From Pseudomonadota bacterium (GTDB lineage: Bacteria > Pseudomonadota > Gammaproteobacteria > Xanthomonadales > Rhodanobacteraceae): a DNA stretch of 35,180 nucleotides. Shown here in pieces: positions 1 to 35,180 of this stretch. Both the position numbers and the translations under genes were made by a program. Numbering within the stretch: position 1 is the stretch's first letter; each line of letters begins with the position of its first letter. The DNA lies in NCBI GenBank assembly GCA_021794575.1, contig JAJYQO010000006.1, positions 1 through 35,180 on the forward strand. The letters are read 5' to 3'. The notes under the pieces are model-generated. The model worked only from the letters and a program-made list of their open reading frames with translations, searched no databases and was not told where the DNA came from.

Positions 1-2691
1 CTCGGCGTGGTCTCGGTGACCGGTTTCGTCAGCAGCATCACCAATTCCACTGCCATCCAGCGCTATTCCAGCGAGATCGTCGAAGCGGTTTCGGCCGAGC
101 AGATCGGCAAGCTGCCCGGCATCAGCATCGCCGACGCGCTGGGCCGCATGCCGGGCCTGGCGGTGCAGACGCTCAACGGCCGTCCGCAGGTGGTGTCGAT
201 CCACGGCTTCGGTCCCGACTTCAGCACTGCGCTGGTCAACGGCAACGAGCAGGTCAGTACCGGCAACAGCCGCGGCGTGCAGTACGACCAATACCCGGCG
301 AGCTGGTTCAACAGCGTGGTGGTGTACCTGACGCCCAAAGCCAGTCTGATGGGTCAGGGCCTGGCGGGCACGGTGGACCTGCGCACCATCCAACCGCTGG
401 ACGAGCCCCATCGTATTGCGGCCTTCACAGCGGGGTATACCTGGAACAGCCAGTCCACGCTGTCACCGGGTTTCAGCAACTCGGGTTACTCGGTCAACGG
501 AATCTGGGCGGATCAGTTTTTCAACAACACCCTCGGCGTGGCACTGGGCGTGGACTTGCTGAAGAGCCCCACCCAGATCGAGCACCAGCAGCCGTGGGGC
601 TATCCCAACGCCAGCAACGGCGGCCCGGTGGTGGTGGGCGGCGACAAGAACTACGGTTTTTCCGATCTGCTGGGACGCACCGGCCTGCTGGGTACCCTGC
701 AGTGGCGTCCTTCGGACAACTTCAGCAGCACCCTGACCACGACCTACGACAACTTCCGTGAGGACCAGCAGGCGAAGGGCATCGAGTTTCCGCTGTTATG
801 GAGTGCAGCGCAGTTGCAGCCGGGTTACACCGTCAATAATGGTTTTGTCACCGGCGGCACTTACAGCAACGTCAAGGCGGTGGTGCGCAACGACTACAAC
901 AGCAATTATGCCAAGGTCTACAACATCGACTGGAACAACAAGTACCGCATCAACGAGGACTGGTCGGCCGATGTCGATGCCAACTACTCGCGCGCCAACC
1001 GTCGCAGCTTTTTGATGGAGTCCTACAGCGGTACCGGTTACTCCACGGCCAACGGCGCCACCGACACCATTGGCTTCAACGAACTGAGCAGTGGTCTGCT
1101 GTATCTCAATCCCACGTTGAACTACGCCTCCAGCCAGTTCGTGCTGACCGATCCGCAGGGCTGGGGTGCCGGCGCCTCTCCGTCGATCGTGCAGGCCGGC
1201 TTCATCAATGCGCCGCGCACCACCGACTACATCGCGGATCTGCGCGCCGGCCTCAAGCGCGATTTCGAGAGCGGCCCGTTCTCCAGCGTGCAATTCGGCA
1301 TCGACCGCAAGACGCGCAACAAGACTTACAACATCGACCAGTATTTCCTGACCCTGCCCAACGGCAGCCAGACCTACACCACCGTGCCGATCGGCGCGCA
1401 GACAGCGCCCATTCCCACGGCGGCGCTGGTCAATGGCGGCAGTTGCGATCCGCTGGCATTCATGGGAGTGGGTCCGCAGGTTTGCTACAACCCGCTGTAC
1501 CTGCTCAACAACGGCTACTACACCGTGTTCCCCACGGCGCTGTCTTCCATCGGGGTGCCGCCCAATTGGAAGGTGCACGAGATCGACACGACGCCCTATG
1601 TCCAGTTCAACCTCGATACGCACGTCGGCTCCATTCCGTTGACCGGCAATTTCGGACTGCAGGTGGCGCATACGCTGCAGGGTGCCGCCGGCCAGCGCGT
1701 GACGCCCAGTAGCGGCACAGGCGGCGCAGGCGCGCAGGTCCAACTGGTGCCGGTTTCCGGCAGCACCAGCTACACGCGCTATCTGCCCAGCATGAACCTG
1801 ATCTTCGGCCTGACCGACAACACCGATCTGCGCGTCAGCGCCGCGCGGGTGATGGCGCGCGCGCGCATGGATCAGATGAATGCCAGCATGAGCATCAATA
1901 CCAACATCACCCAGTTGGCCTCGACCAATCCCAACCAGGCCTACTTCAGCGCGAATGGCGGCAATCCCAAGTTGCTGCCGACTATGGCCGACGACTACAA
2001 CATCAGTCTGGAGCACTACTTCGAAGGCAACCAGGGCTATCTGGCCGCTTCCGCATACTTCCTGAAACTGCACGACTACATCAATCCCAATGCAGCCTAT
2101 CTGGCCGATTTCACCCCATTCATCAGCAGCTATCTCGACGCCGCCCAACAGCAGCAACTCGGCACTCCGCTGGGTATCGTCTCGGGGCCGGTCAACAACG
2201 GCTACGGCAACGTCAAGGGCGCGCAGGCCACGGCCAGCGTTCCGCTGAAGCTGCTGACGCCGATGCTGAATGATTTCGGCGTGATCCTCAGCGCCGACTA
2301 CACCAAGAGCTCGCTGGTCTATGCCGGCAACTCGACGCCGATCACGGTGCCCGGTTTGTCGAAGTGGGTGACCCAGGAAACCGTCTATTTCCAGCATGGC
2401 GGGCTCCAGGCGCGTGTCAGCCGCAGCTTCCGCAGCAGCTTCCTGGGCGAGGTCAGCGGCATCAGTGCGACGCGCATCCTGCAGACCATCCGCGGCGGCA
2501 GTTCCTACGATGCCCAGGTGAGCTACTCGTTCAACAGCGGTCGCTTCAAGGGCATGACGCTGATCCTGCAGGGTTCCAACCTGACCAACAAGCACTTCGT
2601 CACCTATCAGAACAACGATCCGCGCCAGGTGCTGATTTGGGAAAACTACGGTCGTAGCTACGAAGCCCTGCTCTCTTACAAGTTCCAGTGA
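1..2691 (+). CDS. TonB-dependent receptor (5' end outside window), probable maltodextrin/oligosaccharide receptor
   Basis: Outer-membrane active transporter energised by TonB-ExbBD. The frame is open from base 1, so the start codon and signal peptide lie upstream; an in-frame GTG at 7 is not the true start. The first residues (VVSVTGFVSS) resemble the TonB box region of the Xanthomonas/Caulobacter receptor family. A plug domain follows, with IGKLPGISIADALGRMPGL and IHGFG-type motifs, and then about 700 residues of beta-barrel rich in aromatic and Asn/Gly strands. The end SYEALLSYKFQ is a typical barrel closing strand. Only the exported leader and a short N-terminal stretch should be missing. 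The substrate is inferred from the GH13/GH31, sugar transporter and LacI genes downstream; receptors of this family take up maltodextrins in Caulobacter (MalA). A strong terminator follows directly, so the next gene is probably transcribed separately. Confidence 0.92.
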   Translation, partial: LGVVSVTGFVSSITNSTAIQRYSSEIVEAVSAEQIGKLPGISIADALGRMPGLAVQTLNGRPQVVSIHGFGPDFSTALVNGNEQVSTGNSRGVQYDQYPASWFNSVVVYLTPKASLMGQGLAGTVDLRTIQPLDEPHRIAAFTAGYTWNSQSTLSPGFSNSGYSVNGIWADQFFNNTLGVALGVDLLKSPTQIEHQQPWGYPNASNGGPVVVGGDKNYGFSDLLGRTGLLGTLQWRPSDNFSSTLTTTYDNFREDQQAKGIEFPLLWSAAQLQPGYTVNNGFVTGGTYSNVKAVVRNDYNSNYAKVYNIDWNNKYRINEDWSADVDANYSRANRRSFLMESYSGTGYSTANGATDTIGFNELSSGLLYLNPTLNYASSQFVLTDPQGWGAGASPSIVQAGFINAPRTTDYIADLRAGLKRDFESGPFSSVQFGIDRKTRNKTYNIDQYFLTLPNGSQTYTTVPIGAQTAPIPTAALVNGGSCDPLAFMGVGPQVCYNPLYLLNNGYYTVFPTALSSIGVPPNWKVHEIDTTPYVQFNLDTHVGSIPLTGNFGLQVAHTLQGAAGQRVTPSSGTGGAGAQVQLVPVSGSTSYTRYLPSMNLIFGLTDNTDLRVSAARVMARARMDQMNASMSINTNITQLASTNPNQAYFSANGGNPKLLPTMADDYNISLEHYFEGNQGYLAASAYFLKLHDYINPNAAYLADFTPFISSYLDAAQQQQLGTPLGIVSGPVNNGYGNVKGAQATASVPLKLLTPMLNDFGVILSADYTKSSLVYAGNSTPITVPGLSKWVTQETVYFQHGGLQARVSRSFRSSFLGEVSGISATRILQTIRGGSSYDAQVSYSFNSGRFKGMTLILQGSNLTNKHFVTYQNNDPRQVLIWENYGRSYEALLSYKFQ

Positions 2692-2711
2692 TTTGCGTGT
2701 GCTTGGGCAAC

Positions 2712-2743
2712 GCCCCGCCGCCTCCGCGGCGGGGCATTTTTTT
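2712..2743 (+). terminator. Rho-independent terminator after the TonB-dependent receptor
   Basis: A perfect 10-bp G+C stem (2712-2721 with 2726-2735) with a four-base loop CTCC is followed by A and seven T. It lies 20 bases after the receptor stop codon and separates the receptor from the halogenase gene that starts 54 bases later. Confidence 0.92.
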
Positions 2744-2797
2744 AGCTGCGGCGCGCCGAGCAACACGTAGCATAGGCAGCTGTGACGGCAGAGGGCG

Positions 2798-4309
2798 ATG
2801 GACGGACAGCGTCTCCACGACATCGTGATCGTCGGCGGCGGCACCGCGGGCTGGATGGCCGCCGCGCTGCTGGCGCGCGCGCTGGGCCGCGCGGTGTCGA
2901 TCACGCTGGTTGAATCGGAGGAGATCGGCACGATCGGCGTGGGCGAAGCCACCATCCCGCAGATCCGCCACATCAATGCCTTCCTCGGGCTGGACGAAGA
3001 CGCGGTGATGCGCGCCGCGCGCGCCACCTTCAAGCTGGGCATCCAGTTCAACGACTGGCTGCGGCCCGGACACTCCTACATCCATGCTTTCAGCGACATC
3101 GGGCTGCCGCAGGGCGGCGTGCCGTTCCAGCACTACTGGCTGCGCGAGCGCGTGCAGGGCGGACAGCATCCGCTGTGGGCCTATTCGCTCAACGCGCAAG
3201 CGGCGGCAGCGGAGCGCATGGCGCGCATGGAACAGGTCGGCAGCAGCCCGCTGACCGGCATGCGCTGGGCCTACCACTTCGATGCCGGCCTGTATGCGCA
3301 GCACCTGCGCAAGGTGGCCGAGGGCCTGGGTGTGCGCCGTGAGGAAGGCCGCATCGTGGATGTGGAACTGCGCGGCGAGGACGGCTTCATCGCGGCAGTG
3401 AAGCTGGCGCGCGGCGCGCGCATCGCCGGCGAGCTGTTCATCGACTGCTCCGGCTTCCGCGCGCTGCTGATCGAGGGTGCCCTGCACGCCGGCTACGACG
3501 ACTGGCGGCACTGGCTGCCCTGCGACCGCGCGCTGGCGGTGCCCAGCGCGCGCGTCGAGCCGATGCGTCCCTACACGCAGGCCAGCGCGCGCGGCGCCGG
3601 CTGGCAGTGGCGCATTCCGCTGCAGCACCGCACCGGCAACGGCCACGTGTACTGCAGCGAGTTCATCGGCGACGACGAGGCCGCGGCGATTCTGCTGGCT
3701 AACCTCGAAGGCGAGGCGCTGGCCGCGCCGCGGCCGTTGCGCTTCACCGCCGGCATGCGCCGCCAGGTGTGGTCGAAAAACTGCGTGGCGCTGGGTCTGG
3801 CTGCGGGCTTCATGGAGCCCCTGGAGTCCACCACCATCCACCTGGTGCAGTCGGGCGTCGACCGTCTGCTGAAACTGTTCCCGGATGCGCGTTTCGAGCC
3901 CGCCGTGCGCGACGCGTTCAACCGGCAGACGCGCTTCGAGTACGAGCGCATCCGCGATTTCCTGATCCTGCACTACACCGCCAGCGAGCGCCGCGACACG
4001 CCGTTCTGGCGCCACTGCGCGGCCATCGCGCGGCCCGAGGGCCTGCAACAGAAGATCGAGGTGTTCCGCGCCTGCGGGCAGATCTTCCGCGACGGCGAGG
4101 AGCTGTTCACCGAGGTGGGCTGGCTGCAGGTGCTGCTGGGGCAGGGTGTCGAACCGCAGGCCTACCACCGCTTGGCCGATGCGCTGCAGCCCACGCAGTT
4201 CCGTGAGTTCATGGGCAACCTGCGCACGCTGATCCAGCGCGCGGTGGCCGGCATGCCCGGGCACGCCGACTTCGTCGCCCAGCATTGCAAGGCGGCGGCT
4301 ACGACCTGA
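2798..4309 (+). CDS. Flavin-dependent tryptophan halogenase family protein (first copy)
   Basis: A 503-residue flavoprotein of the tryptophan halogenase family. These enzymes use FADH2, O2 and halide to make hypohalous acid, which is delivered to an aromatic substrate through a lysine. The sequence shows the dinucleotide-binding motif GGGTAG (13-18), the catalytic lysine in FKLGIQF at K79 (same number as in PrnA), the halogenase hallmark WQWRIP (269-274), and PLES (341-344), whose Glu matches the substrate-positioning Glu of PrnA. All key residues are intact, so it is probably active, but the substrate cannot be read from sequence. No flavin reductase is visible nearby. Relatives beside TonB receptors in Xanthomonas and in metagenomes (BrvH) brominate free indole in vitro. 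ATG at 2798 has GAGG upstream. Converges on the DUF1801 gene. Confidence 0.9.
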   Translation: MDGQRLHDIVIVGGGTAGWMAAALLARALGRAVSITLVESEEIGTIGVGEATIPQIRHINAFLGLDEDAVMRAARATFKLGIQFNDWLRPGHSYIHAFSDIGLPQGGVPFQHYWLRERVQGGQHPLWAYSLNAQAAAAERMARMEQVGSSPLTGMRWAYHFDAGLYAQHLRKVAEGLGVRREEGRIVDVELRGEDGFIAAVKLARGARIAGELFIDCSGFRALLIEGALHAGYDDWRHWLPCDRALAVPSARVEPMRPYTQASARGAGWQWRIPLQHRTGNGHVYCSEFIGDDEAAAILLANLEGEALAAPRPLRFTAGMRRQVWSKNCVALGLAAGFMEPLESTTIHLVQSGVDRLLKLFPDARFEPAVRDAFNRQTRFEYERIRDFLILHYTASERRDTPFWRHCAAIARPEGLQQKIEVFRACGQIFRDGEELFTEVGWLQVLLGQGVEPQAYHRLADALQPTQFREFMGNLRTLIQRAVAGMPGHADFVAQHCKAAATT

Positions 4310-4355
4310 TCGGCGGTACGGGGCCGGCGGCGAAGGCTTCGGACGGAGCTGCGGC

Positions 4356-4868
4356 TCAGCTCACCGCCTTCCTCACGAGTGCACTGATTCTCGCCTCCTC
4401 GGAGGCGGTCAACGCCTGCAGCGCATAGGCAGTCGGCCACATGGCGCCATCGTCGAGTCTCGCCTCGTGCATGAAACCCAACGTCGCATACCTCGTCTTG
4501 AACTTTTGCGCACATTGGAAGAAGCAGACGACTTTGCCGTCGCTGGTGTACGCGGGCATGCCGTACCAGAGCCTGGGCGAGAGAGCCGGTGCACTGGTCC
4601 TGATGATTGCGTGGATTCGTTTGCCAAGGGTGCGGTCCGGTTCCGGCATTGCGGCGATCTTCGCGAGCACGGCGCTTTCCCCGTCCTCTTCGCCCACACG
4701 TCGGTCACGGCGCGCGGCTGCCCGCAATTCCTTGGCGCGCTCTTTCATCGCGATCCGTTCCGCGTCCGTGAATCCCCTTGACTTCGATGCGATCGCAGCA
4801 GCGCGTTTGGCAGACCTCCCGGTGCTCTTCGTCGGAGCGATTGCACCCGATGTCTTCTTCTCTGACAT
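4356..4868 (-). CDS. DUF1801 domain protein with basic N-terminal tail
   Basis: A 170-residue soluble protein. The first 65 or so residues are Lys/Arg/Ala-rich and look disordered ([17 protein letters not shown]). Residues about 85-165 match the DUF1801/YdhG-like fold, including the conserved [19 protein letters not shown] segment. The biochemical function of this family is poorly defined; some members are called iron-chaperone-like. The start at 4868 is chosen over an upstream ATG at 4898 because GGAGAC lies at correct spacing before it. The basic tail could bind nucleic acid (inference). It converges on the first halogenase with a 46-base gap that holds no convincing terminator. Confidence 0.8.
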
Positions 4869-4959
4869 CAGCGTCTCCTTTCCGCCATGTCTGCCCACCC
4901 GATGCCGTAGCCAAGTGGCTTAAGCGAACTGCCTGCCAGGCGCCGACCACCTGGCCTGC

Positions 4960-5253
4960 TCAAAGATGGAAGTAATAGACCGGTGCAAGCGCCACAAGAA
5001 CGGCCACTGTCTGCAGCGCCAGAATCGGCAGCGAGCTGCGCAGTGCCCGTGGCAGCCACTTGGCGGCAAAGAATGCGACAACCGGAATCTGCGCGACGAT
5101 GAGGATTTGGAACAGGTGTGCGGCTATGCCTTCGTCCGCCCCGGGAATCGCGCCGTAGAACGCGACGCGGCCGAGCACCAGCGTGAGGGCAGCGAGCGAC
5201 ATGGCCAATGGCAGGAACGCGCTTGGGCGCTTAGCAACGGTCATGAAAGCCAT
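4960..5253 (-). CDS. Small membrane protein with three predicted helices, unknown function
   Basis: About 97 residues with three hydrophobic segments: FLPLAMSLAALTLVLGRVAFY, then a segment around HLFQILIVAQIPVVAFF, and LPILALQTVAVLVALAPVYYF at the C-terminus. I do not recognise a family. The open frame runs further upstream, but a strong Shine-Dalgarno GAGGAGG lies 6 bases before the ATG at 5253 (3 bases before another at 5256), so I start there. It lies 94 bases downstream of the second halogenase on the same strand and may be the tail of that operon. Being entirely membrane, it could be an accessory subunit or a stress-related inner-membrane protein; the sequence does not decide. Confidence 0.65.
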   Translation of the reverse strand: MAFMTVAKRPSAFLPLAMSLAALTLVLGRVAFYGAIPGADEGIAAHLFQILIVAQIPVVAFFAAKWLPRALRSSLPILALQTVAVLVALAPVYYFHL

Positions 5254-5347
5254 CATGGGCCTCCTCGGTCCGAAACGAACCCAGCCAGCAGCGGTCGCCA
5301 AGTGTGACCCGCAGAGTATGGCTCGGCATGGCGTGTAGTGCGAACGG

Positions 5348-6880
5348 TTACGACCGCGCCCGGCAATGGCGCTCGATGTACTGCCGGTGCGTGGGCATGG
5401 CCTGTACGGCTTCGGCGATGACGCGGCGCAGGCTGCCGAGCAGGCGCGGCGCATCGACGTCGCTGCGCAGGTCGACCAGCGGATCGTAGCGCTCGGGCCA
5501 GACTTCCTGGCCGGTGAGCACCGCCAGCCAGTTCGGGTTCTGGAACAGCTCCAGGCTCTCGGCGACGAGGCGGCCGTGGCGGCGGAAATGGTCGATCTTG
5601 TATTGCAGCGTGTCCGGGATCGGCATCGCGCCGGTGTAACGCCACAGCGGCGCGTCGTCGCGCCGGGTGGCGTGGTAGTGCAGGATCAGGAAATCACGGA
5701 TGCGCTCGTATTCCGCATGCGTGATGCGGTTGAATTCCTGCGCCGTGATCGGGTCGAAGTCGCGATCCGGAAACAGCGCCAGTAGGCGGGTGATCGCCGA
5801 CTGGATCAGGTGGATGCTGGTCGATTCCAGCGGCTCCATGAAGCCCGCGGCCAGGCCGATGGCGACGCAGTTGCGGTTCCAAAACTGCCGGCGTCGCCCG
5901 GCGGTGAAACGCAGGAACCGGGGTTCGGCCAGCGGCGTGCCCTCGAGGTGGTCGAGCAGCACCTGCGCAGCCTCGTCGTCGCCGATGAACCGGCTGCAGT
6001 AGACGTGGCCGTTGCCCATGCGGTGCTGCAGCGGGATGCGCCACTGCCAGCCGGCCGCGTGCGCGGTGGCGCGGGTGTACGGGGTGGGGTCGCAGCCGTG
6101 CGTGCACGGTACGGCCACCGCGCGGTCGCAGGGCAGCCAGTGCTGCCAGTCTTCGTAGCCGGTCTGCAGCGCGCCTTCGATCAGCAGGCCGCGAAAGCCC
6201 GAGCAGTCGATGAACAGGTCGCCCTCCAGCACGGCACCACCAGCGAGCGTCACGCTCCGGATGAAGCCGTCGTCGGCGCGCAGAGACACATCGACGACCT
6301 TGCCTTCGGTGCGCAGCACGCCGCGTTGTTCGGCATAAGCGCGCAAGTATTTCGCATACAGCGCGGCGTCGAAGTGGTAGGCGTAATCGTAGGTCGATTG
6401 CACGCGCTGGCGGTCGGCCAGCGGCCGATCGAACTTGCCGTTGCGCGCCGCCACCCAGGCCATCGCGTAATCCTGCAGCGGCGTGGTGTCGCCGCGCGCA
6501 CGCTCGCGCAGCCAGTAGTGATGCAGCGGCACGGCGTCGAACTCGACGCCGATCTGACCGAACGGATGGAAGTAGCGCTGCTGCAGGCGCGTCCAGTCGA
6601 CGAATTCGATGCCCAGCTTGTAGCTGCCTTGTGTGTAGGCCAGGAACTCGTACTCGTCCAGTCCCAGCATCTGGTTGAAGCGTTTGATCGGCGGGATGGT
6701 GGCCTCGCCCACGCCGATGCTGCCGATCTCCTCCGACTCGACCAGCGTGATCGGGCAGCCGCCCGCGCTGGCGTGCACCAGCGCGGCGGCCGCCATCCAG
6801 CCCGCCGTTCCGCCGCCGACGATGACGATGCGGCGCAGGCTGCGCGGACCGCCGCCGGATGCGCGCGTGAGTTCAGCCAT
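5348..6880 (-). CDS. Flavin-dependent tryptophan halogenase family protein (second copy)
   Basis: A 510-residue paralogue of the halogenase at 2798-4309, alike over the full length. It has GGGTAG (22-27), the catalytic lysine in YKLGIEF (K88), WQWRIP (278-283) and PLES with the conserved Glu (E352), so the active site is complete. The ATG at 6880 is preferred over a GTG at 6904 because it overlaps the stop codon of the antiporter gene upstream (ATGGCTGA), a coupling arrangement, and GGAG lies 9 bases before it. The differences from copy 1 are concentrated in the substrate-facing middle part (residues 92-170), suggesting a different substrate or a partner enzyme. The substrate is unknown; the family name should not be read as proof of tryptophan use. 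Confidence 0.9.
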
Positions 6881-8072
6881 GCTGCGCGGCTCCGCTGGCG
6901 GCACGCAGCCGCGGCGCCACCATCGGCACGGTAAGCATGGTGCTGACCACGGCCATCAACAGCAGCGCGGTGAAGGTATCGCTGCTGATCAGGCCGCGGT
7001 CGAGCAGGATGTTGACGTAGATGATCATGATCAGCGCCTTGGTCTGCAGCAGCCAGCCGATGCGCCAGGCATCGCCCTTGGTCCAGCCCAGCAGGCGCCC
7101 GGCCAGAGCCACGCCGGCCAGCTTGCCGGCGATCTCCGCCAGCAGCAGCAGCGCGGCGGCGCCGAGCACGGCCAGGCCACCCAGCGACCAGCCGGTACGC
7201 AGCCCGGTGGACAGGAAAAACACCGGCATCAGCACCAGCAGCACGTTCTCGCGCAGCCCGTCCAGTTGCTTGCCGTCGAACCAGTCGCGATCGATCACCA
7301 TGCCGGCCAGGAACGAGCCGACCATGAAATGCAGGCCCGAATGATCGGCCGCGAACGCCACCAGCGCCAGCCACACCAGCGCCACGTACCAGCGATCGGC
7401 CGCGGGCAGCGCGCGCAGCAGGCGGCGGAACAGCCAGGCGGCGGGGAAGAACAGCAACAGGAACGTCAGTTGCAGACCGATGCGGTGCCAGTCCAGCAGG
7501 ATCAACGCCAGCACCGCCCAGATCGCCACGTCGTCCAAGCTGGCGTAACGCAGTACGCGCTGTCCGAACGGCGTGCGCAGGATGGCCAGTTTGTCCATCA
7601 GCAGCACCAGGATCGGCAGGGCGGTGACCGCGCAGGCCATGCCCACGCCCAGTACGAACTGCCAGTCGTCGCCGCGCGGGCCGATCCAGCCGCCGCGCCA
7701 GGCCAGCATGCCTGCCGCCGCCGCGGCACCGAACAGCAGCGGCGTGCCCAGCGCCAGCGCCGCCGTGGTGCCGCATTCGCGGCGCTGGCGCCAGACTTCC
7801 TTCAGGTCCAGTTCGATGCCGGCGATCCACACGAACAGCATCACGCCCCACCAGGCCACGCCGTTGAGCGCCTGCACCACGCGCGGTTCGAAAACGGCGT
7901 GGTAGCAGGCGGGAAACGCCGCACCCAGCAAGCCCGGCCCCAGCACGATGCCGGTGATGATCTGCACCACTACCAGCGGCGCCCAGTAGTCGGTGCGGCC
8001 CAGCCGCCAGATCGCATAGGGCAGTCCGAAAATGATCGCCAGCGCGATCAGAAAGCGTTCGGTATCGGTCAT
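6873..8072 (-). CDS. CPA2-family cation/proton antiporter
   Basis: A 399-residue inner-membrane protein with about 12 hydrophobic segments, matching the membrane domain of Kef/NapA-type monovalent cation:proton antiporters. The conserved AGIELDL segment (84-90) and the paired acidic motif SLDDVAIW (D180-D181) are present. Two adjacent Asp in this position are typical of electrogenic Na+/H+ exchangers of the CPA2 group. There is no cytosolic RCK/TrkA-N domain, so it is a short form. The open frame extends far upstream, but the upstream residues are low-complexity and the [11 protein letters not shown] start at 8072 gives a normal N-terminus; the ribosome site is weak. It shares an operon and an 8-base overlap with the downstream halogenase and is divergent from the GH13-GH31 gene. 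Confidence 0.88.
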
Positions 8073-8186
8073 CGCGATGGGCGTTGTGTAGTGCGTGCCG
8101 CAGCCTAACCTGAAAACGGCGTTCACGGCTTCGCCGATGCGTGCCGCAGCAGCCGCGCGCGCGGGACATCGCACGGATTCGATGCA

Positions 8187-8200
8187 TGAATACGTATGCA
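8187..8200. promoter_or_regulatory. Candidate LacI-family operator
   Basis: TGAATACGTATGCA is a 14-base palindrome with one mismatched pair and a central CG, the usual architecture of LacI-family operators. It lies in the 208-base divergent gap between the antiporter and the GH13-GH31 gene, 80 bases before the latter's ATG. The regulator would be the LacI-type protein at 15935-17044. The match is by shape only; no second copy is visible in the window. Confidence 0.4.
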
Positions 8201-8280
8201 CACGCACCCGGCACTGCCGCCGCGGCCTACCATCACGACAAGTGCCCGCGACGACGGGTCGCCACGAGGGAATTGCCGAA

Positions 8281-11200
8281 ATGCCGAGTTCACACCGGAC
8301 CCGCGCGCCGCGGGTCGTGCTTTCGCTGTTGTTTGCCGGGTTGCTGGCTTCGGCTTGTGCGTGGGCCGCACCGCGAGCGGCCGCACCGGCCGCGTCCGGC
8401 ATCGGCGCGCCGGCGCCCTCGGGCGTGTATTACGAAATCTTCGTGCGCTCGTTCTACGACAGCAACGGTGACGGCATCGGCGATCTCGCCGGCGTTACCG
8501 CCAAGCTGCCCTACCTGAAGTCGCTCGGCGTCAGCGGCATCTGGCTAACGCCGATCTTTTCCTCGCCCAGCTACCACGGCTACGACATCACCGATTACCG
8601 CGCCATCAACCCGCAGTACGGCACCATGGCCGACTTCGAGCGCCTGGTGAAAGCCGCGCACGCCGACGGCATCAAGGTGATCCTGGACATGGTGATCAAC
8701 CACACCAGCGACCAGAATCCATGGTTCGTCGCCGCGCAGAATCCAGCCAGTCCCTACCACGACTGGTACATCTGGGCCGGGCCGCACACCAACCTCGACG
8801 CGAAAAGCCCGTGGGGCGGCCCGGTGTGGCGCACGTCGGGCAAGCAGCATTACATGGGCATTTTCTGCGGGTGCATGCCCGATCTGAACTACGACAATCC
8901 CGCCGTGCGCCGCGAGATGATCGACATCGGCCGCTTCTGGCTGCGACACGGCGCCGACGGTTTCCGTCTGGATGCGGCCAAGCACATCTACGACAAGCTG
9001 GAGCAGGACGATCGCAGCGTGGCGATCATGGACAAGGACGCGGCGTGGTGGGACGAGTACCGGCAGGGCCTCGACAGCGTCGATCCGCACGCCTATCTGG
9101 TCGGCGAGGTGACGGGCAGCCACTACGGACTGAATGCGCCGTTCGTGAAGCCGCTGAACGCGGTATTCGACTTTCCGCTGGCCGAGCGTCTGGTCAAAGC
9201 CGCGCGCAGCGGCCGCGACGACGGCATCGGCCGCGACCTTGTGCACATGCAGCGCCTGTATCTGGCCGCGAGCGGCCGCTACGTCATGGACGCGCCCTTC
9301 CTCACCAACCACGACCAGGACCGCATCATGAGCGACCTGGACGGCAACGTGGACAAGATGAAGGTGGCCGCGGCCATGCTGCTGACCCTGCCGGGCAACC
9401 CCTTCGTCTACTACGGCGAAGAGATCGGCATGCAGGGCACCAAGCCCGATCCGCAGATCCGCGAGCCGATGCGCTGGGATGCCAGCCTCGACGCCCCCGG
9501 CGAGACCACCTGGGAGCCGCTGCACATCGCGGCCAACCGGGCCGTCTCGGTGCAGGCCGAGCAGCACAATCCGCGTTCGCTGCTCGACCGCTATCGCACG
9601 CTGATCCACTGGCGCATGGACATCGCGCCGTTGCGCGACGGCGTGGCCGGCACGTACGAAACTGGTAATTCCGCGCTGGCCGCATGGCGTCTGAGCGACG
9701 CCGAGGGCAGCGTGCTGGTCGCGCACAACCTCTCGGCAACGCCGCAACAGCTGGCGCTGCGCGTCGAGGACGGCCTCGCCTTCACCCGCCTGCTGCGCAG
9801 CACGCGCGCGGGCACCAAGGTCGAAAAGGGCACGCTGGACCTGCCGCCCTATGGCAGCGCGGTGCTCGAGGGAGTCGCCGCGACGACTGCCGCGCCTGCA
9901 GCAGCGGCCAGCGCGCCTGCACTGGTGACGGTGAAGCACCGCTACGGTTTCGACCTGCGCTACGGCAGCGACGTGCTGACTCTGCGCTGGCTGTCGCCGG
10001 ACACGCTCGACGTGCACTTGCTGCCGGGTGCGCACGCCCAGCCGGATACCCTGGTGCTGGCGCCGGATCGCGGCTTCATGCGTTTCGCGCCGGCCACCAG
10101 CGACCAGGACGGTACGCTGCTGCAGCGCTCCGCGCAGATGCAGGTGCGCTGGAATCCGGCATCGTTGGCACTGGCCATCGACGGCAGCGACGGTCGGCCG
10201 TTGCTGCGGCTGACCGACCTCGGCGCGCTGCTGAGAGGACATCTGGACATGGCGGCCGACCCCGCCGACGCGCTGTACGGTCTGGGCGGCTACAGCAAAT
10301 CCAATGATTCGAGTGCGGGCATCCTGCGCACGGGCACATGGACTGTGAAGGCCGGCGAGCAGGGTCACCCGGGTGCCCCGTGGCTCTGGAGCACGGCGGG
10401 CTGGGGCGTGCTGGTCGATACGCTGGGCGCGCAGGTGCATATCAGCGACGGTCATATCGCCTGGAGCGATTTGTCCAAACCCGACACGCATTTCCTCGTG
10501 ATCGCCGGCCCGCCCGCGGCCTTGTTCACGGGCCTGCGCAAGCTCAGCGGCGCAGCGCCGCTGTTCCCGAAGTGGTCGCTGGGCTTCATCAACAGTCAGT
10601 GGGGGATCGACCAGCGCGAGTTGCTGCACATCGTGCGCAAGTACCGCGCTCTGCAGATCCCGCTGGATGCCTTCTCGCTGGACTTCGACTGGAAGGCCTG
10701 GGGTCAGAACGACTACGGCGAGTTCCGCTGGAACACTGCCAAGTTCCCCGGCGGCCCGAACGGTTCACTCAAGAAACAACTCGACGCGTTGGGCGTGCAC
10801 CTGATCGGCATCATGAAGCCGCGCATCCACGTCGACACGGTCGAGGGCCAGTACGCCAGCGCACACGACTTCTGGTTCCCGGGCCTGCAGGCCGAGCCGG
10901 ATTATTTCTCGCACAAACTGGTGCAGGATCTGGCCTTCGACAACCCGGCGGTGCGCGCCTGGTTCTTCAACCCGGCGCTGCGCCACAGTTTCGAGACCGG
11001 GATCGTGGGCTGGTGGAACGACGAGGCCGACACCACGCCCGACGATACCCAGTTCATGAACATGGAGCGCGCGCTGTATGACGGTCAGCGCAAGTATTTC
11101 CCCGACACGCGCGTGTTTTCGCTGAACCGCGACTTCTATCTGGGTGCGCAGCGCTACGCCTACGCGCTGTGGTCGGGCGATATCGATACCGGCTTCGCCA

Positions 11201-12189
11201 GCATGGCCGCGCAGCGCGAGCGCATGCTCAGCGCCATCAACGTCGGCGAGATGTGGTGGGGCATGGACGGCGGCGGCTTCAACGGCCATCCCAGCCCGGA
11301 GAACTATGCGCGCTGGATCGAGTTCGACGCGTTCTGCCCGATCTTCCGCGTGCACGGCACCTTCGGCCAGCGCCGCCAGCCCTGGATCTACGGGCCCAGG
11401 GCCGCGGCTGCGGCGGTGGCCGCCATGCGCCTGCGCTACCGTTTGTTGCCTTACATCTACAGCTATGCGTGGCGGGATCACGCCACCGGCGTTGGCGTGG
11501 TGCGTCCGCTGGCGATGGCCTTCCCGCAGGATGCCGCCGTGCGCAACGACATCAGCGCGTGGATGTTCGGCGACGGACTGCTGGTCGCGCCGGTGATGGA
11601 TCCGGGACAGACGCGCAAGACCGTTCAGTTGCCGCCCGGCACCTGGACCGACTGGGCCACCGGCAAGGTGTACGCCGGCGGACAGGCGATCACGATTCCC
11701 GTGGACGCGAAGACCTGGGCCGATATCCCGCTGTTCATCCGCGCCGGGGCGATCATTCCCATGCAGCCGGTGATGGAGTACGTGCACCAGGTGCCGGTGA
11801 CCCGGTTGACGGTGCAGGTGTTTCCAGCCGCCGCGCGCAGCGACTTCGACTATTACGATGACGACGGCACCAGCTACGCCTACGAAACAGGCGTCTACAC
11901 TCTGCAGCGCATCAGCACACAGCGCGTGGGCACGACCGTGAGACTCGACATCGATCCGCCGCATGGCAGTTACCGGTCGGCGCTGCGCACGTATCTGTTC
12001 GCCGTGCACGGCATCGCCGCGCGCGCGCTGCGGGCCGGCGGCGAGGCACCGCCGCGGCGCGCCGACCTGCGCGCGCTCGAAGCCGATGCCGCGCCCGGCT
12101 GGAGCACCGGGGCGGACCGTTATGGTCCGGTCACCTACATCAAGCTGCACGCCGGGCAAGGCGCGCGCCTGACGCTGGAGGCGCCATGA
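8281..12189 (+). CDS. Exported GH13-GH31 fusion alpha-glucosidase/amylase
   Basis: A 1302-residue exported enzyme with two complete alpha-glucosidase-type modules. Residues 1-30 form a signal peptide (AWA/AP cleavage; C26 in LLASAC makes a lipoprotein possible). Residues about 45-530 are GH13: YYEIFVRSF, then DGFRLDA (nucleophile D231), GEV (acid/base E276) and NHDQ (D345). The MPDLN motif is that of the intermediary GH13_36-like group. An Ala/Pro linker (532-548) leads to a GH31 module: beta-sandwich, [14 protein letters not shown] (from 762), NDEAD with D914 as probable nucleophile, WSGD with D967 as probable acid/base, and the GGGFNG and FCPIFRVHG segments. ATG 8281 is chosen because the signal peptide starts there, with GAGGG 10 bases upstream. 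It likely degrades maltodextrins in the periplasm or at the surface. Its stop overlaps the next gene by ATGA. Confidence 0.92.
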
Positions 12190-14441
12190 CCCGGCGTCCG
12201 GGCGCGGTGCTGCTGGCGCTGGCACTGACCGTCGCCGCGCCGCTGCACGCGGCCCCCGCGGATGCTTGGCACACGCAACTGGACTGGCAGGGCCGGCAGG
12301 CGGTGCTGCGGCGCGACGGCGCGGGCTTCGTGCTGCGCGGCCCCGAGGGCACGCGCAGCATCCCGGCGCCGGCCTGGCGCGCGGACACCGCCAGCACGCT
12401 GTTCGATGGCCTGTTCGCCATGGCCCAGGACGATCTGCGTCGCGATGCCGTCGCGCGGATCACCGACGGCGCCTGGAATCACGGCAAGCCGATTCCCTGC
12501 GAGTGCTTCATCGCCGGCAAGCAGTGGCCCTTCGTGTGGACGCGCGACCTGTCGTATTCGACGGATCTGGCGCTGTGGCGCTTCGATGCGCCGCGCGCGC
12601 GCCGCTCGCTGGCCTTCAAGCTCTCCGGCGTGCGTGTGGTCGACGCGCCGCGGGGCCTGTACGTGCTGCAGGACACCGGCTCCGGCGGCAGTTGGCCGAT
12701 CAGCACCGACCGCGTGGTGTGGTTCCTGGGCGCGCGGCACCTGCTGGACGATCCGGCCTTCGCGGCCAGAACCTGGCAGGCGCTGCGGGACACCCTGGCG
12801 CAGGATCGCACGTACGCCTTCGACGCGCGCGTGGGCCTGTACCGCGGCGAAACCTCGTTCATGGACTGGCGCGAGCAGACCTATCCCGGCTGGACCGCAC
12901 ACAACGTGCGCTTCATCGCCGAGTCCTACGCGCTGTCCACCAACGTGCTGCACTTCGACGCCCTGCGGCTGGCCGCGCGGCTGGCGCGACAGCATGGCGA
13001 CGCGGTCGGGGCGGCGCGCTACACGCGGCAGGCCGCTGCGCTCGCAACGGCCATCAACCGCTGGTTCTGGAACCCGCAGCGCGGCCTGTACCGCAGCTAC
13101 CTCGGTCCCGGCGATCCGCCGCTGCCGGTGGATGCCTACGATCTGCTGGGTACCACGCTCGCCATCGTGAGCGGCGTGGCCAAGGGTGCCCGCGCCAGCG
13201 CAGCGCTGGCGGACTATCCGACCTGGCCCGCCGGCAGTCCGGTGATCTGGCCCGAGCGTGCCAGCCAGCCGGTCTATCACAATCGCGCGCTGTGGCCCTT
13301 CGTCAGCGCCTATGCGCTGCGCGCCGCGCGCGCGGTTCGACAGCCGGCGCGCATCGCGCACGAATTGCGCAGCCTGATGCGCGCCGCGGCGCTGGCCGGC
13401 TCGAACATGGAAAACTTCGCCCTGCCGCAGCTCAGCAGCCACCTGCCAGGCAAGCTGGGCGGGCCGGTGGTGGATTCGCGTCGTCAGCTGTGGTCGGTGG
13501 CCGGTTATCTGAATGCGGTCGTGGAGGGCGTGTTCGGGCTGCAGTCCGACGGCCGCATCGTGCCGGAGATTCCGGTCAGCCTGGTGCCGACACTGTTCGG
13601 CACGGGGGACACGATCACGCTGCACACGCCGCGGCAGACAGTGATCCTGCAGCGACCAGCAACGCTGGCCGGCAACCTGCTGGTCGAGCAGCGCCGCGCG
13701 GTGCGGGGCGCTACGACCATGCTGTGGCTGCAAGCCATCACCGTCGCCGATCCGCCGCTGCGCGCGCCGACGCCTGAATTTGCCCCGGCCACGCCGGCGC
13801 CCCCCGTGCTGCGGCGCGATGGTGCCGAGTGGCGCATCGCCAGCGCCGTGCCGGCCACGCTGTGGGTGGATGGCCGCGCGCAGGCCGGCGCAGCCGCGCG
13901 GCGGTGGACGCTGCGCGCCGGCAGCGCGCGCCGCTGCCTGGCGCTGACCGTGCGCGAGGATGGCGTGGACTCGCTGCCCAGCGATCCGGTCTGCGTGGGC
14001 GACAGCGCGCACGTCGGCGGCGCTTGGCCGCGCGCCTGGACAGCGCCGGCCACCGGCGACTACGTGCTGCGGCTGGCGTTCGAAAACCCGCACGGTCCGA
14101 TCAACACCGGCGTTACCGCCGCGGTGAAGCGCATCACCGTGCGCTGCGGCGCCGCGCCGCCGCGGACACTGCCGGTGGTGATGCCGCAAGGCCGCGGCTG
14201 GCAGCGCTCGACCACGGCACACTTTCATGCGGCGGCCGGTGCGCGTTGCAGCTTCGCGCTGCGGCAGGGCTTCAACATGAGCTTCCTCGCGCAGGCCGCG
14301 CTGTACACCGGTGGCGAGGGCGGCAGCGCGGGACCACTGAACCAGGCCCGCGTCGGCGATCTGCTGATTTCGCCCGCGCCCGCAGGTATCGTGCTGGCCA
14401 CGCCGCAAGCTGCGCCGGCGCGGGCCGGGGACGCACCATGA
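12186..14441 (+). CDS. Exported six-hairpin (alpha/alpha)6-barrel glycosidase-like protein with C-terminal beta domain
   Basis: A 751-residue exported protein. The signal peptide ends at LHA/APA (about residue 23). Residues about 75-480 resemble the MGH1/GH63-like six-hairpin fold, with WTRD (118-121), an SGGSWPISTDR-type segment and RGETSFMDWREQ (220-231). D121, E222, D227 and E230 are candidate catalytic acids; I cannot assign a GH family. The C-terminal part (about 600-740) is beta-rich with a carbohydrate-binding look (NPHGPINTGVTAAVK). Its ATG overlaps the stop of the GH13-GH31 gene by ATGA, and its own stop overlaps the transporter start the same way, so the three are translationally coupled. 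It probably removes a sugar type that the GH13-GH31 enzyme cannot, but the substrate is inferred only from context. Confidence 0.8.
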   Translation: MTRRPGAVLLALALTVAAPLHAAPADAWHTQLDWQGRQAVLRRDGAGFVLRGPEGTRSIPAPAWRADTASTLFDGLFAMAQDDLRRDAVARITDGAWNHGKPIPCECFIAGKQWPFVWTRDLSYSTDLALWRFDAPRARRSLAFKLSGVRVVDAPRGLYVLQDTGSGGSWPISTDRVVWFLGARHLLDDPAFAARTWQALRDTLAQDRTYAFDARVGLYRGETSFMDWREQTYPGWTAHNVRFIAESYALSTNVLHFDALRLAARLARQHGDAVGAARYTRQAAALATAINRWFWNPQRGLYRSYLGPGDPPLPVDAYDLLGTTLAIVSGVAKGARASAALADYPTWPAGSPVIWPERASQPVYHNRALWPFVSAYALRAARAVRQPARIAHELRSLMRAAALAGSNMENFALPQLSSHLPGKLGGPVVDSRRQLWSVAGYLNAVVEGVFGLQSDGRIVPEIPVSLVPTLFGTGDTITLHTPRQTVILQRPATLAGNLLVEQRRAVRGATTMLWLQAITVADPPLRAPTPEFAPATPAPPVLRRDGAEWRIASAVPATLWVDGRAQAGAAARRWTLRAGSARRCLALTVREDGVDSLPSDPVCVGDSAHVGGAWPRAWTAPATGDYVLRLAFENPHGPINTGVTAAVKRITVRCGAAPPRTLPVVMPQGRGWQRSTTAHFHAAAGARCSFALRQGFNMSFLAQAALYTGGEGGSAGPLNQARVGDLLISPAPAGIVLATPQAAPARAGDAP

Positions 14442-15928
14442 ATCGCAAGCCCGAGCTGTCGTTCTGGCAGATCTGGAACATGTGCTTCGGGTTTCTGGGC
14501 ATCCAGTTCGGCTTCGCCTTGCAGAACGCCAACGTCAGCCGCATCTTCCAGACCCTCGGCGCCAGCGTGGACCAGATCCCGATCCTGTGGATCGCGGCGC
14601 CGCTGACCGGCCTGCTGGTACAGCCGATCATCGGTCACTACTCGGACCGCACCTGGACACGGCTGGGCCGGCGCCGGCCGTACTTTCTGGCCGGCGCCAT
14701 CCTCAGCACGCTGGCGCTGCTGGTGATGCCCAACGCGCCGGTCTTGTGGTTCGCGGCGCTGACGCTGTGGATCATGGACGCCTCGTTCAACGTGTCGATG
14801 GAGCCCTTCCGCGCCTTCATCGCCGATCAGTTGCCCGAGCGCCAGCGTCCGTCCGGCTACGCCATGCAGACGTTCTTCATCGGCATCGGCGCGGTGGTGG
14901 CTTCGGCGCTGCCATGGCTGCTGGCGCAACTCGGTTTCGACAACACCGCTGCGCCCGGAGCCGTGCCGGAAACCGTGCGCTATGCGTTCTATGCCGGTGC
15001 CGCGGTGCTGCTGCTGTCCATGCTGTGGACGGTGGGCAATACCCGCGAGTACCCGCCGCAGCAGCTCGATGCGTTCGTGGACGGCGCGGCAGAGGCGACA
15101 CCGGTTGCCACCGACAGCGCGCGCCTGTGGCGCGGCGCCGGTGCATGGTCGCTGGCCGGCCTCGCGGCGGGGGTCGCGGTGTGGTGGCTGGCGCTCAAGC
15201 CCGAGGTCTACCTGCTGGCGACCGGGCTGCTGGCCTACGGGCTGCTGCAGGCGGGACTGGCGTGGCGCCAGCGCGATGGCGCGGCAGTGGGCACGGCACC
15301 GGCCTGGGCGCAGATCATGGGCGACCTGCACGGCATGCCGCAGGCGATGCGTCGCCTGGCCTGGGTGCAGTTCTTCTCGTGGTTCGCGCTGTTCGCGATG
15401 TGGATCTACACCACGCCGGCGGTCACCTCCATGCAGTTCCACGCCAGCGATCCGCAGTCGGCCGCGTACAACACCGGCGCCAACTGGGTGGGCATCCTGT
15501 TCGGTGCCTACAACGGCGTGGCCGCGCTGGCGGCCGCCGTGCTGCCGTTGCTGGCGCGGCTGCTGGGCCTGCGCCGTGCGCATCTGCTCAATCTGTGGTT
15601 AGGCGCGGCAGGGTTGTTCTCGATCACTCTGATCCGCAATCCCGACCTGTTGCTGCTGTCGATGATCGGCGTCGGCATCGCCTGGGCCTCGATCCTGTCG
15701 CTGCCCTACGCGCTGCTGGCCGACCACCTGCCGGCGCGCAAGATGGGCGTGTACATGGGCATCTTCAATTTCTTCATCGTGATCCCGCAACTGCTGGCGG
15801 CCAGCGTGCTGGGGCTGTTGGTGCGGGATCTGTTCCACGACCAGCCGATGGGCGCGCTGGCGCTGGGCGCGCTGAGCCTGTTCATCGCCGGTCTGGCGGT
15901 GCTGCGCGTGCGCGAGCCGGGGCGCTGA
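14438..15928 (+). CDS. GPH/SUC-type MFS sugar transporter
   Basis: A 496-residue inner-membrane transporter with about 12 hydrophobic segments. The loop motif DRTWTRLGRRRPYF between helices 2 and 3 is characteristic of the GPH:cation symporter/SUC group that imports sucrose, maltose and related disaccharides with protons or sodium. Long in-frame sequence upstream belongs to the preceding gene in another frame. The ATG at 14438 lies in the ATGA overlap and has GGGGA 7-8 bases upstream, and the protein starts normally with MNRKPELSFWQIW. As the third gene of the operon it would carry the maltose or glucose released by the two exported hydrolases. It ends six bases short of the convergent repressor gene. 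Confidence 0.9.
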   Translation: MNRKPELSFWQIWNMCFGFLGIQFGFALQNANVSRIFQTLGASVDQIPILWIAAPLTGLLVQPIIGHYSDRTWTRLGRRRPYFLAGAILSTLALLVMPNAPVLWFAALTLWIMDASFNVSMEPFRAFIADQLPERQRPSGYAMQTFFIGIGAVVASALPWLLAQLGFDNTAAPGAVPETVRYAFYAGAAVLLLSMLWTVGNTREYPPQQLDAFVDGAAEATPVATDSARLWRGAGAWSLAGLAAGVAVWWLALKPEVYLLATGLLAYGLLQAGLAWRQRDGAAVGTAPAWAQIMGDLHGMPQAMRRLAWVQFFSWFALFAMWIYTTPAVTSMQFHASDPQSAAYNTGANWVGILFGAYNGVAALAAAVLPLLARLLGLRRAHLLNLWLGAAGLFSITLIRNPDLLLLSMIGVGIAWASILSLPYALLADHLPARKMGVYMGIFNFFIVIPQLLAASVLGLLVRDLFHDQPMGALALGALSLFIAGLAVLRVREPGR

Positions 15929-15934
15929 GCCGTA

Positions 15935-17044
15935 TCAGTGACGCGCGCCGCGCGCCGCGCGCCGCGCGCGCGTGGGCAGCGCAGTGACGGTGGCGGGCGA
16001 GCGCGTGGGCTGCAGAGGCATGCCGCAGGACTGGCGCACGATCAACTGCGGCGCCAGCTTCAGCGGCTGCACGGGCTCGCCGTGCACCAGCTTCAGCAGC
16101 GTATCCACCAGCAATTCGCCGGCACGCCGCGTATCCTGCTGCACGCTACTGAGAGCGGGGTTGGTGAATTGCGCCATGGGGATGTCGTCATAGCCGACGA
16201 TGGCGACATCCTCGGGCACGCGCAGGCCGCGCGCGCGCAGCGCGCGCATGGCACCGATGGCGATCAGGTCGCTGGCGCAGACCAGCGCGTCGAGGCGCGC
16301 GCCGCGTTCCAGCACCAGCTCGGCGGCCTCGCGCCCGGCCTGTTCGGTGGAGATGGCATCGGCCTGCAGCAGCGGATCGGGCGTCAGCGCCGCTTCGCGC
16401 AGCGCGGCGGCATAACCCTGGTAGCGCTCGAGAAACTCGGGTGCGCCCTGCGAGGCGTGGCCGAGAAAACCGATGCGGCGCCGGCCCAGCGCCAGAAGGT
16501 GGCGTGCCGCGGCCAGTCCGCCGGCGTGATTGTCGCAGCCTATGGAGAGGCCGGGCTGGTCGGCCAGCACCGCGCCCCAGCGCACGAAGTGCGTCCCCTG
16601 CGCCACCAGCGCCTCCAGCCGGCCGCGGTAGTCACGGTAGTCGCCGTAGCCGAGCAGGATCAGGCCGTCGGCCTTGTGGCAGTCCTCGTAATCGGCGTGC
16701 CAGTCGCGCGAGAGCTGCTGGAAGGAGACCAGCAGGTCGTAGCCGCGCTGCGCGCAGACGCGGGTGATCGAACCCAGCATCGAGTGGAAGAACGGATTGA
16801 TGTTGGAGTCATCGACCGTGGGATCTTCGAACAGCAGCAATGCCAGTGTGCCGGACTGCTGCGTGCGCAGGTTGGAGGCGTTCTTGTCGACTTTGTAGTT
16901 GAGCTGGCTCGCCACTTCCAGCACGCGATCACGGGTGGCGCGATTGACCGAGGGGTGCCCGCGCAGCGCGCGCGACACCGTGGCCTGCGAAACGCCGGCC
17001 AGGTGCGCGATGTCCAGCGAATTGGGCTTGCCTTTGACGACCAT
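15935..17044 (-). CDS. LacI-family transcriptional regulator of the sugar locus
   Basis: A 369-residue repressor. The helix-turn-helix is at residues 9-30 (SLDIAHLAGVSQATVSRALR), followed by the hinge and a periplasmic-binding-protein-like effector domain (about 62-340, with VAIVGYDDIPMAQF). The best reading is a MalR/AglR-like repressor of the convergent glycosidase/transporter operon, lifted by a sugar effector. Start ATG 17044 has a G-rich AGGGGGG ribosome site. The C-terminal 20 residues are Arg/Ala-rich (TRARRAARGARH), encoded by a CGCGCCG-type tandem repeat, and extend past the normal end of the family. The stop lies 6 bases from the transporter's stop. Confidence 0.88.
   Translation of the reverse strand: MVVKGKPNSLDIAHLAGVSQATVSRALRGHPSVNRATRDRVLEVASQLNYKVDKNASNLRTQQSGTLALLLFEDPTVDDSNINPFFHSMLGSITRVCAQRGYDLLVSFQQLSRDWHADYEDCHKADGLILLGYGDYRDYRGRLEALVAQGTHFVRWGAVLADQPGLSIGCDNHAGGLAAARHLLALGRRRIGFLGHASQGAPEFLERYQGYAAALREAALTPDPLLQADAISTEQAGREAAELVLERGARLDALVCASDLIAIGAMRALRARGLRVPEDVAIVGYDDIPMAQFTNPALSSVQQDTRRAGELLVDTLLKLVHGEPVQPLKLAPQLIVRQSCGMPLQPTRSPATVTALPTRARRAARGARH
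15941..15972. repeat. CG-rich short tandem repeat at the 3' end of the LacI gene
   Basis: About 30 bases made only of C and G, with repeated GCGCGCC/CGCGCCG units, lie inside the last codons of the LacI-family gene and encode Arg/Ala. Copy number could vary by slippage, which would change the frame of the extreme C-terminus only. Confidence 0.6.
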
Positions 17045-17130
17045 GCAGAGTGCCCCCCTGCCGAGCTTCCGCGCGCGAGTCTAGGCCGCGCCGCGCCGCG
17101 TTACAGCTTGTGCTGCAACATGAATCCGCA

Positions 17131-17145
17131 CCGTTGCGGCAACGG
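17131..17145. promoter_or_regulatory. 15-base palindrome between lacI-type gene and queA
   Basis: CCGTTGC-G-GCAACGG is a perfect inverted repeat with seven-base arms, in the 141-base divergent gap. A CATAAT at 17151-17156 just downstream could be the queA -10 element, which would place the palindrome over its -35 region. It could be an operator or a short RNA hairpin; it does not resemble the 8187-8200 site. Confidence 0.35.
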
Positions 17146-17185
17146 CCGCGCATAATCCCCGCCCCGCTGCTGCCTGCCGGATCGC

Positions 17186-18208
17186 GTGAAGAAATCCGAC
17201 TTCCATTTCGACCTGCCACCCGAGCTGATCGCCCAGCAGCCGCTGGCCCAGCGCAGTGCCAGCCGTATGCTGGTGCTGGATGTGGCGTGCGCTGCCCTAC
17301 ACGACAGCTGGGTGCGCGAACTGCCCGCACAGTTGGCCCCCGGCGATCTGCTGGTGTTCAACGACACCCGCGTGATTCCGGCGCGGCTGTACGCGCGCAA
17401 GCAAACCGGAGGTCTCGCCGAGATTCTGATCGAACGCATCACCGGCAGCCACGAGGTGCTGGCGCAGCTCGGCGTCAGCAAGAAGCCGGCGCCCGGCGCC
17501 GAGTTGCTGCTGACCGACGGCAGCCGCGTGCGCGTGCTGGGTCGCGAAGATGGGTTTTTCCGGCTGCGCTTCGAGGTTGCCGAGCCGCTGGAGAAGCTGC
17601 TGGCGCGGCTGGGTCAGATGCCTTTGCCGCCGTACATCGCGCGCGCGCCCGCGTCCGCCGACGCCGAGCGCTACCAGACCGTCTACGCGCGCCATGCCGG
17701 TGCCGTGGCCGCGCCCACCGCCGGGCTGCACTTCGACGAGGCCCTGCTGGATGCGCTGCGGGTACGCGGTGTGCAGTTCGGCCATCTCACCCTGCATGTG
17801 GGCGCCGGCACTTTCCAGCCGGTGCGCACCGAGCGCATCGATCAGCACCGCATGCACCACGAATGGATCAACGTCGGCGCGCAGTTGGTCGAGCAGATTC
17901 GCCGCACGCGGGCGGGCGGCGGGCGCGTCGTCGCGGTGGGCACCACCGTGGTGCGCGCGCTGGAGAGCGCCGCGCCGGGCGGCGTGCTGGCGCCGTTCGC
18001 GGGCGAGACCGACATCTTCATACTGCCCGGCTACCGTTTCACCCAGATCGATGGCCTGCTGACCAACTTCCACCTGCCCGAGTCGACGCTGCTGATGCTG
18101 GTCTCCGCGCTGGCCGGCCACACGCGCACGCTGGCCGCGTATCGCCACGCCGTCGCGCAGCGCTACCGGTTTTTCTCTTACGGGGATGCGATGCTGGTCT
18201 GGCCGTGA
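17186..18208 (+). CDS. queA: S-adenosylmethionine:tRNA ribosyltransferase-isomerase QueA
   Basis: A 340-residue cytosolic enzyme that transfers and rearranges the ribosyl group of S-adenosylmethionine onto 7-aminomethyl-7-deazaguanine in tRNA to make epoxyqueuosine. Length and order of motifs are those of Que[16 protein letters not shown] at the N-terminus, [31 protein letters not shown] and [15 protein letters not shown]. The start is a GTG at 17186 followed by AAGAAATCC; no in-frame ATG fits. In most proteobacteria tgt, yajC and secDF follow; here a 280-base gap and an amidase gene follow instead. Confidence 0.96.
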
Positions 18209-18488
18209 GTCCCGCGTGCTGCAGGTTGACTCCTGCGCGGGCCCGATCCGGGCAACGCGTGCGGCGGGCGGGGTCGTCGCGCAGATCTGATTCTGCCGCG
18301 CGCCAAGGTTCAGGCGGCATCCAGCGTGGCGGCCATCTCGCGCGCCGGGCCGGAACAATCCAGACGGTCCTGGGCAACGCGAACCGGGAGTGCATGCGGC
18401 GGTGATCGGCGCGCAGCGTGCGCGCGCAGCCGCATTGAACGCCGTGCGTATGGCAATGTCCATCATCCGAGCCGTTCGCGGAAACGCC

Positions 18489-19973
18489 ATGCAGACATTC
18501 GACGAATACGACCGTTACGATGCGCTGGGCCTGGCCGCGCTGGTGGCGCGCGGCGAGGTGTCCGCCGCCGAGCTGCTGCACACCGCGCAGCAGCGCGCGG
18601 ACGCGGTGCAGGCCACGCTCAACCCGTTGGTGCGGCGCATGGATCGCGAAGCCGAGGCGGCATTGCGCGACGGGCTCCCGCAAGGCCCGTTGCGCGGTGT
18701 GCCGTATCTGCTAAAGGATCTGATGCAGGCCTACGCCGGCGTGCCCATGAGCATGGGCAGCGCGGCGCTGCGCGATTTCGTGCCGGCCGAGGACGACGTG
18801 TTGGTGCAGCGTCTGAAGCGCGCCGGTCTGGTGATCTTCGGCAAGACCAACGTGCCCGAGTTCGGCCTGGTGGCCTACACCGAGCCCAAGGCCTTCGGCA
18901 TCACGCGCAATCCATGGGACGCTGCGCGCACGCCGGGCGGCTCCAGCGGCGGCAGCGCGGCGGCGGTAGCGGCGCGCATCGTGCCGGCCGCGGGTGCCAA
19001 CGACGGCGGTGGATCGATCCGCATCCCTGCCGCGTACTGCGGCCTGTTCGGACTGAAGCCCAGTCGCGGCCGCGTCAGCAGCGGGCCGGATGCTGGCGAG
19101 GTGTGGCTGGGCGCGGCCTGCGAGCACGCGCTGACGCGCAGCGTCCGCGACAGCGCCGCGCTGCTGGACGCCGTCGCCGGCGCGGTGCCGGGCGATCCAT
19201 TCGCGATCGCGCCGGACGACGGGTTCCTCGCGGCCACGCTGCAGCCGCCGCCGCGCCTGCGCGTCGCCTTCAGCGTGCAGTCGCCGCTGGGCACGCCGGT
19301 CGCGCGCGATTGCGCCGAGGCGGTGCGCACCACCGCCGCGCTGCTGGAAAGCCTGGGGCACGCGGTCGAGGAAGCCGCCCCGGACATCGACGGCATGTCG
19401 CTGATGCGCACCTACCTGATGCTGTACTTCGGCGAGGTGGCCGCGCAGTTGCGCGAGCTGCGTGCACAGTTCGGCACCGCGCACCCGCACTTGCTGGAAC
19501 CCGGCACGCGCGCACTGGCCGCCATCGGCGAGGCCGTCGGCGCCGGCGAATACATGCAATGGCAGCACCGCTGGAATGTGTTCGGACGCGCGCTGGGCGC
19601 GCACTTCGAGCGCTACGACCTGTGGCTGACGCCGACCACCGCCGACCTACCGCCGCACATCGGCGAGCTGGCGCCGACCCCGTTGCAGGAGCGCCTGCTG
19701 GACGTCGCCGCACGGCTGCGCGCGGGCAGACTGCTGCGCCGCCTGGGGGTGGTCGAGCAGGTGGCCTTGCGCAACCTGGCGCGCACGCCGTTTACGCAAC
19801 TGGCCAACCTCACCGGCGTGCCGGCCATGAGCGTGCCGCTGCACTGGACCACGCAGGGGCTGCCGGTCGGCGTGCAATTCATGGCGCCATTCGGTGCCGA
19901 GTCGACGCTGTTCGCACTGGCCGCGCAGCTGGAGCAGGCGCGGCCCTGGGCGCAGCGGCGACCAGTGTTGTAA
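18489..19973 (+). CDS. Amidase signature family hydrolase
   Basis: A 494-residue enzyme of the amidase signature family, which hydrolyses carboxamides with a Ser-cisSer-Lys triad. K76 lies in PYLLKDLMQ, the cis-Ser in [12 protein letters not shown] (S152/S153), and the nucleophile S176 in [14 protein letters not shown]. The C-terminal half has [17 protein letters not shown] and LPVGVQFMA, as expected. It has no GatB or GatA partner nearby and differs from GatA, so it is a stand-alone amidase of unknown substrate. ATG 18489 ([12 protein letters not shown]) is chosen because the homology begins there; ATGs at 18450 and 18459 are also in frame and the ribosome site is weak for all. No signal peptide is evident with this start. 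Confidence 0.92.
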
Positions 19974-20084
19974 AGCCCCAGGGCGGAATCCGGGACAGGC
20001 TTCCGTGGGACACGATGCCGGTCGCGCCAGGATGCGCCCGCGTGTCGATTAAACTGGCACGATGCCCGCAGCGCACCCGCACCG

Positions 20085-21140
20085 ATGAGCGTCGACTGGC
20101 AGGCCGCGCGGCGCGCGCTGGCCCGGCGCCTGTTGCGCCCGTCCGCCGTGCCCGCCGCCGCCGACGCCATCGTGGCGCGCGGGATCACCAGCGTGCTGGT
20201 GGCGCGGCCCAATCACCGCCTCGGCAACGTGCTGCTGCTGACCCCGCTGCTGCAGGAGCTCGAGCGCCTGCTGCCGCAGGCGCGCGTGGACGTGCTGGCC
20301 GGACCACCGTTTGCCGCCTGTCTGCTGGAGGGCTATCCCATGGTGCGGCGGGTGGATACGCTCAGCGCGCGCCCGTTGCACCAGCCGGGTGCGTTGTGGC
20401 GGCTGTGGCGCGAGCTGCCGCATCGCGGCTACGTGCTGGCCCTGGATGCCGCCGAACGCTCGCAATCGGCGCGCTGGGCGGTGACGCGCAGTGCCGCGCG
20501 CTGGCGCGTGGGCATGGACGATGCGCCGGATGCGCCCGGACTGACACGGGCGATCGCGTTCGCGGACTGCAGCCTGCATCAGGCGCAGATGCCGGTGCGC
20601 ATGTTGCGCGCGGCGCTGGGTCACGACCCTGCCGCCGCACCGCCGCCGCCGCCGCTGGCGTTGCGCCTGCGCGACGCGGAGCGCGCGCAAGGCCGGGCGC
20701 GCCTGCAGCGGCTGCTGGGCGAGGCGGCGCCCGCCGCGCCGCGCATCGGCTTGTTCGCCGAGGCCACCGGCGCCAAGCGCTTCGCGCATGCGTTTTGGCA
20801 GGCGTTGGCGGCGGCACTGCGCACGCACGTGGCGCAGGCGCGGCTGGCCGAGATCGTGCCTGCGCATGGCCGCCCGTTGCTGCCGGAACTGCCCGGCATT
20901 CACACTGCGCCGCTGCGCGATGCGGCGGCGCTGTGCGCCGGTTTCGATCTGGTGATCGCCGCGGATTCGGGCCTGATGCACTTGGCCGCGGCCAGCGGCG
21001 TACCGCTGCTGGGCTTGTTCCAGGCTACCGATCCGGCGCGCTACGCGCCTTACGGCGCGCGGCAATGCGGATTGCAGGCACGCTCGCTGAGCGCAGCCGA
21101 GATTGCCGGCACGGCGCTGGCGTTGATCGGCCCTGCGTGA
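20085..21140 (+). CDS. Glycosyltransferase family 9 (heptosyltransferase-like)
   Basis: A 351-residue GT-B fold enzyme of the ADP-heptose:LPS heptosyltransferase family. The N-terminal motif ARPNHRLGNVLLLTPLL and the C-terminal motif IAADSGLMHLAAASGVP with GLFQATDPARYAPYG are diagnostic. It would add a sugar to lipopolysaccharide core at the cytoplasmic face of the inner membrane. The centre (about 190-230) is unusually Ala/Pro-rich, including a run of prolines, and several family residues are less conserved, so the donor may differ. It stands alone: no other LPS genes are nearby. ATG 20085 lacks a clear ribosome site. Confidence 0.88.
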   Translation: MSVDWQAARRALARRLLRPSAVPAAADAIVARGITSVLVARPNHRLGNVLLLTPLLQELERLLPQARVDVLAGPPFAACLLEGYPMVRRVDTLSARPLHQPGALWRLWRELPHRGYVLALDAAERSQSARWAVTRSAARWRVGMDDAPDAPGLTRAIAFADCSLHQAQMPVRMLRAALGHDPAAAPPPPPLALRLRDAERAQGRARLQRLLGEAAPAAPRIGLFAEATGAKRFAHAFWQALAAALRTHVAQARLAEIVPAHGRPLLPELPGIHTAPLRDAAALCAGFDLVIAADSGLMHLAAASGVPLLGLFQATDPARYAPYGARQCGLQARSLSAAEIAGTALALIGPA

Positions 21141-21194
21141 TCGCGACCGCGCCCGGCGGCGCGACGCCATCGCATGATCCGCTGCTGCGGCGCT

Positions 21195-21222
21195 TTGACA
21201 CACGCACCCATCGGCGTATTCT
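21195..21222 (+). promoter_or_regulatory. Sigma-70-like promoter upstream of the cytochrome gene
   Basis: TTGACA (21195-21200) and TATTCT (21217-21222) are separated by 16 bases, placing transcription start near 21229 and about 75 bases before the cytochrome ATG. The -35 box is a perfect consensus match, which is uncommon in a GC-rich genome. Confidence 0.6.
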
Positions 21223-21235
21223 TGATTCGCGTCAA
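21222..21235. promoter_or_regulatory. FNR/ANR-like box
   Basis: TTGAT-TCGC-GTCAA matches the FNR/ANR/Dnr consensus TTGAT-N4-ATCAA with one mismatch, of the TTGAC half-site type seen in ANR/Dnr regulons. It overlaps the end of the -10 box and the expected start site of the promoter above, which would fit repression. If the true start is near 21270, the same site would sit at about -41.5 and activate. Confidence 0.5.
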
Positions 21236-21302
21236 GTCGCATCCGCACACGGGTTTGGCATGCTGCATATGCACCGTTGGGGGTGCGCAGCGGGAGTTGA
21301 TC

Positions 21303-22679
21303 ATGGGTACGCGAGGATTACGGCGAGACGCGTGGCGCGCGATGGCGCTGGCCGGCCTGGCGCTGGTGGGTTTCGCGGCGTCGAATGCAGCACGCGCCGT
21401 GCCGATGTTCGCGCGGGAGACGGGGCAGCCGTGCGCGGCCTGTCACATCGGCGGCTTCGGGCCGCAACTGACGCCGTTCGGACGGCAGTTCAAGCTCGAC
21501 GGCTACCGCCTAGACGTGCACAAGGGCTGGGATACCCACCTCTCGGCCATGGCCGTGGAATCGTTCACCCACACCCAGCAGCCGCAGGCGGCGCCACCGG
21601 CGCCCAATTACGGCCTCAACAACAATACCGAACTACAGCAGGCCTCGATTTTCTACGGCGGCAAGCTGGCCGATCACTGGGGCATGCTGGGTCAATTCAC
21701 CTACCAGCAGGCAACCGGTCAGTGGGGCTGGGACAACACCGATGTGCGCTACGCGCACAATTACATGCTGGGCGGCAAGGGCGGCGTGTTCGGCGTTTCC
21801 ATCAACAATAACCCGACGGTCTCGGACGTGTTCCAGACCGCGCCGGCGTGGATGTATCCCTATTTCGCCACCGACCTGGTGCCGGGGCCGCCGACGTCTC
21901 CGGCGATTATGGGCGCCTTCGGAGGGCAGGTGCTGGGTACGACTGCGTACACCATGTTCGATTCGCACTGGTACGGCGAGGCCGGGTTTTACCGCACGCT
22001 GCCCTCGAGCCTGCTGCAGCGGCGTCCCTTCAACGCCGGATTCAATGGCCGCATCGTCGGCGCCGCGCCCTACGCGAGAGTGGCCTACACGCGCAACATC
22101 GGCGCCGGTGATATCGAAGTGGGCGGGATGTTTTTCGACGCGCGCCAGGGGCAGATCGGCACCAACGGCAACGGCACTGTGATTTCGGTCGCTGGACCCT
22201 ACAACGAGTACAAGGACTATGGCGTGGATGCCAGTTATCAGTACCTGGGCACCGGCAAGAACATCTTTACCGTCGATGCGTTGTACGTGACCGAGCGGCA
22301 GACCTTGACCGGCACCTACGGCCAGGGCGGGGCGAGCAACCTACACAACACGGTCAACTCGCTCAATCTCAACGGCTCATACTGGTACGAGAACACCTAT
22401 GGCATCACTCTGGCGGGGTTCCGCAACAACGGCACCGCCGATCCCATCCTGTATGCCAACCGCACCGGCTCACCGTTGACCCAGGGCTACATGGTGGAGC
22501 TCAACATCAATCCGTTCGGCAAGTTCAACTCGTTCGACAAGCCCTGGGTGAACCTGCGCTTCGGTCTGCAGTACACCTACTACACGCTGTTCGACGGTGC
22601 GGCCACCAACTTCGACGGCGCCGGCACCAACGCGCACGCCAACAACACGCTATTCGCATACGTCTGGACTGCGTTCTAA
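21303..22679 (+). CDS. Cyc2-like fusion of a monohaem cytochrome c to an outer-membrane beta-barrel
   Basis: A 458-residue outer-membrane protein. The signal peptide ends at ARA (residue 32). Directly after it is one c-type haem motif, CAACH (C44, C47, H48), in the context FARETGQPCAACH followed by QLTPFGRQFKLDGY. The remaining roughly 380 residues are alternating aromatic/Gly/Asn strands with short turns and end in YVWTAF, a typical outer-membrane barrel terminus. A small haem domain plugged into a barrel is the design of Cyc2, the outer-membrane iron oxidase of Acidithiobacillus and Gallionella; many proteobacterial relatives of unknown function share it. The ATG at 21303 has GGGAG six bases upstream and a good leader; the longer frame starting at 21174 has no export signal at its start. 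Preceded by a promoter and FNR-like box. Likely moves electrons across the outer membrane; donor or acceptor unknown. Confidence 0.82.
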   Translation: MGTRGLRRDAWRAMALAGLALVGFAASNAARAVPMFARETGQPCAACHIGGFGPQLTPFGRQFKLDGYRLDVHKGWDTHLSAMAVESFTHTQQPQAAPPAPNYGLNNNTELQQASIFYGGKLADHWGMLGQFTYQQATGQWGWDNTDVRYAHNYMLGGKGGVFGVSINNNPTVSDVFQTAPAWMYPYFATDLVPGPPTSPAIMGAFGGQVLGTTAYTMFDSHWYGEAGFYRTLPSSLLQRRPFNAGFNGRIVGAAPYARVAYTRNIGAGDIEVGGMFFDARQGQIGTNGNGTVISVAGPYNEYKDYGVDASYQYLGTGKNIFTVDALYVTERQTLTGTYGQGGASNLHNTVNSLNLNGSYWYENTYGITLAGFRNNGTADPILYANRTGSPLTQGYMVELNINPFGKFNSFDKPWVNLRFGLQYTYYTLFDGAATNFDGAGTNAHANNTLFAYVWTAF

Positions 22680-22682
22680 TCA

Positions 22683-22798
22683 GAGCGGTTTGCAAAACCG
22701 CTCCGGCACATGGATGTGCCGCCGCGACGAGCACGCAAGTGCTTGTCGCAACAAAGGTGGCGCGGCTTTGCCGCTCCCGTTTGCTTGCAAACCGCGGC
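22683..22798. repeat. Cluster of hairpins in the gap after the cytochrome gene
   Basis: Successive inverted repeats fill this gap: GAGCGGTTT-GCA-AAACCGCTC (22683-22703), CGGCACAT-GG-ATGTGCCG (22704-22721), an 11-bp stem with GCAA tetraloop (22724-22749), GCGGC-TTT-GCCGC (22762-22774), and GTTTGC-TT-GCAAAC (22779-22792) enclosed by GCCGC/GCGGC. The motif TTTGCAAA recurs at 22689 and again at 22811. They resemble REP-type or structured-leader elements; no family is recognised. Confidence 0.7.
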
Positions 22799-22848
22799 AG
22801 GATGCCCGGTTTTGCAAACTGATCACCAGAGACATCCGGTCCACTGCG

Positions 22849-22883
22849 CCGCGTCCGCCACCTGGCGGGCGCGGTTTTGTTTT
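22849..22883 (+). terminator. Rho-independent terminator 32 bases before the MgtC-like gene
   Basis: A 12-bp stem with one G-T pair (22849-22860 with 22863-22874), a two-base loop, then TTTTGTTTT. It ends the cytochrome transcript but lies so close to the next start codon that it may also act as an attenuator for it. Confidence 0.85.
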
Positions 22884-22915
22884 CAGCACGTTCGGGTTGC
22901 AGGCATGATGCGCGC

Positions 22916-24205
22916 ATGAATGCGCTGAGCCTCCCTCCGCTTCTGCTGCAGTTCGCAGCTACGGTGGTGCTGTCGTTTGTGTTGGGGCTGGAATTGCACA
23001 GCTACCGGCGCGCTCAGGATGAGGGCATCGGCTTCGGCACCACGCGTACATTGACGTTGATTGGTGCCGGCGGTTTCCTGCTTTGGCTGCTTGACGGAGC
23101 CGCGCCTCGCGGGCTTTACCTCGCCGGGCTCGCGGCGCTGGCGGTGTGGCTGGCGGTGGATCTGGCCAAACAAGGCAGCGACGCGCGGGCGGTGCACGGT
23201 GACGGCGGCGCCCTGCTGCCTTCGGTGATTGCCTTGCTCGCCTATGCCTTGGGTCCGCTGGTGATGACACAGCCGTACTGGCTGATCGCCGCAGTATTGA
23301 TCGTTGCCATCCTAATGATGGCCGAAAAGCCGCTGATCCGTAAGTTTTCCGACGCGATTCCGATGCGCGAGGGCACCACTCTGGCCGAGTTCCTGATGCT
23401 GGCGGGCCTGGTGCTGCCGCTGCTGCCGAATACGCCGATCCCGGGGTTGATGGACATCACTTATGCCAAGGTTTGGATGGCCGTGGTGCTGATTTCGGCG
23501 ATTTCGTACGCGGGATATCTCGCGCGCACCTACGTGTTTCCAAGGGCCGGCACACTGCTCACCGGGCTCCTCGGAGGGGTGTACTCGAGTACGGCCGCAA
23601 CCGTGGTGCTGGCGCGGCAAGCACGGACGGACGCCGATATCGCTGCGCAGGCGCCGGCGGCGGTGGCGTTGGCTACGGCGATGATGTATGCGCGGCTTTG
23701 GGTGGTGATCATCCTGCTCGGCCATTTGCCCGCCGCGCTGCGGCTGGCATTGCCTTTTGGACTGCTGTTTGCAGGAACCATGGCCGTGACAGCGTGGCTG
23801 TCGGGGCGCGGAAAGCGTCAAAGTTCCCATGTCGCCAAGGCCACACTCGTACCGCGCAACCCACTCGATCTTCCGGTGGCCTTTTTGTTCGCTGGGCTGT
23901 TCGTGGCATTTGCAGCAATCACGAAGTTTGTTACCACCGACTTCGGAGCCACCGGGCTGCATGTGCTGAGCTTTCTGGTCGGTTTCTCTGACATCGACCC
24001 TTTCGTGCTGTCGTTGCTGGCCGGGCACTTTCATGTCGGCGAAGCCAACATTGTCGGCGCGGTGCTGATTGCCTCGGGAAGCAACAACCTGCTGAAAGCG
24101 GGCTATGCGCTGGCGCTTTCGCGGCAACGCGCGATGCTGCCGACTGCGAGCTGGCTTGCGATGACCTTGCTGATCTCCCTGGCCTGGGCGCGTTACGCGT
24201 CCTGA
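22916..24205 (+). CDS. MgtC/SapB-DUF4010 family membrane protein
   Basis: A 429-residue inner-membrane protein with about 11-12 hydrophobic segments. The N-terminal part (about 1-145) resembles the MgtC/SapB domain (FVLGLELHSYRRAQDEGIGFGTTRTL), and the C-terminal part (about 185-425) is DUF4010. MgtC proteins are linked to growth in low magnesium and to ATP synthase control; for the DUF4010 form the function is unknown. The start ATG 22916 has no clear ribosome site and follows a terminator by only 32 bases, so the transcript could be leaderless or attenuated. It converges on the beta-CASP gene with a 41-base gap. Confidence 0.85.
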   Translation: MNALSLPPLLLQFAATVVLSFVLGLELHSYRRAQDEGIGFGTTRTLTLIGAGGFLLWLLDGAAPRGLYLAGLAALAVWLAVDLAKQGSDARAVHGDGGALLPSVIALLAYALGPLVMTQPYWLIAAVLIVAILMMAEKPLIRKFSDAIPMREGTTLAEFLMLAGLVLPLLPNTPIPGLMDITYAKVWMAVVLISAISYAGYLARTYVFPRAGTLLTGLLGGVYSSTAATVVLARQARTDADIAAQAPAAVALATAMMYARLWVVIILLGHLPAALRLALPFGLLFAGTMAVTAWLSGRGKRQSSHVAKATLVPRNPLDLPVAFLFAGLFVAFAAITKFVTTDFGATGLHVLSFLVGFSDIDPFVLSLLAGHFHVGEANIVGAVLIASGSNNLLKAGYALALSRQRAMLPTASWLAMTLLISLAWARYAS

Positions 24206-24246
24206 TGAAGCTCCGGAAACTCTGCCTTGCCCCGATTCGTTCGCGT

Positions 24247-25653
24247 TCAATCAGGCCCAAGCCGGATCGGTTCGCCGGCGCCCGGCATCTGCCAGCTGTA
24301 GCCGGCCCTGTCGAGCAAGGCGCCAAAAGCCTGCATGCCGCGCGCGTAGTCACCGTGCACGAGCAGCACTCGGCGCGGCCGACCGCACCGACGAAGCCAA
24401 GCCAGAAGCTCGTTTTGCCCGGCATGTGCCGAGAAGCCGTTGATGGTATGCACCTGGGCGCGTACGGGAATCTCGTCACCAAACAGGCGCACGCTGCGCG
24501 CGCCATCGATGATCTGCCGGGCCAGGGTGCCGGTTGCGGCATAGCCTACGAACACGACGCTGTTGTCGGCGTGCCCCAGGTTGTGGCGCAGGTGATGGCG
24601 GACGCGGCCGCCGCTGGCCATGCCGCTACCGGCCATGATCACCGCGCCGCCGCGGATCAGGTTGATGGCCATCGACTCTGCCGACTCGCGGGTCATGCGC
24701 AGACCCATCAGTTCCAGCGGCTGGTCGCGATCGAGTTCATGCCTGAAGCTGGCGCGCAGATCCCCACGGTGGGCCAGGAAGATCTCGGTGGCCGAGATTG
24801 CCATCGGCGAGTCGAGGAACACCGGCATGTGTTCGGGTAGGGCGCCGGCCCGGATGCCGCTGTACAGCGCGTACAGGACTTCCTGCGCGCGCTCGAGTGC
24901 GAAGCTTGGAATGATCACATTGCCGCCGCGCTTCAGTGTGCCCGCCACGGCCTGCACCAGTTCATCCACCGAGGCCTGCCAGGGCCGGTGATCACGGTCC
25001 CCGTAGGTTGTTTCCATCACTACGACGTCGGGCGGCAACGGCGGCGGCGACGGATCATCCAACAGCGGACGCCCGGGATTTCCAATGTCGCCCGAAAAGA
25101 GAACGCTCAGCGCCTCGCCGGCGTCTTCTATTTCCAGCAGGATGGAGGCCGAACCCAGGATATGTCCGGCATTCACGAACGTAGCGTGGATACCCGCCGC
25201 CACGGCATGCCGTTCCCCGTAGGCCAAGGGCGCTGCGAAGCTGTCCATGCAGCGTAAGGCGTCGGTGATGCCATACAGCGGTGGCGGCACTGCCGTAGCC
25301 CCTCGCTTGGCGCGGCGTTCGGCGCGGCGCGCATCTTCCTCCTGCAGGCCGGCGGCATCCAGCAACACCAGCCGCGCCAACTCGCGCGTGGCCGCAGTGC
25401 AAAACACGGTGCCGTTGAAACCGCGCTTGCCCAGCAGCGGCAGGCGTCCGCAGTGGTCGAGGTGGGCGTGGGTCAACAGCACTGCGTCCAGTCGTGCGGT
25501 ATCGAACCCGAACGCCTCGCTATTGTCTTCCTCGAGTTCACGGCTGCCCTGGAACAAACCGCAATCGACCAGCACGCGTGCGCGTGCGGTCTCGATCAGA
25601 TGGCACGAACCCGTGACCTGCTTGGCGGCGCCGTGGCTGGAAAAACGGATCAT
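24247..25653 (-). CDS. Beta-CASP metallo-beta-lactamase, probable ribonuclease
   Basis: A 468-residue protein of the beta-CASP metallo-beta-lactamase family (RNA-processing nucleases such as CPSF73-like and YSH1-type bacterial proteins). The zinc motif THAHLDHCG (H62, H64, D66, H67), the downstream NAGHILGSA histidine, the beta-CASP insert with PSFALERAQE and MASGGR, and the RMMBL end with INGFSAHAGQNELL are all present, so the nuclease site is complete. Its ATG overlaps the stop of the PRPP-synthetase-like gene by ATGA, showing translational coupling. The combination with nucleotide-salvage genes suggests turnover of RNA to nucleotides and then to phosphoribosyl units (inference). Confidence 0.92.
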   Translation of the reverse strand: MIRFSSHGAAKQVTGSCHLIETARARVLVDCGLFQGSRELEEDNSEAFGFDTARLDAVLLTHAHLDHCGRLPLLGKRGFNGTVFCTAATRELARLVLLDAAGLQEEDARRAERRAKRGATAVPPPLYGITDALRCMDSFAAPLAYGERHAVAAGIHATFVNAGHILGSASILLEIEDAGEALSVLFSGDIGNPGRPLLDDPSPPPLPPDVVVMETTYGDRDHRPWQASVDELVQAVAGTLKRGGNVIIPSFALERAQEVLYALYSGIRAGALPEHMPVFLDSPMAISATEIFLAHRGDLRASFRHELDRDQPLELMGLRMTRESAESMAINLIRGGAVIMAGSGMASGGRVRHHLRHNLGHADNSVVFVGYAATGTLARQIIDGARSVRLFGDEIPVRAQVHTINGFSAHAGQNELLAWLRRCGRPRRVLLVHGDYARGMQAFGALLDRAGYSWQMPGAGEPIRLGPD

Positions 25654-26564
25654 GCCGCTGCCAGCATGGCGAGGATGCCCGCGGCCAGCAACTCGGTCAG
25701 ATCAATGGGAATGGCGTTGTGCGCGACGCTGTTGCTGCACACCACATGTGCCGCGCCAGCGGCCAGGATGGCCGGCAGCGCATCGCCTGCACAAAGCCCG
25801 TGTACGGCGACGCACACGGGCGCCGGCGTGCCTAGGCGGCGCAGCTGCTCGAGCGTGGCGATCAATGTGCGCCCGGTGCTGATCACATCGTCCACGAGCA
25901 CTGGCGTGTAATCGCGCCATGAGCTGAACTCGGGCAACTGCACCCGCACTGCGCGATCACCGAGGCGGGTCTTGCGTAGCACCTGCACAGGCGCACCGGC
26001 CAGCGATGCCACAGCCTTCGCCCATTGCGCGCTTTCTTCGTCGGGACCGATGATCAGCGGATCATCGACATTGCGAGCGATCCAGTCGGCCAGCAGCGGC
26101 GCGGCGGTGAGCGCCCGTGAGCGCGCCGTGTAGATCTCCTCCAGCCGGTGGATGCGGTGCAGGTGCGGATCCACGGTGAGCACCCAGTCGAAGTGTTGCG
26201 AGAGCATGCCTGCGTAGATACGCGCGGAGACCGCCTGGCCGGGCGCGAAGCGCGCGTCTTGGCGCATGTAGGCGAGGTAGGGGGCGAGAAGGCCGACCCG
26301 GCGCGCGCCCAGTTCACGCAGTGTCGCCGCGGCCAGAAGCAGCGGCACGGTCTTGGTGTCCGGCTTGTCCAGCGTGCAGACAAGTACAGTTTCGGAGTCG
26401 GGGTTGACCTGTTCGGCGTCAACGGTTGGCAGCGATTCGCCGTCGGGAAAGCGATGCACGGTGCAGACGCTGCTGTGCGCTGCATGGCCGGCTGCAGCAA
26501 GAACCTGAGCCAGGCGATCGGCGGTGGACTCGTTGCCGGGCATGGCGTGCAGAACGATGCGCAT
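25650..26564 (-). CDS. Ribose-phosphate pyrophosphokinase-like protein
   Basis: A 304-residue PRPP-synthetase-family enzyme, which makes phosphoribosyl pyrophosphate from ribose-5-phosphate and ATP. FPDGES (39-44), the flexible-loop region YMRQDARFAPGQAVSAR (99-115), VDPHLHR (131-137), and the PRPP loop VLVDDVISTGRT (222-233) are present. It is shorter and more diverged than housekeeping PrsA and resembles the archaeal-type group often beside a thymidine/AMP phosphorylase gene. ATG 26564 follows GGAGG by seven bases; a TTG at 26570 is one base from that site and is rejected. It lies two bases downstream of the phosphorylase remnant and overlaps the beta-CASP gene. Confidence 0.9.
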   Translation of the reverse strand: MRIVLHAMPGNESTADRLAQVLAAAGHAAHSSVCTVHRFPDGESLPTVDAEQVNPDSETVLVCTLDKPDTKTVPLLLAAATLRELGARRVGLLAPYLAYMRQDARFAPGQAVSARIYAGMLSQHFDWVLTVDPHLHRIHRLEEIYTARSRALTAAPLLADWIARNVDDPLIIGPDEESAQWAKAVASLAGAPVQVLRKTRLGDRAVRVQLPEFSSWRDYTPVLVDDVISTGRTLIATLEQLRRLGTPAPVCVAVHGLCAGDALPAILAAGAAHVVCSNSVAHNAIPIDLTELLAAGILAMLAAA

Positions 26565-26566
26565 GC

Positions 26567-26794
26567 TCAATCCTCCAGTTGCGCGATTTCGGTATGGCGC
26601 CGCACGAAACCGATTGCATACACCGACTCGCCCCGGGATTCGGCAGGCCGCGCGAACAACGGTTGTCCGTGCACGATGTGCTCACCCACGCGGGCGTCCA
26701 GTCGTATACCCGCGCAGTTTGCCTGCGGTGCGCCGGCCCGCCTGGCGGCGTGCGCCGGCATGCGGTTGCCGATTGCGGCTACGCGATCCGGCAT
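26567..26794 (-). pseudogene. C-terminal remnant of a thymidine-phosphorylase-family gene
   Basis: A 75-residue frame (from ATG 26794; open to 26836) that looks like the end of a thymidine/AMP phosphorylase: AAIGNR, RRAGAPQANCAGIRLDARVG, HGQPLFARPAESRGE and the acidic tail end EIAQLED. The full enzymes are about 440-500 residues, so roughly the first 400 are missing. Only about 50 bases separate it from the next gene upstream. Its stop is two bases from the PRPP-synthetase-like ATG, the normal spacing of an intact pair, so I read it as a decayed gene that may still be translated and couple its neighbour. The last domain alone has no catalytic site. Confidence 0.7.
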
Positions 26795-26889
26795 GGATCT
26801 GCGACACCTCCCACGTGGCCACAGCCCATCTTGCACCGTCGATTGTGCGCAGCTTCCACGGGCGCGGCTTGACCCGGATCAATCGCGGC

Positions 26890-28320
26890 TCAAGTGGACT
26901 GCGGCAGTACCTTCCCGGGATTGAGCAGGCCGTCGGGATCGAGCGCCTGCTTCAGTGCGCGCATCATCGCCAGCGCCACCGGATCCTTGAACTTCGTCAG
27001 CTCGCCGGTCTTCAGCATGCCGATGCCGTGTTCGGCCGAGAAGCTGCCGCCCGCGGCGACCGCGGCCTCGTGCAGCAGCGCGTTGCAGGCGGACTCGTGG
27101 CGCGCGCGGAACGCCTCGGCGTCGACGCCGGCCGGCGCCTGCACGTTGTAGTGCAGGTTGCCATCGCCCAGATGGCCGAACACGATCAGCCGCGCCTCGG
27201 GAATCATGCGTTCGAGTCGTGCGGCGGTATCGGCCACGAAGCCGGCCATGCGCGATACCGGTACCGCGATGTCATGCTTGATGTTCAGCCCCTCGGCGGC
27301 TTGCGCCAGCGGGATGTGCTCGCGAATCCGCCACATCGCCGTGGCCTGCGCCAGCGAGGCCGCCACCGCGCAGTCGTGCACGGTGCCGACTTCCAGTGCC
27401 TGGCCTAGCACGGTTTCCAGCCGCTCCTGCGCGTGCGCCTCGCTCTCGCTGTCGGACAGTTCCAGCAGCACGAACCAGGGCGCGGAATCGGCGGGCAGTG
27501 GCGCGCGCAGCGCGGGGAAGTGGCGCGCCACCAGTTCGATGCAGGCGCGGCCCATCAGCTCGAAGCCGGTGAGGCCGGCATCCAGCGCGTCGCGCGCCTG
27601 CGCCAGCAGCGCCACCGCCTGTGCGGGGTCCGCCAGCGCCGTCCATGCCGTACGCCGCGCCACTGGCTGCGGATGCAACGCCAGGCTGGCGGCGGTGATG
27701 ATGCCCAGCGTGCCTTCGCTGCCGATCAGCAGATCGCGTAGGTCATAGCCGGTGTTGTCCTTGCGCAGGCTGGACAGGCCGTGCCAGACGGCGCCCTGCG
27801 CAGTGACCGCTTCCAGCCCCAGGCACAGCGCGCGCGCGTTGCCGTAGCGCAGCACCGCGGTGCCGCCAGCGTTGGTCGAAAGCACCCCGCCGATGGTCGC
27901 GCTGCCCTCGGCGGCTAGGCTGAGCGGAAACAGCAGCCCGGCCGCGCGTGCGGCGTGCTGCACCTCGGCCAGCACGCAACCGGCCTCGGCCACCAGCACG
28001 CGGTCGGCCATGTCGATGTCGCGGATGCGGCGCATGCGCCTGAGCGACAGCAGCAGTTGTACGCCACTGCCGTCGGGCGTGGCGCCGCCGGCTAGGCCGG
28101 TGTTGCCGCCCTGCGGCACGATGGCCACGCGCGCGGCATGGCACAGCCGCACCACGGCCGCGACCTCGTCGGTGCTGCCCGGCAACACCACCGCCAGCGG
28201 CGTTCCGCGGTAGCGCTTGCGCCAGTCCTCGGCATAGCCGGCCACGTCACCGGCGGCCGTCAGCACATAGTCAGCGCCAAGGGTGGCGCGCAAGGTGTTC
28301 AGCAGTAGGTGAGGGCTCAT
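26890..28320 (-). CDS. FAD-linked D-2-hydroxyacid dehydrogenase
   Basis: A 476-residue flavoprotein of the D-2-hydroxyglutarate/D-lactate/glycolate dehydrogenase family (GlcD-like), which oxidises a D-2-hydroxyacid to the keto acid and passes electrons to a quinone, flavoprotein or cytochrome acceptor. The PCMH FAD-binding domain (about 35-215) has PQGGNTGLAGGATPDG and GGVLSTNAGGTAVLRYG; the C-terminal domain has the metal/substrate motif HLGDGNLHY (383-391) and SAEHGIG (428-434). All are intact. The long frame upstream is not coding: ATG 28320 has GAGGA seven to eight bases before it and starts at the homology. Divergent from yoaA; the 259-base gap between them shows no clear site. Confidence 0.92.
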   Translation of the reverse strand: MSPHLLLNTLRATLGADYVLTAAGDVAGYAEDWRKRYRGTPLAVVLPGSTDEVAAVVRLCHAARVAIVPQGGNTGLAGGATPDGSGVQLLLSLRRMRRIRDIDMADRVLVAEAGCVLAEVQHAARAAGLLFPLSLAAEGSATIGGVLSTNAGGTAVLRYGNARALCLGLEAVTAQGAVWHGLSSLRKDNTGYDLRDLLIGSEGTLGIITAASLALHPQPVARRTAWTALADPAQAVALLAQARDALDAGLTGFELMGRACIELVARHFPALRAPLPADSAPWFVLLELSDSESEAHAQERLETVLGQALEVGTVHDCAVAASLAQATAMWRIREHIPLAQAAEGLNIKHDIAVPVSRMAGFVADTAARLERMIPEARLIVFGHLGDGNLHYNVQAPAGVDAEAFRARHESACNALLHEAAVAAGGSFSAEHGIGMLKTGELTKFKDPVALAMMRALKQALDPDGLLNPGKVLPQST

Positions 28321-28579
28321 ACCGGAATCCTCGCACCAAACCGGGTGTCGGCGCGCATCGCTGCGGGGCCTGCGTTGCGAATCCGGCGCGAGAGCATGGT
28401 GGCAGCGCGGTCGTCCGCAGGCCGCGCGCAGCGGGCGGCTGCCCTGGTCCGATCGCCGCCGCTTACGATCCGGCGCGCGCCAGTGCGCCGAATGGACTTG
28501 CGCCAGCCCAGGCTCCGCGGCGAGGCCCGTCCGGCCCTTCATGCTGCGCCGGCGGGCAACGCTCGGCGATACTGCGTGC

Positions 28580-30508
28580 ATGAGCGAGTACGCAGATCTG
28601 CTGGGCGCCACGGGCGCGCTGGCGGCACATATCGATGGCTTCGTGCCGCGCGCTGCGCAGCAGGCCATGGCCGAGGCCGTGGCCGACGCGGTGACGGCGC
28701 GCGCGCAACTACTGGTGGAGGCGGGCACCGGCACCGGCAAGACTTTCGCCTACCTGTTGCCGGCGCTGCGCAGCGAGGATCGCTTCATCATCTCCACCGG
28801 CACCAAGGCGCTGCAGGACCAGTTGTTCAAGCGCGACTTGCCGCGGGTGGCGCGCGCGCTGGGCGTCACGCCGCATGCCGCGCTGCTCAAGGGCCGCGCC
28901 AATTACCTGTGCCTGCACCGGCTGGATCTGGCGCGTGCCGACGGCCGCCTGTCGCCTCTGGAGACGCAGCAATTGGGCCTGATCCAGGCCTGGTCGGCGC
29001 GCACCCGCAGCGGCGACCGCGCCGAGTTGGCCGCCGTCCCCGAGGATGCGCCGGTGTGGCTGCGCGCCACGTCCACCACCGAAAACTGCCTGGGCGGGGA
29101 GTGTCCGCGCTTCGAGGACTGCTGGCTGGTCAAGGCGCGTCGTGCGGCGCAGGAGGCGCGCGTGGTCGTGGTCAACCATCACTTGCTGCTGGCCGACCTG
29201 GCGCTGAAGCAGGATGGATTCGGCGAGATCCTGCCCGGCGCCGCGGCCTTCGTGATCGACGAGGCGCACCAGTTGCCGGAGCTGGCCGGACAGTTCTTCA
29301 CCGAGAGCCTCAGCCACCGGCAGCTTGCGGATCTGGCGCAGGACGCGCTGGCCGAGTGCGCGGGCGTCAGCGGCGCGCTGCCGGCGCTGAGCCCGCCGGC
29401 GGACGCGCTGCAGCAATCATTGCGCGAGGCGCGGCTGGCCTTCGAGCGCCTGCCCGAGCGCGCGGCGCTGGACACGCACGAAGGCGAGCCTGCGCTGGCC
29501 GTGGCGCTGGATACCTTGGCCACCGCGTTGCGCGAGTTCGACGCCGCGTTGGAGACGCAGGCCGCGCGCAGCAAGGGTCTGGCCGCGGTGTACGAGCGCG
29601 GCCAACGCGCGCAGGCGCTGCTGGCACGGCTGTGCTCGCAGGATGCGCCGGCCGACGCCGTGCGCTGGTACGAACGCCACCCGCGCGGTTTCGCGATGCA
29701 CGCCACACCGCTGGATGTGGCGGCGCCGCTGGCTGCGCTGCGCGCGCGCATGCCGGCGGCATGGATCTACACCTCGGCCACGCTCACGGTCGCCGGGCGC
29801 TTCGATCATCTGGTCCAGCGCCTGGGTCTGCGCGAACCGCGCACACTGCGGCTGGACAGTCCCTTCGACTACGCGCGGCAGGCATTGTGCTATCTGCCGC
29901 CGGGCCTGCCCGACCCGTCCGGACGCGAGTACACCGTGCGCGTGCTCGAGGCGGTGTTGCCGGTGTTGGCCGCCTCGCGCGGGCGCGCGTTCCTGCTATT
30001 CACCTCACACCGCGCGCTGAAGCTGGCCGCCGAGTGGTTGCCCGAACGCATGCCCTGGCCGCTGCTGGTGCAAGGCAGCGCGCCGCGCCACGAACTGCTG
30101 CAGCGTTTCCGCGGCAGCGCGGGCGGAGTGCTATTGGGCGCGGCCAGCTTCTGGGAAGGCGTGGACGTGGCCGGCGAGGCGCTGAGCGTGGTGGTGATGG
30201 ACAAGCTGCCCTTCGAAGCGCCGGGTGATCCGGTGCTGGAAGCGCGCCTGTCCGCGTTACGGGACGCCGGCGCCAATCCCTTCGCCGACTGGCAGGTGCC
30301 GAATGCCGTGATCGCCTTCAAGCAGGGCGCCGGGCGGCTGATCCGCAGCATCGAGGATCGCGGCGTGCTGGTGCTGTGCGACCCGCGCCTCAGCGCACGC
30401 GGCTACGGTCGGCAGTTTCTGGACAGCTTGCCGCCATTGCCGCGCACGCGGCGCATCGAGGACGTGCAGGCGTTTTTCGCCGTGGCGAAAGATGCGGCGG
30501 AGGCGTGA
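28580..30508 (+). CDS. yoaA: XPD/DinG-like iron-sulfur ATP-dependent helicase YoaA
   Basis: A 642-residue superfamily 2 DNA helicase acting 5' to 3'. Walker A is AGTGTGKT (48-55); Walker B is DEAH (227-230). Four cysteines that would hold a 4Fe-4S cluster are at C111, C170, C175 and C181, spaced as in XPD/YoaA. The C-terminal half has YTSATL, SFWEGVDVAGEALS and the QGAGRLIRS motif VI. E. coli YoaA helps repair replication damage with HolC. The start ATG 28580 (MSEYADLLGATG) has no clear ribosome site. The next gene is tsaB, as in E. coli, which supports yoaA over dinG. Confidence 0.93.
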   Translation: MSEYADLLGATGALAAHIDGFVPRAAQQAMAEAVADAVTARAQLLVEAGTGTGKTFAYLLPALRSEDRFIISTGTKALQDQLFKRDLPRVARALGVTPHAALLKGRANYLCLHRLDLARADGRLSPLETQQLGLIQAWSARTRSGDRAELAAVPEDAPVWLRATSTTENCLGGECPRFEDCWLVKARRAAQEARVVVVNHHLLLADLALKQDGFGEILPGAAAFVIDEAHQLPELAGQFFTESLSHRQLADLAQDALAECAGVSGALPALSPPADALQQSLREARLAFERLPERAALDTHEGEPALAVALDTLATALREFDAALETQAARSKGLAAVYERGQRAQALLARLCSQDAPADAVRWYERHPRGFAMHATPLDVAAPLAALRARMPAAWIYTSATLTVAGRFDHLVQRLGLREPRTLRLDSPFDYARQALCYLPPGLPDPSGREYTVRVLEAVLPVLAASRGRAFLLFTSHRALKLAAEWLPERMPWPLLVQGSAPRHELLQRFRGSAGGVLLGAASFWEGVDVAGEALSVVVMDKLPFEAPGDPVLEARLSALRDAGANPFADWQVPNAVIAFKQGAGRLIRSIEDRGVLVLCDPRLSARGYGRQFLDSLPPLPRTRRIEDVQAFFAVAKDAAEA

Positions 30509-30706
30509 ACCGTAACCAGTGCCGGGACTCGATAGCCGGGAGTTTCCGTGTTCAAGCCATCTGCGCGGCAGGGTCCGGTCGCACGCATGCAAGGCTCGTC
30601 CGGATTCCGGATCGGCATCGTGAGCCGTCCGGCATGACGAGCGCACAAATCGTTTACCCAAAGCCCCGAGCATGACGAATGCGCGGCGCTCGCCTAAGCT
30701 GCGTGC

Positions 30707-31399
30707 ATGAATCTGCTCGCGCTGGAAACGTCCACGGATCAATGTTCGGTCGCGCTGTGGTGCGATGGCGCGCTGCTGACGCGCAGCCTGCACGCGCCGC
30801 GACGCCAGGCCGAGATCCTGCTGCCGATGTTCGACGAGGTACTGGCCGAAGGCGGCATCACGCGCGGCCAGCTCGACGGCATCGCCTTCGGGCGCGGTCC
30901 GGGCGCGTTCACCGGTGTGCGTCTGGCGGTGTCGGTGGCGCAGGGGCTGGCGCTGGCGCTGGATCGTCCGGTGCTTCCGGTGTCCACGCTGGCGGCGCTG
31001 GCACTGGCCGCACCCGTTGCCGCGCCGTGCGTGCTGGCGGTGCTGGATGCGCGCATGGGCGAGGTGTACGCCGGCGCATTCCGGCGCGCCGCCGCCGCGG
31101 TGCTCGATCCGCTCGGCGCCGAAACCGTGGGTGCCGCCGCCGCGCTCGAGGTGCCGGCCGCGCCGGCATGGTTCGGCGTGGGCAGCGGCTGGGCCGTCCA
31201 CGCCGAAGCGTTGGGTCGGCGTCTGGGTGCCGCCGTGCTGGCGGGCATCGATGCGGCCGCCGTGCCCGAGGCCGCCCAGGTGGCGCGGTTGGCCGCACCC
31301 ACGCTGGCCGCCGGTGGCGGCGTGCGTGCCGATCAGGCGCTGCCGGTGTATCTGCGCGACAAGGTGGCGTTGACACGCACCGAACGCGGCGTGGCCTGA
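30707..31399 (+). CDS. tsaB: tRNA threonylcarbamoyladenosine biosynthesis protein TsaB
   Basis: A 230-residue ASKHA-fold protein that partners TsaD and TsaE in making t6A at position 37 of ANN-decoding tRNAs. The N-terminus MNLLALETSTDQCSVAL, the segment GIAFGRGPGAFTGVRLAVS and LAVLDARMGEVYAG are diagnostic. Length is normal. It lies 198 bases after yoaA with no strong hairpin between; ATG 30707 lacks an evident ribosome site. Confidence 0.96.
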   Translation: MNLLALETSTDQCSVALWCDGALLTRSLHAPRRQAEILLPMFDEVLAEGGITRGQLDGIAFGRGPGAFTGVRLAVSVAQGLALALDRPVLPVSTLAALALAAPVAAPCVLAVLDARMGEVYAGAFRRAAAAVLDPLGAETVGAAAALEVPAAPAWFGVGSGWAVHAEALGRRLGAAVLAGIDAAAVPEAAQVARLAAPTLAAGGGVRADQALPVYLRDKVALTRTERGVA

Positions 31400-31521
31400 G
31401 CGCACATGATAGAGATCCCTTTGTCCGCGCTTATCCGCGCAGGTAGTCAGGGAGACCGGAATCCGCGGACCGCGCCGCGCTGACATCGGGACGCGGGAGG
31501 TGCGCCGGGAGCGTGCGCTCG

Positions 31522-31560
31522 GGAAAGGAAAGCGCCGCCAAGTCAGATATTGGCGGCGCT
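31522..31560 (-). terminator. Terminator for nrdJb (minus strand)
   Basis: A perfect 11-bp stem (31531-31541 with 31550-31560) with an eight-base loop is followed, on the minus strand, by TTCCTTTCCC. It lies about 40 bases past the nrdJb stop codon. The plus-strand side has no T run, so it is not symmetric. Confidence 0.75.
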
Positions 31561-31601
31561 CTGGAGTGGCTGGAGCCTAATTCGTATCCGGACTCGGCGA
31601 A

Positions 31602-32318
31602 TCAACCGCATTTGCTGTAGCCGCAGGCCAGGCAGGTGGCGCAGCCGTCCATCAGCACGACGGCGCTGGTATTGCACTTCGGGCACAGCGTGGCACCGGC
31701 CGGATAGCCGCCTGCTTCGCCTGCGCCGACGTCGTGCGCGGCGCCTGGGGCTTTCAGGGTGGCCTCGTAGGCGGCGCGCTTCTCGTTGATGAGCGCACGC
31801 TGCGCCTCGGAGATTTCGCTGTCCTTGATCATGCCGATGCTCTTGAGGTGTTGCTCGACGATCAGGCCCAGCTCGGCGACGATCGAAGGCATGTAGGTGC
31901 CGCCAGGCTTGAAGTAGCCGCCGCGCGGATCGAACACGGCCTTCAGTTCCTCGACCAGGAAGGTGACGTCGCCGCCCTTGCGGAACACGGCGGACATGAT
32001 GCGGGTCAGCGCCACGATCCACTGGAAGTGGTCCATGTTCTTCGAGTTGATGAAGATCTCGAAGGGACGGCGCGATTCGTGCGGCGTGCCGGCGTTGAGC
32101 ACGATGTCGTTGATGGTGACGTACAGCGCGTGCTCGAACAGCGGCGACTTGATCTTGTAGGTGGCGCCCACCAGCACCCCGGGGCGCTCCAGGCGCTCGT
32201 GCATCTGGATCACTTCGGCCTGCGGCTCGGTCGGCGCCGCGGCGCTGGCTTCGGCTGCGCCGCCGTCGGGGCGCTTGACGTTGTAGCCCTTGATTTTGCG
32301 AGTGATCTTGATGGTCAT
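31602..32318 (-). CDS. nrdJb: Class II ribonucleotide reductase C-terminal subunit NrdJb (TSCPD domain)
   Basis: A 238-residue protein equal to the C-terminal part of class II (adenosylcobalamin) ribonucleotide reductase, as in the split Pseudomonas aeruginosa enzyme. The start MTIKITRKIKGY matches NrdJb. A TSCPD domain (FEIFINSKN, MSAVFRKGGD) follows, and the C-terminus has a cysteine-rich element (C212, C215, C226, C229, C232, C237) that would be the swinging redox arm and/or zinc site. It re-reduces the active-site disulfide of NrdJa. No ribosome site precedes ATG 32318; a longer frame reaching ATG 32387 crosses a C8 run (minus strand) but adds only low-complexity residues. Separated from the H1-like gene by a strong hairpin. 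Confidence 0.9.
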   Translation of the reverse strand: MTIKITRKIKGYNVKRPDGGAAEASAAAPTEPQAEVIQMHERLERPGVLVGATYKIKSPLFEHALYVTINDIVLNAGTPHESRRPFEIFINSKNMDHFQWIVALTRIMSAVFRKGGDVTFLVEELKAVFDPRGGYFKPGGTYMPSIVAELGLIVEQHLKSIGMIKDSEISEAQRALINEKRAAYEATLKAPGAAHDVGAGEAGGYPAGATLCPKCNTSAVVLMDGCATCLACGYSKCG

Positions 32319-32340
32319 GGCGTGACTGCGGGTGTGGCCT

Positions 32341-32348
32341 GGGGGGGG
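32341..32348. repeat. G8 homopolymer tract upstream of nrdJb
   Basis: Eight consecutive G on the plus strand (C8 in the nrdJb sense), 22 bases before the nrdJb ATG. Tracts of this length can slip; here it would alter leader length, or frame if translation began at 32387. Confidence 0.7.
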
Positions 32349-32420
32349 CGGTCTGGGGCGCCGCGTGGATGGGCATGTGCGAGGCATGCCTGATGCCGTG
32401 GCGGCGCGCTGTCGCGAAAG

Positions 32421-32446
32421 CCGCGGGCGCCGCCCGGCGCCCGCGG
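32421..32446. terminator. Perfect 12-bp GC hairpin between the H1-like gene and nrdJb
   Basis: Arms 32421-32432 and 32435-32446 pair perfectly, with only two bases in the loop, 13 bases past the H1-like stop codon. On the minus strand it is followed by CTTTCG, not a T run, so it is a weak terminator, an RNA-end stabiliser or a partial insulator. Confidence 0.5.
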
Positions 32447-32459
32447 GATGCTGCGGGCG

Positions 32460-32879
32460 TTACTTCTTCTTGGCAGTGGACTTCTTGCCGGCTGCTTTTT
32501 TAGCAGCCTTCTTGGGCGACTTTTTGGCGACTGCCTTCTTGGCGGTCTTCCTGGCGCTCTTGACGGCTTTCTTGACCGCCTTGACCAGCTTCTTGGCGGT
32601 CTTTTTGGCGGCCTTCTTGACCACCTTCTTGGCTTTCTTGGGTGCGGCCTTCTTGGCTGCTTTCTTTGTTGCTTTCTTTGTTGCTTTCTTCGCGGCGGCC
32701 TTCTTGACCGGTTTTGCGGCCGGTTTCTTGGCCGCGGCTTTGCGGGGAGCGGCCTTCTTCTTGGAGGCAGGCTGCGTCTTGGGTGCCGGCTGTGCCGGCA
32801 CCGCGGCGACCGGGGCCGGCGGCATGATGGAGAAACCGCTGCTCATGGGATCTTCGGGATTCATGTGTTCGCTTTGCAT
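32460..32879 (-). CDS. Lys/Ala-rich histone H1-like DNA-binding protein
   Basis: A 139-residue protein whose residues about 37-139 are almost only Lys, Ala and Pro in repeats such as KKAAKKA, like the C-terminal tail of eukaryotic histone H1 and bacterial HctB/AlgP-type proteins. The first 35 residues are neutral and Pro/Met-rich. It is expected to bind DNA without sequence preference in the nucleoid. ATG 32879 follows GGAG by eight bases. The repeat-rich codons make the length prone to change by recombination. It sits between nrdJa and nrdJb on the same strand, 64 bases after nrdJa. Confidence 0.88.
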   Translation of the reverse strand: MQSEHMNPEDPMSSGFSIMPPAPVAAVPAQPAPKTQPASKKKAAPRKAAAKKPAAKPVKKAAAKKATKKATKKAAKKAAPKKAKKVVKKAAKKTAKKLVKAVKKAVKSARKTAKKAVAKKSPKKAAKKAAGKKSTAKKK

Positions 32880-32943
32880 GACTTCAGCTCCGACAGTGGT
32901 TGAATAAAGAGCCTTGCGGGACGCGAGTGCATTCCCTCGGTGC

Positions 32944-35091
32944 TCAGAACTTGCCGTAATACCCTTCCTTCAGTGCATCGAACAGATTGGCGGCGGTGTG
33001 CGTCTCGCCGTCGTACTCGATTTCCTCGTTGCCCTTCACCTCGACAACGCTACCGTCTTCCAGCTCGAAGCGGTAGAGGGTGTTCTCGAGGTCGGAGTCC
33101 TTGACCAGCACGCCCTGGAACGCGGCCGGGTTGAAGCGGAACGTGGTGCAGCCCTTCAGGCCCTTCTGGTGCGCGTAGCGGTAGATGTCCTTGAAGTCCG
33201 CGTACGGATATTCGGTGGGCACATTGGCGGTTTTCGAAATCGAGCTGTCCACCCACTTCTGCGCGGCGGCCTGGATGTCCACGTGCTCGGTCGGCGAGAT
33301 GTCGTCGGCAGCGACGAAGTAGTCGGGCAGCATGGCCTTGGCGTCGTCGCTGAAGGGCATGGCGGCGGCGTTGATCAGTGCCCGGTAGGCCAGCAGCTCG
33401 AAGCTGTACACCTCGATCTTTTCCTTGGTCTTGCGCCCCTCGCGGATGACGTTGCGCGAGTAATGGTGGGCGAAGCTGGGCTCGATGCCGTTGCTGGCGT
33501 TGTTGGCCAGGCTCAGCGAAATGGTGCCGGTGGGCGCGATCGACGAATGATGGGTGAAACGCGCCCCCACCTGCGCCAACTTCTCGGTGAGGTCGGGGCG
33601 CACCTCGGCGACGCGCTGCATGTAGCGGCTGTAGCGGGCATGCAGCACGCGGCCGGGCACGGTGTCGCCCACCTTGTAGCCGTCGCGCACCATTTCCGGG
33701 CGCTGCCGCAGCATGGCGCCGGTGACTACGAAATCCTCGGCGAGGATCGGCGCCGGGCCCTTCTCCTCGGCCAGTTGCAGTGCCACCTCCCAGCCGGCGA
33801 TAGCCATTTCGCGCGCGACATCCTCGGTGAAGCGGCAGGCATCGCCGCTGCCGTAGCGCTGCTTGAGCATGGTCAGCGTGCTGCCCAGTCCCAGGAAGCC
33901 CATGCCGTGGCGGCGCTTGCGCAGGATTTCGTCACGCTGCTGCGGTAGCGGCAGGCCGTTGATCTCGACCACGTTGTCGAGCATGCGCGTGAACACGCGC
34001 ACCACTTCGCGGTATTCGTCCCAGTCGAAGCGCGCCTTGGGGCCGAACGCGTCGCGCACGAACAGGGTGAGGTTGACCGAGCCCAGCAGGCAGGAGCCAT
34101 AGGGCGGCAGCGGCTGTTCGCCGCAGGGGTTGGTGGCGCGGATGTTCTCGCACCACCAGTTGTTGTTCATTTCGTTGACACGATCGATCAGGATGAAGCC
34201 GGGCTCGGCGTAGTCGTATGTCGAGACCATGATCATGTCCCACAGATGCCGAGCCCTGACGTGGCCGTAGATCTTGCAGGCCACCAGGCCATCCTCGCGC
34301 ACGATGTAATTCTCGTGGGTGGGCCATTCGCGCCAGATCACCTGCGCCGGATCGGCGAGGTCCACCTCGTCCCGTTCCTTGACGTGCACCGGAAACAGCA
34401 GCGGCCAGTCGGCGTCCTGTTCGACGGCGTGCATGAAATCGTCGGTGACCAGCAGCGAGAGGTTGAACTGGCGCAGGCGGCCATCCTCGCGCTTGGCGCG
34501 GATGAATTCGCGCACGTCCGGATGCGCCACGTCGAAGGTGCCCATCTGCGCGCCGCGGCGGCCGCCGGCGCTGGAGACGGTGAAGCACATCTTGTCGTAG
34601 ATATCCATGAACGACAGCGGCCCGGAGGTGTAGGCACCGGCGCCGGACACGTAGGCACCGCGTGGGCGCAGCGTGCTGAACTCGTAGCCGATGCCGCAGC
34701 CGGCTTTCAGCGTCAGCCCGGCCTGGTGCACTTTCTCCAGGATGTCGTCCATCGAGTCGCGGATGGTTCCCGACACCGTGCAATTGATGGTGCTGGTGGC
34801 CGGCTTGTGCGCCAGCGCGCCGGCGTTGGAGGTGATGCGTCCGGCCGGAATGGCGCCGTGGCGCAGCGCCCACAGAAAACGTTCGCGCCAGTGCTCGCGC
34901 AACTGCGGCGTCGCCTCGACGTCGCTGAGCGCTCTCGCGATGCGCTGGTAACTGGCGTCGATGTCGGCATCCACTGCCACGCCCTGCTTGGTTTTCAGCC
35001 GGTACTTCTTGTCCCAGATGTCGAACGATGCGGGCTGCAGCGGAATCTCCGCGGCGCCGGGAAGGGCAGAGGTGGCACGTGCCGTACTCAT
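32944..35091 (-). CDS. nrdJa: Class II (adenosylcobalamin-dependent) ribonucleotide reductase catalytic subunit NrdJa
   Basis: A 715-residue catalytic subunit that reduces ribonucleotides to deoxyribonucleotides using adenosylcobalamin as radical source, working with or without oxygen. The redox Cys C104 (NCTVSG) and C334 (YGSCLLG), and the radical site NPCGE (N321, C323, E325), are all present, with the same 11-residue spacing from C323 to C334 as in the Thermotoga enzyme. HHSSIAPTGTISL and FKDIYRYAHQKGLKGCTTFR follow. The C-terminal TSCPD/Cys arm is missing here because it is encoded separately as nrdJb. ATG 35091 has AAGGAG 11 bases upstream. No NrdR box is visible in the 89 bases before it, where the window ends. 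Confidence 0.96.
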   Translation of the reverse strand: MSTARATSALPGAAEIPLQPASFDIWDKKYRLKTKQGVAVDADIDASYQRIARALSDVEATPQLREHWRERFLWALRHGAIPAGRITSNAGALAHKPATSTINCTVSGTIRDSMDDILEKVHQAGLTLKAGCGIGYEFSTLRPRGAYVSGAGAYTSGPLSFMDIYDKMCFTVSSAGGRRGAQMGTFDVAHPDVREFIRAKREDGRLRQFNLSLLVTDDFMHAVEQDADWPLLFPVHVKERDEVDLADPAQVIWREWPTHENYIVREDGLVACKIYGHVRARHLWDMIMVSTYDYAEPGFILIDRVNEMNNNWWCENIRATNPCGEQPLPPYGSCLLGSVNLTLFVRDAFGPKARFDWDEYREVVRVFTRMLDNVVEINGLPLPQQRDEILRKRRHGMGFLGLGSTLTMLKQRYGSGDACRFTEDVAREMAIAGWEVALQLAEEKGPAPILAEDFVVTGAMLRQRPEMVRDGYKVGDTVPGRVLHARYSRYMQRVAEVRPDLTEKLAQVGARFTHHSSIAPTGTISLSLANNASNGIEPSFAHHYSRNVIREGRKTKEKIEVYSFELLAYRALINAAAMPFSDDAKAMLPDYFVAADDISPTEHVDIQAAAQKWVDSSISKTANVPTEYPYADFKDIYRYAHQKGLKGCTTFRFNPAAFQGVLVKDSDLENTLYRFELEDGSVVEVKGNEEIEYDGETHTAANLFDALKEGYYGKF

Positions 35092-35180
35092 CGTGGATCG
35101 GACTCCTTGACTGCTATCGCGTGACGTGTCGCGCGGATTGTTCAGTGCATGCGTGCGCGGAAGGATGCGTGCCGCGCGCG

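Follow-up and report, generated by a model that had tools for sequence, protein, structure and literature searches.

Within the window, the whole stretch of 35,180 nucleotides that was analysed, a single gene encoding both a GH13 and a GH31 module lies among genes for a TonB-dependent receptor, halogenase-family proteins, transporters and a LacI-family regulator. The features of the locus and the modules of the fused protein are collected in Table 1.

Table 1. Genes, protein modules and candidate sites of the locus, in window coordinates
Feature	Position	Strand	Basis
TonB-dependent receptor, TonB-Xanth-Caul subfamily	7..2691	+	domain/family match
Tryptophan-halogenase-family protein	2798..4309	+	domain match
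Second tryptophan-halogenase-family protein	5348..6904	-	domain match
Cation/proton antiporter frame	6873..8402	-	NCBIfam matches below cut-off
Operator-like imperfect palindrome TGAATACGTATGCA, candidate LacI-type site	8187..8200	+	upstream of fused gene
Fused GH13-GH31 gene (1302 aa)	8281..12189	+	open frame and Pfam
Signal-peptide-like start, the GH13 protein's own (residues 1 to ~30)	8281..8370	+	hydropathy core; same N-terminus in unfused locus L015
GH13 catalytic module, residues 53-450, D231/E276/D345	8437..9630	+	Pfam Alpha-amylase, motifs
GH13 C-terminal domain SusG_C, residues 467-528	9679..9864	+	Pfam
Linker, residues 532-548, fusion junction	9874..9924	+	corresponds to Ala/Pro-rich mature N-terminus of unfused GH31
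GH31 N-terminal region, without Pfam match	9925..10557	+	aligns to 5x7o
GH31 catalytic barrel, residues 760-1061, D914/D967	10558..11463	+	Pfam Glyco_hydro_31_2nd
GH31 C-terminal domain, residues 1071-1159	11491..11757	+	Pfam Glyco_hydro_31_3rd
DUF5110, residues 1176-1244	11806..12012	+	Pfam
(alpha/alpha)6-type protein, next gene	12186..14441	+	predicted fold; no family over cut-off
MFS sugar transporter frame, start not refined	13829..15928	+	NCBIfam match below cut-off
LacI-family regulator	15935..17044	-	domain match

Setting of the fused gene

A TonB-dependent receptor, an inner-membrane transporter, a regulator and degradative enzymes occur together at the locus, as in CUT-type systems, and on this gene content the locus is assigned to maltodextrin uptake. 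In relatives, an unfused GH13-GH31 gene pair is surrounded by many of the same genes; some of these loci show losses and additional GH13 genes. The arrangement resembles the maltodextrin CUT locus of Xanthomonas (XCC2469; XAC2595-XAC2602), for which a TonB-dependent receptor, a sugar transporter, a regulator and alpha-glucan enzymes are described in PMC1790865 and PMC10714752, and induction of XCC2469 by maltose was reported in the former. Unlike the window, the Xanthomonas locus is described as carrying a CGTase-like GH13 enzyme, alpha-glucosidases and, in X. citri, GH97, and the word GH31 is absent from the main text of PMC10714752. Given this gene setting and the likeness to the Xanthomonas CUT locus, the fused protein was read as a putative periplasmic maltodextrin-processing enzyme.

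The start codon of the next gene lies inside the stop of the fused gene (ATGA at 12186-12189). For its product neither Pfam, above cut-off, nor NCBIfam, at E 1e-5, gave a family. At a coverage of 93% or more it was present in 42 of the 80 named loci, and many stretches stop short of it. The predicted fold, of fair confidence (pLDDT 77.9, pTM 0.85), is (alpha/alpha)6 glycosidase-like, and the 50 PDB matches listed for the model, all below TM 0.55, include phosphorylases, rhamnosidases, trehalases, GH63 and glucodextranase, among others. On this model the protein is a candidate member of an unassigned glycosidase family.

Upstream of the fused gene, a search for palindromes allowing up to three mismatches gave a single match, TGAATACGTATGCA, with one mismatch to a perfect palindrome; 0.12 matches were expected, and 12 of 100 shuffles contained one. 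Its exact 12-mer core, GAATACGTATGC, occurs in 57 of the 80 named loci; of the 61 loci with both genes, 28 have it no more than 500 nt upstream of the GH13 domain. It is possible, judging from these occurrences, that the palindrome is the operator of the LacI-type regulator encoded at the locus.

On the other side of the fused gene, the antiporter frame as listed overlaps it, and its real start probably lies at a lower coordinate. Between the window and locus L082, the second halogenase-family proteins share 97% identity, against 74 and 77% for the GH13 and GH31 proteins, and DNA identity is 92% over 5349-7076. This likeness suggests either strong conservation or recent exchange.

Two modules in one frame

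The fused gene was read from the assembly as one uninterrupted frame of 1302 codons (1365 aa from stop to stop). An earlier note, made from the letters of the sequence, had described a single exported polypeptide with complete GH13 and GH31 modules joined by an Ala/Pro linker, and this description held: the linker lies where the note had placed it, is interrupted by neither a stop nor a frameshift in this assembly, and all Pfam domains of the protein exceed their curated cut-offs. Membership of GH13 follows from PF00128 (Alpha-amylase, 327.5 bits against a cut-off of 22), and that of GH31 from PF01055 (218 bits), PF21365 and PF17137. The five catalytic residues that the note had named were likewise found at those positions and in motifs. 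D231, E276 and D345 each lie inside their own GH13 motif, and we take them to be the Asp nucleophile, Glu acid/base and Asp stabiliser, respectively. D914 and D967 form the GH31 catalytic Asp pair, with the motif LWSGDIDT; they are common to the solved chain 5x7o and invariant in all 11 rows of alignment A1, the window counted among the rows.

The export signal that the note had proposed corresponds to a predicted signal-peptide-like N-terminus, called from a hydrophobic core in the hydropathy profile. A lipoprotein anchor was also considered. The strict lipobox, which was present in 7 of 63 GH13 N-termini (61 named loci, L015 and the window) and 5 of 80 GH31 N-termini (the 80 named loci), is absent from the window; as a looser lipobox around Cys26 is conceivable by eye, no claim is made on membrane tethering. 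A mixed alignment of GH13-only and GH31-only rows was discarded, its GH31 rows being misaligned (21-24% identity to the window row).

Decay of one of the two modules was tested through alignment columns that are otherwise invariant, and was not seen. The window departs from none of these columns in GH13 (102 rows, the window and 101 relatives) and from one in GH31 (P1233S; 106 rows, the window and 105 relatives), the highest counts among the relatives being two and three, respectively. This retention of conserved residues in both halves, together with the named catalytic residues, argues against a fusion in name only, in which periplasmic cleavage at the linker, or loss of function in one half, would leave one or two ordinary enzymes. 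Clipping would fit a linker that is short, Ala/Pro-rich and equivalent to the mature N-terminus of the unfused GH31 protein, and the linker block has a pLDDT of about 29, within a fused-protein model that is poor throughout (residues 47-1246, 15 rows; mean pLDDT 51.8, pTM 0.40) and was not taken as evidence. With both halves conserved, we consider this outcome unlikely.

The junction in the window and its relatives

Twelve further genomes of the window's genus were examined. Adjacent GH13 and GH31 matches were found on one contig and in separate frames in ten of them (G001 and G003-G011; in G010 the GH13 end alone is present on the contig), and the junction was unreadable in the other two, where a GH13 fragment ends the contig (G002) or the matches fall on different contigs (G012). 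Direct reading of 78 loci (L002-L079, which include several places counted twice) gave 71 with separate genes, six with one module and a single fused one, the window's own L002. Among 80 named GTDB loci, the best 80 of 244 relatives, which include Rhodanobacter, Dyella, Fulvimonas and Oleiagrimonas and many draft metagenome assemblies, none was fused; 61 had separate adjacent pairs and 19 lacked a close GH13 relative, of more than 45% identity, in their stretch. Whole-genome searches for the fused protein, conducted within the phylum, gave at least one match in 152 of 233 genomes of the family, 78 of 398 of the order and 187 of 398 of the phylum (overlapping sets, at the limits used), and among the matches listed no row elsewhere spanned both halves. 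A match was present in 1183 plasmid records, in none of which did a single place cover 80% of the query. Frames of 1300-1600 aa in relatives were considered as further fusions and rejected, since the loci read directly, covering part of such genomes, showed separate frames or intervening stops. Within what was searched, and judged by these comparisons, the fusion is rare or unique, and it looks recent and local; the commonness that the earlier note had named as a refutation was not seen, no second fusion being present among the loci read directly or the matches listed.

The modules and their order are those of the unfused pair of Rhodanobacter, Dyella and their relatives, whose loci are similar and whose proteins, among the relatives examined, are up to 85% (GH13) and 80% (GH31) identical to the window. 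In these relatives, unlike the window, a stop codon divides GH13 from GH31, and the GH31 gene has a signal-peptide-like start of its own; in the siblings, the GH13 stop codon overlaps the GH31 start codon. With the conserved AVL/VVL at the end of GH13 and the conserved HRYGFDL motif of GH31 as limits, the junction measures 78 nt in the window and 161, 161, 167, 176, 185, 185, 185, 215 and 215 nt in nine sibling loci from eight genomes, all nine sibling lengths being 2 mod 3. The window is therefore shorter by 83-137 nt, and the shortening puts both genes in one frame. By comparison with the nine sibling loci, what is absent is the end of GH13 with its stop codon and the beginning of GH31 with its signal peptide. 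In siblings, L006 for example, the counterpart of the window linker is an Ala/Pro-rich segment after the signal peptide. The alignment is approximate at the linker, where the sequence changes fast, and so are the end points of the deletion.

A hydrophobic 12-mer preceded by Met was found before GH31 in 59 of the 61 named loci with both genes. The best 12-mer of the window linker has a hydropathy of 1.66, inside the range of the relatives' pre-GH31 segments (1.61-3.03), and hydropathy alone thus does not establish loss of the signal peptide; it is the absence of a Met and of a Leu-rich core, together with the length, that shows the loss. In several relatives (L043, L044, L045, L047, L054 and L057-L060), the GH13 and GH31 open frames lie in the same frame on either side of a stop codon, so that fusion there would be possible by stop loss alone.

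The identity profile along the GH13 gene was also compared. Against the unfused locus L015, the window is 94-98% identical up to about 9,248 (one bin 86%) and 59-80% thereafter, whereas L015 and L081 remain 85-94% identical beyond this point. The drop points to replacement of the 3' part from an unsampled lineage or to fast change after fusion, and it could also stem from a chimeric contig. About 620 nt separate this break from the junction downstream of it. The junction thus falls inside the right-hand segment, and the idea that the fusion was born at the recombination break was rejected.

A chimeric contig would be one form of assembly artefact, in which the contig collapses or joins the sequences of two strains and the organism itself has two separate genes. 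The fusion was seen in one assembly, the change in identity is sharp, and the window may come from a draft metagenome assembly, as many of the named relatives do. However, with the break so far from the junction, the junction lies within one of the two segments, and 83-137 nt are missing with the frame kept; a point error would have left the signal-peptide DNA in place, making a simple sequencing error unlikely. Furthermore, the genes on both sides are the ones that flank the unfused pair in siblings, L086 and L153 among them, and the genome, rated 99.95% complete with 0.03% contamination, contains one GH31 match, that of the fused gene. We therefore regard an artefact as very improbable. The genome has three GH13 matches, of which the fused gene is one; the remaining two are weaker and belong to other types. 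None of the three is an evident counterpart of an additional GH13 protein that adjoins the locus in sibling G001 (L073, 7597-9387), and a maltodextrin-glucosidase-like GH13 protein next to GH31 in L087 resembles one encoded elsewhere in the window's genome, on contig C9.

Overall, the frame, its shortening relative to the siblings, the intact conserved residues and the gene setting are observed, and a lineage-specific in-frame fusion of two neighbouring genes by deletion, in a maltodextrin-uptake locus and giving an exported two-module protein, is the likely explanation. A deletion of about 80-140 nt would have removed the last GH13 residues and the stop together with the GH31 start codon and signal peptide, and so brought the GH13 alpha-amylase-like gene and the GH31 gene into one frame. 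If expressed, the fused protein would be exported by the GH13 signal peptide, with the old GH31 mature N-terminus (Ala/Pro) separating the modules.

Possible activity and significance of the fused protein

Among solved structures, the GH13 half matches 1wza (GH13 alpha-amylase A, presumably from Halothermothrix orenii) over residues 47-498 with 408.6 bits and, less strongly, Bacteroides SusG (3k8k, 257.2 bits), in keeping with the presence of a SusG_C domain; presumably it belongs to subfamily GH13_36. Unlike the fused protein, these chains, of 488 and 669 residues, match the GH13 half only. For the GH31 half as a whole, 5x7o is the nearest solved chain (573.7 bits, the next at 189.9 bits); the half aligns to residues 43-822 of its 1263 (structures 5x7o-5x7s), GWWNDE and LWSGDI being common to both. 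Unlike the window protein, 5x7o has about 440 extra C-terminal residues without a counterpart, the alignment stopping at residue 822 where the window protein ends, so the additional C-terminal modules of that chain are absent here; nor does 5x7o have any match to the GH13 half.

In the pathway that we infer for the fused protein, maltodextrins would enter through the TonB-dependent receptor, and in the periplasm the GH13 half would cut alpha-1,4 bonds and the GH31 half would remove or transfer single glucosyl units at non-reducing ends. The (alpha/alpha)6 protein encoded downstream and the MFS transporter would take over the products, with the LacI-type regulator in control. The GH31 half could be an ordinary hydrolytic alpha-glucosidase that takes maltodextrin to glucose, which would be compatible with the fusion as explained above and for which the maltodextrin locus and the PDB name of 5x7o, 'Glycoside hydrolase family 31 alpha-glucosidase', both speak. 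Against this stands the nature of that closest chain, which we take, despite its PDB molecule name, to be the 6-alpha-glucosyltransferase of Paenibacillus sp. 598K. The Paenibacillus enzyme is described as a 6-alpha-glucosyltransferase in PMC13298954. By this similarity the GH31 half may transfer glucosyl units instead of hydrolysing, and the hydrolytic reading is a serious contender whose chances we put slightly short of even.

A more specific proposal is a two-step enzyme in one chain, in which GH13 would make short maltodextrins and the tethered GH31 would re-link glucosyl units via alpha-1,6 bonds (panose/isomaltose type), turning maltodextrin into sugars with alpha-1,6 bonds that may serve the (alpha/alpha)6 protein of the following gene in the operon; we offer it tentatively and hold it to be rather doubtful. 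The fusion had been taken in the earlier note to suggest processive breakdown of branched or mixed-linkage glucans by families with unrelated fold details. No evidence was found for processivity, and mixed-linkage breakdown as a purpose is unsupported, the same two enzymes being separate in relatives and the GH31 half possibly a transferase. The wording on folds was too strong, because GH13 and GH31 are both families of retaining (beta/alpha)8-barrel enzymes.

The note had known of no characterised enzyme with this order of modules, and none was found as a single polypeptide among the papers listed in the literature searches, PMC9061262, PMC11093988 and PMC5352709 included. In PMC10108472, 'GH13-GH31' is shorthand for a predicted alpha-glucan locus, and in the archaea of PMC12542729 no protein is reported to combine catalytic domains from more than one CAZyme family. 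With both halves apparently intact, the fused protein is probably a natural two-in-one enzyme, a new combination of well-known modules and not a new kind of enzyme, and the basic view of either enzyme family is unchanged by it. The locus offers a clear-cut view of two neighbouring exported enzyme genes before and after fusion: close siblings have the unfused pair, the length of the missing stretch is measurable, and structures have been solved for relatives of the modules. Fused and split forms can be compared directly for the effect of tethering two glycosidases. If the GH31 half is a transferase, the protein would be a ready-made single-chain catalyst for isomalto-type oligosaccharides.
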